From Promethearchaeota archaeon Loki_b32 (GTDB lineage: Archaea > Asgardarchaeota > Lokiarchaeia > Sigyniarchaeales > SOKP01), in contig NJBH01000020.1 in NCBI GenBank assembly GCA_005223125.1, positions 1-64,000 on the forward strand: 64,000 bases of DNA, given 5' to 3'. The notes beneath the pieces were generated by a model, which was not told where the DNA came from, did no database searches, and saw nothing but the letters and a program-made list of their open reading frames with translations. Positions within the stretch are counted from its first letter, which is position 1. Each line of letters begins with the position of its first letter. The position numbers were made by a program, and so were the translations under genes. This document shows positions 1 to 64,000 of this stretch, in pieces.

Positions 1-51
1 CAAGTTAACAATTTTTATATCTTTAAATAAAAGGGTATATAATTAAGCTTA

Positions 52-228
52 ATGGACAGAAATTTTGCTCATTTCCATACTTCAATTTATGGTTCCTGCC
101 ATCAACCCTGGATTTTTGTCTTTTGGTCATGTAGTGGTCTACACTATGTTTTCGCCCTCCTCCCCCTATTTGAGTTTGGACCTTGGATTAAAGACCTGCT
201 GGTAGGAGTCACTCTTCCTATTTTTTAA
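52..228 (+). other. GC-richer patch with a 58-codon open frame; small gene, remnant or structured RNA
   Basis: This patch is clearly richer in G and C than the surrounding AT-rich sequence. An uninterrupted frame runs from an ATG at 52 to a TAA at 226-228 and encodes about 58 residues rich in Trp, Phe, Cys and His. The 3' end holds a short hairpin (AGGA, 8-base loop, TCCT) followed by six T residues, which looks terminator-like. In an AT-rich genome such a patch could be a structured RNA, the edge of a mobile element or a small gene. I do not recognise the family and found no RNA class signature. Confidence 0.3.
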
Positions 229-351
229 TTAATACTACGAAGAAAATAGAAATTATGAAGAGAAAATTTGTAATTACGAAAAAATTTCCTTCTTTAATCA
301 AATCTGATTTTAATAAGTTATTTAAAATATTAATGGGAAATAGTGCATAGA

Positions 352-426
352 CATGGTACAAAACATTACGGTTTTGGTAAACCAATTGATTACAGATCAG
401 CCGGATTTATTATAAAAGAGGTTTAA
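352..426 (+). pseudogene. Possible C-terminal remnant of a lost gene (region 229-509 otherwise empty)
   Basis: Between 229 and 509 there is no complete gene. An open frame without a start codon ends at 424-426 and reads HGTKHYGFGKPIDYR followed by nine more residues, which has a protein-like composition. A 31-codon frame beginning with ATG at 255 ends just before it in another frame. The two could be pieces of one decayed gene. Family unknown, and this may be chance. Confidence 0.2.
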
Positions 427-509
427 TATTTTTTAACATTTATTTATTTTCTTTCGAAGTTGAGTTATAAACAAAAAATTGAAATAATTCTACTTTTTAA
501 ATAAGTTTT

Positions 510-1157
510 TTAGATTTCACTTATCTTATTTTTAAGCATTTCTAAAACAGGAGTAATCTCTTCTTTTTTTAGAACAATTTTATTATTATATTTCAATTCA
601 GTATACATTACGCTTCCATATTCATGTTGTTTTAATAAAACTTGTAATTCTTTTCCGATAAAAACATAAATATTTATATTTGTTCCTTTGCTTTCTTTCC
701 ATCCACTACTCAAGATTATATCCATTTCTATTGCTTCTTTTCTGTGTATTGTTAATATTTCGACTTGAGAAATTACACCTAATCTATCAATACCTTGTAT
801 GTTTGCCTTTGGGAGATTAGTATTTGGATCAATACATTTTATACAGAAATTACATATTTCATCTATAGCATTATAACATTTTTTTCGTATTGACATTCTT
901 TTTTCTAATGTTTTATTTTCTTCAACACTTTTTATTATAAATGGCAATAATAAAGCTATAACCCCACTACTTAAAGCTGTCAAGATACTTATCAAATTTA
1001 CATAATTATCCCAAATACTCTCAGGAGCATAAATATCGAGAATAGTACAGGTAATTACAAGTGCTATACCCACTATTATTACAATGAATAAATTTCTAGT
1101 TACTCGGAATTTGAAAAGGCTTCGAAAAACGCCTTTAATTTTTGTCATAGTATTCAC
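510..1157 (-). CDS. Small membrane protein, two transmembrane helices, unknown function
   Basis: The product has 215 residues. Two hydrophobic helices lie near the N-terminus (about residues 22-42 and 54-76), preceded by a basic stretch, so the long C-terminal part is probably cytoplasmic. That part begins with a charged, probably coiled segment and contains two cysteines (CNFCIKC) around residues 102-108. No family is recognised. It is a single gene flanked by non-coding or decayed sequence at the edge of the accessory region. The ATG start at 1157 gives a conventional basic N-terminus before the first helix. Confidence 0.55.
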   Translation of the reverse strand: MNTMTKIKGVFRSLFKFRVTRNLFIVIIVGIALVITCTILDIYAPESIWDNYVNLISILTALSSGVIALLLPFIIKSVEENKTLEKRMSIRKKCYNAIDEICNFCIKCIDPNTNLPKANIQGIDRLGVISQVEILTIHRKEAIEMDIILSSGWKESKGTNINIYVFIGKELQVLLKQHEYGSVMYTELKYNNKIVLKKEEITPVLEMLKNKISEI

Positions 1158-1215
1158 TTTCTTTTATTAATTAAATTTCTATTTAGTAATTTCTTCAAAT
1201 CTTTTATAAAATTTA

Positions 1216-1500
1216 TTATATTTTATCTACTCCTAAAGTTTCAATTTTTAATGCGAATAAAAGATTAATCCTACAAAAATCTTCAAATGTAAGTCGCTGA
1301 TTGCAATTTGCACATTCTTTCTCTTTTATTTCATGCAATGGCATTTATAATGATTACATGGTCGATATTTAAAAATTATAGGTTTTTTATCAGACAGCTT
1401 TCTCACTATCTTTTTAATCGTATCTATATATGTTAAATTTCCCAGATAAATCTAGTTCTTTAAGAAAATGCATTGATTCTAATACTTTACGGTTAAAGAC
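1216..1500 (-). pseudogene. Decayed gene with two frameshifts, zinc-binding-like C-terminus
   Basis: Reading the minus strand from 1500, three consecutive open segments in different frames join into one plausible protein. The first reads VFNRKVLESMHFLKELDLSG. The second ends in PCNHYKCHC. The third contains KECANCNQRL and ends at a stop at 1216-1218. The frames change near 1437 and near 1346, and no intact start codon is in view. The clustered Cys and His residues suggest a lost zinc-binding domain. This accounts for most of the gap between the flanking genes. Family unknown. Confidence 0.4.
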
Positions 1501-1576
1501 TTAAATAAAAGGTAATACAATGATAAAATTATCTTATATATTTCGTTAGAAATGAATTTTTATATTCTTTTTAAGA

Positions 1577-3664
1577 TTATAATAACCTTTTATTAAATGA
1601 TAATTGCACTTTTTTGAGGAGATCTTCATTTTTATGAAAACTAGCCCTGTCAAATGCTTCTATGTCTATTGATTTATTACAATTTGGACAAACGCCTTTA
1701 GCACTAAATCGTGCTGGTTTATATGCATATCCTGTAGGGACCAAAGGATATATCATACATTCTGGACAAAACCCAAAGATTCCATTTTTAGAAGCAATAT
1801 GAAGAAAACGTTGACCATAAATAGAAGTATGAAAAGCAAGTGCTTCATCCCAAGTATAAAAATCATTATAATTTTGTCTATAATATGGAGGTAAAAAAAT
1901 AAAATCTATTATCTTTTTCTCAGTTTTATTATAAATACACAGGATATTAAGACTTTCCCATTTTGATGAATCATTTATTTCAAAGTCATAATCATTAGTT
2001 AACTCATCAATTTTAGTAGGCCGTAAAAATAAATTAGAATGAAGTAATAGATGGTCTAAGTTAATATTGAGATTATCAGAGTAAATATAGTTTTCCCAAC
2101 CTATACGTGCTATTATTGGATATTTATCAAAGAATCCCATACCGTCCCATTCAAATAATCCATTTCTTCTAGTCAAGACTTCAAATAGGTGAATTTCAGA
2201 AAGATAAATATCAATATCACTAGGGGGAGGAGTGACACAAATTTGACATATCATTGATGGGGTTATATGTTTTATCTCATATCCTCTTGATTCAAAAAAA
2301 TTCTTGAGAGGGTTAATTTTATTTCTCATTTTTCTAAAATATTCTTCTTGTCTAACTAGATTAAGGGCAACATCACTCTTGCATTCAATAAATTCAAGCT
2401 TACCTTTATTATGGAACACCACATCCACCTCGAATTCTCCTTCTGGACATTTAACTTTAAGGTTTCTCATTACTCTCTTAGAATTAAAGATAAGATCTAC
2501 ATCTAAATGAAATCCTAATTTCCAGATGCTTTTTTCCAGATTTTTTATACCACGATAAACACGAATTTCTCTCTTCTTATTCTTTTTAAAAATCTGATAT
2601 TGACTTTCTAATATTTTTGAGAAAAAATTTAATCTGCTTGAGGTAGTAATATAACAATCTTTAAGAGAATAAAATATCCTTCTAAAATTAAATTGAGTTG
2701 AAAAATAGTAAAATGTCTCTTTGAAACGATCTTGAAAATTATCTTCTGAAGAACTTATTCCTCTCAAAAAAAATCCAAATGATACAAATTTTCTTAAATA
2801 ATCTAAGAAATTATCATGATCATCGTAATATATAATAATAATAGGAAAAGAAGGAGATATTAAATTCATTATATGGTCTGTAGCGTGAGTCCTTAAAATT
2901 TGTGCAGATATTTCGGGGTTTTTTAGATGATTTATATTGATAGGATAAATCGAGGTATATTTGGCAATATCGGTAAAGATCTTTGCAGATAATGACCATT
3001 CCTGCATTGTTGAGTCAATATTAATAAGAATGTTCGGGGAATATCCTTTGCAATCCATAATATATTCATCATAATAAAATGGATTTTTCCGAATAATAAT
3101 TTCATAAATGTCTTTTGGAGTCGCAAAAAAAAATTTTTCTTTAGTAAGATATAATTCTATTCTTGATCCATCATCAAGATGAGCTATTTTATCATTTTGA
3201 AGATCTTTAAAGTATCTATCATAACTATATGCTTTCTCAGCTAAAAAAAATAATTTTTCTCTCTTAGGAGCAAAATTTTCCTTATAATCTTGATCATATT
3301 TTAAATCTTTAAAACGATGATTTGATAATTTATCTGTAAAAATTATCTCAAGCAAGTATTGAGAATATACCCATCTTTTAATATGTTCTACTGAATAAAA
3401 TCCTAAATTGAATAATTCTTCAGAAATTTGATCTTGATAACTCAGCAAATGGAAGAAAAAAGGAACTGTATTTTGTATTTCCTCAATTGCTTTAAGAAGC
3501 TTTAATTTATCCCCTTTTTCTCCTATTGAGAATAGCCCTTCAAATGGACCTAAATCTTTTTTAATCCTCAAAAATTCACAATTTCGACAAAAAACTTTGC
3601 TATCCTTTATTCTTAGTACGGGATCATAAATCTTTCCACATTTTAAACATTTTAAGTCTTTCAT
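1577..3664 (-). CDS. Zinc-ribbon protein with PD-(D/E)XK nuclease-like core
   Basis: The product has 695 residues. An N-terminal zinc ribbon uses CLKCG (residues 6-9) and CRNC (26-29). Residues 365-450 look like a restriction-endonuclease fold: an Asp at about 414 in FEVDVVF, and an E-x-K pair at about 427-429 in LEFIECKSD. That is the usual PD-(D/E)XK spacing, with a strand on each side. A second CPEC...CPNC zinc ribbon lies near residues 640-675. The long linkers between these parts match nothing I know. A role in DNA or RNA cleavage is inferred from the core motif and from the neighbouring nuclease genes; it could also be a non-catalytic binding protein. The ATG at 3664 begins directly before the ribbon. 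Confidence 0.6.
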   Translation of the reverse strand: MKDLKCLKCGKIYDPVLRIKDSKVFCRNCEFLRIKKDLGPFEGLFSIGEKGDKLKLLKAIEEIQNTVPFFFHLLSYQDQISEELFNLGFYSVEHIKRWVYSQYLLEIIFTDKLSNHRFKDLKYDQDYKENFAPKREKLFFLAEKAYSYDRYFKDLQNDKIAHLDDGSRIELYLTKEKFFFATPKDIYEIIIRKNPFYYDEYIMDCKGYSPNILINIDSTMQEWSLSAKIFTDIAKYTSIYPININHLKNPEISAQILRTHATDHIMNLISPSFPIIIIYYDDHDNFLDYLRKFVSFGFFLRGISSSEDNFQDRFKETFYYFSTQFNFRRIFYSLKDCYITTSSRLNFFSKILESQYQIFKKNKKREIRVYRGIKNLEKSIWKLGFHLDVDLIFNSKRVMRNLKVKCPEGEFEVDVVFHNKGKLEFIECKSDVALNLVRQEEYFRKMRNKINPLKNFFESRGYEIKHITPSMICQICVTPPPSDIDIYLSEIHLFEVLTRRNGLFEWDGMGFFDKYPIIARIGWENYIYSDNLNINLDHLLLHSNLFLRPTKIDELTNDYDFEINDSSKWESLNILCIYNKTEKKIIDFIFLPPYYRQNYNDFYTWDEALAFHTSIYGQRFLHIASKNGIFGFCPECMIYPLVPTGYAYKPARFSAKGVCPNCNKSIDIEAFDRASFHKNEDLLKKVQLSFNKRLL

Positions 3665-3879
3665 TTTTATTTAACTAGTCCAACTTGAGTTATATTATGA
3701 AATTATCTAGATCTAATTACAGTAAAATCACCTAATTCCTTATATTCGTCAAGTTTAACCATGATCATCTAATGCATCCCTTAAAAAGAGGTTATGCACA
3801 TTAATTTTCATATTTTTAGGTGTATTTTTTTGTGGTATTAACATTCATTTTTGTCAATAATCTATTTTGATTTTCTAAT

Positions 3880-4986
3880 TTACAGGTTACTACTTATCGC
3901 TTTTTCTATGTAATTAGTGAGATTTTCTTTATAATCTTCAGTAAGGTTATATTTAGCAGCCTCATTTAGAATTAGAAATCCAATTTCTTCTAGTTTTGAT
4001 AATGCATTGCCTAACTTTCTATTTGAATAAGGTAATAAACCCTCTTTCTTGATATTCCTAAGTTGATTATGTAAATATCCATACTTATGTTCCACTTTCT
4101 CTTCACTTTTGATATCAATATAGGCTTTGATAATAATATTAAAAATTTTTGTCCAATCCTCTTTTTCAATTACATCTTTAAGAACAGGGCTAAGCTCTGA
4201 TTCTACTTGTGGATCTTCATCAAGTAAAAATATTTCATTAAAACCTTCAACAATTTCTGTTTTGATTTTACCATTTTCTTCTGCTGCTGTAATAAACTTT
4301 GTAAAAGAATTAAATGTTTTTGCTTTATCATCAGGTCTTTGAACCATTGTTGCCCCCTTATAATCAAAATTTGGAGAACTTCGCATTAGATTATCAACCA
4401 CTCCAAATCGAGTGGTTTTACCTTTCTCCCTAGCAAGTTTTACTGACTCAATCAACCAATTTATTGCAGTATCAAAAAGAATTGCTTTTTCTTTCTTTTT
4501 TGGCTTGGTTTCCTTTGAAAAATCTCGAGCTTTATACATTTTGGAAAGTTCTTCAAGAGAAAGAAAATCATTAGCACTTAATAATAAGTGTTCACTTACA
4601 TTATGTGAATCTCCTATTATGATAACTTTTTTGCGTTCTGCTCTGAGTTCATTCACTAGAGATATGAAATCTTTATCACCAGTAAGAATTATAAAACAAT
4701 TAATATCTGGATATAATTGCGCAGTTACAAGACAATCAACAACAATTTTAACATCAACACTATTAGGTTTTCCCATGGATACTTGAATTGTATCAAATCC
4801 TAAACTATAAAGTGCTTGAATAATCTCTTTATTAATTCCTACCCAATTAGAATATACTTTTTTTATACGAGGATGACCTAGCGATTCAGAATATTTTATT
4901 AAAGCCTCTGCTAAGGGTACATTAATGCCTTTTGCTACAACTCTGACATTTTCATAATCCCAAAATATAGCGACTTCATCCATCAT
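3880..4986 (-). CDS. NYN-domain RNase (LabA/DUF88 type) with C-terminal LOTUS/OST-HTH-like domain
   Basis: The product has 368 residues. Residues 1-145 are a NYN (PIN-like) domain: FWDYENV carries the first acidic residue, SVDVKIVVD the second and TGDKDF the third, as in LabA/DUF88 nucleases. Residues about 170-255 resemble a LOTUS/OST-HTH domain, which binds RNA in eukaryotic and bacterial proteins. The remaining C-terminus is helical and may be another winged helix. A strong Shine-Dalgarno run (GGAGGAGG at 4992-4999) sits 5 nt before the first ATG and 8 nt before the second (4983), so either start is possible. Likely activity is metal-dependent ribonuclease; the target is unknown. Confidence 0.85.
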   Translation of the reverse strand: MMDEVAIFWDYENVRVVAKGINVPLAEALIKYSESLGHPRIKKVYSNWVGINKEIIQALYSLGFDTIQVSMGKPNSVDVKIVVDCLVTAQLYPDINCFIILTGDKDFISLVNELRAERKKVIIIGDSHNVSEHLLLSANDFLSLEELSKMYKARDFSKETKPKKKEKAILFDTAINWLIESVKLAREKGKTTRFGVVDNLMRSSPNFDYKGATMVQRPDDKAKTFNSFTKFITAAEENGKIKTEIVEGFNEIFLLDEDPQVESELSPVLKDVIEKEDWTKIFNIIIKAYIDIKSEEKVEHKYGYLHNQLRNIKKEGLLPYSNRKLGNALSKLEEIGFLILNEAAKYNLTEDYKENLTNYIEKAISSNL

Positions 4987-5136
4987 TTAAACCTCCTCCA
5001 AAAATTATAATTGAATATTTTTATCTTATTAAAATAGAGATTGATTGGATTTTTATATTTAATTCAAATTTTAATAGTTATTTAGGATGAATTATTCATC
5101 CTTCTTTTTTTTCGAATTATTTTTGTTTTTGTCTCT

Positions 5137-5376
5137 TTATTGAAATCGTCGATTAATGGATCTTTTTGGAAAAATGAATACTGTTGCTATTGAAATATAA
5201 GCAACTGAAATCAAATTTATTTCCAAAATTTGAATTGTAAAAATATAATATACCAATAAACCGCTACAAAAAGTTACTATAATAATCCTTACAAAATATA
5301 CTAATAATCTAATTTTTGGATTGAAATGAGAATTGAAATTCTCCTTATGAAATCTAGTGATAAATAATTTAAGCAT
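5137..5376 (-). CDS. Small two-helix membrane protein
   Basis: The product has 79 residues. A basic N-terminus is followed by two hydrophobic segments (about 24-45 and 50-70) and a basic tail ending KRSINRRF. This charge pattern suggests that both ends are on the same, cytoplasmic side. There is no recognisable family. It stands alone between the NYN gene and the AlbA_2 gene. Small hydrophobic proteins beside nuclease genes are sometimes toxins or holin-like effectors, but nothing here proves that. Confidence 0.45.
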   Translation of the reverse strand: MLKLFITRFHKENFNSHFNPKIRLLVYFVRIIIVTFCSGLLVYYIFTIQILEINLISVAYISIATVFIFPKRSINRRFQ

Positions 5377-5491
5377 TTGTGTTAAAATAGAAAAAACTAT
5401 AATAGCTAATAATTAAAATAAATTCCATTAAATAACTAATTCGTTTAGCAAAAAGGTAGTAAAAAGGTAAAATGGATTATTCTAAATCTCT

Positions 5492-6721
5492 TTAAAGAGA
5501 GTTAAATTGACCATTTTTATTTAAGATCTTCAAAAAATTAAAATTAGTATTATCAATGATTCTCTTCTTTCTTGATAATCTTGAAAAAGTTTCTCTATTA
5601 AGCCCTGTCTCTACTCTAACCGGATATGAATATAAATCTTTAAATTTCATTACTCCAACAGGGTCCTTTGTTTGAGCAATCATTATGGCAATACAACGTC
5701 TTTTTATATCTTCAGAATCTTTTAAAATGATTTCCATTATTTCAAAATAATTTTCTTGATAATCTATCCATTTGTCTAAAATTGTACTAATCGACTGAAT
5801 TTTATCTTCTAAATTATTAATACCAATAATTCTTCTAGGAAATTTATCTGTTATCCCTATAATAATAAGTCCTCCCTTCTTATTAGCAAATGCTGCTACT
5901 TTCTCACAAAAATCAATCTGTCTTTTCTTCTTTAAAGATTTTGGAGATTGCCATATATCAAGTGTCTCCTTAAAATCCCAATATTTACATTCTGTTTTAT
6001 CTATAATACTGCTAATAAGATCTCTCCAAAATGAATCATGATAAACATTTTCTAACATTTCATCAAAACGGATGACACCCGTAATATTATCTAATGATTC
6101 TAATTCTGTATTCTCAATAAAGATATATTCTTCCAAAATTTCTTGAGTATGATTATTTTTTTTTATAGGAAATCTCAGATCTCCACTTTCGCTAATAAAA
6201 TTATTTTGGATGAGGATTGTCCATACATCTTCTTTTTCATCATTATCAAAATCACCTGGTTTCCACCGATCGATAGCTTTAAAAAAATCTTTTTTCATTC
6301 GAAAATCTTTCGACAATATTAAGTAAATAAATGACATTGCTAATTCTATTCGCATAGATGTCTGAAGATCATTCTCAAAGACATCAACAATTTTATATTC
6401 CAATATTTTATTTTTCTCAAATAACTTAAAAAAATCTCTATATTTATGAAAAAACGAATTATTAATCAAATTATCATTAACTCGAATTCTTCCATAAGGT
6501 TCTTCAATGAGAAGCCCCACTTCACAAAGTTGATTTAAATCTTGCTCTAATTCCTCGCTAAAAGGTCCAAATGACCCACTTCTAAAAATATAATGTAAAT
6601 TCATTATTTTAGCCACCTGAAAGGCATAAATGATTTTCTGTATGTTGATCTTTCCATTAAATCCATCATAGTCTCTGAAGACTTTTAACAGTAAAGCCTG
6701 CCTAATTGTAAGTCTTATCAT
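5492..6721 (-). CDS. Panacea/DUF4065-like N-terminus fused to AlbA_2 (Schlafen-type) domain
   Basis: The product has 409 residues. The first about 110 residues resemble the Panacea/DUF4065-type fold: KINIQKIIYAFQ, then FRSGSFGPFSEELEQDLNQL, then GLLIEEP. Residues about 245-385 are an AlbA_2/Schlafen-like domain. WDFKETLDIWQ carries the acidic pair and FANKKGGLIIIGITD is the typical glycine-rich strand. AlbA_2 domains bind or cleave nucleic acid, and Panacea domains act as neutralising partners of varied toxins. Having both in one chain is notable. It could be a regulator or a self-contained toxin-antitoxin-like protein. The ATG at 6721 directly begins the first domain. Confidence 0.7.
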   Translation of the reverse strand: MIRLTIRQALLLKVFRDYDGFNGKINIQKIIYAFQVAKIMNLHYIFRSGSFGPFSEELEQDLNQLCEVGLLIEEPYGRIRVNDNLINNSFFHKYRDFFKLFEKNKILEYKIVDVFENDLQTSMRIELAMSFIYLILSKDFRMKKDFFKAIDRWKPGDFDNDEKEDVWTILIQNNFISESGDLRFPIKKNNHTQEILEEYIFIENTELESLDNITGVIRFDEMLENVYHDSFWRDLISSIIDKTECKYWDFKETLDIWQSPKSLKKKRQIDFCEKVAAFANKKGGLIIIGITDKFPRRIIGINNLEDKIQSISTILDKWIDYQENYFEIMEIILKDSEDIKRRCIAIMIAQTKDPVGVMKFKDLYSYPVRVETGLNRETFSRLSRKKRIIDNTNFNFLKILNKNGQFNSL

Positions 6722-6973
6722 TTGATACCTTCTTATTTACATTGTTGTCTACTAAAATATTTTTGAATATAAATATTAAAACACGTCACTTAATTTGTGA
6801 ATTTTAAGTGATCAGTAGGAGAAATAAGCTTTTTTCAGATTGATTCTACGGTAGCACTAGTTAGAGTTTGATCCTGTTGGAGTTACCTTCTCTAACCATT
6901 TATGACATTTTGGAATAAAAAATATGTAAATCGAGGTAAAGAATATTTTGAAATAATTATCTTTTTAGAAGCT

Positions 6974-7225
6974 TTATTTATTATGTTTAATTAAAAAAGC
7001 TTTCACTTTCTCCAACAACTTCTCATTACATTCAGGATTGTGCCAATCCTCGCCATTCAGAAGCCCTTCTTCTTTAGCGATCAACTGAAGCCCTAAATGC
7101 GCAATTACACAGAAAGTATTACTGCGAAAATCACTATAATTTGGAACATTGCAAACTTTATCGAACGTTTGTTGGATTAAAGACCATCTAGCCTGTTTAA
7201 CCTCATCACTTTTAGCTGTCATCAA
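6974..7225 (-). CDS. Small helical protein, unknown function
   Basis: The product has 83 residues, is predicted mostly helical, and has no signal peptide. It has the segment VCNVPNYSDFRSNTFCVIAH in the middle and a charged helix at the C-terminus. There are three cysteines but no zinc-ribbon spacing. Two adjacent ATGs (7225 and 7222) could each be the start. The next minus-strand gene starts 283 bp upstream. No family is recognised. Confidence 0.45.
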   Translation of the reverse strand: MMTAKSDEVKQARWSLIQQTFDKVCNVPNYSDFRSNTFCVIAHLGLQLIAKEEGLLNGEDWHNPECNEKLLEKVKAFLIKHNK

Positions 7226-7310
7226 GTGAAATATATAAGATTTGGCAAATAAAAAGGAAATGAGAGTTCAAAATTATAATCTATCTAATAATATTGTTTT
7301 AGTACATATC

Positions 7311-7508
7311 TTAGGATATATATTTTAAGACAAGATATTCCGATAATTTAACCTTTTTAGAATTTTCTTCTGTTTCTTCAATTAATTCTTCAAGTCCATC
7401 CTTAATTAACTTACTTAGATTGTTAAGAGCGACATTTTGTAATTTCTTATATTGAACTGTGAGTTCTTGAAATGAATTCACAATTTCTACTTCTTCCTTA
7501 TCTTTCAT
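7311..7508 (-). CDS. Small acidic coiled-coil protein
   Basis: The product has 65 residues, is rich in Glu, Lys and Leu, and is predicted to be one long helix or coiled coil. It lies immediately upstream of the 83-residue gene on the same strand and may form a transcription unit with it. The size and charge would suit an antitoxin-like or scaffold peptide, but no family is recognised. Coding status rests on the ATG and on the amphipathic pattern. Confidence 0.4.
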   Translation of the reverse strand: MKDKEEVEIVNSFQELTVQYKKLQNVALNNLSKLIKDGLEELIEETEENSKKVKLSEYLVLKYIS

Positions 7509-7722
7509 TATGCTCTACCTCTATCTATATATTCTTCTGAGAGACCATATCAATATTGTCTTATCTTGCTTAATATTGATTGAACAATATAATTTTCTAA
7601 GTTAATTGCAGATAAATAATAATATATATAAGTAAATGTACTTAAACACATTTATAGGTTTTTAAAGTTAAATTTTTTTTACCTTAATAAAGTTAAATTA
7701 TTATTATGCGAGAGAGATAAAA

Positions 7723-8550
7723 ATGCCCAATATCAAATTTCTTGAAGAACACCCTCTTTATACTCAATTCCCATTTGAGGTTCCGGAGTACATTCATCAA
7801 TTAGAAAAAGTTAACATAAACATGCATTGCTCTAAATGTGATAATATCAGAACTTTTAATATGACAAATGATTATCGGGATAGTGAAGAACATGTACATC
7901 CTGATGTAGGTAATTCTTATGCGACTAAGAAAAATAAATATATTACTCTCGATTATCTATGTGCGGCTTGCAAAGTTTTTATGAGATTCTTTATCATAAA
8001 AATTGGGGAGGATCTAACATATATTCAAAAAATTGGGCAATATCCTCCTTTGGATATATCTATTCCCAAAGAACTTAAAAAAATTATTGATGAAGAATAT
8101 AAAGATTATTATAAAAAAGGTAAAAACTCAGAAAATTTCGGACATGGAATTGGGGCATATGTTTATTATAGGCGAATTATAGAAGGAATTATTAATGAGT
8201 TTATTGAAAAAATCCCATATTTTATGACTAATGAAGAGAAAGAAAAATATAAAGAACCACTAGATAGAGCTAAAAAAGAAAAAAATACAACAACTAAAAT
8301 TGAAATTATTAAAGATTTAGTACCTCCAATACTAATTCAGGGTAGATTTAATCCATTAAAAGCGCTACATGAAGCATTAAGTATAGGAATACATGTAGAA
8401 TCTGATTTATCATGCTTGGAAAATGCAAAGATTATTAGAAATAGTTTAGAGTTTATTGTAGAAATAATTTTCCGAGATGTTGAGAAAAGCAAGGAATATA
8501 TAGAAAGTATGGATAAAATAAAAAAAAGACTGAAAGAAAAATATAAATGA
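7723..8550 (+). CDS. Zinc-ribbon protein with DUF4145-like C-terminus
   Basis: The product has 275 residues. An N-terminal zinc-binding module is formed by CSKC (about residues 36-39) and CAAC (about 84-87). The C-terminal half is helical. It contains YRRIIEGIINEFIE and later EALSIGIHVESDLSCLENA, a pattern typical of DUF4145-like proteins often found in defence and restriction neighbourhoods. No catalytic motif is visible. It probably senses or binds something, perhaps nucleic acid through the ribbon. It is the first plus-strand gene in the accessory region and has its own promoter region upstream (7509-7722). Confidence 0.5.
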   Translation: MPNIKFLEEHPLYTQFPFEVPEYIHQLEKVNINMHCSKCDNIRTFNMTNDYRDSEEHVHPDVGNSYATKKNKYITLDYLCAACKVFMRFFIIKIGEDLTYIQKIGQYPPLDISIPKELKKIIDEEYKDYYKKGKNSENFGHGIGAYVYYRRIIEGIINEFIEKIPYFMTNEEKEKYKEPLDRAKKEKNTTTKIEIIKDLVPPILIQGRFNPLKALHEALSIGIHVESDLSCLENAKIIRNSLEFIVEIIFRDVEKSKEYIESMDKIKKRLKEKYK

Positions 8551-8652
8551 AATAATATTAACTATCTAATTCCATTATTTGTTATAATTATTATATTTGG
8601 ATTTTGAATGTTTCTAACATCGAATATTTTTGCCTTATATCTAAATAAATTA

Positions 8653-8821
8653 ATGAAAAAGCCTAATCAAAAATTTAGGAGTAGAAGAAATTCAGATTCA
8701 TGTCATTCCAGAACTTAGACCGAAAAATGATGAGGAATTAATTGAATTTTTTAAAAAAAGTATTGAGGAGCAAATAAGACTAATAAATTATTTAGATGAA
8801 TTAAAAGATGGATTAAAATGA
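8653..8821 (+). pseudogene. Remnant of a short gene in the 8551-8916 gap
   Basis: From an ATG at 8653 the frame reads MKKPNQK and then goes astray. Dropping one base at the A/T run near 8671-8676 gives a continuous protein-like sequence (LGVEEIQIHVIPELRPKND and on) that ends with an acidic helix and a TGA at 8819-8821. The result is about 55 residues, like the tail of a small regulatory or antitoxin-type protein. It could equally be chance. Nothing else is seen between 8551 and 8916. Confidence 0.3.
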
Positions 8822-8916
8822 GTATTCAAGCACTATTAACTAGTTTAAAAGAACCCAGTATCCACGATTCTTAATATTTTTGTCTTATAATTGTATAGAA
8901 TACTCAAAATAATAAA

Positions 8917-9942
8917 TTATAATAATTCGTCTAAATCACTCCATCTTTCTTTGAACAATTTACTCTGAGTAGGATGTTTTATCAAGCCAAACATTCTATT
9001 CTTCTCATACTCTAAGATTGAAAAGATTTTCCGAACAAATAATGATTTTATATAATCTAACATAAACTTAATATAAAAACCTAAATTTTTCTCATCAGTT
9101 TGAGTTAGTTTTTGCCAAGTAAAGATTTTATACCTACTTAAATGGCTAAATAGAAAACTAAGTATATAGAAAACCAATAAATTTATATCTTCAAGATCTT
9201 TCACTTTTATCTCTTTTTGTGTTGGAAAATCATCTAAAAAATTCCCAATAGTCTTATTTGATAATCCAATATGTAATTTTGTAAAAAAAATCCGAATCAA
9301 ATCCAATAATGAATATTCAATTTTTTTAAAAAAATAATCTTGTACAGGAAATCCTAGCACAAAAAAGAATCTCTGTGTTGCACCTTCTACTAGTAGTTCA
9401 ATGTTATAATTTAAAAGATCTTCAATATTAGAAGAACTATCTATATTGTTAAATTCCTTGGGATTAATACCATGGTGTCTGAATTTTCCTCGGATAGATT
9501 CAATTTTTTTGTTTTCAGCAGAAAAGTTGAAATGTATATATGAAAAATAAGTTGCTAATTGTTCAATACCGTAAAATAATAAAACTGGTTGATTCAAAAA
9601 AATAACATTGTTGACACTTTTAATATAATTATAACCTGATTTTCCAATATATGATATTATACGGCTTACAAGATCTAATTTTGATGTGTTGTCATATTTT
9701 ATATTTTGATAGTCAAATTCTGGTTTAATATTTGAAAAAAAATTCTTCACAAACTTTTCTGATAATGGAAAATATTCACAATATTCTAATGATTGTAATT
9801 TTTGAATATTTTCTAAATATCTTTTAATTGTTGAGGGTAAAAACATTATTTCAATATCATATTCAGAAAATATCTTAAATTCATCATTATGAAAAGTGTC
9901 ACCTGTTCCGAAAGTAGTCCCTCTAAATCTTCTCAACTGCAT
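8917..9942 (-). CDS. YaaC-like protein of unknown function
   Basis: The product has 341 residues, is helical and aromatic-rich, and has no signal peptide. Features that resemble the YaaC family are VLLFYGIEQLATYFSYIHF followed by RHHGI in the middle, and a C-terminal FLFSHLSRYKIFTW segment. YaaC proteins have no established activity. The gene is monocistronic, with the PIN nuclease gene 127 bp upstream on the same strand. Assignment is by overall pattern only, so it may be an unrelated helical protein of the accessory region. Confidence 0.45.
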   Translation of the reverse strand: MQLRRFRGTTFGTGDTFHNDEFKIFSEYDIEIMFLPSTIKRYLENIQKLQSLEYCEYFPLSEKFVKNFFSNIKPEFDYQNIKYDNTSKLDLVSRIISYIGKSGYNYIKSVNNVIFLNQPVLLFYGIEQLATYFSYIHFNFSAENKKIESIRGKFRHHGINPKEFNNIDSSSNIEDLLNYNIELLVEGATQRFFFVLGFPVQDYFFKKIEYSLLDLIRIFFTKLHIGLSNKTIGNFLDDFPTQKEIKVKDLEDINLLVFYILSFLFSHLSRYKIFTWQKLTQTDEKNLGFYIKFMLDYIKSLFVRKIFSILEYEKNRMFGLIKHPTQSKLFKERWSDLDELL

Positions 9943-10069
9943 TCATTTCACTTTATTAATCTTTAATAACTATTTTTTTGTCTAATATCTAAATTAAGTT
10001 TGTTCTTATTTAAATGAAATTCTCAAACTGCTATAATTTAATGAAAGAGGAGACTCCTATCAGCTCGAC

Positions 10070-10840
10070 CTAATAACAAGGTCCTAAACTATTAATCAAA
10101 TCAGCAACAGTTAACCCTTTTTCTTCTGCTTCTTTAATTGTCATTTTTTCAGATATCATGGATTTTTCATTATTTTCTAAAAGTATTGTCTCTTTTTCTT
10201 CCTCTTTCATTAAGTCTGGGAACTCTGGAAACTCTTCAGCAATAAATTCATCTAAACTAAGATCATTCTCAATGGATAATTTATACTTGTTATCTTTATT
10301 TTTAAAAATTAGTTTTAAATCAGTTAATTTATTTTTTCTTGTTGGTTGAGTTTTACTTGGGTTGAAAATTGTTTTATATTCCTCATCTAGCCAATAAATA
10401 GTATTAATTCCTAAAACATCAGCTTGAAAGTAAGGCGTGTTATCTCCTGTAACAAAATATACCTCATCATCAGGATTGTCTTCTTTAAAGACGAGGATTT
10501 CAGCTATAATCTTGCAATCAGATTCATTTTTATCTAATTTTTCTGCCCATTCAGGTTTTAAAGAACTCCATTTTGTTGGAAAAAATGAAATATTTAAAGA
10601 AATACCTTCTTTAAATTCGACATCCTTTAATTCTTTTAATTTATTCTGTATGTTTCTGGCTTTTTTTTCGTATCTTTTTAAATTGTCCAACTCCTTATTA
10701 ACCATATATGGTACTACAATTACAATTTCATCATCATTCTGAGTTTCCTCAAATAAAATTCTCCAATCTATTTCTGTAAAGTTTCTACAGTGTAAAAAAA
10801 CATTTGTATCAAGAAAAATGTATTTAGTCATAACCATCAC
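10070..10840 (-). CDS. PIN-domain ribonuclease
   Basis: The product has 256 residues. The PIN fold is seen from residue 5: YIFLDTNVFLHC carries the first Asp, KNESDCKIIAEIL the middle acidic pair and YFVTGDNTPY the third Asp. The domain resembles the large single-chain PIN proteins more than short VapC toxins. It is followed by an acidic C-terminal region of about 80 residues of unknown fold. Likely activity is Mg-dependent single-strand RNA cleavage. No VapB-like antitoxin gene is adjacent. The second or third codon could be the true start (MMVMTKYIF). Confidence 0.8.
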   Translation of the reverse strand: MMVMTKYIFLDTNVFLHCRNFTEIDWRILFEETQNDDEIVIVVPYMVNKELDNLKRYEKKARNIQNKLKELKDVEFKEGISLNISFFPTKWSSLKPEWAEKLDKNESDCKIIAEILVFKEDNPDDEVYFVTGDNTPYFQADVLGINTIYWLDEEYKTIFNPSKTQPTRKNKLTDLKLIFKNKDNKYKLSIENDLSLDEFIAEEFPEFPDLMKEEEKETILLENNEKSMISEKMTIKEAEEKGLTVADLINSLGPCY

Positions 10841-11046
10841 TCTTTACTTAATTGTATATAGATATATAATTATTGTTATAATTCCCTTAATAGTGAAAAG
10901 TCCTTGAACCTAAATCTTAGTATTAAATTACTACTTTTGTCTTAACCTATAATAAATGCAACAGAAATATATTTTTTCCCTTTTCTCCCCGATAATTGCT
11001 GTCTCCCTCCCCGTGGTACCCTCCTAAGGTTACTAAGGAAATTATT

Positions 11047-11064
11047 AGGTTTTTTTAAAAACCT
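11047..11064. repeat. Perfect 8-bp inverted repeat in the 10841-11222 gap
   Basis: AGGTTTTT, a two-base spacer, and AAAAACCT form a perfect hairpin. It lies in a gene-free stretch between the divergent PIN gene and the 99-residue gene. The same gap holds a short C-rich patch (about 10976-11030). The function is unknown; it could be an operator, a terminator or a relic. No other structure is seen in this gap. Confidence 0.5.
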
Positions 11065-11222
11065 TAAAGATTCAATTGTTAATTGATAATCTACTAAATA
11101 TTTGTTTCGGAAATGATGATGATTAACAAATTTATTCCGATAAATATATATATCGAAAATATCCTTAAAATTTTGAAAGAAACTACCAAAATATTAATGC
11201 ACTCAATAAAACTGATATATTT

Positions 11223-11522
11223 ATGGACCCTGATAAGAAGAATGAAAAAAAATTTGATCCTTTAAATAAAAATGTAAAAGAATATATAAAGTTCTTATCA
11301 GAAGAAGAGGGATTAGATTATGAGGATTTTCTAAATAAATATCAAGAAGCCCCGTTTTTTATTGAATTTAATCAATTAATTAAGCAATATAATAATTCTG
11401 AGAATAAGGCTGAATTTGAAAACAAGATTAGAGCTTTTGAATATAGAATGAAATATAAATATCCAGAAATGTTGAAGACACTACAAGATGCATGTAAGCC
11501 TAATAGTAAACAAATACTCTAA
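11223..11522 (+). CDS. Small charged helical protein, unknown function
   Basis: The product has 99 residues and begins MDPDKKNEKKFDPLNK. It is rich in Lys, Glu and aromatic residues, with one cysteine near the end, and is predicted fully helical and soluble. It lies 166 bp upstream of the CARF-like regulator on the same strand, and that gap is long and AT-rich, so it probably has its own transcript. No family is recognised. It could be a small partner of the downstream operon, but this is only positional inference. Confidence 0.45.
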   Translation: MDPDKKNEKKFDPLNKNVKEYIKFLSEEEGLDYEDFLNKYQEAPFFIEFNQLIKQYNNSENKAEFENKIRAFEYRMKYKYPEMLKTLQDACKPNSKQIL

Positions 11523-11688
11523 GGTCTTCAATTATAACATTTATGAATAAAGATTTTTATAAAAATTTTATAAATTTAAAGACTGTTTTTATATCCTCGT
11601 TTGAGATTAATTCAATAAAATATTTATATATATTAAGTTTATTAATAATATAAAGGTTTACTAAATATATAAACTTGTTTTAAAAAAT

Positions 11689-12357
11689 ATGAATGAATTA
11701 ATTTGCCATATTGCTCCCTTAGGAAAAAAGACGGATTGGATAAAAGAAGGACTTTTGTATTTTGATTGGAATTATTTAATCATTTTAATAAAGTCTCAAA
11801 AAGAATATATTGATTTAGCTAATAAGCTAAAAGAAGAACTTAATCCAAGTTTTAAAATCGAAGATGATAGAAAATTAGATCTTAGAATTAAAAAGGAAAT
11901 TGAGATTATTGCTATTAAAAATCGAGATATCATAAATTTTATCAAAATCTTTAAAGAAAAAGCAAAAGAATTCAAAAAATTAGGATATAAAATTTACTTT
12001 AACGCAACTTCAGGATTAGAACTTTGGAAATTTGCAGCTTATTTCATAGGAACAACTGAAAATTTAATTGATAATATTTATTATATCCCAAAGGATTCGA
12101 ATTTAAGCGAGCCTATTAAACCATTAGAAATTTATATGCCTGTTGTTTTATCAAACCCTCTAAAAAATCTTTTCTCTACCTTGAACGAGCAAATAATTTC
12201 GCAAAAAAGGTTAGTGGAGGAAACTGGATTTAGCAAAGGATTAATTTCAAGGTATCTCAATAATCTTCGAGAAATGGGATTAATTGAAATCTCAAAAAAG
12301 AAAAAAGGAAAGGAGAGGTTTTTTGAAATTACAGAGAAAGGAAAATGGTATTTGTAA
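11689..12357 (+). CDS. CARF-like sensor with C-terminal winged helix (Csa3/DUF6293-like regulator)
   Basis: The product has 222 residues. The N-terminal about 150 residues resemble the Rossmann-like CARF fold of Csa3 and HFX_2341/DUF6293 regulators. The opening is ICHIAPLGKKTDWI. A ligand-site-like motif, YFNATSGLELWKF, lies at about residues 103-115, where CARF proteins carry their conserved Thr/Ser-Gly turn. Residues about 160-222 are a winged helix: QIISQKRLVEETGFSKGL, then ISRYLNNLREMGLIE. CARF domains bind cyclic oligoadenylates or related nucleotides in type III CRISPR signalling. The gene is 26 bp upstream of a HEPN-like gene, so the pair is probably one operon under control of this protein. 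Ligand binding is inferred. Confidence 0.65.
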   Translation: MNELICHIAPLGKKTDWIKEGLLYFDWNYLIILIKSQKEYIDLANKLKEELNPSFKIEDDRKLDLRIKKEIEIIAIKNRDIINFIKIFKEKAKEFKKLGYKIYFNATSGLELWKFAAYFIGTTENLIDNIYYIPKDSNLSEPIKPLEIYMPVVLSNPLKNLFSTLNEQIISQKRLVEETGFSKGLISRYLNNLREMGLIEISKKKKGKERFFEITEKGKWYL

Positions 12358-12383
12358 TATAAAATTATTGAGGTGAAAGAATA

Positions 12384-13532
12384 TTGGAATCTATTGTAAA
12401 ATTCTTTTCAAGATATTATAATTTCGTTAAAACCTTTAAGAAGTACTATAAAAACTTTGAAAAAGTTGAAATTTTTGATAAAATACTTGAAAAATATAAA
12501 GATCAAATTCAAACTTTCCTAAAGAAATATAATCTTGAAGAAAGATTCATACAAGCAATAGATAATGATGCTCCAGCAGATATTATTTTCATTTTTGTAG
12601 AACTAATTATAAATGCGCTAAGAGATTTTGATTTAAGAAAATTCTTGCTTGAGATGTGGATTACAAGTGTTAGGCATTTTGAAGAATTGATACCGAATAT
12701 AGTACTCCCCATCTTAGATCTTGATGTTTATTACGAAATCAAATCGTTAATTGAAGAAGCTGCTTCTGTTGATGCTGAAAGTGTAATCAAGGTTTTATGG
12801 TCTTATTTCAGAATAATCTCTGAGAAGCCGACTATATTAGAAATAAATAGTTCATTACTCGTGAATAAAGAAAAAAAATGGAAAAACATTGAAATCGTCC
12901 GCTCTTTAGGAATTGATAAATCCATTGATAAAATAATAACCATTGATAAGTTAATTGAAGAGGCGGGTGAACAAGAATTTAAAATATACTTCTTTGATTG
13001 GACATTAAAATTTGGATACCTAATTGAAGCACATATCAAAAATATACTATTATTTATTTTAAATTTATATTATATTAAAAATGGAGTCCCCTTTGAACCT
13101 GATTATAATGATGATTGTAGCATTGGCGAAGTACTATACGCTTTTAAAAATGAAAACATCAATCTAAATAGAATATTAAAACACTACCGCAATGCAATTT
13201 TTCATTCAAATTTTTTCTTAAATTACGATCTCGATATAGAAAAGAGAGAAATTTGTATAAGAGTGTTTATATCTTCAGAATCAAAAAATAGAAAAGTTCC
13301 TAAAATCTATAAATCCAAAATATCTGAATTTATGTCTTATTATCATAGAATGATAATGTTGTCTAATACATTTGATATAGTATTAGCTACTGTTTTCGCA
13401 AAAGATTTTTTAGTTGAAAAAATTGAAAATGCTTTCGATGATATTGATGAAATTTTAGACGAAATACCAAAGCTTTCTGCTGAGGAAATGAAGAAATTAT
13501 TTGATGAATATCGTAATAAAGCTCTAAATTAA
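12384..13532 (+). CDS. HEPN-like protein partnered with the CARF-like regulator
   Basis: The product has 382 residues, is helical, and has no transmembrane segment. The motif HYRNAIFHSNF gives Arg269 and His274 in the Rx4H arrangement of HEPN ribonucleases. The helix before it (residues 205-230) would form the rest of the fold. The first about 200 residues match nothing I know. The start is TTG at 12384, supported by a good ribosome site (GAGGTGA, about 8 nt upstream); no ATG fits the spacing. Together with the CARF-like gene this looks like a sensor plus RNase effector, as in Csm6/Csx1 but split into two chains. RNase activity is inferred from the short motif only. Confidence 0.5.
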   Translation: MESIVKFFSRYYNFVKTFKKYYKNFEKVEIFDKILEKYKDQIQTFLKKYNLEERFIQAIDNDAPADIIFIFVELIINALRDFDLRKFLLEMWITSVRHFEELIPNIVLPILDLDVYYEIKSLIEEAASVDAESVIKVLWSYFRIISEKPTILEINSSLLVNKEKKWKNIEIVRSLGIDKSIDKIITIDKLIEEAGEQEFKIYFFDWTLKFGYLIEAHIKNILLFILNLYYIKNGVPFEPDYNDDCSIGEVLYAFKNENINLNRILKHYRNAIFHSNFFLNYDLDIEKREICIRVFISSESKNRKVPKIYKSKISEFMSYYHRMIMLSNTFDIVLATVFAKDFLVEKIENAFDDIDEILDEIPKLSAEEMKKLFDEYRNKALN

Positions 13533-13539
13533 GAAGTGA

Positions 13540-13659
13540 AAGATATTTCTTCCTACGATTTATAATGAATGGGATATTCCTGAAATATTGAGATATATGG
13601 ATCTGGCTCTCTGGGATGAATCTGCCAAAGAGCGTTTTTTGAGTTTAGATAAGCAATAA
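13540..13659 (+). pseudogene. C-terminal gene remnant downstream of the HEPN-like gene
   Basis: An open frame without a start codon begins right after a TGA at 13537 and ends at TAA 13657-13659. It reads KIFLPTIYNEWDIPE and continues to ALWDESAKERF near its end, which looks like the tail of a helical protein. It may be the end of a lost nuclease or transposase-type gene. The remainder of the 13533-13895 gap holds an inverted repeat (separate entry) and nothing else I can identify. Confidence 0.3.
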
Positions 13660-13707
13660 AAGGATATTTTAGAAAAAAAGTTGTTGAGTTTATCCAAATT
13701 TTTTTCT

Positions 13708-13745
13708 CTATTTTCTCCCTCCCATTAAAAAGAGAATGAAAATAG
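13708..13745. repeat. Inverted repeat upstream of the 1107-residue gene
   Basis: CTATTTTC (13708-13715) pairs with GAAAATAG (13738-13745) around a 22-base loop that contains a C-rich segment. It lies between the HEPN-like operon and the large orphan gene and could terminate the first or regulate the second. Confidence 0.4.
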
Positions 13746-13895
13746 ACTCAAAATAGTATCATAATCTATAAAAAACATATTTCCCTCAATTAAAAGATTC
13801 TTTTGAGAAAGTATATTTCTGACGTGAAAATTGATTTTACCATTTGTAGCAACAAAAAAACGTATTAATTTTTCATTTCCATAATTTTTCACCAA

Positions 13896-16800
13896 ATGAT
13901 TCATACTTTTACCACTAATTTAGACGGAATTGAGAAAAAGACAGTTAAAAATATGGTTAATGATTTTGCTTCTTCACAATTTTCGACCCTTATGTTTGAA
14001 ATTTCAGAGGGTCTGGCTAGCGGAAATTTACGTCTGAACGATATTGGGAAATTCATTGGCACTCTAGCATCATTTTCCTCAGATCCGGAGTGGGTAATTA
14101 AAATATTTCTTAAAGAGATTTTTAGTAAACGTGATAGGCTGAATCAATTCAGAGATGGAGCTAGTGGTGAATATTTGAAGATGCCGTCGAAATATACATT
14201 TCTATTTTCTGTATCAGATTGGGTTACTCAAAATGCTAAGTTACAGAATTATAATTATAAAGGAACCGCTATAGATTCTGTGGTTAATTATCTGAATTCT
14301 TTAACCGATGCAGAATTTTCAAGCGAAATAAAATCTCTTGCGAACAGATATTATCGTAGTAAATATCTCTTAAATCCAAATTTCTTTAAGAGTCTCAAAG
14401 CTTTGTTTACAGATAGGGACTTTCTTAGATATATAGTTAGAGAAAGTGAGGTTGGTACTGGTTATCAACTTCTATGGCGTGATTCTGTTGGTGCAATGAT
14501 CGAGGCAATGAATAATGGTGAGTCAATCAAATTGTCAAGAAGCATGATTCCTACAACTGTCAGAGGCAATCCAGTATATATTATAGAGGGAGGTATATGG
14601 AAGAGGCTATCAGACTTAAGCAATAGTTATGACTTTGGAGCAGCCCATCTTTATGTATATAGGAAGCTGTCAGACGGATCGAGACAAATAGGAATTGCTA
14701 GAATCGATAATATTGAGAATGATTTGTCGAATATTGTAGATACAAACGGAGAGATTGTTGAATTATATGAAGGGTTCCCCGTATCAGATTCAAGAGTCAT
14801 TAAAGGGGTGTGGTTAAGCAATTCTATGGGAAATCTTTTGATCAGTGAAGTAGCCCTTGACGATTTCTCAATTCGTTCTGATCAAAATAGTAATTGGTTT
14901 GAAGAGTTTATTGAGATTGAGAATGGTGAGTTAAAGAGTAAATTATTCATGAGTTATATAATTGCATCTGGCTCAAAATTGACTTGTTTTTTACAAGATA
15001 CTTCTCTTAAATTCGAAGATTATGAGCCATATAAAAAAATATTTCCAGATTTACCTTTCTCCCAGGAGAGGGGAGTTAAGTTTATAAGAGAAGGCAGGAT
15101 TGTTGTAGATTTAAGTAGAAACACAGAAATTACAGAGCCAAAGGTTAATGCTCTTTATAATATCTTTTTCCAAATAACAGAGACTAGTGTTGGCCGTACA
15201 CATGTAGGAGTTCCTCGCATAATTTTCTCAGAATCGGCTCTAAATTTACATTCATCAGATAAGCGGTATACATTCAAACTTTATGAGAATATCTTGAAGA
15301 ACATTAGACTAAAGGCATCAGGTGCTTTATTTGATTCATCTAGCCCCATTTACAATTCTCAGAATAAACCCCACTATGATTCTGCGGACTCTAATTATTG
15401 GCTTAATATGATAACACGATTCTCTATTTCTGGGGATTCAATATCCTTAACCAAGGTTTCCAAGAAGGAATTCTTTAATGCGTGGTTGCTCCTAATCCAA
15501 AATGAGTTATTAGTAAAGAATGGGCCAAATTGGGAGATAGATCCTAACAGTGCCTTCTATGATCTTAAATATCTGGTCTTCACTAATGGAGATCCGAATC
15601 TCCCTGAGAAGTTTACCGACAACGCAGATTTTCAGGGTGATGAGACAGTTCAAGGATTTCCTAATGATTTTGAAATTGTTGAGAAATTAGAAATAATATT
15701 ACATGATATGTTTGGCTTTACTGGATATGCTTCTTTGTTATTCGGGCTTATGACTTTTTCCCAGACAGAATTTGGAGGGTTTAGAAGTGATTTTGTACTT
15801 CTAAGTAGAGGAGATCAACAAAAATTAAGGCGAGATTTTAATATCTGGACACATGATACCCAATACCTTGTTTCAAAAAAAGAGCGAGGATTATATTATA
15901 TGTCTATTTTCCTTAATGGATTTGAGCATAACTTAGGAGGTACTAAGATTACTTCTAGAGGACCAATCACTGATGTGCTTGCAAACTTAAACCCTGAGCG
16001 CGAAGCGTTTCTATATGAATATTTTGAGGAGTATCATCCAATAGATTCCCTTGATTTCGAAGATGCTACAAATTTCTTTATGGAAGGTTATCAATCTCCG
16101 TCCCAGAATAAGATTGATAGCATGAATTTAATGGGTAGAAAAAAACTTTACAATTACCTCGTTGAGAAATTTGAATTTATAGTTAATTTAATTTTTAGCC
16201 CATCTCATTTGGATGGTGGTGCATTTACTAAATATATTCAAAATCCAGATAATCCAGACAACTGGAAATATAGGACACTGAAACAAGGAAGAAGTTATAT
16301 AAGAATGTCGATTGATAATCCCATAAGCGAGAATAACATTGTTGATGATCTAAGGAAAATTTTGATGTCGGGCAGAAATGGATATATCAGTTTGAATCCT
16401 CCTGAGAGTGGAACCACTACTGCAGTTTCATCTAACACGTTATTACAGCATATGCTTGTACCAATTTCTTATAATGAATTGGTCAAGTATCTTTCCTATG
16501 ACAATTTAGGCACCTCAGCTAATGATGTTATATATACCTTGTTTATGACTTTTGACACCAACTCCCATACCATGCCCTCTGGGTATAACGTTAATCCTAA
16601 AGTGTTTTGGCAGTCGCGAGAGGGTGATGCAATAATAGAGCATGCTGTTGACGTTTACAATGAAATTATAAGTATGTTTAGTGAGGAAGTTCTTGGATCC
16701 TCATACTATGAAAGACAATTCTCAATAAAATTATATTCAGATAAAGGAAGAGGTATATATATGGATTCTATATCTGATAGATTGAAATCATACGGCATGA

Positions 16801-17219
16801 CTGACTCCACTATAGATTTCCATCCGAATGATCAGACCGAGTTAAGGAACGCAATTGCTAGTATGGTATTCTATCTTTATTTTCTCCCAGACGCCTTTGC
16901 CGTTATAAAGGTGCATAATAATAATTTTCTTTTTGCGGACGCTTTTTCCCTTAAGACACCAGAATATGTATCTGATACTGACTATTCTGTGCCTATTGGG
17001 GGAGAATTTATCTGGGATTCGAATCTGGGTGATTTAACGAGAGAAAATTATAATGCCCATATTAATAATTTCAATGGATTTAGCCATCAAGATATCCGAT
17101 CTTTCTTCCAGAGAAGAGATCTTGAGAGTAATTTTGAAGTTCTTTTAGATTTATTTAATAAGTTGTTTAGAACTGAGATTAACCGTGGGATTAATATAAT
17201 GAATTTTTTTGAATTTTAA
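13896..17219 (+). CDS. Very large orphan protein (1107 residues)
   Basis: I do not recognise this protein. It has no signal peptide, no transmembrane helix and no nucleotide-binding motif. The composition is rich in Asn, Ser, Asp and aromatics, and I can find only one cysteine (in LTCFLQD, about residue 364). Codon use is visibly less AT-biased than in the neighbours, which suggests transfer or a structural protein under different selection. Alternating strand-like and helical stretches suggest several globular domains. The ATG at 13896 follows a long non-coding region. Its stop overlaps the stop of the convergent LRR gene by 4 bp. A viral, plasmid or secreted structural role is possible but unproven. 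Confidence 0.7.
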   Translation: MIHTFTTNLDGIEKKTVKNMVNDFASSQFSTLMFEISEGLASGNLRLNDIGKFIGTLASFSSDPEWVIKIFLKEIFSKRDRLNQFRDGASGEYLKMPSKYTFLFSVSDWVTQNAKLQNYNYKGTAIDSVVNYLNSLTDAEFSSEIKSLANRYYRSKYLLNPNFFKSLKALFTDRDFLRYIVRESEVGTGYQLLWRDSVGAMIEAMNNGESIKLSRSMIPTTVRGNPVYIIEGGIWKRLSDLSNSYDFGAAHLYVYRKLSDGSRQIGIARIDNIENDLSNIVDTNGEIVELYEGFPVSDSRVIKGVWLSNSMGNLLISEVALDDFSIRSDQNSNWFEEFIEIENGELKSKLFMSYIIASGSKLTCFLQDTSLKFEDYEPYKKIFPDLPFSQERGVKFIREGRIVVDLSRNTEITEPKVNALYNIFFQITETSVGRTHVGVPRIIFSESALNLHSSDKRYTFKLYENILKNIRLKASGALFDSSSPIYNSQNKPHYDSADSNYWLNMITRFSISGDSISLTKVSKKEFFNAWLLLIQNELLVKNGPNWEIDPNSAFYDLKYLVFTNGDPNLPEKFTDNADFQGDETVQGFPNDFEIVEKLEIILHDMFGFTGYASLLFGLMTFSQTEFGGFRSDFVLLSRGDQQKLRRDFNIWTHDTQYLVSKKERGLYYMSIFLNGFEHNLGGTKITSRGPITDVLANLNPEREAFLYEYFEEYHPIDSLDFEDATNFFMEGYQSPSQNKIDSMNLMGRKKLYNYLVEKFEFIVNLIFSPSHLDGGAFTKYIQNPDNPDNWKYRTLKQGRSYIRMSIDNPISENNIVDDLRKILMSGRNGYISLNPPESGTTTAVSSNTLLQHMLVPISYNELVKYLSYDNLGTSANDVIYTLFMTFDTNSHTMPSGYNVNPKVFWQSREGDAIIEHAVDVYNEIISMFSEEVLGSSYYERQFSIKLYSDKGRGIYMDSISDRLKSYGMTDSTIDFHPNDQTELRNAIASMVFYLYFLPDAFAVIKVHNNNFLFADAFSLKTPEYVSDTDYSVPIGGEFIWDSNLGDLTRENYNAHINNFNGFSHQDIRSFFQRRDLESNFEVLLDLFNKLFRTEINRGINIMNFFEF

Positions 17220-18403
17220 TTTTTTTTATTTTTTGTAATTCTTTTTAGGAACACATCAGTTCCTTTTCTTCGAAGTGTTTTGATTAAGTAATTATCTTTT
17301 ATCATTGAATCCATTAGATATAAGGCATTAAGGTTTTTTAGATATTTAATCGAATTGGGAAGGGTTTCAATAAGAGTCTCACTTAAATCCAAGCTTTCTA
17401 GTGAAGTCATGTATCCAATAGAGTCTGGAATAGATTTAATGGAATTTGCTCCAGATATAAAATCTTTTAAAGCCTTAAGCTCTCCAATAGAGTTTGGTAA
17501 GAGCTTTATTTTATTATCGGCAATTACGAGCCGTTCTAAGCGCGTGAGGTTACCAATAGAATTAGGCAATTCTTCTATTTGATTGTAGCCAACATTAAGA
17601 TGTTTTAACTTCTTTAAATTCTCAATTGATTTAGGTATCTCTCGTAATAGATTTCTGGACAGATCAAGATACTCTAGTTCTTTAAAATCCCAAAACCAAT
17701 CGGGAAGTGTCTCCATCAGATTTCCACTTAATGATAATCCAATTAATGACTTAATATTTTTAATTAATACAGGAATTTCTTTAAGCTTGACATTTTTTAA
17801 TATTAGCCAACTAATTTTATTATTTTTTAATACATAGCCTCTACCAATAATATTATCCTTTGTCCTAATTTCCATTTCTTTCTGGATAATCCGTTCCAAC
17901 TCAAGAATAAGGTCCGATTCGGGTATTAAGCTGAGGATCATTTCTTTTGACAAATATTTTAAATACCCTTCTTTAATAAGAAATCTTTGCGTGTTCTCGT
18001 TTCCAGCTTGAAATCTCTTTCCAATCTCTTCTTTAAACACTTTTTTAGCAAATGCATCTCCGACCTCTGACAATTTTTTTAAGAGAGGGAACGCTAAATT
18101 GGAATGAAGTAATCTAGTATCGTAGTTGTTTTCCGCCCAAACCTGTATATTTGAACAATGTGCCCAGAACTCTACTTCAGGAGGAATCTGGAAATGGGAA
18201 CTGTTATCTCTCTCTAATGATTTATCTAGTTTTTCAGCTGCTTCATCAATCGATTCTAGTTCCTTATATGCGTCAATTTGCTCGATTGGAATAGTTATTA
18301 ACAAGAATTTGCATTGACGGAACATTTGATTCTTGACAAATATCTCTGTCTTGTTATCCACTAATTTCAATGTAATGAATTCATTTACCTTAAATTCTTT
18401 CAT
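17216..18403 (-). CDS. Leucine-rich repeat protein with lineage-specific N-terminal domain
   Basis: The product has 395 residues. Residues 1-165 form a domain that I recognise only because a paralogue occurs at 28965-30277. Shared blocks are EVEFWAHCS...QVWAENNYDT and LAFPLLKKLSEVGDAFAKKV. Residues about 195-375 carry seven or eight leucine-rich repeats of the plant/bacterial type (LxxLxLSxNxLxxLPxxIxxL). The LRR part probably binds a protein, in keeping with the two Rab-like GTPase genes directly upstream on the same strand. There is no signal peptide, so it is cytoplasmic. The ATG at 18403 aligns with the first residue of the conserved domain. Confidence 0.85.
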   Translation of the reverse strand: MKEFKVNEFITLKLVDNKTEIFVKNQMFRQCKFLLITIPIEQIDAYKELESIDEAAEKLDKSLERDNSSHFQIPPEVEFWAHCSNIQVWAENNYDTRLLHSNLAFPLLKKLSEVGDAFAKKVFKEEIGKRFQAGNENTQRFLIKEGYLKYLSKEMILSLIPESDLILELERIIQKEMEIRTKDNIIGRGYVLKNNKISWLILKNVKLKEIPVLIKNIKSLIGLSLSGNLMETLPDWFWDFKELEYLDLSRNLLREIPKSIENLKKLKHLNVGYNQIEELPNSIGNLTRLERLVIADNKIKLLPNSIGELKALKDFISGANSIKSIPDSIGYMTSLESLDLSETLIETLPNSIKYLKNLNALYLMDSMIKDNYLIKTLRRKGTDVFLKRITKNKKN

Positions 18404-18515
18404 TTTTTCTGCGTTTAGTGTTGTTTTTGTCTACTATTATATATGAATAGCTCGATATTTAAATTTAAAGGGTGAATTAGTATTTACTTATGGGTAAAAT
18501 TAATAAGGATGATTT

Positions 18516-18628
18516 AGATTTTAGCAATCATATATAGTTTTTTGACAATCGCCCCAAATGATAAGAGTAATAAGCTAAGTTTAAAAGAAACTAGAGATCT
18601 TAGCAATCGTATATAGTTTTTTAACAAG
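18516..18628. repeat. Imperfect direct repeat of the GTPase gene 3' end
   Basis: About 33 bp at 18596-18628, which encode the C-terminal helix LVKKLYTIAKI of the GTPase gene, are repeated almost exactly at 18516-18548, outside the gene. Read in frame on the minus strand, the outer copy gives SFGAIVKKLYMIAKI and a stop. It looks like the tail of a second GTPase copy left after tandem duplication and deletion. Confidence 0.65.
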
Positions 18629-19153
18629 AATTTTAAAGGCTTCCGTGACTCCATGGCCTGTCAATGCACTCGTTTTATAATACCCAACGAATCTATTTTC
18701 TTTTGCTAATTGCTCCACATTAGCGTCAGCAGTCGGTAAGCCTGGATTAGACACTAAAGTTGCCTCATCAACTAAATCCACTTTATTTCCAAATAAAACT
18801 AGTGGTATATTTCCACAATGTTTTTTAAGATCATCAAGCCATCTGGGAACATGCTCATAGGATTGTGGTTGTTCGGGATCGTGAGAGAAAACGATAATTG
18901 CTCCACTGCTTCCTATATAAAACCTTTGTCGTAATGCTTGAAATTGATCTTGCCCTGCAATATCCCAAAGAAACAGTTCAACTTTCTCTCCATCAATTTC
19001 TTCTTCATACTTAGAAAATTGAGTTCCTAGGGTTGATATATACTCCTTTTGAAAGGATCCTTGTGTATATTTTTTAATTAGGGATGTTTTTCCTACTGCG
19101 CCATCACCGATCACAGTGATCTTAAACCCGTATCCTTTTTCATCATCACTCAT
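18581..19153 (-). CDS. Rab/Ras-like small GTPase
   Basis: The product has 190 residues from the ATG at 19153; an upstream TTG at 19165 is less likely because the paralogue also begins MS(D)E. All G motifs are present: GDGAVGKTS (P-loop), a switch I Thr in STLGTQF, WDIAGQDQF with the catalytic Gln, GNKVDL, and TSALTG. The overall pattern is Rab/Ras family. The C-terminus ends KISSFF with no cysteine, so no prenylation is expected. It lies 193 bp downstream of a paralogue on the same strand, and upstream of the LRR gene, a plausible partner. Such GTPases are abundant in Asgard genomes and are thought to act in membrane or cytoskeletal regulation. Confidence 0.93.
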   Translation of the reverse strand: MSDDEKGYGFKITVIGDGAVGKTSLIKKYTQGSFQKEYISTLGTQFSKYEEEIDGEKVELFLWDIAGQDQFQALRQRFYIGSSGAIIVFSHDPEQPQSYEHVPRWLDDLKKHCGNIPLVLFGNKVDLVDEATLVSNPGLPTADANVEQLAKENRFVGYYKTSALTGHGVTEAFKILVKKLYTIAKISSFF

Positions 19154-19346
19154 TTTGGTTATCAATCCATCTAAGTCTAATTTCCTTTTTTATATAATAA
19201 AAATCAGATGTTTTAAATTTTTACAAAAGAATATCTCATTAAAAGTCTATAAATCAAATCGAATATCTAAAATTAAAAGAGTTATATTATCTCAATATTT
19301 TAAAAAAAATTAAAAAAGTCCTTTGAATCGGGATAAAGAACGAGAC

Positions 19347-19901
19347 TCATATAGTGGCTCGTTGATATAGCTTATCAACAAGTTTTTTAAAAGCAATAGA
19401 GACACCTTGACCTGTTAAAGCACTTGTTTTAAAATACTCCATAATATTATGATCTTGAGCGAATTTCTTAACATGAACATCTGAAGTTTCATAATTTGGA
19501 CTAGTAGCTATTGCATTTTGATCAACTAAATCAGCTTTATTTCCAAATAATATTACGGGAATATTCCCACAAACTTCTTTTATATTTGATCGCCATATAT
19601 CGATATGACGATATGTTTCAATTTCTTCAGGAGCAAGAGAAAAAACTATAATAGCACCGCTACTTCCCTTATAAAATCTATCACGTAGGGTACTGAATGA
19701 TTCTTGGCCAGCTAAATCCCATAAGAATAATTCAACCAACTCTCCATTTAAATCTTCTTCATATTTCGAAAATTGCATGCCTAAAGTAGAAATATAATCC
19801 TTTTCAAATGAATTGGTTGTATATCTTTTAATTAGCGATGTTTTTCCGACCGCGGCATCACCAACTACCGTTATTTTAAAGCCGTAAGCCTTTTCACTCA
19901 T
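19347..19901 (-). CDS. Rab/Ras-like small GTPase (paralogue)
   Basis: The product has 184 residues. Motifs are GDAAVGKTS, STLGMQFSKYEED (switch I), WDLAGQESF, GNKADL and TSALTGQG. It is close in sequence to the neighbour at 18581 throughout, so the pair arose by tandem duplication. There is no C-terminal cysteine (ends QRATI), so membrane attachment, if any, is through partners. It is probably an independent transcript, since the gap to the paralogue is AT-rich and about 190 bp. No GAP or GEF gene is recognisable nearby. Confidence 0.93.
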   Translation of the reverse strand: MSEKAYGFKITVVGDAAVGKTSLIKRYTTNSFEKDYISTLGMQFSKYEEDLNGELVELFLWDLAGQESFSTLRDRFYKGSSGAIIVFSLAPEEIETYRHIDIWRSNIKEVCGNIPVILFGNKADLVDQNAIATSPNYETSDVHVKKFAQDHNIMEYFKTSALTGQGVSIAFKKLVDKLYQRATI

Positions 19902-20091
19902 CGTTTAGATTTTAAATTACTTTTTTATTTGTTTTCCTAATAGTATAAATAAGGTTTTTTAAGCATTTTTAAAACATTAATAATAATGTAAATTGATAGG
20001 ACAGCTAAATATTAAAAATTAACATAATAGTTGTAATTTTAGTAAATCATATCATACATCAAAATTAAAAAGTATATAATATCACTATTTA

Positions 20092-20802
20092 TTAAAAGTC
20101 AAATACTTTAATCAATTCATCGGTGTTATCAACCAAAATATCAGGATGATGCTCGCGTAAAGTTTCCTTCTGGGCAAGACCACTTGCCACACAAATCATT
20201 TTAACATTTGCTGCTTTACCAGCCTCGATATCGGTCGTCATATCCCCAATAAAAATTGCTTCTGAAGGTTTCAGATCCCATTTATTAAGAATCTTTAAAA
20301 TTCCTTCTGGATTGGGTTTAACTTCAGTAACATCGTTAAAACCGATTATAGTACTAAAATAATTTGAAAGATTAAATTTTTTTAGAACTTCTTCGGCATA
20401 TTGACTTTTATTATTTGTTAAAATTGCTAGTTTCACATTTTTAGCCAATTTTGAAATTAAATCATCAATACCTTTAAATATCGTTGATTCGTCATCTTTA
20501 TATTTATTAAATTGGTTAAACATAAAGATTGCGATTCGTAGCTTCTTAAAGAAACTAATTCCTTCTAAAAATTTCACTTTTAACAAATCGTACGAATTTA
20601 GCAGAATTTTAGGTATGGGATAATTTTGGATTTCTTCAATCAAATGGGCTATTTCTTCCATCACTTCATCTGGGTTGACGTTCATATCATACTTTTCTAC
20701 TGAATCATCAACAGCTTTCTTAATTGCTTCAGAAATATCATAAATCACACCATCCATATCGAAGATAATTCCTTTATATTTTTCTAAGTTAATTTTTTCC
20801 AT
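20092..20802 (-). CDS. HAD-superfamily phosphatase (phosphoglycolate phosphatase-like)
   Basis: The product has 236 residues. HAD motifs are IIFDMDGVIYD (nucleophile Asp and acid/base Asp), LAILTNNKSQ (motif II), KPNPEGI with the motif III Lys, and IFIGDMTTDIEAG (motif IV). The helical cap lies between motifs I and II (residues about 20-105), which fits the Gph/PGMB-like subgroup. The substrate cannot be told from sequence: phosphoglycolate or another small phosphate ester. It is a single gene between the GTPase cluster and a divergent acidic protein. Confidence 0.88.
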   Translation of the reverse strand: MEKINLEKYKGIIFDMDGVIYDISEAIKKAVDDSVEKYDMNVNPDEVMEEIAHLIEEIQNYPIPKILLNSYDLLKVKFLEGISFFKKLRIAIFMFNQFNKYKDDESTIFKGIDDLISKLAKNVKLAILTNNKSQYAEEVLKKFNLSNYFSTIIGFNDVTEVKPNPEGILKILNKWDLKPSEAIFIGDMTTDIEAGKAANVKMICVASGLAQKETLREHHPDILVDNTDELIKVFDF

Positions 20803-20905
20803 ACTAAAGTCTATTAATATTTAGAACAATTTTAATTATACGAATATCAATACTTTAATTATATAATTATCAAAAATTGTAATCAAAAACCTTTTATAAA
20901 TTAAA

Positions 20906-21796
20906 ATGAACGAAAATCAAGAAAAAGAAATTGAAAAGCAAGATACTGAAGAAATTGAAGACGAAGATGATGATTTAAAAACTTATCTTAGAGATATGAA
21001 AGCGCTTGAAACTGACTTTTCTGATTTAGACGATTTAGACATGGAAGAGCTTCAAGAAATACAGGATGCAATTGAGAAAGTCAAAGAAGGTGAAGAATTA
21101 ACTGAAGTTGAGATAATTAATGAAGGCATATCTGAAGAAGAAGTAATAATTGATGAAATTAAAGAAGAGCAAGAATTTAAAGAAGCTATGATTTCGGATT
21201 TTTCCGATATGGACGAAATTGATTTTGATGAATTAAGAGAAATGCAAGAAGCTATTGAAACAGTAAAGCACGAAGAAGTTGAGGTAGTATCTGGAGAAAT
21301 AGGTAAAATTGAATCTACTCAAAGTATTCCAAAGGATTTGGAGGAAAGAATTAAACAAGAACTCTTAAAAAGAAAAGAGCTTGAGGTAAAGGAAATCATC
21401 ACACCAGAGAAGTTTTTAGATTATGTTAAGAATAGACGCGATAAGATTTGGTATCACGCACTCCATTATTTGGTTTTTAATATTGAGGATCATATTGCGT
21501 CAAAAGCGTTATTATTTGATGTATTAAAAGAAGTTACAAGTAAATCTCCTATTGATCCAATTCCAGAACATAAATTTTATTTCGGCTTAGGTTATATCTT
21601 AAGGTTGAATTTGAATGATAAACAAATAGTTCGGTTTTTCAGAAATGGAAAATTTAAAATCAATACAAAAGTCGAAATCCTAAAAGAAATTTTAGAGGAA
21701 GCTGGGGAACCTATAAGCACAAGACCAATTATAAAAGAAGAAGAGAAAAAAAAAATGTTCAAAGATTTTCTTGGTGAGGATTTTCTTGATATCTAA
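20906..21796 (+). CDS. Acidic protein with internal duplication, linked to an EngB-like GTPase
   Basis: The product has 296 residues. The first about 150 are extremely Glu/Asp-rich and carry two copies of a roughly 25-residue unit (DFSDLDDLDMEELQEIQ and DFSDMDEIDFDELREMQ), each followed by a helix. The C-terminal half is a compact helical domain of unknown type (LDYVKNRRDKIWYHALHYL, then HKFYFGLGYILRLNL). It is followed after 24 bp by an EngB-like GTPase gene on the same strand, so they probably form an operon. The acidic repeats may bind basic partners such as ribosomal proteins, rRNA-binding proteins or chromatin proteins. That is inference. Confidence 0.65.
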   Translation: MNENQEKEIEKQDTEEIEDEDDDLKTYLRDMKALETDFSDLDDLDMEELQEIQDAIEKVKEGEELTEVEIINEGISEEEVIIDEIKEEQEFKEAMISDFSDMDEIDFDELREMQEAIETVKHEEVEVVSGEIGKIESTQSIPKDLEERIKQELLKRKELEVKEIITPEKFLDYVKNRRDKIWYHALHYLVFNIEDHIASKALLFDVLKEVTSKSPIDPIPEHKFYFGLGYILRLNLNDKQIVRFFRNGKFKINTKVEILKEILEEAGEPISTRPIIKEEEKKKMFKDFLGEDFLDI

Positions 21797-21820
21797 GATT
21801 TAATTTTATTGAGAAGTAAA

Positions 21821-22447
21821 ATGAAGCAAAAACCTTCACTATTAATCATTGGAAATTCTAATGTAGGAAAAAGCTCAATAACTAGATTGCTGATGCCAAA
21901 TCCTAGAAAGTTTAAGGGCAAAATTGGAAAAACTCCAGGTAGCACGTTACTGATAAAACCAATTACTCAAGATAAATTACCTTATAAAATAGTTGATCTT
22001 CCCGGATTTGGATATATCAGTCAATCCAGTCGGAGAAGAGGAGAACATAATAAAAAACAAATTGTTGTTCATATCGAAAAGCACTATGAAGACTATTTTT
22101 TAGGGTTAATAGTAATCAATATTTTAAGAATAGAGGATGAAATTCAAAAATTTTTTATTCAAAATAGAAGGACGATTCCTTTAAGTTTTGAATTAATTCA
22201 ATTTCTAAGCGAATTTGAAATCCCCCTTCTTATTATCTTTAATAAAATTGATAAATTTTCTAATCTAGATAAAAAAAAAATAATAAACTTATTTATTGAA
22301 TCCGCAAAAGAACATGGTTTGAAATTAGTTCATTTAATTGATAGAAAAATTGAAAAGAAGTCAGAAATACCATATTTAGAATTTTCGGCATTAAAAAAAA
22401 CAAACCTTACTAAACTAAAACAAATAATTCAAGAATATTTACCATAA
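21821..22447 (+). CDS. engB: EngB-like GTP-binding protein
   Basis: The product has 208 residues from the ATG at 21821; a TTG at 21809 is in frame but would overlap the purine-rich ribosome site. Motifs are GNSNVGKSSITRLL (P-loop), GKTPGST (switch I with Thr), DLPGFGYI (G3) and FNKIDKF (G4). The G3 context, DLPGFGY, is diagnostic of the EngB/YsxC group, which assists large-subunit ribosome assembly in bacteria. Archaeal versions are less studied. It is the second gene of a probable operon with the acidic repeat protein. Confidence 0.85.
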   Translation: MKQKPSLLIIGNSNVGKSSITRLLMPNPRKFKGKIGKTPGSTLLIKPITQDKLPYKIVDLPGFGYISQSSRRRGEHNKKQIVVHIEKHYEDYFLGLIVINILRIEDEIQKFFIQNRRTIPLSFELIQFLSEFEIPLLIIFNKIDKFSNLDKKKIINLFIESAKEHGLKLVHLIDRKIEKKSEIPYLEFSALKKTNLTKLKQIIQEYLP

Positions 22448-22491
22448 TATTTTCAATTATACAGAGAGGAAAATCCAAAAAATATTATATT

Positions 22492-23784
22492 TTACACACT
22501 TTTTATTGTAGGATCCTTTTCTTTATCCCAATTTATTGCAAATAAAAAATCTCTACTTGTTTTATTTTTGTATATTAATGGAAATCCGCTTATTTTCTCA
22601 AATTTTGAAGCAAATTTTGCTAGATAATCAAATTCTGGAAAATAATCTTGGACTCCTTTATCACTTTTCAATCTTTCGTTTATTAACAGTGCCTTTGCTT
22701 GTAATGTAAATCCTTTAATTTCAAAAAAGTTTGGGTTAGAGTTCTCAATTATTTTAACATATTCAGCTATAAACTTGTCATCTAAATTCAAGTTTTTAAC
22801 TGCCGTTAACCTGACTAAAGTTCTGCCAGATAATGATTGTACTAAATCTAAACTCTCCATTATCTTACCCCAACCATTTTTAATCATAGGTCGACAGATT
22901 TTCTTATAGATGTTCTCATTAGGGGCAGGTAATGTGATGTATAACTGCGAGGGTAATGGATCTAACTTTTGAATTCTTTCTGGCAATGTACCATTAGTAA
23001 CTATAAATGTTGTCATATTACGATTTTTAAATTCTTGAACAAATTCAGAAATTCTAGGATATAGCATTGGTTCCCCATCGAGAGAAATAGCTGCATGATT
23101 TGGTATCATTGCTTCGCTATGTGCTTGCATTATCTCATCAGGTGTCGTTAATATTCTATTAATTAATACTTCAAGTTCTTCTCTAGAATCAATACAACAT
23201 ATAATGTCTTCCTCTAATCTAAAATTCTTTAATGAATCATCTATTGTTTTGATATAATTTTGAGTTTTAAGTAGAGTAATAGCTCGTTCAATTTTATTCT
23301 TTGAAACATGAATATTATTACTGAGCGAATTTATATTATGATTTTGATGATTATTAAGAAGCATGAAGTAGAGAATATCAATCATGATTTCATAATTATC
23401 GAGGTACCTCCTTAAAGGCAGATGATTCTTAATTATATCCTCATGGTGGCGTAGCATTTCATCAATAAGAAATTTAGGATTATCTGGTTCAACAATGAAT
23501 TTACTTCCAAGTGAACCTGACTCAATATCCCTCCAGCAAAAAACGCACTGGTGATTACAAAATGGTAATGAAGGGGTATTTTGTAAACATCTATGACTTT
23601 GTATTCCAAAAACTCCTTTGTAGCAATTCCGATTATCCCTTCCTGTCTCTAATCGCTGTTCAAGCCAGTGACATGGTTTTATTGATGAATGCTTATTTTC
23701 TCCAACGATTCTATATGTTGTTTTTGTATATGTCTCAACAAACTCATTTGTGATTTTGTTATCAATGTTATATCTATTTTTCAT
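22492..23784 (-). CDS. taw1: tRNA 4-demethylwyosine synthase (Taw1), with an inserted helical domain
   Basis: The product has 430 residues, longer than the usual 310-340. Radical SAM cluster ligands are Cys76, Cys80 and Cys83 (FCNHQCVFCW). A second Fe-S cluster is expected from Cys38, Cys54 and Cys66, matching the archaeal Taw1/TYW1 pattern. Further conserved blocks are AISLDGEPMLYP and TFIVTNGTLPERI. The enzyme condenses pyruvate carbons onto N1-methylguanosine-37 of tRNA-Phe, making the tricyclic wyosine core. Extra length comes from about 90 residues at 125-215 that look like a winged helix (SLSNNIHVSKNKIERAI). A possible TATA box lies just upstream. Confidence 0.93.
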   Translation of the reverse strand: MKNRYNIDNKITNEFVETYTKTTYRIVGENKHSSIKPCHWLEQRLETGRDNRNCYKGVFGIQSHRCLQNTPSLPFCNHQCVFCWRDIESGSLGSKFIVEPDNPKFLIDEMLRHHEDIIKNHLPLRRYLDNYEIMIDILYFMLLNNHQNHNINSLSNNIHVSKNKIERAITLLKTQNYIKTIDDSLKNFRLEEDIICCIDSREELEVLINRILTTPDEIMQAHSEAMIPNHAAISLDGEPMLYPRISEFVQEFKNRNMTTFIVTNGTLPERIQKLDPLPSQLYITLPAPNENIYKKICRPMIKNGWGKIMESLDLVQSLSGRTLVRLTAVKNLNLDDKFIAEYVKIIENSNPNFFEIKGFTLQAKALLINERLKSDKGVQDYFPEFDYLAKFASKFEKISGFPLIYKNKTSRDFLFAINWDKEKDPTIKSV

Positions 23785-23818
23785 TAAAGTACCACTTTGA
23801 AATCAAAATTTTCACTAG

Positions 23819-23828
23819 TTTATATAAA
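23819..23828 (-). promoter_or_regulatory. Candidate TATA box of taw1
   Basis: On the minus strand, TTTATATAAA lies about 35-45 bases before the taw1 ATG, at the spacing expected for an archaeal promoter with a short leader. AT-rich background makes chance matches common. Confidence 0.35.
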
Positions 23829-23961
23829 TAAATGTATTTTATTAAGATATTAAATTATATTCTTTAAATTTATAAGTATATAAGTAATTAGTAGACTACT
23901 TTTAGATTATAACTAAAATTACGATTTTAGTTAATTAGGATAAATAATAAGATGGTTTAGA

Positions 23962-24840
23962 ATGTTAAACAGAATAAAAAGCGAATTGTTAAATTTTGGA
24001 TTGAAATTCATTGATGTTGATGAAAAAATCGTGAGGATGATTTTAGAGACAAAACCTGCAAATGTAAATGAAATTGTAATCCTACCAGCTATAAAAATTG
24101 TAATGAAAAAATTATTACAGAAGTTACAAAACAAACGGAATTATGGAAGAGTATATAATGGAGAATTAAACAATATTAAAATTAGCATTGTTCGTTCTTT
24201 AGTTGGAGCGCCCAATTGTGCAATGGCTGTAGAAGCATTAAGAAGATGCAAAACAAAAATTATTATTAGAATTGATGTTTGTGGAGGAATAGAAAATGAA
24301 ATCATTCCAATTAATATTGGAGATATTTTAATCCCAAAATTCGCTTTTTGTGATGATGGAACCAGTCCTCAATATTTCAGAGAAAATCCTTCTTTAGTCA
24401 ATGAGTTACAGTCAATTCCAAATCCAATGGGTAAATTTCAAAATATGTTCACAGGAAATCAAACTATTTTCGCATCTAAACCTAATGAAATGCTAAGAGA
24501 ACTGTTTTTTGGTAAAGGAACTGCACTCTTTCCAAATAAAGTCAAAGAAACTAATCTATGGACCACTGATGCTCTATTTTGTGAAAGCTTAGAATTCATA
24601 AGAGCATTAAACTCAATAAACGTTCAATCTGTCGATATGGAATCATCTATATTATTTTTACTTGGTAAAATATACAATTTAAAAACTGTTTCTCTTCTCT
24701 CTGTTTCGGATTTACCAGGCCATCCTAAATATGATTTACTTAATTCAAATGAGATTCATCCTGAAATGGAGAACGGAATTGATCATGCAATAAAATTATT
24801 AATAACGGCATTACCTCGAGTAAACTCTTTAATTAAGTAA
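23962..24840 (+). CDS. Nucleoside phosphorylase family protein (PNP/UDP type)
   Basis: The product has 292 residues. The phosphorylase-1 fold is recognisable from LVGAPNCAMAVEALRRCK, then IRIDVCGGI, then VQSVDMESSILFLLG, where the Met-Glu pair contacts ribose, and SVSDLPGHP near the end, which corresponds to the base-binding Asp. This suggests cleavage of a nucleoside by phosphate in purine or pyrimidine salvage. The pattern is nearer uridine phosphorylase than MTA phosphorylase, but substrate is uncertain. The N-terminal about 70 residues are extra helical sequence. It is divergent from taw1. Confidence 0.82.
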   Translation: MLNRIKSELLNFGLKFIDVDEKIVRMILETKPANVNEIVILPAIKIVMKKLLQKLQNKRNYGRVYNGELNNIKISIVRSLVGAPNCAMAVEALRRCKTKIIIRIDVCGGIENEIIPINIGDILIPKFAFCDDGTSPQYFRENPSLVNELQSIPNPMGKFQNMFTGNQTIFASKPNEMLRELFFGKGTALFPNKVKETNLWTTDALFCESLEFIRALNSINVQSVDMESSILFLLGKIYNLKTVSLLSVSDLPGHPKYDLLNSNEIHPEMENGIDHAIKLLITALPRVNSLIK

Positions 24841-24881
24841 TAGGAATCAATTTTATAAAGAATTTTTAACTCAATAATTTT

Positions 24882-25775
24882 TTAAAGTCCTTTAAGCAAC
24901 TGACTAAAATCTGGTTCATCAAAAAACTCATTATATGTTTTTAATAACTCAATATTTACTAAAAATATTTTATTACCAGATTTATTTTTAGCCGTTTTTA
25001 GAAGATTAAGATCTTTTAATTTTTTAATATGGTATAAAATTGTTCCTGAGTATATTTCTAAATTTTCTCCCATTTTTGAGACTTTTATTTCTTCATCCTT
25101 AAATATCTCTTCCAAAAGTTTAGGGATCAAGGGATTTAGAAAAATAACTTTAAATTTATCATAATCTTCAGGTACCTCGCTTAAAAAGTAATGAAGAGTT
25201 TTTCCAATTTTCTTTGATCGAATAAGATCAAATCTTTCAAGAGTCATAACATGTTTTAAAAATGGAGTTCTGGTTATCCCTACATGAGTTTCAATTTTTT
25301 CATCTCTTGCATGAACTCCAGGATTTTCTTTTATAAATTCAAGGATACTTACAAGTTTTTTATTAGTCAGAATTTCTAATTTGGTACGTCTTTCATTCGT
25401 GACAATCCAATTTTTCTCTTCCAAACCGCGAATACTTAAAAAAATTTCCTCTTTACTATATCCTTTCCTATATGAGAGTTTAGCAATGCATTTGGCATAT
25501 AATTTCTCAATTATTGGATATTTTTGTATTTGACTCTCTGATATAATTTCAAATTCAGTATCGTATCTTTTTAATTTTAAAATTTCTTTAGCAATGTCTA
25601 AAACATCTTTTTCTATCTCACTTAATTCTTCAACAATTTCCTCTGTTTTTAAATCTTCTTTCTCGACTTCAATTGTTTCTTGCAATGGTTTAAAATCAAG
25701 ACGTCTAAATGAACTATCTCGTAGGGTTTCTCTCTCTTTATTTCCTCTCGGTTCCCTTCTTTTTTCCATCGACAT
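24882..25775 (-). CDS. Transcription regulator with two winged-helix domains
   Basis: The product has 297 residues. A charged N-terminus of about 55 residues (RREPRGNKERETLR) is followed by a helical segment and two winged helices. The first lies at about 150-205 (NPGVHARDEKIETHVGITRT, then FLKHVMTLERFDLI). The second lies at about 225-290 (KVSKMGENLEIYSGTILYHI, then KKLKDLNLLKTA). The second resembles ArsR-type domains common in archaea. It starts only 2 nt after the stop of the membrane protein gene upstream (25778-27337), so translation is almost certainly coupled. The regulator may respond to whatever the membrane protein senses. Confidence 0.8.
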   Translation of the reverse strand: MSMEKRREPRGNKERETLRDSSFRRLDFKPLQETIEVEKEDLKTEEIVEELSEIEKDVLDIAKEILKLKRYDTEFEIISESQIQKYPIIEKLYAKCIAKLSYRKGYSKEEIFLSIRGLEEKNWIVTNERRTKLEILTNKKLVSILEFIKENPGVHARDEKIETHVGITRTPFLKHVMTLERFDLIRSKKIGKTLHYFLSEVPEDYDKFKVIFLNPLIPKLLEEIFKDEEIKVSKMGENLEIYSGTILYHIKKLKDLNLLKTAKNKSGNKIFLVNIELLKTYNEFFDEPDFSQLLKGL

Positions 25776-25777
25776 CT

Positions 25778-27337
25778 TTAGGCGTTTTCCTCTAAGAATC
25801 GGACAAATTTTATTTGTTCTTCATAATCCATATATTTTAATTGTTCTAAAATTCTGTTATAATGTTTTGGTCGAACATTGGAAAGTTTGCGAATTCGGGC
25901 AATTAATCTTTTGGGTATTTCTTTGTATAAATTAACTATAGCTTCGATGTATTTTACTTGTTCTTCTTTTGTTAAGAACGCAAGTTCTTCCAATAATTCT
26001 TTCTTTTCCTTTTTAGAGATTTTTAAATCGATTATTTGTTTCCTTAAATCCTTTGAAAGGACAGCAAAAATTTTTGAGAAATATTCCTTTACTAATTTCT
26101 TATCTTTTTCATCTTTAACAGGTAAGAGAGAATCATGTAACTTTAATTTAAATTCTTCTTCCCTCTTTTCCTTTTCTTCTTTATCTATCTTGATTGGGAT
26201 CTTTTCAAGTTCTTTAGCAGTAATTTCATCTAATCTTTCTGGTTCTGCTTTAACTGGTTTTTCTTCTACATCTTTTAATTCAATTGCTCGTTCTTCAGAT
26301 ACCTCTTTTTCTGGAACTTCCATTTTCCTATAAGGTGGTGTTGGGGGTGCTGGAGCAAAATATACAGATTTTTCTGTTACAGGTATTTTTTGGATCGTTT
26401 CAGGTGGGGTACCAAAAATTAAGAAAAATATTAAGACTCCTTTTAAGAGTATAAAGATGCCCGCGGCAAAAAATATAGTTCCTAAAATCCCTAAAATAAG
26501 ATACTTAAGAGCATCTCCAATCTTAAATTTTGTTTGTTCATTGGTTTCCTTTTTTAAGCTCCCATCAGTAAGTAATATTGCAAATGCAATAAGGAAAAAA
26601 CCAAGATAAATCAATAGCCTAGCAGGAATTACTAAATCAAAAGGAAAATCTAAATTTATTAAACCCCGTTTAGGAAGATAAATTCCATCTGAATATATTC
26701 TATAAATACCAAATAGTAGGATTAAAAAACCTGCTTTAGCAGAGAAACTATTCAATGAATTTTTTGCTAGTAAACCATAATCATATGTTTTAAAGTCCTC
26801 ATTTTTAGAATCTGTAATTACATAGATTATAATAAGAACACCTTTAATGAGTATAATAACTCCAAGGCCATATAATATACAACCTAATACTCCCCAAGAG
26901 AATGCATCAAGGAAAATATCATTGTATTTTTTCTCCTTTACTTTTCGTGCTATACGTGTTCTATCATAAACTATAATAAATAATCCAAGAAAACCATGCA
27001 TAATTCGATCAAATAAAAGTCCTATATCCCAATAAATAGCAATTTCAGCTATTAATCCAAAAGAAATACATGTAAAAATAAATAAAGGGATAAAAGAAAT
27101 TTTGTTTAATAATTGAATGCTTTTTTCTAAACTAGATGATTTACTTTCAGATAATTTATGAAATGGTTTTTTTTCCCTTCGATATGGTGTTGTAGCGGGT
27201 TTAAATTTAATTCCTTCCATAATGAAAGGAGAGCCACATCTTTCACAATAAACTTGAATGTTACTTTCTATTAAGTGAGAAAGTTCGTTTGGGTATGCAT
27301 GCTGACATTCACGGCAAATATAAACTTTTTTAACCAT
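25778..27337 (-). CDS. Zinc-ribbon polytopic membrane protein
   Basis: The product has 519 residues. It starts with a zinc ribbon (CREC at 8-11, CERC at about 31-34), then has about eight hydrophobic segments between residues 80 and 310 in two similar halves, which suggests internal duplication. A Pro/Ala-rich linker (FAPAPPTPPYRKM) leads into a long charged, coiled cytoplasmic tail. No transporter family is recognised. It is directly coupled to the double-wHTH regulator gene. The combination suggests a membrane-linked sensor with a regulator, but no ligand can be named. Confidence 0.65.
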   Translation of the reverse strand: MVKKVYICRECQHAYPNELSHLIESNIQVYCERCGSPFIMEGIKFKPATTPYRREKKPFHKLSESKSSSLEKSIQLLNKISFIPLFIFTCISFGLIAEIAIYWDIGLLFDRIMHGFLGLFIIVYDRTRIARKVKEKKYNDIFLDAFSWGVLGCILYGLGVIILIKGVLIIIYVITDSKNEDFKTYDYGLLAKNSLNSFSAKAGFLILLFGIYRIYSDGIYLPKRGLINLDFPFDLVIPARLLIYLGFFLIAFAILLTDGSLKKETNEQTKFKIGDALKYLILGILGTIFFAAGIFILLKGVLIFFLIFGTPPETIQKIPVTEKSVYFAPAPPTPPYRKMEVPEKEVSEERAIELKDVEEKPVKAEPERLDEITAKELEKIPIKIDKEEKEKREEEFKLKLHDSLLPVKDEKDKKLVKEYFSKIFAVLSKDLRKQIIDLKISKKEKKELLEELAFLTKEEQVKYIEAIVNLYKEIPKRLIARIRKLSNVRPKHYNRILEQLKYMDYEEQIKFVRFLEENA

Positions 27338-27730
27338 ACTTCACTCACTGACATATAATTTATAATCTTATATTATTTTTTTTTATTTTTAGAGAATCTT
27401 GAATCGGAGATTAAACAAAAATAATGTTACTTAAATGAAAAATAAATTCTTCTGTATTAAAAAAATTGGAGTCCGATTTTTAAATTATTCGAAAATGAAT
27501 TCTTAAATTTAATTGAGGTTTCTGAAAAGTTTTGATTTTCTCTTGTTGCAATAAATCCCCTAAAAATTCTTTTAATTTATTATAATATCTTCTTATCTTG
27601 CAATTTATTATCAGATTTTTGTTATACATGATTTGTACCTCATTTTTTTTAAGACTCTATTATTATGGTATCTGTTACTGAAATCCATTTTTCTAAATAG
27701 GTATAATCACATCTATCACACATAACCACA
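27338..27730. other. Gene-poor gap with a possible remnant
   Basis: No complete gene is seen here. On the minus strand, just past the stop of the next gene, an open frame from about 27730 to 27655 reads VVMCDRCDYTYLEKW and then ISVTDTIIIES before a stop. It could be the displaced tail of the truncated DNRLRE-type gene upstream. The rest is AT-rich sequence without recognisable structure. Confidence 0.35.
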
Positions 27731-28057
27731 TCAAAAGATTAGATATACAGTAACATAAAAAGGTACAGGAGTAGAAAAAAGGTCAATTTCTATTTCAGCT
27801 TTAATCCAGTTGCTTGGTTTGTCTGTGAAATCAAAGTGAAAATATGCTTCAGTTTCAGAAACATAATCAGAAGTCATAACATAAAGAAATTGAGCATATC
27901 CATAATTAGATGTTGGGTTGTCTTCATTTATATATGAATCTGCATCAGCCGTTATATATTTTTCTTGTTCAGCATATGCAGGAGGAACGCTTAAGATTAA
28001 AGAAACAAAAAAAAGACCTAATATCAATATACTTATATTTTTTTTTCTCATTCGCAT
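27731..28057 (-). CDS. Secreted protein, truncated DNRLRE-type domain
   Basis: The product has 108 residues. A clear signal peptide: basic MRMRKKN, hydrophobic core ILILGLFFVSLILSV, and a likely cleavage after AYA. The mature part begins ITADADSYINEDNPTSNYG, the typical opening of DNRLRE surface domains, then FHFDFTDKPSNWIKAEIEI. Such domains normally run 150 residues or more, and this one stops at about 80. A plausible continuation lies in the +1 frame after the stop, so the gene may be frameshifted. DNRLRE domains are found in archaeal cell-surface proteins. Confidence 0.6.
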   Translation of the reverse strand: MRMRKKNISILILGLFFVSLILSVPPAYAEQEKYITADADSYINEDNPTSNYGYAQFLYVMTSDYVSETEAYFHFDFTDKPSNWIKAEIEIDLFSTPVPFYVTVYLIF

Positions 28058-28330
28058 TTCCTATTCTTATTAAATTCTCATATTATGATATTAACTATTC
28101 ATAACGAAATAAATAATTTAGAAAAACTGGATCGTTTTAATTTCTATTGATGGTAATTTAAACCTTCTTATAAATTTTAAGTTAATTTATCAATAATAAT
28201 TAGATTCTTAACCGACAAATAATCGACATTATTTAACCATTCAAAATTCAATACTAAATCTTCACTGTCCTCTTAATTATTAAGGCGATACTTCATTTGT
28301 TCTTTAAATTAAGACTTTAAAAACAGGGCA

Positions 28331-28923
28331 ATGGAGTCAAAAGAAGTATTAATCGCATATAATGTTGAGTTGAGAAGAATTTTTAAGGTTCGTTATGGAA
28401 TTCCAAAAAACCTTTTTATGACCTTAGAAATGAAGTAGAGTTCAAGAAAGTTTCTGATAAGGTCTTATATCAACATCATATAAGATATATTAAGGAATTA
28501 ACTGATTCTCTAGAATTAATATTATTAGGAAAGATGCATCCTGTATTAGGATGGCTGGAGCCATTAAAGCCACCAGAATATTCCCAAGTGATGAGGGATT
28601 TCAGAGATGACTTTGAATCAATTAAACCGTTTAGGGATTGGAACTCTCACTTAAAAGAAACTTATAATCAGCGGATTAGAGAGATTGTTAAGAGTTGGAG
28701 AGCTAATAAAGAGATTCCTTCGTTAGGAATTACGCAAAAATGGATCAAAGATGAAGAGAGTAAATCAAAGACCTATGAAGTAGCGCTTTTAGATGGTCGA
28801 ATTATTGGAGAGGTGAATGTTCTATCCCGCGAGCAGTATCGAGGAGTTGAATTCAGAAATTTATCCATTCGTGAATTTATCGATTACATTATTAACCATA
28901 TAGCAGATAAATTAGGGATATAG
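28331..28923 (+). pseudogene. Gene of unknown function broken by a frameshift
   Basis: Two frames form one protein of about 197 residues. From the ATG at 28331 the first reads MESKEVLIAYNVELRR and runs to GIPKN. The second continues FYDLRNEVEFKK and runs in frame through MHPVLGWLEPLK to the TAG at 28921-28923. The frame changes around the A6 and T5 runs at 28405-28417, and one added base restores it. The C-terminal half is soluble and helical (SLGITQKWIKDEESKSK). No family is recognised. Either a sequencing deletion or a real lesion would explain it. The next gene, convergent, is also broken at a homopolymer. Confidence 0.6.
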
Positions 28924-28964
28924 TTTACAAATAATAATCTATGATTTTTTTCAAATTTATATTT

Positions 28965-30310
28965 TTATTTTAATATTGTTACTTTTTCCGAAAATGTTGG
29001 TATTTTTTCTATCGGATTCCCTACTATCTTCAGCATTTTTAAATATTTAAGCTGTGTCAGATGCTCCGGTATCTCGTTTAACTGGTTATTATCCAAGTTC
29101 AACCATTCTAGATATTTTAAATTAACTATTTCTTTAGGTATTTCAGATATTGAATTACCACTTAAATTAAGTTCTTTTAATTTATTTAAATTAAAGATAC
29201 AAGAAGGAATTTCAATTAGTTTATTATTATCAAAGTATAACTCCTCTAATTTTTCTAAGTTATTTATATTATTTGGAATATTAGATATGTAATTATTCTC
29301 AAACATAATACATTTTAGATTTTTTAAGGATGAAATTATTGAAGGAAATTCAGGAAATTCATTATCCGATAATATGATACATTCTAAATTTTCCAATTTA
29401 CTAATAGATCCAGGCAGTGAGGTTAAAAGATTCCCATCAAGACCTAAGAATAATAAATTTTCTATCTCTCCTATTGAGTCTGGAATTGTTTTTAGTTTAT
29501 TATTACTTAGCCTTAAGTTAACCAGGTTTTTTACTTTGCTGACACAAACCGGTATATAAGTAAGTCCTATGTTATCGAGTGCCAATTTCCAAATTTCATT
29601 ATCACCTTCTTCTGAATGGAAAAAAGGTCCCTTATGACTCGTATCTTCACTATACGGTAAGAATCTCCCTAAATGATGCTCTAATTCTTTGATTACTTCT
29701 AGGTCGTGCGGGTCATGTGAGTATTTTACTTCTAACCTCTCGTAGTTACCTAAATACCCCCCCCTCCCGAACTTTCCGCCTCAAGTTCAATAATTCGCCT
29801 AAGTTGATTCTCAGTTAATTTTTCCTTCATTGCCACAAATGTTATCTCATAATCATACGGCGTGAAATAGAAATAGGGATAGTTTGCATTGACTAAACTC
29901 CAAATAGTAGGGAAAAACCCAGAGTTCATTTTTCTAATTATTTCTTTTTTAAGTACTTTTTTTGCTATAGGATCTCCTACGTCTACAAGCTTCTTCAATA
30001 GAGAAAAAGCAAGAGCACTATCCAGTAAGTTCGTATTATAATCATTCTCTGCCCATACTTCCAAGCTCGAACAATGCCCCCAAAATTCTTCTTCGGGAGT
30101 TAAGCTGTTAGAGGGCTCGACATCTAAAGTACTCATCTTTTCGATTATTTCATCAATAGATTTCATATTTTCTAAGGCGGTAATAATGTTTATCGGGATT
30201 TCGATTGATAACGCCTTACAGTGCCTAAACTTTTCTCCAACGACATATATTATCGTCTCGCCGTCTTCTAGTTTCAATGTTATAAATTTATTGATTTTAA
30301 ATTCCTTTAT
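28965..30310 (-). pseudogene. Frameshifted leucine-rich repeat gene, paralogue of the one at 17216
   Basis: This is a broken version of the LRR protein at 17216-18403. The N-terminal domain (EEEFWGHCS, EVWAENDYNT, LAFSLLKKLVDVGDPIAKK) is in one frame and stops at 29750. The LRR part, with about nine repeats and ending at 28965, is in another. The frames meet at a G8 run (29757-29764 on the minus strand); one more G gives uninterrupted coding (GGGGYLGNYERLEV, then to the repeats). The conserved N-terminus KEFKINKFITLKL begins at 30310 with ATA where the paralogue has ATG. An SD-like AGGGGG precedes it, and no in-frame ATG exists upstream, though a TTG at 30277 could serve. Two lesions favour real decay, but a homopolymer error plus a TTG start is possible. 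Confidence 0.75.
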
Positions 30311-30409
30311 TTTTATTCCCCCTATTCTTAGCTGTTATATTTATTATATTTCTATTAGAAATTTAAATCTTATTACTAACATAGTGTAGTGATTTATATT
30401 TAATAATAT

Positions 30410-30793
30410 TTAAAAAGAAATTTTTCTCCCACATTCACTACAATATTCTAAAATATAATTGTATTGGTTTATAGTAGTATTCTGAACATTTGTATGTGAA
30501 CCTTCCTGTTTCGAGGGCTTTGATTTCCCTGAAACCAAGAAGTAAAAACCTTCAGTTAACTTATAAAAACCATAACCGATATATTTAAGAAGATAATATA
30601 CTCCTTTGAAAGTATAATAGACTAAATATGCAATCCCTTTAATGACATAAAATAACAGAGTTATTGCTAACGCTAATAAGGTAATTAGACCAATCAATGC
30701 GAATACTTGCCCATATATTGGTGCAGATATATACCATTCTATAAATACATTATACCAGAAACCAATATTACTAAAAAAATTCTCCCATTCCAA
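30410..30793 (-). CDS. Small membrane protein with C-terminal zinc-knuckle half
   Basis: The product has 127 residues. A hydrophobic stretch from about 26 to 90 (ALIGLITLLALAITLLFYV, then Tyr-rich amphipathic turns) is membrane-embedded. A polar linker leads to a C-terminal CSECGRKI, half of a zinc ribbon, which may pair in a dimer. No family is recognised. It is a single gene downstream of the esterase/DUF2085 genes on the same strand but with its own upstream region. Confidence 0.5.
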   Translation of the reverse strand: MEWENFFSNIGFWYNVFIEWYISAPIYGQVFALIGLITLLALAITLLFYVIKGIAYLVYYTFKGVYYLLKYIGYGFYKLTEGFYFLVSGKSKPSKQEGSHTNVQNTTINQYNYILEYCSECGRKISF

Positions 30794-30910
30794 TTTTAAT
30801 CCACCATTTTTTTATATTTTTTTTTCTTATTAAAAAGGAGATTTAAATCAAATTAAAAAAATTTGGAGTCCAATTTTTAATTTAATGGAAAATAAAATCT
30901 CATTAAATTT

Positions 30911-31414
30911 TTAATTTTTAATTATTTTTTTCCAATCTAAAGCTTGAACTGTTTTTTGAAGGGAATGATCATCATCTACAGTATTATATATGAGAGTTTT
31001 AAAAACTTTTTCAGCAAGAGCTCGAGATCGCTTAATTGAAACAACTTCATCGAGTGTGCCATGAAAAATGATGACAGGAATATCTACAGGAGAATACTTT
31101 TTAGGATCAAGTGTTGGAGTTGACAAATATGGTGCAAGAAGAATTAATTTAGACACATTCGAAGGATATTTCAAAGTGAAAAGTGCGCCCATTAGGCCCC
31201 CAAAACTAGAACCAATAATGATCCAGTGTGTTTTATTCTTTAAAATTGAAATTAATTGCTCCATACGTTCCTTTAATAAATTTTTAAGTGGAATTTTTGG
31301 ATTATATGGTGTAAAATTAGGAGTTAAACAACCAGGTAATTCTTTCCTTAATAATTGTCCTTTAAACCCATCACCAGAGCTTTCAAGGCCATGGATAAAA
31401 ATAACATTCTGCAT
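30911..31414 (-). CDS. Small alpha/beta hydrolase (YqiA-like esterase)
   Basis: The product has 167 residues. Features are FIHGLESSG near the start (oxyanion strand), GSSFGGLMG with the nucleophilic Ser, FHGTLDEVV with the Asp, and DDDHSL with the catalytic His. The short length and lack of a cap match YqiA/UPF0227-like esterases. It is intracellular; substrate unknown. It lies 19 bp downstream of the DUF2085 membrane protein gene on the same strand, so they may be co-transcribed. Confidence 0.85.
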   Translation of the reverse strand: MQNVIFIHGLESSGDGFKGQLLRKELPGCLTPNFTPYNPKIPLKNLLKERMEQLISILKNKTHWIIIGSSFGGLMGALFTLKYPSNVSKLILLAPYLSTPTLDPKKYSPVDIPVIIFHGTLDEVVSIKRSRALAEKVFKTLIYNTVDDDHSLQKTVQALDWKKIIKN

Positions 31415-31433
31415 TTTTTATATTTCTGTTTTA

Positions 31434-32489
31434 TTATTCAATTTCAGGAGGAAAATTCTCATTTTCTTCTCTCCATAATCTAATTTCGCGACGCGATCCG
31501 AAAAATACAAGAAGCCCGAATATGGTTAAATAAAATGTTAGTAGTAGTAATGTATAGAAATAATACTTATATGTATAACTCATAAAATAGAGTGCCAAGC
31601 CGATAATAAATCCTGTGAATAATCTTGATTCTGTAGTACTCTTTCTTAATAATAGCCTTTGGGTACCCCAATCTATAAGGCCTGGTATTGGCAAGATTAT
31701 ACACATAAGTAATGCAATTTCTGCACTAAATTCAACTTGGAAAATTTTAGCTGTTAAATATGTTGCAAACATTGCAGACAGCCCACCTAATATGACCCCT
31801 GAACATCTTGTACAAAAATAGATTTTTGTTCTACCAAATTGAAGATAAAAAGTATGATCACTAGCCGAAAGAGGATGGTGTGTTAATATCATATTGTACA
31901 AATGTTTTTCTTCTTTCGCAAGAACTTTATCATATACTAATAACAATAAAGGAATAAGAAATATTATTGAAATGAGTGCTTGGAGAAAGAATTTAAAGCC
32001 ATAATTAATTATAATAATCTCGGCCGTATTTTGACCTCTATAAAAGAGAAATTGAATAGAAATAATGAGACCAGAAATAATAAAAGAAACAATGAGTAAA
32101 GCTATGAATGTATAATATACGTTTATCCTATTATGATATTTTAACGGGTGATATTTATAAACTCCAGATAAAAATCCTAATATAGCTACAATAAAGCACC
32201 ATCCGAGATTAAGAGTATCATAAAAAGCTAATTGATAGAGGATTTCTCCTAAAAATCCTGCGATTAAGCCTTGAATTGGACCAGCTAATACAGAAAAAAA
32301 TGTAATGATTAGAAGTGTTATTCCAAATTGAATTGAAAATTCTTGATTATTTATGAAAATTGTAGAAATTGAACCAAAGGGTTCAGAAATATAAACATAA
32401 GAGATCGTAATAAACACTAGAATTAATAAATTTAAAAAAATAGTCCGTAGAATATTGCTTCGCTCTTTTATTTGAGCAGATTCAGTCAA
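31434..32489 (-). CDS. DUF2085 membrane protein with transporter-like N-terminal half
   Basis: The product has 351 residues and about nine hydrophobic segments. The N-terminal half (to about 185) resembles the substrate-binding component of ECF-type transporters (LAGPIQGLIAGFLGEILY), without certainty. The C-terminal half is DUF2085: HHPLSASDHTFYLQFG, then YFCTRCSGVILGGL, the family's Cys-Cys signature, followed by membrane helices. Its function is unknown; a metal or redox role is suggested by the conserved cysteines. The esterase gene follows at once. Confidence 0.75.
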   Translation of the reverse strand: MTESAQIKERSNILRTIFLNLLILVFITISYVYISEPFGSISTIFINNQEFSIQFGITLLIITFFSVLAGPIQGLIAGFLGEILYQLAFYDTLNLGWCFIVAILGFLSGVYKYHPLKYHNRINVYYTFIALLIVSFIISGLIISIQFLFYRGQNTAEIIIINYGFKFFLQALISIIFLIPLLLLVYDKVLAKEEKHLYNMILTHHPLSASDHTFYLQFGRTKIYFCTRCSGVILGGLSAMFATYLTAKIFQVEFSAEIALLMCIILPIPGLIDWGTQRLLLRKSTTESRLFTGFIIGLALYFMSYTYKYYFYTLLLLTFYLTIFGLLVFFGSRREIRLWREENENFPPEIE

Positions 32490-32527
32490 GATATCTTCAT
32501 ATTTTTTTATTAATTAGATTAGAAATA

Positions 32528-33187
32528 TTAATTAAAAATCTCATCCAGTTCTTCAATTAAACTCTTTTTTGTGAGTTCAAATCCTGCTCTGAGAACTTTT
32601 AAAATTATGTTTTTCCCGAGGGGAACTTTTAAGATAGAATCGTCTTGTTCTACAATAGCAATTCCTTCTTCATTATAATCTAGTTGACGTTTTAAGGCTT
32701 GAAACGCTCTTTCTTTTGATTTAAATGCAGCTCTAGACAACTCGTAATAATCTTTAACATCCTCTTTTATATTTAAAAATAGGATACTCTCTTCTACTTG
32801 TGTTACAAAACATTTTTTTGTAACTTCTATTAATTTTTTGTGGTTCTGATGGTTTTTTCGGCATTGAATATCAGTTTGGTCATTCTCTAAATAGATGGGA
32901 AAATTCTTATTTATAACCATTTCAATCTGTTCTTTAGAAGAAACACCGTTTTTCACTAACTCTTTAGCAGAATCAAGAGTAACCTTAATTTGTTCTAATG
33001 TACCTTTCAGTGCATCATTATCTGACCAATATTTATAAAAAGATTTGACAATAGGCTTTATGACAAAATTAAGAGCACCGACATCTAACTCCGAATCAAT
33101 TAATTCTTTTCCATAGTTAAGCGATGTTTCCGTTTGCTCGATCATCCTTCTTTCTAAAATTCGATAGTTTCTCTCGATAAAGTCCAT
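32528..33187 (-). CDS. Tandem paralogue, helical protein of unknown function (copy B)
   Basis: The product has 219 residues, is soluble and helical. It aligns along its whole length with the upstream neighbour at 33308. Shared blocks are LNFVIKPIVKSFYKYW, TLEQIKVTLDSAKEL and VPLGKNIILKVLRAGFELTKK. Conserved Lys/Asp/Asn and no metal-binding motif are visible. The middle contains IQCRKNHQNHKK, rich in basic residues. No family is recognised; probably lineage-specific. It has its own 120-bp upstream gap. Confidence 0.7.
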   Translation of the reverse strand: MDFIERNYRILERRMIEQTETSLNYGKELIDSELDVGALNFVIKPIVKSFYKYWSDNDALKGTLEQIKVTLDSAKELVKNGVSSKEQIEMVINKNFPIYLENDQTDIQCRKNHQNHKKLIEVTKKCFVTQVEESILFLNIKEDVKDYYELSRAAFKSKERAFQALKRQLDYNEEGIAIVEQDDSILKVPLGKNIILKVLRAGFELTKKSLIEELDEIFN

Positions 33188-33307
33188 AATGTTTTCAACT
33201 CCAATCTCGATAGTACAATAGAAATTCTTAAGTTTGATTATTTAAATAAAGTAAATTTCTCCAAAACTAGATCTGTAAACAATTTTTAGAATTATTCATA
33301 AGTTTAA

Positions 33308-33970
33308 TTATTTTTGGTTGTATGTATCATTAAGTCCTTCAATGAATTCTTTTTTAGTTAACTCATAACCCCGTCTTAGTGCTTTGACAATAATTTTCCG
33401 ACCTACGGGGACTTTAATAATGTAAGGGTCTTCTTCTACAATTTTTATACCCTTTTCTGTAAATTCTAATTGCCTCATTAAGTTCTCTTCCGCTACTTCC
33501 TTTGAGTTAAATGCGACTCGACATAAATCTCCATAATCTCCTACATCTTCTTCTACTTCTAATAGTTTTACTACTTCTTCTAAATAACTTGTGAATGTTT
33601 CTTTAGCATTCTGTTTAAATCTATCAAAATTTTTATGCCTATTGTTGCCCATCCGAAAAGTTTGGTCATTTTTAAAATATCTAGGAAAATTTTCTTCAAT
33701 TATTTTCTCAAAACTCTGCTCTGTCTTGCCATTAAGTACCAGATGCTTACCAGAATCTAACGTAATTTGAATTTGTTTTAAAGTTCCGTACTTGGCATCA
33801 TTTTTTGCCCAATGATCGTAGAAGCTTTTCACGATCGGATTAATTATGAAATTTAAAAAACCAGTATCTAACACCGTATCAATTAGTTTTCGCCCTAATA
33901 CTATGGAATTTTCCATCTGTTGAATCATTCTTTCTTTTATAAGTTGATAGTTTCTTTCTAAGTAATCCAA
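33308..33970 (-). CDS. Tandem paralogue, helical protein of unknown function (copy A)
   Basis: The product has 220 residues and is a full-length paralogue of the gene at 32528, at roughly 40-45 percent identity by eye. It shares the opening MDYLERNYQLIKERMI pattern and the closing VPVGRKIIVKALRRGYELTKK pattern. The two copies have diverged most in the basic middle segment, which suggests distinct partners. It is divergent from the large TPR gene, with about 195 bp between them. Confidence 0.7.
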   Translation of the reverse strand: MDYLERNYQLIKERMIQQMENSIVLGRKLIDTVLDTGFLNFIINPIVKSFYDHWAKNDAKYGTLKQIQITLDSGKHLVLNGKTEQSFEKIIEENFPRYFKNDQTFRMGNNRHKNFDRFKQNAKETFTSYLEEVVKLLEVEEDVGDYGDLCRVAFNSKEVAEENLMRQLEFTEKGIKIVEEDPYIIKVPVGRKIIVKALRRGYELTKKEFIEGLNDTYNQK

Positions 33971-34165
33971 TGTCTAATCTCCTAATAGTTCAAAACAAAA
34001 ATATAAATTCTCAAACTCAATTATTTATTATTAAAAGAATTCTATTCTTTTAAAATAATTTCATAAGTTTTATACTATTATTTTTATGTGTTAAAAAATC
34101 TTTATAACAAAGTTAGAATTAATCAATCAATATAAATTGAAAAATATAATTGATTTATCGAAAAA

Positions 34166-37100
34166 ATGTCAACATTTTACTTCAGGACTTTAATTCTTGG
34201 AGCAGACCCAAATACAATTCATTTTTATATCTCAAGAGCTTTTGGCGAAGCGGGGGAAGATCATGAAACATATTTTAAATGGTATAAAGAAACCAAAGTC
34301 TTAGATGATATTTGTGATTTAGAAATTGATGCAATTACAAGTATTTCTGCTGATTTGGATGAAATAATCCCAATGGTGGATGGAATTATTTATTTTTTAA
34401 ATCCTACAATCCAAGAAGAATCTGAATTGTTTGAGATGATACTTCCAGACATTTTTTCAGTAAAACGTGATATTCCTACAATTATTATATTTTATGATCA
34501 AAATGGAATCCTTCCCCTCTCCATAAATGACTTATTAACACACATATGGGTAAATTTTCCTAGTTTAGAGGCTTTTGCTAATCTCCCTCCTAAGGATTTT
34601 CATCAAGCACTCCAATCTTTATGTTTAGCAATGATTAATGGCGATACACCATTAAATATTGAAAATGCATGGATGAGATTTCCAATATTTATCCAAATGG
34701 CAAATATCTATTTTAATAATAAAAATTATTATTATGCTGCCCAAGCGATTAGAAAAACCGCCTTGATTGCAGATATTTATAATAAAGAAGAATTTTTCAT
34801 AATCAGTGAACAAGCAGCATACCTTTATTCTAAAATTAATTTGTATTTAGAAGCGAGTAAAATTTTAGAGAAGGTAGATAGAAAGAAATCAATCAATTTT
34901 AAAAAATTGTATGCAGATGCAATAATAAGAGAGGGTAACCTGTTTTTTAACAAGAATGAATATGAACGAGCAGCGAGAAACTATGAAAGAGTAGCTCAAT
35001 GGTCAAGTATAGAATTATTAGAAAGAACGTTTATTCATGAAGCATTTCGTTTAGCAATAAATTCGTGGATTTCTGCCTGTAGAGTAGAAGACGCTTTTAG
35101 AATTCTTCAAAGTCTACATCATAAAGGAGTAATAGTGCTATTGAAGGAATTTTCAGATAAAATTGGAGCAGCTGCAGATTATTTAGTAAGTATTAATAGT
35201 TTTGAATTAGCCAAAGAACAATTATATAGAGCAGTGAATAGATATCAAAGAGAAGATCTCTTTGAAGAATTAAAAGACTTAACCAGTAAATTGGTTGATG
35301 TTCTAATTATACTTTTTAAACAACAAATAAATGACCAAAAAAACCATGCTGCAAAAAATACTTTTGACGAAATTGAAAATTTATGGGATTCTTATAAAGT
35401 AAAAAAAATAAACTTGGATTCAACTCTAGAAGAACTTATTGACCACTTTTTTGAAGCTAATAATTTTAGAATGGCAACCATTTTAATAGACAAATTGAAC
35501 TCACGAAAATTAAAACAACAAATTTCTAAAATTAGAGATGAACTTGAAGACAAATATAATGCCTTGAAAAAGAAAGAAGTAGAAGATTATATTAATAAGG
35601 GAATTGACATTTTAAGAGATTTTTTCGTTGCCGAAATCGATATCATTGCTGAGATAAATACTCAAGAAATCAACAAAGCGAATGAGTTAGCAAAACAGAA
35701 TAAATATCTAAAAGCAGCAAAACTCTTAAAAAATCAAGCAGATTACCTTAAAAGGATTGGAAAAGAAGATATAAAAGACCAAATTCTTACAAAGTCTTTA
35801 GATATATTATTAAATGGCTTGGAATTTGAAAATTTCTTTTTATTTTTCAATGAACTCTCGTTTGATATGAAAACTAAATACTTAACGAGAATTTTTCCAA
35901 AATATTTTCAGAATTTACAAGAATTAAGAAAATCAGAGGATTTTAAAAGAAATGAAAAGATATTTGAAAGTTCAAACAGAATTTATCGGAATCAAATGCT
36001 TTATGATCAATCCAAAGAAATTACACTGATTTTCATAAAAGTGATTAAACAGGAAGCGTTAAGAATTTTAGAAATTGAAGAAAATCTTTCGGGGATATCT
36101 AAGGCAACAATATTAGAAAAAAATGCGTTAAATATAAAATCAGCATATTTGGATAAGGAAGAAAATATTAAAATTAAATATAATAAAATTTATAAAAAAA
36201 TCGCTGAAATTTATATTGAGTTGGATGATTTACATTTAGCACATATTTATAATGATAAAATTGAAAAAGCTGGTTATAAAATTGAAATACATAAGAAAAT
36301 AGAGAAACTCGAAGCTGAAAAAAGTAAAATAAGATCAGAAAAAGCTAAAGAAACACGAGATGGAGAGGTCTTAAGAGAACAGCGCTCTATAATGGAAAAT
36401 AAAGCAAGAGAAGCAAAACTAGATAGAAAAAATGAATTAAGAGAAAGAAAAGGATTAAGAAGAGCATACTTTGAAAATGGTTTAATTCATTTGAAAAACC
36501 AAGAGTTTGACCAAGCGCTTAAATTATATAAGGAAACAACCAACCGATTAAACAGAATAAAAAAATACAATATTGCCGGTGTGTCTTTAGCAGTGGCAAG
36601 TTTAATATTAATGAAAGAGGAAAAATTTAAAGAAATTAAACAGTTATTATTAGAAACAAAAAAACCGTTATCAGGTATGGCAAAATTATTCTCAGAAACA
36701 TTTGCTGTTACTTTATTAGAATATATTATTGGTTTAAAAAATATTCAAGATGATCTAAATTTCAGACTGGCATTACCCTTTTTCGAAGTACTCCCCCTAT
36801 TTGAAGAAGAATTAATATTGTTATATGAAATTAAAGGCGAAGAATATCAAAAGGAAGAAAAGCCTGAAAAAACTTTAGAGATGTACGCAAAACAAAGAGA
36901 TGTTGAGAGACACATTAAGAAATTGGCGGAATCTATTGAAAAAGAACTGCACCATGTAAAAAAGAGAGAAGCAATTCAAAATCAATATTGGAGGCTTATA
37001 TTGGATGATATATCTAAGGGAAAAATGACAAACGCATCAATAAGTTATCTTGAAACAGTTCCTAAGCTCATTAAAGAAGGTTATACTAGACTTGCAGCAG

Positions 37101-37903
37101 TTAGCCTTATTTTAGGTTCAATAATTCTCTTAAATGAAAAAGATCTCAAAATTGCTAAAGAAACATTTGAGAAACATGTAGAAGAAAATAAATCTGATTT
37201 AGAATCTCTTCCAGAAATTCAAATTATGAAATATTTTTTCCCTGCAGTTAGAAAGGATGAAAAATCAGTAGTTAAATTAATAATCAATTCACTTGTAGAA
37301 AAGTTAGTATTATTTGAACCAGAAATTAAGTCGTTAAAAATAATCTTAGGGGAAGAAGTCTCAGAAGAAGAAGAAATTAGAGAAATGCTATCTCGAGAAG
37401 AATATGGAAAATTATCTAAATTAAGAGTAGAATATGATCAAATATATGGTAAACTCCAAGCTAAAGTAGTAGATGCTAAAAGAGATAAAGAACGTATTTT
37501 AAAAAGAAGGACTCCCATGAAAAGAAGATACTATTTGCCCATATTAGAATTGTTAGAAATCAAAAATTTTAAAAATGCAGGAGAAAAATATTTAGAATTA
37601 GCATTTACTCTTACTAGAAGGAACGATCTTGAAACTAGCTCTTTAATGATGCTCTTACATGGTTTAACTTTTTTAAAGTCAGGAGAACCTTTAAAATCAA
37701 TTAAGAATAATCTAAATAATTATTTAAATAGTTTAGGAGTTAATAAAAAATTAGTTGAGGAAACATTTTATATTATGTTAATCTTGTTTCTGATTGAAGT
37801 AAAAATATATAATTTTGATAAATATTTACACAAAATTAAGGAAATGCTAGAAATACTTCCACTATTTGAAGAAGAGAGAGTACTAATCGAAATTGAAGAA
37901 TAA
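34166..37903 (+). CDS. Giant TPR-like protein with degenerate GTPase-like N-terminus
   Basis: The product has 1245 residues. The first about 130 residues follow a Ras-like strand/helix order (FYFRTLILGADPN, then MVDGIIYFLNP, then DIPTIIIFYDQNG). However, there is no P-loop Lys-Ser and no NKxD, so it is probably a non-binding pseudo-GTPase. Residues about 170-420 and 760-1220 contain TPR or alpha-SNAP-like helical pairs (ANIYFNNKNYYYAAQAIRK, FFNKNEYERAARNYERVAQW). A long charged coil separates them. It probably scaffolds protein complexes, perhaps in membrane traffic or GTPase signalling, which fits the Asgard setting. TFB is convergent on the far side. Confidence 0.75.
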   Translation: MSTFYFRTLILGADPNTIHFYISRAFGEAGEDHETYFKWYKETKVLDDICDLEIDAITSISADLDEIIPMVDGIIYFLNPTIQEESELFEMILPDIFSVKRDIPTIIIFYDQNGILPLSINDLLTHIWVNFPSLEAFANLPPKDFHQALQSLCLAMINGDTPLNIENAWMRFPIFIQMANIYFNNKNYYYAAQAIRKTALIADIYNKEEFFIISEQAAYLYSKINLYLEASKILEKVDRKKSINFKKLYADAIIREGNLFFNKNEYERAARNYERVAQWSSIELLERTFIHEAFRLAINSWISACRVEDAFRILQSLHHKGVIVLLKEFSDKIGAAADYLVSINSFELAKEQLYRAVNRYQREDLFEELKDLTSKLVDVLIILFKQQINDQKNHAAKNTFDEIENLWDSYKVKKINLDSTLEELIDHFFEANNFRMATILIDKLNSRKLKQQISKIRDELEDKYNALKKKEVEDYINKGIDILRDFFVAEIDIIAEINTQEINKANELAKQNKYLKAAKLLKNQADYLKRIGKEDIKDQILTKSLDILLNGLEFENFFLFFNELSFDMKTKYLTRIFPKYFQNLQELRKSEDFKRNEKIFESSNRIYRNQMLYDQSKEITLIFIKVIKQEALRILEIEENLSGISKATILEKNALNIKSAYLDKEENIKIKYNKIYKKIAEIYIELDDLHLAHIYNDKIEKAGYKIEIHKKIEKLEAEKSKIRSEKAKETRDGEVLREQRSIMENKAREAKLDRKNELRERKGLRRAYFENGLIHLKNQEFDQALKLYKETTNRLNRIKKYNIAGVSLAVASLILMKEEKFKEIKQLLLETKKPLSGMAKLFSETFAVTLLEYIIGLKNIQDDLNFRLALPFFEVLPLFEEELILLYEIKGEEYQKEEKPEKTLEMYAKQRDVERHIKKLAESIEKELHHVKKREAIQNQYWRLILDDISKGKMTNASISYLETVPKLIKEGYTRLAAVSLILGSIILLNEKDLKIAKETFEKHVEENKSDLESLPEIQIMKYFFPAVRKDEKSVVKLIINSLVEKLVLFEPEIKSLKIILGEEVSEEEEIREMLSREEYGKLSKLRVEYDQIYGKLQAKVVDAKRDKERILKRRTPMKRRYYLPILELLEIKNFKNAGEKYLELAFTLTRRNDLETSSLMMLLHGLTFLKSGEPLKSIKNNLNNYLNSLGVNKKLVEETFYIMLILFLIEVKIYNFDKYLHKIKEMLEILPLFEEERVLIEIEE

Positions 37904-37920
37904 AAAGCTTTTTTTATTTT
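37902..37920. terminator. Candidate bidirectional terminator
   Basis: AAAAAGCTTTTT is a perfect 12-bp palindrome followed by a T-rich tract. It overlaps the stop of the TPR gene and lies just before the convergent tfb stop, a typical place for a terminator acting on both strands. Confidence 0.4.
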
Positions 37921-37923
37921 TTG

Positions 37924-38835
37924 TTAATCAACCATATTCGCATATCTTTGTAAATCTTTGACACGCATTCTCAATGTAACTTCGGTAACACGGGCTAATT
38001 TACTTATTTCTTTTTGAGTCCGGTTTTCATTGCAGATCTTTGAACCAATATAAATAGCTGCTGCTGCTATTCCTTTAGGATCTTTTCCAGCAGAATTGAA
38101 CCCACTTTCTCTCGCTTTTTTTATAATTTTAACAGCTATATTGCGGCATTTCATGGAAAGTTTTAGTTCTTCGTTAAATTTGTCCACATAGCGCTCACTA
38201 GTGAAGTGTTGTACTCTCATGTTTAATTTGGGTAAAATTTCCATTAAAATAAGTCTATAAGCTTTTATAACTTTTTTCTTAGGAATTTGTGCAACCTTAG
38301 TGATTTCTTCAGCAGTTCTAGGTATACCATGAACTCTTAAAGCAGCAAAGATCGAAGCGGATAATAACGTATCGATACTACGACCCATAGTTAGCTTTTT
38401 TTTTACAGTTTGAGTGTAAATTCGAAGTGCATCTTCTGCTACAGGATCTGGAATTCCTAATCTCTTTTGTAAACGCTGTAAATTAGGTAATGCAATCCAT
38501 AAATTTCTTTCATAACTAGTTGTTAAAGATCTATGAATTTTTGCTAATCGGTTGAATTTTGATTTATATTTTGGACTTAACAGTGTACCCCTCGCATCTC
38601 GAGATCCTCTAATAATTGTTCTAGGCCCAATAGGACTATATACTCTCTCGTTACTCTTCCTTTTTTGAATTTCTTCTTGAGTAAAAGCTCTACGAGGACT
38701 ATCGTCAAGAATACGTGAATATACAAATCCACAATTCAGGCAAACATAAAAACCATCTTCTTGAGATACCTTTGGCGAGTCACAGCACGAAGCTTCGTCT
38801 TCTATCTCATCAAAAAATTCATTTTCATCAGGCAT
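37924..38835 (-). CDS. tfb: Transcription initiation factor TFB (TFIIB)
   Basis: The product has 303 residues. The N-terminal zinc ribbon is formed by SCCDSP and VCLNCGFV (two pairs of ligands). The B-reader region follows (DDSPRRAFTQEEIQKRK, then GPRTII). Two cyclin-fold repeats occupy about 100-300, with the recognition segment TQKEISKLARVTEVTLRMRV near the end. It recruits RNA polymerase to TBP-TATA promoters. Genome copy number is unknown. A 23-codon frame that resembles its first residues lies just upstream (38855-38926). The ATG at 38835 has a weak GGA site. Confidence 0.95.
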   Translation of the reverse strand: MPDENEFFDEIEDEASCCDSPKVSQEDGFYVCLNCGFVYSRILDDSPRRAFTQEEIQKRKSNERVYSPIGPRTIIRGSRDARGTLLSPKYKSKFNRLAKIHRSLTTSYERNLWIALPNLQRLQKRLGIPDPVAEDALRIYTQTVKKKLTMGRSIDTLLSASIFAALRVHGIPRTAEEITKVAQIPKKKVIKAYRLILMEILPKLNMRVQHFTSERYVDKFNEELKLSMKCRNIAVKIIKKARESGFNSAGKDPKGIAAAAIYIGSKICNENRTQKEISKLARVTEVTLRMRVKDLQRYANMVD

Positions 38836-38854
38836 GATTTCCTAATCTTTATCC

Positions 38855-38926
38855 TTAATCACAACAAGAGGGTCCTTCCTCAGCACTATCATCAAAAAAA
38901 TCATCATCTTCATAGTGAGCTGGCAT
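38855..38926 (-). other. 23-codon ORF resembling the TFB N-terminus
   Basis: On the minus strand, 19 bases before the tfb start, an ATG-to-TAA frame of 24 codons reads MPAHYEDDDFFDDSAEEG then PSCCD. TFB starts MPDENEFFDEIEDEASCCDSP. The match (MP, FFD, acidic run, SCCD) is too close to be chance, and the frame is not in register with tfb. It could be a relic of a partial duplication or a leader peptide that controls tfb translation. Confidence 0.5.
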
Positions 38927-39140
38927 GGTTTTTAAACTGCTAAATGATACTAATTGAATTTTGAAATTTTTTCCTTTGAATTACATAAATTAATAAATAT
39001 ATAAGTTTGATTAATTTTCAATTAACTTGTGAAAATTTAAATCTTAATCTTTTTAACTAGTATCTTAAAAGTTTCATAATTAATAATAAAAATTAAATCA
39101 ACAATCAACCTATTAATAATAAAGAACAATCGATGATTCT

Positions 39141-40376
39141 ATGTCTTCAGATACTTCTAGTTTTATTAAAGTCTTTACAAAATTTTTGGATCCAGATTCT
39201 ACAAAAATAGATAAATTACATAAAATAGATGATGTTTTAAAATTACCTGTTCACTCATATAAATTTATTGACAAAGAAGAAGCAACAATAATGAAGCAAC
39301 TTTTAGAAGTTTCAAATATTCGAGATGCTTCCAAGTTAAATAAAGAAAATCCTTTTGAAACTCTAACTGAAATTGAAGAAACTGATGAATCTATCGAATT
39401 AGCAGTAAAACTACAAAAAAAACTTGAGGAACTCAAAGCAAAATACCCAAATTTAGAAAAGAAACTAAAGAAAACGATTACAATTAGCTCACTTATAGCG
39501 AGTGTAAAAGAAGAAAAAGAGGGTTTTGAAGCAGAAGCGCAGAAGGTTTTGGTAGCGGGCCTTGATTATGCAGGAAAAACGGCAATACTATCGAAATTTG
39601 GGGGACGGTTGGGAATAAGCGATATGATTTCGACACATCCAACTAAAGGTGTTGTTCGAATGAAATTTGGCAGTAAGAAATTAAGCTTATTTATTTGGGA
39701 TTTAGGTGGTCAGAAAGAATATAGGCAAAGATACTTAAATAACCCAGAACAATATTTCATTCAACTTGATTTGCTAATTTATGTAATTGATGTACAAGAT
39801 CCAGAAAGATTTGATGAATCTCTCGATTACTTTGAGAAAATTGTCGATTCATTAATTTTTTTAGAAGAGTCGCCCTTTATATTAATTTTTATTCACAAAT
39901 ATGATCCTGACTTGAAAAATGACCCTAAAATTCTCTTAAATATTGAGCTTTTAAAGGATAGTTTTAATGAACTATTAAAAAGTAAGAATTATGATTTTAA
40001 AATTGAAACTTATCTAACATCAATATACTCATTGATTTCACGAGAGCCACAATTCGCAAAATATATAAAGAATCTCATGAATACCAGTTATTCTCTTTCT
40101 GATCCAACCGTAAGAAAAGTTGAAGGACTCGGCAAAACATTAGAAGAAACTCTTAATGCTGTTATTCGTTTATCTGAAAGTCTTTCTACACAACTCAACG
40201 AAATTGATAATCGTCTTAGGGCTATAGAGTCAGGAGCATTCCAAGTAGCCCAAAGTGGAATTCCCATTGAAATTGCAAATCCAAATCAACCTGGTGCTAG
40301 ACCTGAGAATGCAAGATTAAATGTCCTCAATGAGTTAAAAGATTTATTCAGTAAGAAGAGAAGATTAGATCTTTAA
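39141..40376 (+). CDS. Arf/Rag-like GTPase with extra N- and C-terminal domains
   Basis: The product has 411 residues. The GTPase core is at about 130-310: VLVAGLDYAGKTAILSKF (P-loop of Arf type), WDLGGQKEYRQRY (G3 with Gln), and FIHKYDPDL in place of NKxD, where Rag/Gtr GTPases also have HKxD. The N-terminal about 125 residues are helical. The C-terminus has a coiled coil (TLEETLNAVIRLSESLSTQL) and a Pro-rich tail. In eukaryotes Rag GTPases work with roadblock proteins; two roadblock genes occur elsewhere in this window. The ATG follows a 305-bp AT-rich upstream region shared with divergent tfb, in which only the mini-ORF is seen. Confidence 0.88.
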   Translation: MSSDTSSFIKVFTKFLDPDSTKIDKLHKIDDVLKLPVHSYKFIDKEEATIMKQLLEVSNIRDASKLNKENPFETLTEIEETDESIELAVKLQKKLEELKAKYPNLEKKLKKTITISSLIASVKEEKEGFEAEAQKVLVAGLDYAGKTAILSKFGGRLGISDMISTHPTKGVVRMKFGSKKLSLFIWDLGGQKEYRQRYLNNPEQYFIQLDLLIYVIDVQDPERFDESLDYFEKIVDSLIFLEESPFILIFIHKYDPDLKNDPKILLNIELLKDSFNELLKSKNYDFKIETYLTSIYSLISREPQFAKYIKNLMNTSYSLSDPTVRKVEGLGKTLEETLNAVIRLSESLSTQLNEIDNRLRAIESGAFQVAQSGIPIEIANPNQPGARPENARLNVLNELKDLFSKKRRLDL

Positions 40377-40387
40377 ATTTATTTCTA

Positions 40388-41107
40388 CTATTCTTTTTTA
40401 ACAAAATCTTTAATTGTTTTAATAAGTGCGAGTAAAAAAATTATAAAAAATATAGATAAGGTGAGTAATAAATACCCTATACTATTGACTAGCATTGAAT
40501 TTAGTTGTCGATATTGAATTTGATATATTGAAACTTGTTCTAAGTAAGATAACAAATTAAACATAAGTGGGCCAATAAGATAAAGAGTAAGTAGGAATCC
40601 TACTCCTCCAAATATGCCCCCAAATATGACATCTGTAGGGTAATGCACACCAAGCTGAATCCTTGAAAATGAAACTATGATCGCACCTATTAAAAATAAG
40701 ATTGTTATAATTGGTGAGTTTAAAAAAAATAATCCAATCAATAACCCATTAGACACAACATTATAGCTATGCCAAGAAGGAAAACTTCTTGAAGTTGGTT
40801 TTCGTCCAAAAACAATAATTTTAATCATTTCATGTCTTTCGAATGGTCTATCTCTTTTTACAGCTTGTTTTATTGCCAAAATAAGCATTACTCCAGTAAG
40901 AAATGTAGCAGAGAAAAAAGAGAGTAAAAATGGATCATACCAAATTAATAAATAAAAAGCCATTAAACAAAGCCATAAAGTTTCTCTTCCAAAAAAAGAA
41001 AATACTTTTAATATAAATGTTGTGAATTTACCTCCTAATCCATTGTATTTTAAAATAATTTTCTGGTCCCACTGATCAACCAAATTTGAAAATTCTTTAA
41101 ATTCCAT
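40388..41107 (-). CDS. PAP2-type membrane phosphatase
   Basis: The product has 239 residues with about six transmembrane helices. The three PAP2 motifs are present: KQAVKRDRPF (Kx6RP), SFPSWHS (PSxH), and SRIQLGVHYPTD (SRx5HxxxD). It dephosphorylates lipid or isoprenoid (pyro)phosphates at the membrane, for example in polyprenyl carrier recycling. It is 22 bp downstream of the PHP phosphatase gene on the same strand, and the two are probably co-transcribed. Confidence 0.92.
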   Translation of the reverse strand: MEFKEFSNLVDQWDQKIILKYNGLGGKFTTFILKVFSFFGRETLWLCLMAFYLLIWYDPFLLSFFSATFLTGVMLILAIKQAVKRDRPFERHEMIKIIVFGRKPTSRSFPSWHSYNVVSNGLLIGLFFLNSPIITILFLIGAIIVSFSRIQLGVHYPTDVIFGGIFGGVGFLLTLYLIGPLMFNLLSYLEQVSIYQIQYRQLNSMLVNSIGYLLLTLSIFFIIFLLALIKTIKDFVKKE

Positions 41108-41129
41108 AATAAATAAGGTATAATCTATT

Positions 41130-41924
41130 TTAAATAGTATTTAAGAATAAATAAGTCTCTATTACTTTCGAGATTTGATTTTCAAAATAATCTAAAGAAT
41201 GTGAATCAGATCCTACGAAAAAGCTTGCTCCTTCACTCTTTAATTGTTTGACAACATTCTTGGAAGGAAAGGTTCTTTTTATAGGAAATTTTAATCCCGA
41301 TAAGTTTATTTCTATTTTTAACTTATTTTTTATACATAAACGACCTAAATCTATAACGCGATCATCTGATACGTCGCTATCCTCTGTAGGCTCAAATTCA
41401 TTATTATTAATATAACGAAAGATAGTATCAATATGACAGATATTTTTGAAAATTTGTGAGTTAATCATTTTTGTACTTACTTTAAAATAATCATCTATTA
41501 TTTGTTTCATTGGTATTTTTTCTAAAAATCTTGATAAACCATTTTTTGTTGTAATAGGATATCCAATAATCCACTCATGAATAGATCCTCCAATAAAATC
41601 TAATTCCTTCTTATAATCATCCATAAATTCCATTAATTGAATCTCTTTATCCTCATAGTATTCAACTTCTAATCCACTCAGAATGAAATCGTATGTTTCC
41701 TTAAATGTATCAATTTCCTCAAGATAATCATCAATTCCGCTATTATAAAATGGATTAGTTTTATCATTTTCTACATAATAGAGTTCATAGTGATCAAGGA
41801 AACAGATGTTAATTTGTTGTTCTTCAGCGATTAGGATATAATCTTCAAAAGAAGGTCCATCTTCTGCCACATCAGAACTCCAGCCTCTCGTATGTAAATG
41901 GAAATCAGTCAGACTAAACTTCAT
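41130..41924 (-). CDS. PHP-domain phosphoesterase (histidinol phosphatase-like)
   Basis: The product has 264 residues. The PHP signature begins with FHLHTRGWSSD (HxH metal ligands). Later ligands are in LDHYELYY, LSGLEVEYYE, GSIHEWI and SDSHSLD near the end. The arrangement resembles HisK-type histidinol phosphatases but may act on another phosphoester. No other histidine genes are nearby. The PAP2 gene follows at once. Confidence 0.85.
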   Translation of the reverse strand: MKFSLTDFHLHTRGWSSDVAEDGPSFEDYILIAEEQQINICFLDHYELYYVENDKTNPFYNSGIDDYLEEIDTFKETYDFILSGLEVEYYEDKEIQLMEFMDDYKKELDFIGGSIHEWIIGYPITTKNGLSRFLEKIPMKQIIDDYFKVSTKMINSQIFKNICHIDTIFRYINNNEFEPTEDSDVSDDRVIDLGRLCIKNKLKIEINLSGLKFPIKRTFPSKNVVKQLKSEGASFFVGSDSHSLDYFENQISKVIETYLFLNTI

Positions 41925-42017
41925 AGAATAACAAGATAAATAATTAAAGAAGTAAAATAAAAATATGGAAAAATCAACTATTTGAATCTTCTTTATTAAA
42001 AAATACCCGATTAATTA

Positions 42018-43910
42018 TTAACGAGAGGCATCTTCTCGGTCGAAGAACACTCTATAAAATAACTCTTTTCCGTTAATATCTTCTGGAGGTGTTATTTTTG
42101 TATAACCACCTTTATGGATAACACGAATTGTGCCCTTGTTTTGAATATGAATATTACCATAAAATCCTTTTATGCCTTTTTCTTTAGCGATAATAATTAT
42201 ATGTTGGTAAAGAAAAGTCCCAATTCCTTTACCCCTATAATCTTCCCTAACTAAGAAACTATATTCCGCCATATTCATTTTAGGGTTTAAATAATATGTT
42301 GCACTTCCGACCATTTCTTCTTTACTGATTTCCCCAATAAATGCCCCTAGTGAGAAAACGTTATCATAATCAATATTTACTTCACTTTGGGTTTTTGAGT
42401 GTGTGAATTCTTTTCTAAGCTCAAAAAATCGTAAATACCTATCCCTTTCATTTAATGAATAATATAATTCTTTAAGTGCTTGTTCGTCTGTTGTTTTAAC
42501 AGGGCGAATATTAATTTTTTCTTTATCTATTGTTGTGTAAATTGTTTCATATTCTGAAGGGTATAAACAAATTCGACCATTCTCATCACAAGGAAGCATC
42601 TGATCAGAAAATACATAATTTAATTTTTTAGCTTCATCTAATAATGATTGTCGGAATTTTGGGTGTGCTATACAAATCAATTCAAGTACTCTTTCACGAA
42701 TAGTTTTACCATGAAGGTAAGCTACCCCCCATTCAGTCACAACATAGTGAACATCACCGCGAGATAACAATATTCCCGCTCCTTCATCTAAATGAGGGAC
42801 TATACGTGATTTTTCACCATCTCTTGATGTAGAAGGTATTATTATAATTGGTTTTCCTCCTTTAGAAAACGCAGCACCTCTCATAAAATCAATGGTCTCT
42901 CCTAATCCCGAATAAAAACTATAACCCTCAGTTGCGGCATTTACCTGTCCGGTTAAATCAATTTGCCTGGCAGAATTAATAGACACCATTTTTTTATTCA
43001 TTCCAATATTTATTGGGTTACAAACATAATCAGATGGATGAAATTCTATAAATGGATTATTATCAACAAATTTATATAATTTATTGGTTCCTAACGCAAA
43101 GCTTGTAAGAATTTTTTCAGGACGGTAATTTTTTTTTCTACAAGTTAGAATACCCCCCTCAATAAGGGGGATTATATTATCTGTAATATAATGAGAATGC
43201 ATTCCAAGATCTTTTTTATCCTCAAGAAATTTTAATACAACGTTTGGTAAATCACCAAAACCTACATGAATTGTAGATTTATTTTCTATCAAGTTCACTA
43301 AATTTCTTCCAATTCTTTCAGCAATTTCGTCAGGTTCATCGAATATAAATTCTAATAACGGTGTATCATTATAGACGAAAAAATCAATTTCTTTCATATG
43401 TATAAAACTGTTTCCTAAAGTTCTTGGCATTTGAGGATTAATTTCAGCAATAGTAATATAAGATGATTGAGCAATTGGTTTTGCAATATCTATATTAATC
43501 CCTAAAGAACAAAATCCATAAGGATCAGGTGGAGTAACTTGAATAAGTGCAACGTCAATATGTTTTCTACCAGATAAAAATAATGATGGAATTTCACTAG
43601 TGAATATTGGAGTGTAATCCGCTTGACCTTTGTTGATTTCCTCTCGAAGTGTTCTTCCAATAAAAAATGCATTATGTCTGAATAGATCCTCAGCTTTATC
43701 TTCGAAATATTTTTCCGGCCCTATTGTTAAGAAGTGAAGAATTTCTGTATCAATTAATTTTTCAGATTGTTTTGTTAGCTCAGAAGTTAATAATTGCGGT
43801 TCAGAGCACCCAGAATCTATAAATACTCTATTACCTGGTATTATCTTATTTATCGCAGCTTGTACCGTAATTTCTTTATCTTTCCACTTTTCTCTCCATC
43901 CTTCACTCAT
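42018..43910 (-). CDS. Acetyl-CoA hydrolase/CoA-transferase fused to a GNAT acetyltransferase
   Basis: The product has 630 residues from the ATG at 43910; TTG at 43928 and GTG at 43925 are possible alternatives. Residues about 15-450 are the CoA-transferase family I type: the active-site region GQVNAATEGYSFYSG carries the Glu nucleophile, and DFMRGAAFSKGGKPIIIIPS is strongly conserved. Residues about 470-620 are a GNAT domain (VREDYRGKGIGTFLYQHI is the acetyl-CoA loop). The same fusion is known in bacteria. It moves CoA between acetate and other acids, and the GNAT part may acetylate enzymes. It is divergent from acetyl-CoA synthetase, so the two probably share control. Confidence 0.92.
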   Translation of the reverse strand: MSEGWREKWKDKEITVQAAINKIIPGNRVFIDSGCSEPQLLTSELTKQSEKLIDTEILHFLTIGPEKYFEDKAEDLFRHNAFFIGRTLREEINKGQADYTPIFTSEIPSLFLSGRKHIDVALIQVTPPDPYGFCSLGINIDIAKPIAQSSYITIAEINPQMPRTLGNSFIHMKEIDFFVYNDTPLLEFIFDEPDEIAERIGRNLVNLIENKSTIHVGFGDLPNVVLKFLEDKKDLGMHSHYITDNIIPLIEGGILTCRKKNYRPEKILTSFALGTNKLYKFVDNNPFIEFHPSDYVCNPINIGMNKKMVSINSARQIDLTGQVNAATEGYSFYSGLGETIDFMRGAAFSKGGKPIIIIPSTSRDGEKSRIVPHLDEGAGILLSRGDVHYVVTEWGVAYLHGKTIRERVLELICIAHPKFRQSLLDEAKKLNYVFSDQMLPCDENGRICLYPSEYETIYTTIDKEKINIRPVKTTDEQALKELYYSLNERDRYLRFFELRKEFTHSKTQSEVNIDYDNVFSLGAFIGEISKEEMVGSATYYLNPKMNMAEYSFLVREDYRGKGIGTFLYQHIIIIAKEKGIKGFYGNIHIQNKGTIRVIHKGGYTKITPPEDINGKELFYRVFFDREDASR

Positions 43911-44092
43911 AAATTCAGAGTTCACCAATCCTTTTCTCTAAATTATTATTTTTTTTAAATATAAATATAATCTCTGGTCTTTTTATTAATTGTATTCTCA
44001 TCAATATAATGTTTTTGAAATTATAAATAAAATGTTTAAATTTTATATCCCTTTTTTTTGAATTAGAATATTAAAAAAAACCAAAAATATAG

Positions 44093-44102
44093 TTTTATAA
44101 AA
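44093..44102 (+). promoter_or_regulatory. Candidate TATA box of acs
   Basis: TTTTATAAAA lies 36-45 bases before the acs ATG, the usual archaeal placement for a short leader. The 209-227-bp region between the divergent genes probably holds both promoters. Confidence 0.35.
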
Positions 44103-44137
44103 ATCTAATTTTAAGAAATTCAAAACTGTGAAACAAA

Positions 44138-46117
44138 ATGTCAAAAGAAGAAAGAATGAAAAGTATTCTAACTGAAACCCGTATATTTAATCCTGTTGAT
44201 CTTAATCCTGATTATGCAAAAACTGGAATGTCTATGGAAGAATATCAAAAACTTTACAAACAGTCAATAGAAGACATGGAAGGTTTTTGGGGAGAACAAG
44301 CAAAATCAATTGATTGGTTTAAACCATACGATAAAGTTTGGGAAAAAACTGATTTATTTCCCGGTAAATGGTTTGTTGGCGGAAAACTTAATGTGAGCTA
44401 CAACGCTATAGATAGACATGTTAAGGCAGGAAAAGGAGATAAAATAGCGTTAATCTGGGAAGCAGATGAACCAGGACAAGTCCGAAAGTTCACTTACAAT
44501 GAACTATTGAAAGAAGTAAGTAAAGTAGCTAATGGAATGAAGAATCTAGGATTGAAAAAAGGTGATCGCGCCACGATTTGGTTACCTATGGTTCCTGAAC
44601 TAGCTATCATTATGTTGGCTTGTGCTCGAATAGGTGTGATTCATTCAATTGTATTTGGGGGATTTTCAAAAGAAGCGGTAAAAGATAGAATTGAAGATTC
44701 AGATTCGCGTCTTTTATTCACAAGTGATGAGACATTAAGAGCTGGAAAGTTTTATCCAAAAATGGCTGATGTTGTTCAAATCATTGATGCCGTTCCTACA
44801 ATAGAACATGTAATTGTTGTTAAACGTTCTGGTAGAGATGTACCCCATACAGATAAAGATATCTGGTATCATGATTTCATTAATGGCATGAGTGAGGAAT
44901 GTGAACCTGAAATAATGGATTCTGAAGATACCTTATTCATTTTATACACAAGTGGAACAACAGGAAAACCAAAAGGCGTAAATCATACTACAGCAGGATA
45001 TATACTGTATACCTCATTCACTCATAGAGTTGTATTTAATTACCAGGAAAGAGATATCTGGTATTGTACTGCTGATATTGGCTGGATTACAGGACACTCT
45101 TATATTGTCTATGGACCATTAACAAATGGAGCGACTTCCTTGATGTTCGAGGGTGTCCCTACTTATCCAGATGTTGATCGTTTCTGGGATATTGTTGAAC
45201 ACCATAAGGTGACTCATTTTTATACCGCTCCAACAGCAATTCGTGCTTTAATGCGATATGGTGATGAACCAGTTAAAAAACATGACTTAAGTTCTTTGAA
45301 AGTACTTGGAACAGTTGGTGAACCAATTAATCCTGAAGCTTGGACTTGGTATCATAGAATCATTGGTAAAGAACGATGTCCAATTGTTGATACTTACTGG
45401 CAAACTGAAACTGGTGGATTTATAATGACTCCAATAGCAACAGCAACACCCACAAAACCTGGGTCTTGTTGTATGCCCTTTTTAGGAATTAAACCAATCA
45501 TTTTTGATTTGGAAGGAGATGAGATTACAGAACCTAATGAGGGCGGGTATTTTGCAATTCAAGCACCATGGCCGGGAATGTTAAGAGATGTTTGGGGCGA
45601 TACAGAGAGATTTAAATCAACTTATCTTGAAAAGTATCCAGGGTATTATTACACTGATGATGGAGCACGACGAGATGAAGATGGTTATTATTGGATTCTT
45701 GGACGATTAGATGATGTTATAAAAGTGTCAGGACACCGTATAGGAACAATGGAAATAGAATCTGCTCTTGTAACCCATCCAAGTGTTGCGGAAGCTGCTG
45801 TTGCTCCTTTTCCACATAAAATTAAAGGTCAGGCAATATGGGCATTTGTTACGTTAATGCAAGGAGTTGAAAAATCTGCTAAATTATCCAAAGAAATTAG
45901 AATGCATGTTAGACAAGAAATTGGACCAGTATTTCAACCAGACGTTATTCAATTTGCTGATGCCTTGCCTAAGACGAGAAGCGGTAAGATAATGCGTAGA
46001 ATTTTAAAAGCAATTGCCGCTGGAACTGATATTGGAAATGTTACAACGTTAGCTGATCCTTCTGTAGTAGATGCTTTACTAGAAGAACGAAAAAAGATGG
46101 ATATAGAAGTAGGGTAA
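44138..46117 (+). CDS. acs: Acetyl-CoA synthetase, AMP-forming
   Basis: The product has 659 residues, full length for the family. Signature blocks: YTSGTTGKPKGVNHT (AMP-binding P-loop), TADIGWITGHSY, VDTYWQTETGG (A5), YYTDDGARRDEDGYYWILGR (A7/A8), and PKTRSGKIMRRILK near the C-terminus with the catalytic Lys that is subject to acetylation in bacteria. It makes acetyl-CoA from acetate, ATP and CoA. The divergent neighbour is a CoA-transferase with a GNAT domain, which could in principle acetylate this Lys. Confidence 0.96.
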   Translation: MSKEERMKSILTETRIFNPVDLNPDYAKTGMSMEEYQKLYKQSIEDMEGFWGEQAKSIDWFKPYDKVWEKTDLFPGKWFVGGKLNVSYNAIDRHVKAGKGDKIALIWEADEPGQVRKFTYNELLKEVSKVANGMKNLGLKKGDRATIWLPMVPELAIIMLACARIGVIHSIVFGGFSKEAVKDRIEDSDSRLLFTSDETLRAGKFYPKMADVVQIIDAVPTIEHVIVVKRSGRDVPHTDKDIWYHDFINGMSEECEPEIMDSEDTLFILYTSGTTGKPKGVNHTTAGYILYTSFTHRVVFNYQERDIWYCTADIGWITGHSYIVYGPLTNGATSLMFEGVPTYPDVDRFWDIVEHHKVTHFYTAPTAIRALMRYGDEPVKKHDLSSLKVLGTVGEPINPEAWTWYHRIIGKERCPIVDTYWQTETGGFIMTPIATATPTKPGSCCMPFLGIKPIIFDLEGDEITEPNEGGYFAIQAPWPGMLRDVWGDTERFKSTYLEKYPGYYYTDDGARRDEDGYYWILGRLDDVIKVSGHRIGTMEIESALVTHPSVAEAAVAPFPHKIKGQAIWAFVTLMQGVEKSAKLSKEIRMHVRQEIGPVFQPDVIQFADALPKTRSGKIMRRILKAIAAGTDIGNVTTLADPSVVDALLEERKKMDIEVG

Positions 46118-46205
46118 ATAAATTCTTTATTTTTTATTTTTTAATGGTTTTGCCAAAAGTTTATCGACTTTTTAATATATTTTATTAAGTTCAACAATAT
46201 TTTCG

Positions 46206-47048
46206 TCAACCTTTTGCAAAAGTACCTATTGCATATAATAAATCTAATTTCTCATTGATTTCATTCCCTAATATCATCTTTACACTGGCTCTATTTTCTA
46301 GTTCAGTTAAATTGAACAATTCAAAAATCCTTTTTGGTAAGTATTTATGTCTAGCAATAATCATATGATCAGCTCCTAATGTAATACTCTTATTAATTAT
46401 TTGTAATGCTGCCTCTAAATTCGTGGCAATTAATGGTCCTAACCGTTTATTCGCTAATAATCCATATCCTTCATTTTCAATAGTTAAAATCCTAGCACCC
46501 AATTTAATTCTCATTTTTAAGTAATTATATCGATCAAATCCCATTGTTTTCTTATCTAAAACTAACACCCAATCTGGAACTGTATTTAAAATCTTTATCT
46601 CTTTATCTGCAAATCCTAATTCTGGTGGCTGTATTGGTAATTGATACATCACGCCATAAAATCTTCGATTAAAACCAAATTTTTTATAAATCGGCTCTCC
46701 TAATTGAGAAGCGTAAAGAATCATTGTCTCACTATTCATTTTATTTGCAATTTCTAGTAAATTCCTAAAGATTTCTGTACCTACGCCCCTTCCTCTGCAT
46801 TCTTGCAATACGGCCATATATCCAAAACTACTAACTTTTTCAAATGTAAAAACTCCACCAATACCAAAAATTTTTCCTTTGTCTTCAGAAAGAAGGAATT
46901 TTCCAATTTCACATTTTATTAAAGCCTTCCAATTTTTTTCTTCTTCTTTAATATCCTCTGGAGGAGCTCTACCAAAAGCAGAATAGAGTACATTTATACA
47001 TCTGGAAATTTCTCCATCTGCGGGTTCTCTGATAGTATATTTAAGCAT
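46206..47048 (-). CDS. GNAT-family acetyltransferase
   Basis: The product has 280 residues. The GNAT core is in the first 140 residues: FGYMAVLQECRGRGVGTEIF (acetyl-CoA binding loop), then MILYASQLGEPIYKKFGFNRR. The C-terminal half is a second, degenerate acetyltransferase-like fold. The substrate is unknown. It is convergent with acs, and has an AT-rich 88-bp gap after it. Confidence 0.85.
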   Translation of the reverse strand: MLKYTIREPADGEISRCINVLYSAFGRAPPEDIKEEEKNWKALIKCEIGKFLLSEDKGKIFGIGGVFTFEKVSSFGYMAVLQECRGRGVGTEIFRNLLEIANKMNSETMILYASQLGEPIYKKFGFNRRFYGVMYQLPIQPPELGFADKEIKILNTVPDWVLVLDKKTMGFDRYNYLKMRIKLGARILTIENEGYGLLANKRLGPLIATNLEAALQIINKSITLGADHMIIARHKYLPKRIFELFNLTELENRASVKMILGNEINEKLDLLYAIGTFAKG

Positions 47049-47174
47049 AAAATTTGTTTCAAACCGTTTTTCTTAAAAGAATAAAAATAAATAAATCAAT
47101 TTACTTTTAATATTTCAAAGATTTTTTTATTTTCTAAACTTTGTATTTACTCCATGTATTTTGAGGTTTTATAA

Positions 47175-48845
47175 TTGAGTTTTAACAGTGATCAGTTAGC
47201 TGAAAAGATAAAAACGATGGATCAAAAAGAAGCTGTTGAGATGCTTCTTTCAATATTATCAACATCTGATAATATGGAAAGTAAAATAAAAGCAGCTGAA
47301 CTCTTAATTCAATTCGATGAAAGTAAAAATAAGTACTTTCAATATATAAAAAATACCTTTTTAAATGATCGGCATCCACAATTGAGGCTTCAGTTAATAA
47401 ATTTAATAGGGACATATTATAAAGATGAGGGAATTAACTTCTTAAAAGAACAATATAAAACCTGCAGTGATGGAACGGTTAGGAAAAATCTTATTGATAT
47501 TGTTGGAAAAGTTGACTTAAATACCTCAATACCATTTCTTATAGAAGCATTAAATGATGCAAATATTGAAGCTAAAGAAATCGCTATAACTTACTTAGGA
47601 AAAATTAGCGCTAGCGAAGCGTTAATGTCTTTAATCGACCTGCTCCATTTAAAAAATGCTGAGATTTATGATTCTCTAATTTACGCTATTGTAAAAATTG
47701 GAAAAAAAGGAAATTTAGAAATTATTAATGATTATATTAATACAGAAGACCCTCACATCAAGAGAGAAATTCCCATAATTCTTGGGAAGATAGGAAGTAA
47801 AGAGAGTGAAACTATTTTAATTGATTTTTTAAAAGATGATAATCCAATTATACGGAAGAATTCAGTGAAAGCATTGGAAAAGATAATTGAATTAAAGAAT
47901 ATAAAGAACGTGTTAGAAGTTCTAGAGGACAAAGATATTGAAGTAAGGAAAGAAACTATTCGAGTGTTAGGGAATATTGGAAGTAAGAGAGCAGTTGCAC
48001 CCTTATTGGAGTTATTAAAAGAAGATGATGTAAAAATTAGAAATTTTGCTAAAAATGCTCTAAATAAAATTCTCAGTAAAAGTAAATCGTATGAACTTCT
48101 TTATGATATTGTAAAAGGAAGAAATATTAACGCCAGAAAAGAAGCAATAAAACTCTTAGGAATGTTGAAAGATGTTAATGCTATTGATCTTCTGATGACA
48201 ACTTTCAATAGCAAGGTAACAAGTCTTAGAGGAGCAGCATATCGTTCCCTCTTAAAAATTTTAAATGATAAAATTGACGATAAGATTATAAACGCACTAG
48301 CAGATAAATCTTGGCAGATAAGGATGTTTTGTATCAAAATTCTCGGTGAAATCAGAGATCCAAGCACTATCGATAATATATTCAATTTTATTGAAGATGA
48401 TAACGGAAGTGTAAGGAAAGCAGCTGTGGATGCATTAATCAAATTTGAGGATGAAAAAGTAATAGAATTAGCAAGGGAGTCATTGGAGAGTTCAAATTGG
48501 AAAACTCGAAGGGCTGTAGTCAAATTATTAATACTAGCTGGAAATAAGGAATCATTTGACTCATTAATGTCTTGTTTAAATGATGAAGATGTATACATTA
48601 AAAGTTGGGCTGCAATGGCTTTAGGTAAATTGAAAGATATTGAATCTATTGAACCTTTTATTCAACTATTAAAAGAAAATGATGATAAAATAAGAATATC
48701 CGCTATTAAAGCCCTAGGTGAAATTGGGAATAAAGATGCCATTAAACCATTAATACAGGCGTTAGGAGACGATAATTGGGACGTAAGAAAAGAAATTGAG
48801 AACGCTCTGAATCATATTGATCCAGACTGGATGAACTACTTGTAG
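47175..48845 (+). CDS. HEAT-repeat protein (PBS-lyase type repeats)
   Basis: The product has 556 residues made of about 16 HEAT-like repeats from near residue 35 to the end. Examples are IPFLIEALNDANIEAKEIAI and AVAPLLELLKEDDVKIRNFA; the last repeats resemble the PBS-lyase HEAT consensus (AIKPLIQALGDDNWDVR). It probably forms a solenoid that binds other proteins. Start is TTG at 47175, with TGAGG about 8 nt upstream; the first ATG (47218) would shorten the N-terminus. No catalytic domain. Confidence 0.85.
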   Translation: MSFNSDQLAEKIKTMDQKEAVEMLLSILSTSDNMESKIKAAELLIQFDESKNKYFQYIKNTFLNDRHPQLRLQLINLIGTYYKDEGINFLKEQYKTCSDGTVRKNLIDIVGKVDLNTSIPFLIEALNDANIEAKEIAITYLGKISASEALMSLIDLLHLKNAEIYDSLIYAIVKIGKKGNLEIINDYINTEDPHIKREIPIILGKIGSKESETILIDFLKDDNPIIRKNSVKALEKIIELKNIKNVLEVLEDKDIEVRKETIRVLGNIGSKRAVAPLLELLKEDDVKIRNFAKNALNKILSKSKSYELLYDIVKGRNINARKEAIKLLGMLKDVNAIDLLMTTFNSKVTSLRGAAYRSLLKILNDKIDDKIINALADKSWQIRMFCIKILGEIRDPSTIDNIFNFIEDDNGSVRKAAVDALIKFEDEKVIELARESLESSNWKTRRAVVKLLILAGNKESFDSLMSCLNDEDVYIKSWAAMALGKLKDIESIEPFIQLLKENDDKIRISAIKALGEIGNKDAIKPLIQALGDDNWDVRKEIENALNHIDPDWMNYL

Positions 48846-48896
48846 AAATTTATTTTGCTAAAAATAACGAATTTCTTAAAGAGCTTTAGTTAGTAC

Positions 48897-49283
48897 TTAA
48901 TACAATTTAGCTAAGCTTTGAATATATTCCTGTAATTTACTGAAGATTAGGTTTATATTAGATTCCTTTTTCACAATCATTATTAAAAATGTTTTATTGT
49001 CACATTCAAAAATAAATATGGTTTTTTCTGCTAATTCAGTAATAATTTTATTAATCTTTCTATTACCCATTGTTTCACCAATACCTACAGCACTTTCTAA
49101 CACAGAAGCACACATAGATGTAAAATTTTTACTATTAAATTCATCCCCTATAATTTTTATTATTACACCCCCATCTCTATAGGCAAAAATGATACCGTCT
49201 AGATTTGCTTTCTGATTTAATTCATGAAGGAGCTGGTTTGCCTCTTTAATCTTTCCCAAATTAGAATTATTCATATAATTCAT
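48897..49283 (-). CDS. Roadblock/LC7-domain protein
   Basis: The product has 128 residues. The roadblock fold is seen: two N-terminal helices, then LDGIIFAYRDGGVIIKI, a central helix with FTSMCASVLESAVGIGETMG, the strand TIFIFECDNKTFLIMIV and a last helix. Such proteins act as dimeric platforms for small GTPases (MglB, Lamtor, dynein light chain). No partner GTPase is adjacent; the nearest is at 52183. It is convergent with the HEAT protein. Confidence 0.85.
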   Translation of the reverse strand: MNYMNNSNLGKIKEANQLLHELNQKANLDGIIFAYRDGGVIIKIIGDEFNSKNFTSMCASVLESAVGIGETMGNRKINKIITELAEKTIFIFECDNKTFLIMIVKKESNINLIFSKLQEYIQSLAKLY

Positions 49284-49351
49284 TAAATAATATATTTCCG
49301 TTTCTATGAGTATGGATAATTAAATAAAACTATTGAATTATTATATCATAT

Positions 49352-50752
49352 ATGGAAAAAGCGAATTCTGTTAAAAAAATAACTGAATTAATAAGAAATT
49401 CGAATGATGAATTTATTGAAAACGAGTTGCGCCCATTTTTACGAATCCCTAGTAATACTCTTAATAGCGAAGGTATATTTAAAGCTAAAGATTTTCTATT
49501 ATCTTACGTTTCAGATTTTTGCGAAGAAATTAAAGAGTTTAATGGTGAAATTAACCCTCTAATTTTGGCGAAGGTTGATGGAGTAATAGAGAAATCTTTA
49601 TTAATATATATGATGTATGATACTCAACCTATAAATAATGAAAAAGAATGGATAAGTAATCCATTTGCAGCAGAAGTTCATATACTCCCTCCTCCATTAG
49701 ACGTTCTAGGGGATTGTATTATTGCAAGAGGTGCATATAATTCGAAAACACCTTTATTATGCTTCTTAAATGTAGTAAAAGAACTTAAAAAAAAAGATGA
49801 GTTGCCTATATCTCTCTTATTACTATTTGACGGAGAGGAGGAAATTGGTTCTCTTGGTCTATTGAGATTTCTTGAAGAAAATAAGAATATATTTAAAGAT
49901 TGCGTAGATGTCTATTATCCTGCTGCAAAACAAGATCTTAATGGAAATTCGGTTTTAAAGTTGGGTTATAAAGGAATTTTATCTTTTACTATAAAAATAA
50001 CTTCACAAAATAAAGAACCGCATTCAGCATTCAGTGGGATGGTTCCCAATCCCGCAGCTGATTTAGTTTCTTTAATCAATACTATATTTTCTAACAATGA
50101 GTATCAAATTGAATGTTTAAATAAAGCTTATGAGATTTCTGAAGATGATCAGCTATTGATTGATATGTTAATGAGAACAATTGATTTCGAAAAAATCAAA
50201 GAAAAGGCAGGCATCTTAAAAACTCGTGAAAGAGTTCCAAAAAAGGCTTTTATAAATTACTTATTTAGTCCAACATTTAATATTTCTACTCTAAAATCGG
50301 GTTTTTTAGAAGAAGGATCAAAAAATTATATACCTAATGAAGCAATGTGTAATGTTGATGTTAGATTTGCTCACGATATTTCTGTGAATGCTTTATTTCA
50401 AGAAATTAAAGAAAAAATTGATACATTTTCTAAAGGAACACAATCCGAGATTGAGTTAATTAGAAATATTGGTTATGAGAGTTCTAGGGTCAATAAAGAA
50501 TCCATTTTGGTAAAAACAATTATAGAAAGTACCAAAATATTAGGTGTACAAACTGTAATTTGGCCAATAAGTGCTGCTGCTGCTCCTTTAAGTATGATTC
50601 AAAGGAAACTCGGATTAAATTTCATAGTTGGAGGGTTGGGTATTGGAGGTTATGCTCATGCTCCTAATGAATTCATTCAATACGACTCAATTATTAATAC
50701 AAGATTAGCAAATTATCATTTTATAAGAATTTATTCAAAATCTAACATATGA
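49352..50752 (+). CDS. M20-family peptidase homologue lacking several metal ligands
   Basis: The product has 466 residues and is collinear with M20 dipeptidases of the CNDP/DapE type. However, the HxD motif is replaced: LLIYMMYDTQPIN where the family has GHYDxQP. The bridging Asp of GAxDxKG is Asn (RGAYNSKTP), and the next Asp ligand region reads DVYYPAAKQD. The GEEEIGS base and the late His (GGYAHAPNEF) are kept. It may therefore have lost metallopeptidase activity, or use fewer metals. The dimerisation domain is present in the middle. It starts 68 bp from the divergent roadblock gene. Confidence 0.8.
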   Translation: MEKANSVKKITELIRNSNDEFIENELRPFLRIPSNTLNSEGIFKAKDFLLSYVSDFCEEIKEFNGEINPLILAKVDGVIEKSLLIYMMYDTQPINNEKEWISNPFAAEVHILPPPLDVLGDCIIARGAYNSKTPLLCFLNVVKELKKKDELPISLLLLFDGEEEIGSLGLLRFLEENKNIFKDCVDVYYPAAKQDLNGNSVLKLGYKGILSFTIKITSQNKEPHSAFSGMVPNPAADLVSLINTIFSNNEYQIECLNKAYEISEDDQLLIDMLMRTIDFEKIKEKAGILKTRERVPKKAFINYLFSPTFNISTLKSGFLEEGSKNYIPNEAMCNVDVRFAHDISVNALFQEIKEKIDTFSKGTQSEIELIRNIGYESSRVNKESILVKTIIESTKILGVQTVIWPISAAAAPLSMIQRKLGLNFIVGGLGIGGYAHAPNEFIQYDSIINTRLANYHFIRIYSKSNI

Positions 50753-50796
50753 AGCTTGTAGAGAAATTTTTTAAATTGATAAAAAATTAATCTAAT

Positions 50797-51951
50797 CTAA
50801 TCAAATAATCCAATTATTCCCCTACTTTTTGATTTTATTGCATTTTCAGGGCACAATTCGGAACAACATAAACAAGAAATGCATTTTTTCCTTGAAAAAA
50901 TTGGGTAATTGCCTTCTATAAATTCGATTGCTTCTGCAGGACATATTTCTGCACACTGACCACACTGGGCACACTTTTCTTTTATTAAATTAGGCATTTT
51001 CTTTATTATTTTATATGCTAAATGCCCAGACATATAACTAATAAATCTTGTCATAGTACTTCCAGGAACATTAAATTTCGGGGTTTGTTTTTTAGCCTCT
51101 TCAAGAGACATTCCTACGATTTCAATATTTTCTATATTTCCAACTCCTAAGTTTCGCTCTATTGCATTTTTAATATGAGGTACATTTTTCGTTTTAACTT
51201 TACCAATTTCCAGTGCTACAACATCTAAAGCTAATTCATCTGTTCCAGCAAGAATAAGATCCCATTTATTCATAGATCCTCCTCCAGGACCACTCCTTCC
51301 TTCCATGATCTCCTGTAAATCGTAAACAATTAATCTACTTGGTTTATTTTTTACAATCCATGAAAAATTATCTGTAAGAACTTCTCCAAATTGCTCCGCA
51401 GTTTTTCCTAATAAATGATATTTAGCTTTTAGACCTCCCTGTATAATTCCCCAATAATTTTTCATTGCCCCCGTCATCGTTGCCTCTATGTGAGATTTTA
51501 AGCGAGGTAAATTTATCAATGTATCACATTCTTTAACAACCTTGGCAACACGAATTTCTTTTAATCTTAAAGCTCCTTCGATTGTTTCAATTATTGGAAC
51601 ATCGCTTTCAAAATCAACAAGTTTTATGCCATGTTCCTCACAAATTTCAAGTAATCCAATTTTTTCTGCCACGTCAGAAGCAGTCTTTCCCTGTTGTCCT
51701 GGAGAATCTCCAACAGATACATTTTTCATAGAAACTCCTTTTTCTTTTAGATAAGAAATTACACCTTCTATAAAACTTGGTTGAGTACATGCTTCTTTTT
51801 TTGACGTAAGTAAATTTGGTTTCAAAAGAATTTGTCTAGAATTTAAAAAATCAAATGAGAAGTTATCTTCAATTAACTTAATAGCCCCAACTACTGCTTT
51901 GGGAATAGATTCATACTCATTTACATTTATGATACTAATTTTTGTAGACAT
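50797..51951 (-). CDS. DUF362 protein with two 4Fe-4S clusters
   Basis: The product has 384 residues. Residues 1-300 are DUF362 (PNLLTSKKEACTQPSFIEGV, then GDSPGQQGKTASDV, and NLPRLKSHIEATMTGAMKNY). The C-terminus has two ferredoxin motifs: CAQCGQCAEICP and CISCLCCSELCP. These proteins are widespread in anaerobes and probably carry electrons for an unknown reaction. Single gene, convergent with the M20-like gene. Confidence 0.9.
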   Translation of the reverse strand: MSTKISIINVNEYESIPKAVVGAIKLIEDNFSFDFLNSRQILLKPNLLTSKKEACTQPSFIEGVISYLKEKGVSMKNVSVGDSPGQQGKTASDVAEKIGLLEICEEHGIKLVDFESDVPIIETIEGALRLKEIRVAKVVKECDTLINLPRLKSHIEATMTGAMKNYWGIIQGGLKAKYHLLGKTAEQFGEVLTDNFSWIVKNKPSRLIVYDLQEIMEGRSGPGGGSMNKWDLILAGTDELALDVVALEIGKVKTKNVPHIKNAIERNLGVGNIENIEIVGMSLEEAKKQTPKFNVPGSTMTRFISYMSGHLAYKIIKKMPNLIKEKCAQCGQCAEICPAEAIEFIEGNYPIFSRKKCISCLCCSELCPENAIKSKSRGIIGLFD

Positions 51952-52182
51952 TGCTTAAATTGACGAGAATTTTTTCTTTCTTGAAATATTTCTTTTTATA
52001 AATTGTAAAAAATATTTTAAATTTGAGATTATTAGGTATCTAAAACCATTTATTTTTAATAATCTAATCTATTATATTTATAAAAAAATTTAATATCTAT
52101 TAAGTAAGGTCAAGAAAAAAAAAATTCAACTCGTATATTAAATTATAAACTGTTTTAAATTGATTTACTAGGGGTATAACAT

Positions 52183-52716
52183 ATGGCTGACGCGATGTTT
52201 AAGATTGTGTTTTTCGGGGATGGAGGTGTCGGTAAAACAACTTTAATAACCCGGTTTCTGACTGGTGTCTTTAAGAGCGATTCAGTTATAACAATCGGGG
52301 TAGACTTTCATGTAAAAAAAGTTGATATTGATGGGAAACGAGTTAGTTTACAAATCTGGGATTTTGCTGGTGAGGATAGGTTTAGATTTCTTATGCCTAG
52401 TTATGTAGTTGGAGCCTCTGGAGGAATCTTTATGTTTGATATAACAAGATATACAAGTCTTAAAAATTTTAATGATTGGATTGAAATTTTTAAAACAGGT
52501 TATAAAACTGTTAACCACCAAATGCCTGTTCTTATGGTAGGGAGCAAACTAGACCTTGAGTATAAAAGAGCCGTTTCTAGAGAAGATGCGCTTGAATTGG
52601 CTAAAAAAAATAATCTTTTCGGGTACATCGAATGTTCTGCTAAAGATGGGCAAAATGTAGAAGAAATTTTTGAAGAAATTGCCCGATTAATGATGATGAA
52701 AGCAGGATTACTGTAA
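52183..52716 (+). CDS. Rab-like small GTPase with altered switch II
   Basis: The product has 177 residues. P-loop GDGGVGKTTLITRF and switch I TIGVDFHVKK are normal. G3 is WDFAGEDRFRF, where the catalytic Gln of AGQ is Glu. G4 is VGSKLDL instead of NKxD, and G5 is CSAKDG. There is no C-terminal cysteine. The Gln-to-Glu change suggests slow hydrolysis or need for a GAP. Preceded by AGGGG about 8 nt before the ATG. It is separate in sequence from the pair at 18-20 kb. Confidence 0.92.
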   Translation: MADAMFKIVFFGDGGVGKTTLITRFLTGVFKSDSVITIGVDFHVKKVDIDGKRVSLQIWDFAGEDRFRFLMPSYVVGASGGIFMFDITRYTSLKNFNDWIEIFKTGYKTVNHQMPVLMVGSKLDLEYKRAVSREDALELAKKNNLFGYIECSAKDGQNVEEIFEEIARLMMMKAGLL

Positions 52717-52739
52717 TAAAGATCAGAGTTAAGATTATA

Positions 52740-53603
52740 CTAATTTTTAAAAATCTCATCTAAATTATTAATTACAATATCTGGGATTAGGTTTTTATCA
52801 AAATCTTCAGAAATATTCGCTTTATCTTTTAAATCTTTAATCATTTCTAAAGTAGTAACTCCAGTTAATACAGCCACCGTTATTATCCCCGCACGGTTGC
52901 CTGCTAAAATATCAGTATTCAGTCTATCCCCAAAAATACAAGTATTTTCAGCTGATATTTGAGTTTCATTCAATATCATTTCAATTCCAAAAGGTTCTGG
53001 TTTTCCGAATATTCTAACAGGATTTTTACCTGTACATGTAATTAGAGCATTTACCATTGTACCCGCTCCCGGTTTAAGCCCTCGAGCAACAGGCAATGTA
53101 GAATCTGCGTTTGTTGCATAAAATTTAGCATTACCCTCTAAAACACATTTTTGTGCAATTGCTATATCATTATAATTAAAATTTCTATCAAGTCCAACGA
53201 TTACAAAATCAATCTCATTGAAATTTACAGGTTCAGTAATTATTTTATGCCCTAATGATTGTAACTCTTCTCTTAAGCCTATTTCTCCAATTACAAAAAT
53301 ATTAGCGTTTTCCTTTTTTTTTGTAATTTCGGCAGAGGAGATTGAAGCACTTGTATAAAAATCAGATATTGTACTATCTAAATTGAATTTTTTTAACCTC
53401 TCTACATAGGTTTTTCGTGTTGCAGTAGAATTATTTGAATTATACACTACCTTAATAGAACGTTTTTTAAGTTCTTTTATTATTCTATCTGCTTGTGGAA
53501 TTAAAGTATCTCCACGATAAATCACACCATCTAAGTCAAAAATTGCTAACTTAATATCATTTAAATTATCTATTAATTCTCGCATATTAAAAATTAAAAC
53601 CAT
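52740..53603 (-). CDS. HAD-superfamily phosphatase, NagD/4-nitrophenylphosphatase type
   Basis: The product has 287 residues. Motifs: LAIFDLDGVIYRGD (I), VVYNSNNSTATRKTYVERL (II), KPEPFGIEMIL (III Lys), and IFGDRLNTDILAGNRAGI (IV). The C2-type cap is between II and III. It dephosphorylates small molecules, for example phosphoglycolate, glycerol phosphate or nucleotides. The start is either 53603, overlapping the end of the upstream gene by 10 bp, or the ATG at 53585; the overlap suggests translational coupling with the lipid kinase-like gene. Confidence 0.87.
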   Translation of the reverse strand: MVLIFNMRELIDNLNDIKLAIFDLDGVIYRGDTLIPQADRIIKELKKRSIKVVYNSNNSTATRKTYVERLKKFNLDSTISDFYTSASISSAEITKKKENANIFVIGEIGLREELQSLGHKIITEPVNFNEIDFVIVGLDRNFNYNDIAIAQKCVLEGNAKFYATNADSTLPVARGLKPGAGTMVNALITCTGKNPVRIFGKPEPFGIEMILNETQISAENTCIFGDRLNTDILAGNRAGIITVAVLTGVTTLEMIKDLKDKANISEDFDKNLIPDIVINNLDEIFKN

Positions 53604-54739
53604 CCCACTGGTAATCCTAATAAGTTTATAAAAAGCTGTATACCTAGAGGAATAAAAATCGGGTTTAAAATATTATCAGCGGTATATATTGGAAAATAAT
53701 CAGTAAGAAAGAAAATTAATGCTCCAATTAATGCATATATAGGTCCTACAAGAATTAATCCAATTATATATGCTAAAACAATTCCAGCTAGAAAACCTTC
53801 TACCGATTTAGTATCTTTACTTCTCACTATGACCTTATGTTTTCCATATCTTCTTCCAATTAAAGCAGCTGCTGCATCCGAAAGACATGCGATAAGAATT
53901 CCTGAGAAAACAGCTAAAATATGAAGTATTCCTACCATATAAAGCATATACGAAAAAATAAATCCTGTTATAATGTAAATTTGAGGACCAGTAGCATTTA
54001 TCTCTTTATTTCTTAACATTGATTTTGTAAGAAAATTAAAGATAGAATATTCTGGACCCCAAATAATTCTAATTAAATCAGAAATTATTGCAAACATTAA
54101 CGCTCCAATCAAAGCCATCATAGTAAGAAAAATAACAGCTCGAAAATCTCCAAAAACAAATGGGAATTTGTCAATTGGACCCCAAATTAATTCATAAGCA
54201 GGTTGAATTTGATTAATTAATACAATTACACTGTCACTAATTATTAGTGTAACTGGATAAAGAGCGAAAAAACCAAAATATGCCATAAGAAGAAGTAATC
54301 CCATCAAATGAAAACTTTTTCTTATCAACTCCATTCTAAAGGTTATATCTTCTATATATGGGTTTTCTTTAGTCATTCTCTCGATATATCTTTTTAAAAT
54401 TGGTTTTTTTTCACCTTTTAAGTTAACATCTTCGGTTTCTGACTCCATTTTCCGTACTTCTCTTTTAATTATGGCAAAAAAAGAAAAACTGACTAGTAGT
54501 ATAATACCAATCCACCACACCATAAATCCATTATATGGATAAGGAAAAAATCTTACAATAGAATTATAATATCCAAAAATTAAAAAACATATACCACAAA
54601 TTATAGTAGAAATTCCCCCATACCTATTATTTACTTTAATTCCCTTTCGACCAATATGAATCATCAAAATCATTAAAATAAAAAAGGAAAGTGTTAGCGT
54701 CAGATTGTAAATATTATCAATAGCAGTCCAGTAATCCAT
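53594..54739 (-). CDS. Dolichol/phytol kinase-like membrane protein
   Basis: The product has 381 residues with about ten transmembrane helices. The C-terminal half has the CTP-dependent lipid kinase/cytidylyltransferase signature: SDAAAALIGRRYGKHKV, then KSVEGFLAGIVLAYIIG. This matches SEC59-like dolichol kinases and related polyprenol or phytol kinases. A middle IRKSFHLMG also fits. It would phosphorylate an isoprenoid alcohol at the membrane. The HAD phosphatase gene overlaps its end. Confidence 0.8.
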   Translation of the reverse strand: MDYWTAIDNIYNLTLTLSFFILMILMIHIGRKGIKVNNRYGGISTIICGICFLIFGYYNSIVRFFPYPYNGFMVWWIGIILLVSFSFFAIIKREVRKMESETEDVNLKGEKKPILKRYIERMTKENPYIEDITFRMELIRKSFHLMGLLLLMAYFGFFALYPVTLIISDSVIVLINQIQPAYELIWGPIDKFPFVFGDFRAVIFLTMMALIGALMFAIISDLIRIIWGPEYSIFNFLTKSMLRNKEINATGPQIYIITGFIFSYMLYMVGILHILAVFSGILIACLSDAAAALIGRRYGKHKVIVRSKDTKSVEGFLAGIVLAYIIGLILVGPIYALIGALIFFLTDYFPIYTADNILNPIFIPLGIQLFINLLGLPVGWF

Positions 54740-54810
54740 AATTATTCAGATAAAGAATTTTTTTAATTATTGAAATAATTAATAATCTAATAATTAATTT
54801 TGTTTTAATA

Positions 54811-55863
54811 ATGTATTCACATAGAAGTGAATTCCTAAAAGCTTTATCAAAAGAACCGACAGCACGAGTTCCATTGTATTGTACAGGATACCCCGAATTA
54901 GAGTTTATTGATAATTACCTTAAGCGATATAAACTTAAAACTAATAATACAAGCTTAATTTTAAATGATAAAAACTACAACATCATTGAACAGATGGATT
55001 TTGATGCCATTTCTCTATGGGATTTCAGACGAGGAGAAGGTGGTTATGATTTAGATGATCAAAGAAGAGTAGATGGATGGGGACGTATATATAAAGATGA
55101 ATGGTATTTATGGGACGGTATTTTTAAAAATGAAAAAATTCTGCTAGAGTGGAAATATCTTAAACTCCCTATTAAAGAAAAATTAATGAAATTAAAAGAA
55201 TTTTTAAGGAAAGAACATAAAAAATTAGATTATGTTGTCTCTTTACCTGGTTTGTTTGAGAAAACTTGGCAATCAATGGGATTCTATTATTTTGCTAAAT
55301 CTCTAAAAAAAAATATTGAATTTGTGGAAACGGTGGTCTCATTTTTCTCAAACTATATAAAAAAGTTAATTAAAGCACTCCAAAATACTGGAACAAAAAT
55401 ATTTCTAGTAGCAGATGATTATGGATATAAAAACAGGACATTTATTCCAAAAGAAATGTGGAACCACCTTTTCTTTGACCACTATAAAGAAATAATTAAT
55501 ATTATCCATGAAAAAAAAAATAATATAATACTACATTCTGATGGCTATATCTCTGAAATGATCAAAACTTTTATTGATCTGGGGTTTGATGCTGTTCAGA
55601 GTTTGGAACCCAACGCAGGTGTAAATATATTTGATCTTTTTAAGAAATATCAGAACCATATCTGTTTCATTGGTAATTTAGATATATCACTTCTAGCGTT
55701 TGGAACTATAAAACAAGTAAAAGACTATATTATTAGTTTAATTGGAAAAGCAAATAAATATAATTGTTCTTTAGTAGTATCACCTACACAACAAATTAAT
55801 TCAAAATGTAAACCAGAAAATATTAATGCAATGATAATAGAAACGACTAAAATATTTAAATAA
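54811..55863 (+). CDS. Uroporphyrinogen decarboxylase family protein (methyltransferase-like)
   Basis: The product has 350 residues. It begins SHRSEFLKALSKEPTARVPL, as in the family. Later blocks are FLVADDYGYKNRTFIPKEMW, NIILHSDGYISEMI, LGFDAVQSLEPNAGVNI and HICFIGNLDI, the typical URO-D barrel. In anaerobic archaea these are more often corrinoid methyltransferases (MtaA/CmuA type) than haem enzymes. No corrinoid protein gene is next to it. It is divergent from the dolichol kinase-like gene. Confidence 0.82.
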   Translation: MYSHRSEFLKALSKEPTARVPLYCTGYPELEFIDNYLKRYKLKTNNTSLILNDKNYNIIEQMDFDAISLWDFRRGEGGYDLDDQRRVDGWGRIYKDEWYLWDGIFKNEKILLEWKYLKLPIKEKLMKLKEFLRKEHKKLDYVVSLPGLFEKTWQSMGFYYFAKSLKKNIEFVETVVSFFSNYIKKLIKALQNTGTKIFLVADDYGYKNRTFIPKEMWNHLFFDHYKEIINIIHEKKNNIILHSDGYISEMIKTFIDLGFDAVQSLEPNAGVNIFDLFKKYQNHICFIGNLDISLLAFGTIKQVKDYIISLIGKANKYNCSLVVSPTQQINSKCKPENINAMIIETTKIFK

Positions 55864-56081
55864 TAATTTTGATAATTACTACAAGTAAAGACTTTATAAA
55901 AATAATAACAGTGCTTAAGGTAGCCTTACAAAAATTTCTAAAGTTAATTAATAAAGAAGTAATAATATAATTTATTAGAAAATAAGAAATAAAAAAAAAT
56001 AAATAGAATTAAAATAAGTAAATTATATCTATTATAATAAGATTATATTACAAATTAGATCCTCAAAATTACCAAAAAAAA

Positions 56082-56459
56082 ATGATAAACTTGGAACCAA
56101 CTACAGACTCGCTCGATGACATCCTAAAAAAGTTGTTGTCAGCAATTCCAGAAGTAAAAGCTGCGGCAATTGTTTCTGCAGAAGGGTTACCTATTGCTTC
56201 AGCTCTTCCACAAGGGGTGGATGAAACGAGAATTGCCGCTATGACTGCAGCGTTACTCTCCTTAGCTGAAAGGTCTGTTATCGAGATGGAAAAGGGGGAA
56301 TTTGAACAGCTCTACGTTAAGGGAAGCGATGGCTACCTCTTAGTCTTACAAGCGGGCCCCAATGCCGTATTGACTGTTTCTACAACTAAAGATGTAAGAT
56401 TGGGATTAATATTTTTAGATTGTAGACGAACATGCGAAAAAATCGCGAAATTAATCTAA
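56082..56459 (+). CDS. Roadblock/LC7-domain protein
   Basis: The product has 125 residues and is a typical roadblock fold: LDDILKKLLSAIPEVKAAA, then IVSAEGLPIASALPQGV, a central helix MTAALLSLAERSVIEM, and the strand YLLVLQAGPNAVLTVST. Codon use is less AT-biased than neighbours, which may reflect high expression. It probably dimerises and binds a GTPase. It overlaps the convergent reductase gene by 4 bp at its stop. The 218-bp region before it is AT-rich with no feature. Confidence 0.92.
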   Translation: MINLEPTTDSLDDILKKLLSAIPEVKAAAIVSAEGLPIASALPQGVDETRIAAMTAALLSLAERSVIEMEKGEFEQLYVKGSDGYLLVLQAGPNAVLTVSTTKDVRLGLIFLDCRRTCEKIAKLI

Positions 56460-57175
56460 ACTTCTTCTAATATTGTTTCATTTATTACATCGTAATAAAG
56501 ATAGATATAAGAATGTTTCAATATTTCACATTTTTTAAGTTCTAGAGCTTTGATATTAAATAAATCATCATCAGTCTGAGGAGCTAATCCATCTATTGAT
56601 GTAGGTGTATTCTTTCCACCAATTAAACAGGGGGCGATTATAAGAGAAATATGATCGATAATTTTATGTTTAAGAAATAAAGCGTTTAATGTTCCTCCTG
56701 ATTGAATCGAGATCTTTTCAATTTTATGATCTTGCTTCAGTTTTTCGAACAAATCTTCCAAATTAATAATAGTTGGATAAAAAATAATAATTAAATCTTT
56801 TTCTTTTGTAAATTCGAAAGCTGGATGGTTTTGGTTGTTTGTAACAATATATATTGATTTAAATGATTTTAGTAGATAATTAACACCACTATTTGTAAGA
56901 TGTGGTTGACGATCAATAATAATAAGGTTGACATCCTTATGATTATCCGCTTTTTCTCGTGAATTAACACCTATTTTAGCTAATATGTTTCCACTGATTA
57001 TCGCATGTCTATCAGTCTTAAATAAGAAATCATAATATTGGTAATAACCTTCTTTAATTCCTTTAATTTTAGGAAAATCAATCTCTTGATCCCGATCATC
57101 GATATCTCCTGTAGAAATTTTCCCATCTGCTGACTGAAGCATAAAAAGAGTTGTTTCAGGGCGATTCTTATTCAT
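56456..57175 (-). CDS. RibD_C/dihydrofolate reductase-like protein
   Basis: The product has 239 residues. RibD C-terminal fold: RPETTLFMLQSADGKISTGD near the start, SIQSGGTLNALFLKH in the middle (NADPH-binding), and LIIAPCLIGGKNTPTS later. Archaeal members reduce the pyrimidine intermediate of riboflavin synthesis. This sequence is closer to the uncharacterised reductases with DGKIS-STGD, so the substrate is uncertain. Single gene. Confidence 0.82.
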   Translation of the reverse strand: MNKNRPETTLFMLQSADGKISTGDIDDRDQEIDFPKIKGIKEGYYQYYDFLFKTDRHAIISGNILAKIGVNSREKADNHKDVNLIIIDRQPHLTNSGVNYLLKSFKSIYIVTNNQNHPAFEFTKEKDLIIIFYPTIINLEDLFEKLKQDHKIEKISIQSGGTLNALFLKHKIIDHISLIIAPCLIGGKNTPTSIDGLAPQTDDDLFNIKALELKKCEILKHSYIYLYYDVINETILEEV

Positions 57176-57379
57176 TAATTTTTCACTTTTGATAGTTTTT
57201 TAATAATTATGTTGAAGGGCTTTTGAGAGGCCATAAATAACAATTTAATTTTTGAAATTAATGTAGAAATTTAATTCTTTTTTATATTAAAGATTTATAA
57301 TAAGAATTAACGAAATTTATAATAATCATTTCTTTTCTTAGAAATAAAAAAATCAATTAAATAACATATTTTGATTCAA

Positions 57380-58636
57380 ATGACTGATACGAACCTCAAT
57401 AATTATATGTATGATTTTATAGTAAAAATTTGTAACGAAATTGGACCAAGAGAATCAGGTACTGAGCAAGAACTACTCGCAGGTAACGTTATTGAAGAGG
57501 AATTGACAAAATTTTGCGATGAAGCTCATCAAGAAGAATATATAAGTAGTCCTCATGCATTTCTTGGAGGGATAAGGTATGCTACCTTTCTAGTTCTCGT
57601 ATCAATAATTTTATATTGGCTTTCATTGTTGATAGACCTTAGAATATGGCAAATTGATAACCTATATAATTTAATCTTTATGGTTATAGCAGTTATTCTT
57701 ATAATAATAAGTGTGAGTTATTTTATCTTAGAAGTGATGAAATATCATGAAACATATGACTTCCTTTTCCCCAAAAGAAAATCGAATAATATTATTGGAA
57801 CAATAAATCCATCAAGTGATATAAAGCATACAATAATATTTTCAGCTCACCATGATTCCGCTTTCGAATTTAACACTTTTTATTACTTGAAAAGGTTTGG
57901 GCAAATTATAATTAATGTTGGATATCTTGGAGTGGGTATAATATTCATTGTAATTATCTTGAAAATCATTTTACAAATTTTTACAATTGAACTAACAATT
58001 CTATTTTTATCATTTGGTTACTTCTTCCTTATTTTTATCCCAATAATTCTTGTTTACATGTTTTTTCATACTTATCATCCAGTTTTAGGCGCATTTGATA
58101 ATTTATCCGGAGTGGCAGTTGTTTTAGGAATAGGAAAGTTTTTATCAGAAAATAAAGATAATCCAGAAATTTTTCCAAAAAATACTAAAATTTATCTTAT
58201 TTCATTTGCGGGAGAAGAGGCAGGTTTAAGAGGTGCAAAGAGGTATATTAATACTCACATTGATGAATTAAAAATTGAAAAAACTATTGTTGTAAATATG
58301 GACAGCATTGGTAAAAAGGATATCGTTATTATTCATGACAGAGAACCGGGAATAGGAGCAAAGCATGATCCAAAAATATACCAACCATTATTCGAGATAG
58401 CTAAAAAAATCAATCCTATCGCCAAAATATCTCCTTTACCATTTGGAGCAACTGATGGTGGGGCATTTAGTAAAAAAGGAATACCGTCAACCTCAATTGG
58501 TGGCCTTAACCTAAAAGATGAACTTCCGCCCTATTATCATACAAGACTAGATACTCCTGAAAATGTTGAAAAAGATGCACTAGGTCAATTTCTTAAGATT
58601 TGTGTGGAATATCTAAAATATGTAGATACTCAATGA
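57380..58636 (+). CDS. Membrane-bound M28 zinc peptidase
   Basis: The product has 418 residues from the ATG at 57380; a TTG at 57371 is less likely. Metal ligands are all visible: SAHHDSAFEF, FDNLSGVAVVLG, AGEEAGLRG (EE pair), VNMDSIG, and YYHTRLDTPENVE. About four to five hydrophobic segments (residues 75-120 and 185-235) put the peptidase on a membrane; the second pair is inserted within the peptidase domain. It probably removes amino acids from peptides or processes a surface protein. Single gene with an AT-rich upstream region. Confidence 0.9.
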   Translation: MTDTNLNNYMYDFIVKICNEIGPRESGTEQELLAGNVIEEELTKFCDEAHQEEYISSPHAFLGGIRYATFLVLVSIILYWLSLLIDLRIWQIDNLYNLIFMVIAVILIIISVSYFILEVMKYHETYDFLFPKRKSNNIIGTINPSSDIKHTIIFSAHHDSAFEFNTFYYLKRFGQIIINVGYLGVGIIFIVIILKIILQIFTIELTILFLSFGYFFLIFIPIILVYMFFHTYHPVLGAFDNLSGVAVVLGIGKFLSENKDNPEIFPKNTKIYLISFAGEEAGLRGAKRYINTHIDELKIEKTIVVNMDSIGKKDIVIIHDREPGIGAKHDPKIYQPLFEIAKKINPIAKISPLPFGATDGGAFSKKGIPSTSIGGLNLKDELPPYYHTRLDTPENVEKDALGQFLKICVEYLKYVDTQ

Positions 58637-58710
58637 TACATTTAATTGTTTTATATGATCTTTAATAGAATTTATCCATGACGATGATGAATTACAACCC
58701 TCAAGGAAAT

Positions 58711-59496
58711 TTAATTCGACTTATTTAATGCATTTTTAATTGCTTCTCTAAGTTTACTTTTCTCTACTTCTGGACCTACTTCAATCATTTCACCATTAAC
58801 ATAGATTCTTCGCTCAATACCATATTGCTGTAAAATTTTTTGATCAACTGCTGAAAACTCATTAAGAATAACATCATTTCCGTATTCTGAGACTACTTCT
58901 CGCACTCTTTGTGCTTCAACATCACTAGTTAAACAAAATCTATTCCAAAATAAATCTATGACAATCTTTCCTCTTATAGGTTTAAAATTGTAGTTTTCCC
59001 CTCGGAAATGAGGAGGTTCAGCATTTTGATCAAATTGTTTCCAAAGAATTGCTTCTTCACCACGTTTTTCTGCAACTTTAAATCCTAATTTTAAAAAATA
59101 TTCTGCGGGCATAAACCAAAAATCCCAAAAATACCCAATAGTTGCGATTCCTTTACGATCTTGGCGTTTAGTTTCTTCTTCAGCAGTTTTGACTAACTTT
59201 TTACCAATGCCATTTTGAGAAAATTTAGAATGCGAAACTAAGCAAGGAAATACCATCAACTCTCTACCTTGTATTTGCCAAGGATTTATTTCAATTGGCA
59301 TAATATATAAAAACCCTGCATGAATATTATCTACAAGAGCAACTTTAACTCTCAACCCATATTTTTCCATACTCCTGAGCCAAGATATACGGCGTGGAGC
59401 GGACTTTTCACGTTCAATGTTATTTTCATTTACATGAGTACAGGTACCAACATAATACTCATCAACTTTAGTCATATCTCGAATAATAATTCGCAT
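58711..59496 (-). CDS. GNAT acetyltransferase with YoaP-like C-terminal domain
   Basis: The product has 261 residues. The GNAT core: YVGTCTHVNE at the start, VFPCLVSHSKFSQNGIGKKL (acetyl-CoA loop), and AEYFLKLGFKVAEKRG. The C-terminal about 85 residues resemble the thioredoxin-like YoaP domain (IDLFWNRFCLTSDVEAQRVR, then RIYVNGEMIEVGP), with one of the two usual cysteines missing. The substrate is unknown. It precedes the E1 beta gene on the chromosome in the same direction, 22 bp after its stop, so it may be co-transcribed with the 2-oxoacid dehydrogenase genes. Confidence 0.85.
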   Translation of the reverse strand: MRIIIRDMTKVDEYYVGTCTHVNENNIEREKSAPRRISWLRSMEKYGLRVKVALVDNIHAGFLYIMPIEINPWQIQGRELMVFPCLVSHSKFSQNGIGKKLVKTAEEETKRQDRKGIATIGYFWDFWFMPAEYFLKLGFKVAEKRGEEAILWKQFDQNAEPPHFRGENYNFKPIRGKIVIDLFWNRFCLTSDVEAQRVREVVSEYGNDVILNEFSAVDQKILQQYGIERRIYVNGEMIEVGPEVEKSKLREAIKNALNKSN

Positions 59497-59518
59497 TTCG
59501 TATGATTCCTATAATTAC

Positions 59519-60505
59519 TTAAGTTAGTTTCTTAACATTTTCCTGAATTAATTTCGCGTTTGGAATGATTGCTTTTTCTAAATTTGGTGAATAGGGAATT
59601 GGGACATTTGGAGTATTCAGTCTAATAATTCTTTTCTTTAAAAAGTGAAAGCCCTCTTCAGCGACAATTGCGGCAATCTCTGCGCTCACTGAACACGTTT
59701 TACAACCTTCATCAACAATTAGCAATCTTCCTGTTTTTTCAACAGAATTTAGGATAGAATCTTTATCCAATGGAACTAGAGTTCTTGGATCTATTACTTC
59801 ACAATGAATATTCTCTGCTTCTAATTTTCTAGCGGCGTTAATACTTTCTAAAACCATAGCACCGGTAGCAACAATTGTCACATCATCACCCTCAGTGAAT
59901 TTCCTTGCTTGTCCAAATGGTATTGTAAAATTCTTATCCAATGGCACCTCTCCAGTTTGGTAATATGCCCTCTTATTTTCAAAAAAGATTACAGGATCAT
60001 TATCTCGTACAGCAGTCTTCATTAATCCTTTAAAATCACGGGCATTTGAGGGTAAAACAACTTTTAAACCCGGTACATGCATAAACCATGACTCAAAAGA
60101 CTGTGAATGTTGTGCAGCCCCCATTATACCTGTTCCAAATGGAACTCTAATAGTAACAGGAACAGAAATTTGACCTCCATACATATATCTTGCTTTTGCG
60201 GCTTGATTCACAATCATCTCCATACATACAGTTAAAAAGTCCGCAAACATAATCTCCGCAATAGGACGCATTCCAACCATAGCCGCTCCAACAGCACAGC
60301 CCAAAATCGCATTTTCACTAATTGGTGTATCACGAACTCTCTCAGAACCAAATTTATCTAATAAACCCTCAGTTACAAAAAAAGCGCCTCCAAATCTACC
60401 AATATCTTCTCCTATTAAAAATACAGAATCATCACGTTCCATTTCTTCTTCAATAGCTAATCTTATAGCCTCCAAACCTCTCATAGTTTTAGTTTCTTCA
60501 GTCAT
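59519..60505 (-). CDS. pdhB: 2-oxoacid dehydrogenase E1 component, beta subunit
   Basis: The product has 328 residues and is full length for E1-beta. Blocks: LIGEDIGRFGGAFFVTEGL, DTPISENAILGCAVGAAMVG, IRVPFGTGIMGAAQHSQSFE, and VIDPRTLVPLDKDSI near the C-terminus. It works with the alpha subunit to decarboxylate pyruvate, acetoin or a branched-chain 2-oxoacid through thiamine diphosphate. The ATG is 1 nt after the alpha stop, and GGAGG lies inside the alpha C-terminus, so translation is coupled. E2 and E3 are not in the window. Confidence 0.93.
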   Translation of the reverse strand: MTEETKTMRGLEAIRLAIEEEMERDDSVFLIGEDIGRFGGAFFVTEGLLDKFGSERVRDTPISENAILGCAVGAAMVGMRPIAEIMFADFLTVCMEMIVNQAAKARYMYGGQISVPVTIRVPFGTGIMGAAQHSQSFESWFMHVPGLKVVLPSNARDFKGLMKTAVRDNDPVIFFENKRAYYQTGEVPLDKNFTIPFGQARKFTEGDDVTIVATGAMVLESINAARKLEAENIHCEVIDPRTLVPLDKDSILNSVEKTGRLLIVDEGCKTCSVSAEIAAIVAEEGFHFLKKRIIRLNTPNVPIPYSPNLEKAIIPNAKLIQENVKKLT

Positions 60506-60506
60506 T

Positions 60507-61508
60507 TTAATTGCCTCCTAAATTCATTGGATTTTTATATATGTCATCTAAGACTGTATTAATATCTGGTTTCGGACTTTTTTTAGTTATTTTAACACTT
60601 TGGTCTATTTGTTCTAAAGTATCTTCTCCAATTTTTTGAATAATTGCTCGATCGAAAACTTCATTCTTGATAAGTCTTATTTTAAACTTTTCAATAGGAC
60701 ATTTTCTCTTCCATTCTTCTTTTTCTTCGGTTAAGCGGTATTTATCAGCATCCATAGTTGTTTGACCTTGCCACCTATAAGTTTTGCATTCAATTAACGT
60801 GGGACCCCCTCCCTTTCTAGCAATATCCACCGCTTCTTTAATGGTCTTATATACTTCAATTACATCATTACCATCAATAGTAAAACCTTTCATCCCATAC
60901 CCTTGAGCACGAAGTGAAAGATCTTTAATAACAGTTGCATAATCAACAGGAGTGCTCCATCCATATTTGTTATTCTCTAAAACAAAAATTATAGGAAGTT
61001 TCCATATAGCAGCAAGATTCATTGATTCATGTAACATTCCTTGATTTGCAGCACCATCACCAAAAAAAGTAAGAACTACTTTACCTTCATTTCTCATCTT
61101 TGAAGCTAAGGCAACTCCAAGGGCTAGAGGAGGTCCTGCTCCAACAATTCCATTTGCACCAAGCATATTTTTAGAAAAGTCAGCAACATGCATCGAACCA
61201 CCACGACCCTTGCAAATTCCTCCTTCTTTCCCGTAAATTTCTGCCATAAGTGAATTAATGTCCCCACCTTTAGCAATAAAATGACCATGACCTCTATGTG
61301 TAGAAGTGATATAATCATCCTCATTAATAGCCGCACAAGCTCCAACAGCTATAGCTTCTTCACCTGTATATGCGTGGACTAAAGGTGATTTGATTTTTCC
61401 AGTATCTTTTGTAATTCTTTGTTCAAATTCACGAATCAATAACATTTTTTTATAAAGATTAATTAATTCATCAGAACTCAAATCCTTAGGTAATTCATCC
61501 TTCTTCAT
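60507..61508 (-). CDS. pdhA: 2-oxoacid dehydrogenase E1 component, alpha subunit
   Basis: The product has 333 residues and is full length. TPP-binding motif GDGAANQGMLHESMNLAAIW, then LENNKYGWSTP (the NN end of the motif). HVADFSKNMLGANGIVG and THRGHGHFIAKG are typical. Could serve pyruvate, acetoin or branched-chain acids; the sequence is nearest the acetoin/pyruvate type. It is the first gene of an operon with E1 beta and perhaps the GNAT-YoaP gene. The operon lies divergent from a YciI-like gene, 118 bp away. Confidence 0.93.
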   Translation of the reverse strand: MKKDELPKDLSSDELINLYKKMLLIREFEQRITKDTGKIKSPLVHAYTGEEAIAVGACAAINEDDYITSTHRGHGHFIAKGGDINSLMAEIYGKEGGICKGRGGSMHVADFSKNMLGANGIVGAGPPLALGVALASKMRNEGKVVLTFFGDGAANQGMLHESMNLAAIWKLPIIFVLENNKYGWSTPVDYATVIKDLSLRAQGYGMKGFTIDGNDVIEVYKTIKEAVDIARKGGGPTLIECKTYRWQGQTTMDADKYRLTEEKEEWKRKCPIEKFKIRLIKNEVFDRAIIQKIGEDTLEQIDQSVKITKKSPKPDINTVLDDIYKNPMNLGGN

Positions 61509-61626
61509 CTTTTCACACTCTTCTTTTTAAAAATTCAATCAAGAATATTTAATTCTTTCTTTTCATTGATTTAATATATTATAGTAGTAAAGATTTTTTA
61601 AAACACTTTAAAATTCAATATTTATA

Positions 61627-61935
61627 ATGACCGAAAATAATCATTATTATGTAATTATAAAGCCTTATCGTCAAGATTTTCTTACAAATCCGAAGGAAAA
61701 TGAAGATAAAATAATGGAAGATCATTTTTATTATTTAAAGTCATTACTAAAACAGAAAAAACTATTTTTAGCTGGTCCAACATTAATAACTGAGGATCCC
61801 TTCGGAGTTATTATCTTGGAAGTAAACACAGAGGAAGAAGCAAAAAAATTAATAGAAAATGATCCCTCAGTTAAAGCAGGAATACAGAAGGTTGTAGATT
61901 TTAGACCTATCCGCTTATCTCTCACAAAGAAATAG
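61627..61935 (+). CDS. YciI-like protein
   Basis: The product has 102 residues and is the ferredoxin-like YCII fold: YYVIIKPYRQDFLTNPK, then HFYYLKSLLKQKKLFLAGP, and PFGVIILEVNTEEEAKKLIEN. YciI-like proteins are often small dimeric enzymes or partners with a His-Asp pair. Here the usual His is in DHFYYL. No partner is obvious. Divergent from pdhA. Confidence 0.88.
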   Translation: MTENNHYYVIIKPYRQDFLTNPKENEDKIMEDHFYYLKSLLKQKKLFLAGPTLITEDPFGVIILEVNTEEEAKKLIENDPSVKAGIQKVVDFRPIRLSLTKK

Positions 61936-62083
61936 GGATCTCCAATTCAAATTTCAATATAAATTTATTCTCGCTTTTCTTCTATAATACAATAAGTGCA
62001 AAACCACAAACTATTAATTTTTTAATTCAATTATTCAATTACTAAACTTCATCAAATTTCATAAATTATACGGGTATATTCAG

Positions 62084-62686
62084 ATGTTTAAACTTTATAC
62101 CATTGAAGGAAAGATTGAGATACCACCCTTTCTTTTTGGCCAAGAAAAAGAAGTGAGTGCTAGAATAATTCTTTCAGAAGATTATGAAGGTATTATTACT
62201 AGGAATTACGGTTTTATAATCGCTGTTGTAGATGTTCTTAATGTGGGAAAAGGTATCATCATACCTGGCAACGCTAATACTTTTCATGAAGTAGAGTTCA
62301 CAATTCTTACATTCAGGCCAACGGTTTCAGAAGTAGTACAAGGAACAGTAGTTGAGATAGTAGATTTTGGAAGTTTTATACGTTTAGGTCCCTTAGACGG
62401 ATTAGTTCATGTATCGCAAATTTGCGATGATTATATTTCTTACGAACAAGTTGGAAATCGATTTATTGGAAAAGAAACGGGAAAAATCCTTGAGGTAAAT
62501 GATCAAGTTAGAGCAAAGATAATAGCAGTTTCTTTAGGTACAGGAAGAAGTGGAAAACTTGGATTAACAATGAGACAGAGATTTTTGGGAAAAGAAGAAT
62601 GGATTGAAACCGATATTGAAGATAGTATTGCTGAAAAGGAAGCAAAACTAGCTGGACCAAGTGAAGTTGAAGATAATTCAGAATAG
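62084..62686 (+). CDS. rpo7: RNA polymerase subunit Rpo7 (RpoE')
   Basis: The product has 200 residues. The N-terminal tip domain starts MFKLYTIEGKIEIPPFLFG. The S1-type OB fold is at about 80-170 (VVQGTVVEIVDFGSFIRLGP, then LDGLVHVSQI). Rpo7 forms the stalk with Rpo4, contacts nascent RNA and helps open promoters. It is the first gene of the conserved rpo7-spt4-dephospho-CoA kinase cluster. Spt4 follows after 26 bp. Confidence 0.95.
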   Translation: MFKLYTIEGKIEIPPFLFGQEKEVSARIILSEDYEGIITRNYGFIIAVVDVLNVGKGIIIPGNANTFHEVEFTILTFRPTVSEVVQGTVVEIVDFGSFIRLGPLDGLVHVSQICDDYISYEQVGNRFIGKETGKILEVNDQVRAKIIAVSLGTGRSGKLGLTMRQRFLGKEEWIETDIEDSIAEKEAKLAGPSEVEDNSE

Positions 62687-62712
62687 TCAACTTAAAAGGA
62701 GAATGAGTAATT

Positions 62713-62901
62713 ATGAAAGAAAAAGCTTGTAAAAATTGTCATTTGATAACTAAGAATGAGACACTCTGTCCTAAATGTAAAACACACTCCTTAAGCGAAG
62801 ATTTTACTGGGGAGGTTATTATTATAAACCCTAAGGAATCGAAGTTCGCTTCCCATTTAAAGGTCGTCTACCCTGGGAAGTACGCTTTAAGAGTGCGCTA
62901 A
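62713..62901 (+). CDS. spt4: Transcription elongation factor Spt4 (RpoE'')
   Basis: The product has 62 residues. One zinc ribbon: ACKNCHLIT and LCPKCKTH (two CxxC pairs), then VIIINPKESKFASHL and VVYPGKYALRVR, the typical Spt4 strands. It binds Spt5 to form the processivity factor of RNA polymerase. A clear Shine-Dalgarno site (AAAGGAG) lies about 12 nt upstream. Second gene of the rpo7 operon. Confidence 0.95.
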   Translation: MKEKACKNCHLITKNETLCPKCKTHSLSEDFTGEVIIINPKESKFASHLKVVYPGKYALRVR

Positions 62902-62992
62902 AACACGACGGTAAATAACTCGTTATATTTTTACTAATCATAATTCCTTAGTAAACGTTATATAAAACTCTTTCTTAATATTCTTGATTTAA

Positions 62993-63580
62993 ATGGATTA
63001 TAATTTACGAATTCCTCACGATAAAAGGCATTTATTTACAGAACCTCTTGATATTTTAATCGCAGGATCCCGAGAGGAAACAATTGTTCAAGTAGAAAAT
63101 ATATTTAGAGATTATCTGCAATCGGGCGTGAACTTAAATTTTTACATTGTAGGTGATATTGTAGCTCAAGACTTTTTATCTAATCAATTCTTAAAGAAAT
63201 TCATAAAAATCTGTATTGTAGATGAGAAGACTCAAAGAAGTCTTACTAAATTAGAATCTGAGGAATTTTTCGAACAAACTATAGAATTTCAAAATCCAGA
63301 AGGAACTATAAATAAGGATTGTTGGAAGATTTTTAGAGACGTTATTAATTCTGAGAAAAGAACTTTAATTAAAATAACGGATGGAGAAGAGGATTTACTA
63401 ATACTTCCACTTGTACTTGAAACTCCTATATTAAAGGGAGTAAAAAATTTCGCTTTTTATGGTCAACCACCTATAACAGATTCTAATTATGTAATTCCAG
63501 AAGGAATTGTTATTGTTGATGTAGATAAAAACATTCAAGAAAAGGTCAAAAAAGTTTTAGAAATAATGGATCAATTCTAA
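62993..63580 (+). CDS. GTP-dependent dephospho-CoA kinase
   Basis: The product has 195 residues and matches the DUF359 family, shown in archaea to be a GTP-dependent dephospho-CoA kinase, the last step of coenzyme A synthesis. Visible blocks: FYIVGDIVAQDFLSN, then IVDEKTQRS, QNPEGTINKD, and ITDGEEDLLILPLVLET with AFYGQPP near the end. It is third in the cluster after rpo7 and spt4, the usual archaeal order. The ribosomal protein genes that often come next (eS24) do not follow; a surface-protein gene begins instead. Confidence 0.9.
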   Translation: MDYNLRIPHDKRHLFTEPLDILIAGSREETIVQVENIFRDYLQSGVNLNFYIVGDIVAQDFLSNQFLKKFIKICIVDEKTQRSLTKLESEEFFEQTIEFQNPEGTINKDCWKIFRDVINSEKRTLIKITDGEEDLLILPLVLETPILKGVKNFAFYGQPPITDSNYVIPEGIVIVDVDKNIQEKVKKVLEIMDQF

Positions 63581-63702
63581 GTATTTAGTATTATTCTAAA
63601 AAGCAATATTTTTAAATTTAGATTTATTATTCGATATTGACAAAAATATTAAATGATTTACTAATTCCACTTAAATTTTAAAAAGTTAATGTGATTAGAT
63701 TG

Positions 63703-64000
63703 ATGAAAAATAAAGCAGTAAAGTCAAGTATAGCACTTATATTATTATCGTTGGTGTTGTTAAACATTTCAACCTTTATGCCCCCACTTCATGATCAAAA
63801 GCAAACACCCACCAGCGTTGAATTTTTTGTACGTATCGCACAAGACCCAGACGAGTTTCTCTCAGTCTGGGACACGATCAAGACAAGTTCGGGTTCCAGC
63901 GGTAGTAATCAAGTGCACTTACCACTGCAATCGAGCGGAACATATAATTTCATGGTGGATTGGGGTGACGAAAGCAATGAAATGATCACGATCTGGAATC
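63703..64000 (+). CDS. Secreted BspA-type surface protein (partial, runs off the window)
   Basis: The frame from the ATG at 63703 is open to the window edge (about 99 residues seen). It starts with a signal peptide (MKNKAVKSS, then ALILLSLVLLNISTFM). A motif follows that is typical of DUF285/BspA-like surface proteins: FLSVWDTIKTSSGSSGSNQV, then PLQSSGTYNFMVDWGDESN. The codon usage is clearly more GC-rich than in neighbours after the signal peptide. The WGDE... unit normally leads into leucine-rich BspA repeats. The product would be exported and act at the cell surface. The 3' part is unseen. Confidence 0.8.
   Translation, partial: MKNKAVKSSIALILLSLVLLNISTFMPPLHDQKQTPTSVEFFVRIAQDPDEFLSVWDTIKTSSGSSGSNQVHLPLQSSGTYNFMVDWGDESNEMITIWN

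Follow-up and report, generated by a model that had tools for sequence, protein, structure and literature searches.

The window, by which we mean the whole 64,000-nucleotide stretch of DNA analysed here, carries an open reading frame with an ATG start that runs from 34166 to 37903 on the forward strand and encodes a protein of 1245 amino acids. An earlier sequence-only reading had placed a pseudo-GTPase head on a 1245-residue protein at this locus; its coordinates match the open reading frame exactly, and homology of the head to small GTPases proved well supported. The gene is present as a single copy in the window's genome, and comprises the following features.

34166..37903, + strand: whole gene, pseudoGTPase-TPR protein of 1245 aa (ATG start; open reading frame and orthologs)
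34166..34645, + strand: putative Ras-like pseudoGTPase head, residues 1-160 (profile searches, profile-profile comparison, joint alignment)
34199..34216, + strand: site of the lost P-loop, residues 12-17 (57 of 58 members gapped at GK[S/T])
34490..34504, + strand: site of the lost NKxD motif, residues 109-113, FYDQN (motif scan, joint alignment)
34646..34690, + strand: head-solenoid junction, residues 161-175, strongly conserved (P162, A168, W169 and R171 nearly invariant)
34661..35605, + strand: first TPR-like solenoid block, residues 166-480 (weak Pfam TPR, self-comparison, model and Foldseek)
35606..36385, + strand: second solenoid block, residues 481-740, a diverged repeat of about 250-480 at an offset of about 250 (profile self-comparison)
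36266..36427, + strand: highly charged stretch, residues 701-754, probably the 'coil' of the sequence-only reading (charge count)
36428..36835, + strand: C-terminal module 1, residues 755-890, ending in LPLFEEE and a short helix tail (self-comparison)
36938..37351, + strand: C-terminal module 2, residues 925-1062, missing in the short form of the protein (self-comparison)
37487..37891, + strand: C-terminal module 3, residues 1108-1242, with LPLFEEE again (self-comparison)

Of the phylum's 227 genomes, 71 yielded relatives in a search with the single sequence and 73 in one with a family profile. Within the order of the window's genome, 71 of 79 genomes matched the family profile, including two with fragments only (G120 and G085). 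G120, a single-contig genome of the same genus that is 81% complete, retains only a short gene remnant with a stop (G120:C1:1562115-1562543). Outside the order, two marginal whole-profile matches were found (G081 and G175), each a single short stretch, and the one in G081 sits in a TPR-type protein in which no GTPase-like head was seen. Apart from these two matches, the family is restricted to one order. Its members occur in two length forms: the long one has about 1245 aa, and in the short one, of about 1060-1090 aa, residues 904-1062 or thereabouts are missing. The family set used for the counts below holds 58 proteins and does not include 13 of the 71 matching genomes of the order; L009 (the window itself again), L010 (on the same contig as L012) and L057 (in which a stop splits the gene) were left out.

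A profile built from 45 heads was searched against 21 genomes. Behind 18 matches to the family itself came 44 others at E<=1, 41 of which were GTPase-like as judged by the P-loop or by eye, and all 12 non-self matches at E<=0.001 were small GTPases or GTPase-like proteins. Of the 44, 35 carried GxxxxGK[S/T]; the rest, inspected by eye, comprised five that resemble Ras but have an impaired P-loop, a GTPase truncated where its contig ends, and three non-GTPases (L132, L136 and L141). The best non-self match (E 1.7e-7) was a protein of 203 aa encoded in the same genome as the window, with a Pfam Ras score of 118.7 bits, and within the window the sole other matches above noise were two Ras proteins, at 18581-19165 and 19347-19901. 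A further GTPase of the window lies at 52183-52716. Compared profile to profile with 11 Ras proteins that had been picked without reference to the head (the genome's eight top Pfam matches and three from the window), the head reached a probability of 92.5% over 108 columns; one earlier hhalign test had used GTPases found with the head profile itself and was biased. Accepted GTPase groups scored 97-98% against each other in the same comparison, which makes the head a distant member. Reversed profiles gave 2.0 and 1.7%, 20 column shuffles at most 0.8%, and 10 non-GTPase neighbour families at most 0.6%; the neighbouring Rag/Arf-like GTPase family scored only 0.5% against the head. The profile-profile alignment stops at strand 5, strand 6 and helix 5 coming only from a joint alignment in which 58 heads were combined with 85 GTPases. 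In that alignment the heads open like their GTPase relatives, with YxFKIxxLGD, and the IPxxL strand is common to both. Pfam Ras (PF00071) gave no match to the window protein in hmmscan at E<=1. Among solved structures the head profile found no significant relative by sequence (septin Cdc10, E 0.056; IFT22/Rab-like 5, E 1.8), and a profile of the whole protein found weak ribosomal-protein matches only. A tree placed all 11 heads included apart from 45 GTPases, on long branches; it gave no GTPase subfamily of origin, and L103, the best match, was not placed among the heads. By these profile comparisons, the homology of residues 1-160 to Ras-family small GTPases is well supported.

In three dimensions the head would be expected to adopt a G-domain fold. 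The structural check proposed in the sequence-only reading gave a model of low confidence: the AlphaFold model of the head had a pLDDT of 51.2, with only two sequences in its alignment, and Foldseek placed a Ral complex and a CPLANE-RSG1 complex first, but only at E 0.25, with GTPases mixed with DsbA and dehydroquinase among the matches. We treat fold searches with this model and with that of the solenoid (pLDDT 49.5) as weak evidence only. The low sequence identity, the poor model and its mixed Foldseek matches would suit a head with a different Rossmann-like fold, such as that of a response-regulator receiver, and no more than a resemblance to Ras. However, 16 receivers (PF00072) of the same genome (16 of 17 loci; L158, which has a stop, was left out) scored 0.4% profile to profile against 92.5% for Ras, the top non-self sequence matches are GTPases, and the YxFKIxxLGD start and IPxxL strand are those of GTPases. 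We rejected the receiver on this comparison, and consider an unrelated Rossmann-like fold exceedingly improbable; the response-regulator-like N-terminus that the sequence-only reading had named as telling against it was not found.

The same reading had described the head as lacking the P-loop and NKxD, and this holds across the family. In the joint alignment, 57 of the 58 heads have gaps where the G, K and T/S of the P-loop GK[S/T] would stand, and neither GxxxxGK[S/T] (G1) nor NKxD is present in any of the 58. The G3, G4 and G5 positions are replaced: the DxxG aspartate column mostly holds A or V, with DxxG occurring close to the site of switch II in two of 58 members; Y, D and N/D, in that order, predominate at NKxD, and a gap, N and L at SAK. 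We took the definitions of a pseudoGTPase and of class (i) from the part of PMC5593906 drawn on here, with PMC10211241, likewise in part, as a further source for class (i) and its examples. On these definitions the head qualifies as a pseudoGTPase by its homology to small GTPases in sequence profiles and by the absence of at least one G motif, G1 being gone in 58 of 58. Because the P-loop, switch, NKxD and SAK elements have been lost, the head is most likely unable to bind GTP, and nucleotide binding is predicted to be absent. Pseudoenzymes with migrated residues do exist, according to the part of PMC10211241 used here, and offer a precedent for a head that still binds nucleotide through an unusual site and switches. 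This seems to us very unlikely given the deletion of the GK[S/T] columns and the replaced DxxG, NKxD and SAK positions; moreover, no new invariant K, S or T was seen in the head.

Selection on the head was assessed in 12 close pairs. Its dN/dS ranged from 0.02 to 0.41, compared with 0.13-0.36 for the rest of the protein, and was below 1 in 12 of 12 pairs; in 11 of them, all but L041/L044, it was also lower than in the remainder of the protein. The head is thus under stronger purifying selection than the rest, which rules out a decaying relic. Among its most conserved residues are D72, G73, I74 and P104, where GTPases have core residues too; P80, R101 and W128, nearly invariant, are specific to the family. 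The main rival to a docking role is that the head, although a pseudoGTPase, is purely structural, a cap closing off the first TPR helices, with no outside partner and no part in GTPase signalling. Conservation of core positions is what such a cap would show, the junction with the solenoid is among the best conserved stretches, and a Rag/Arf-like GTPase neighbour is lost outside one family (see below). A cap more constrained than the solenoid it would cover, in 11 of 12 pairs, and bearing nearly invariant family-specific residues is harder to reconcile with this explanation, which we judge unlikely.

The body of the protein appears to be a TPR-like solenoid, followed by two or three copies of a module of about 135 residues. 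Pfam matched the window protein to TPR_2 (E 2.4e-4, 21.4 bits) under the curated cut-off of 27; among eight other members, two had sub-threshold TPR_2 matches and one had a match to ANAPC5 just above the cut-off of that model. The model of the first solenoid block, of low confidence, is all helix, and its best Foldseek matches are TPR proteins (designed CTPR, LGN, alpha-SNAP), alpha-SNAP chains being only some among many. Since no SNAP family was among the hmmscan matches of the full-length protein at E<=1, the 'alpha-SNAP/TPR-like repeats' of the sequence-only reading are retained as helical and TPR-like but not as members of the alpha-SNAP family. The coil that it placed between the repeats probably corresponds to highly charged stretches (residues 701-770, 876-945 and 1051-1120, with 43-54% charged residues). 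In profile self-comparison, residues ~250-480 recur at ~500-730 (94.9 and 96.4% for two segment pairs), and the three C-terminal modules match each other at 98.7-99.7%. The short form lacks one of the three, and none was found outside this protein family in the 21 genomes searched.

We also analysed the gene neighbourhood, counting only loci with enough flanking sequence. In the family designated f1, a divergent gene for a 220-aa helical protein and a DUF2085 membrane gene lie upstream in 26 of 26 loci, and downstream there is a convergent TFIIB gene (21 of 21) and, within 2 kb, a Rag/Arf-like GTPase gene (20 of 21), which in the window is the second gene downstream (39141-40376). In f3 a 220-aa gene and the DUF2085 gene are kept upstream in 4 of 4 loci, but more distantly, and the TFIIB and GTPase genes are absent in 5 of 5; both are also absent in f4 (2 of 2), so that the GTPase is found near the gene in 20 of 21 f1 loci as opposed to 0 of 7 elsewhere. 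Three adjacent copies of the GTPase gene follow the pseudoGTPase gene at L074 (G108). A member of the 220-aa family is kept upstream in f1, f2 and f3; the window has two as tandem paralogs that are 50% identical (32528-33187 and 33308-33970, - strand), and these divergent neighbours matched no Pfam family above cut-off. Elsewhere in the window, a 1107-aa protein (13896-17219, + strand) was matched by neither Pfam nor NCBIfam at the thresholds applied, and a 409-aa protein (5492-6721, - strand) had a weak DarG-like match (E 6.7e-7), far under the family cut-off.

Proximity in f1 and the three copies in G108 would be expected if the protein were the constant partner of this Rag/Arf-like GTPase in a pseudoGTPase-GTPase pair. 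However, the GTPase is kept in none of the f3 or f4 loci, and the intervening TFIIB gene is equally conserved and in the opposite orientation, so that the proximity may reflect inherited gene order, as may much of the neighbourhood. We regard a constant pairing as improbable, and the neighbourhood as a lead rather than proof of a functional link to GTPases. The scaffold with a dead GTPase domain put forward in the sequence-only reading fits the TPR-like body; that the gene regulates Asgard GTPases, as it also suggested, is conceivable, the Rag/Arf-like neighbour in f1 being the sole hint.

We think it probable that the gene encodes a lokiarchaeal scaffold in which a Ras-descended, nucleotide-free class (i) pseudoGTPase head serves as a docking module on a TPR-like solenoid. 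The N-terminal domain would derive from a Ras-family small GTPase that lost its P-loop, switch, NKxD and SAK elements; no longer binding GTP, it would be held in one fixed conformation and kept as a protein-docking module, rigidly attached to the solenoid through the conserved junction. Additional partners would attach to the solenoid and to the repeated C-terminal modules, and in this way the protein would bring the components of a complex together, as eukaryotic class (i) pseudoGTPases do. A more specific arrangement, in which the dead head and an active small GTPase form a pair through their G domains, with the neighbouring Rag/Arf-like protein as the candidate, we consider doubtful. Lokiarchaea have dozens of small GTPases, and little is known of the proteins that read or organise them; a conserved, selected scaffold with a pseudoGTPase head, encoded by almost all genomes of the order, is a tangible and expressible candidate. 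If it binds GTPases or their regulators, the use of dead G domains as docking modules, known in eukaryotes, would extend to Asgard archaea, and if the head does pair in this way with an active GTPase, control of GTPases by pseudoGTPases would be older than eukaryotes.

The literature searched, which covered few subscription papers, yielded no account of this protein or domain combination. TPR solenoid proteins such as LGN, designed CTPR and alpha-SNAP share the helical hairpin repeats of the low-confidence solenoid model; the body of the Loki protein differs from them in its sub-cut-off Pfam TPR match, its internal duplication of ~250 residues and the lack of a SNAP match. The nearest sequence relatives of the head are the Asgard Rab-like small GTPases described in the part of PMC10933270 drawn on here, with a homologous G domain; that text mentions roadblock and longin fusions and contains neither TPR nor 'pseudo'. 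The window's genome has 85 Ras-family matches in 4.13 Mb, and the P-loop that the head lacks is present in 70 of the 72 examined, the other two being without the motif. Damaged P-loops were seen in other Loki Ras-family proteins (L103/L217 at G000:C6:7023-7565, L227, L107, L120, L121 and L130), of which L227 (G000:C37:183987-184373) lies inside an 896-aa open frame. The class (i) pseudoGTPases covered by the part of PMC5593906 used here, among them p190RhoGAP pG1/pG2, CENP-M and the fungal dynein light intermediate chain, are eukaryotic, and none is described there as having a TPR-like solenoid with such C-terminal modules. For p190RhoGAP pG1 the loss of nucleotide binding is a measurement (PMC5593906, same part), whereas for the Loki head it is predicted from motif loss. 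In both, a Ras-like domain whose G motifs have degenerated forms part of a larger protein or complex, and the scaffolding or docking role that those sources give to class (i) is the one we propose for the Loki head, which suggests that the archaeal relatives of eukaryotes, too, have put GTPase domains to new use as binding modules.
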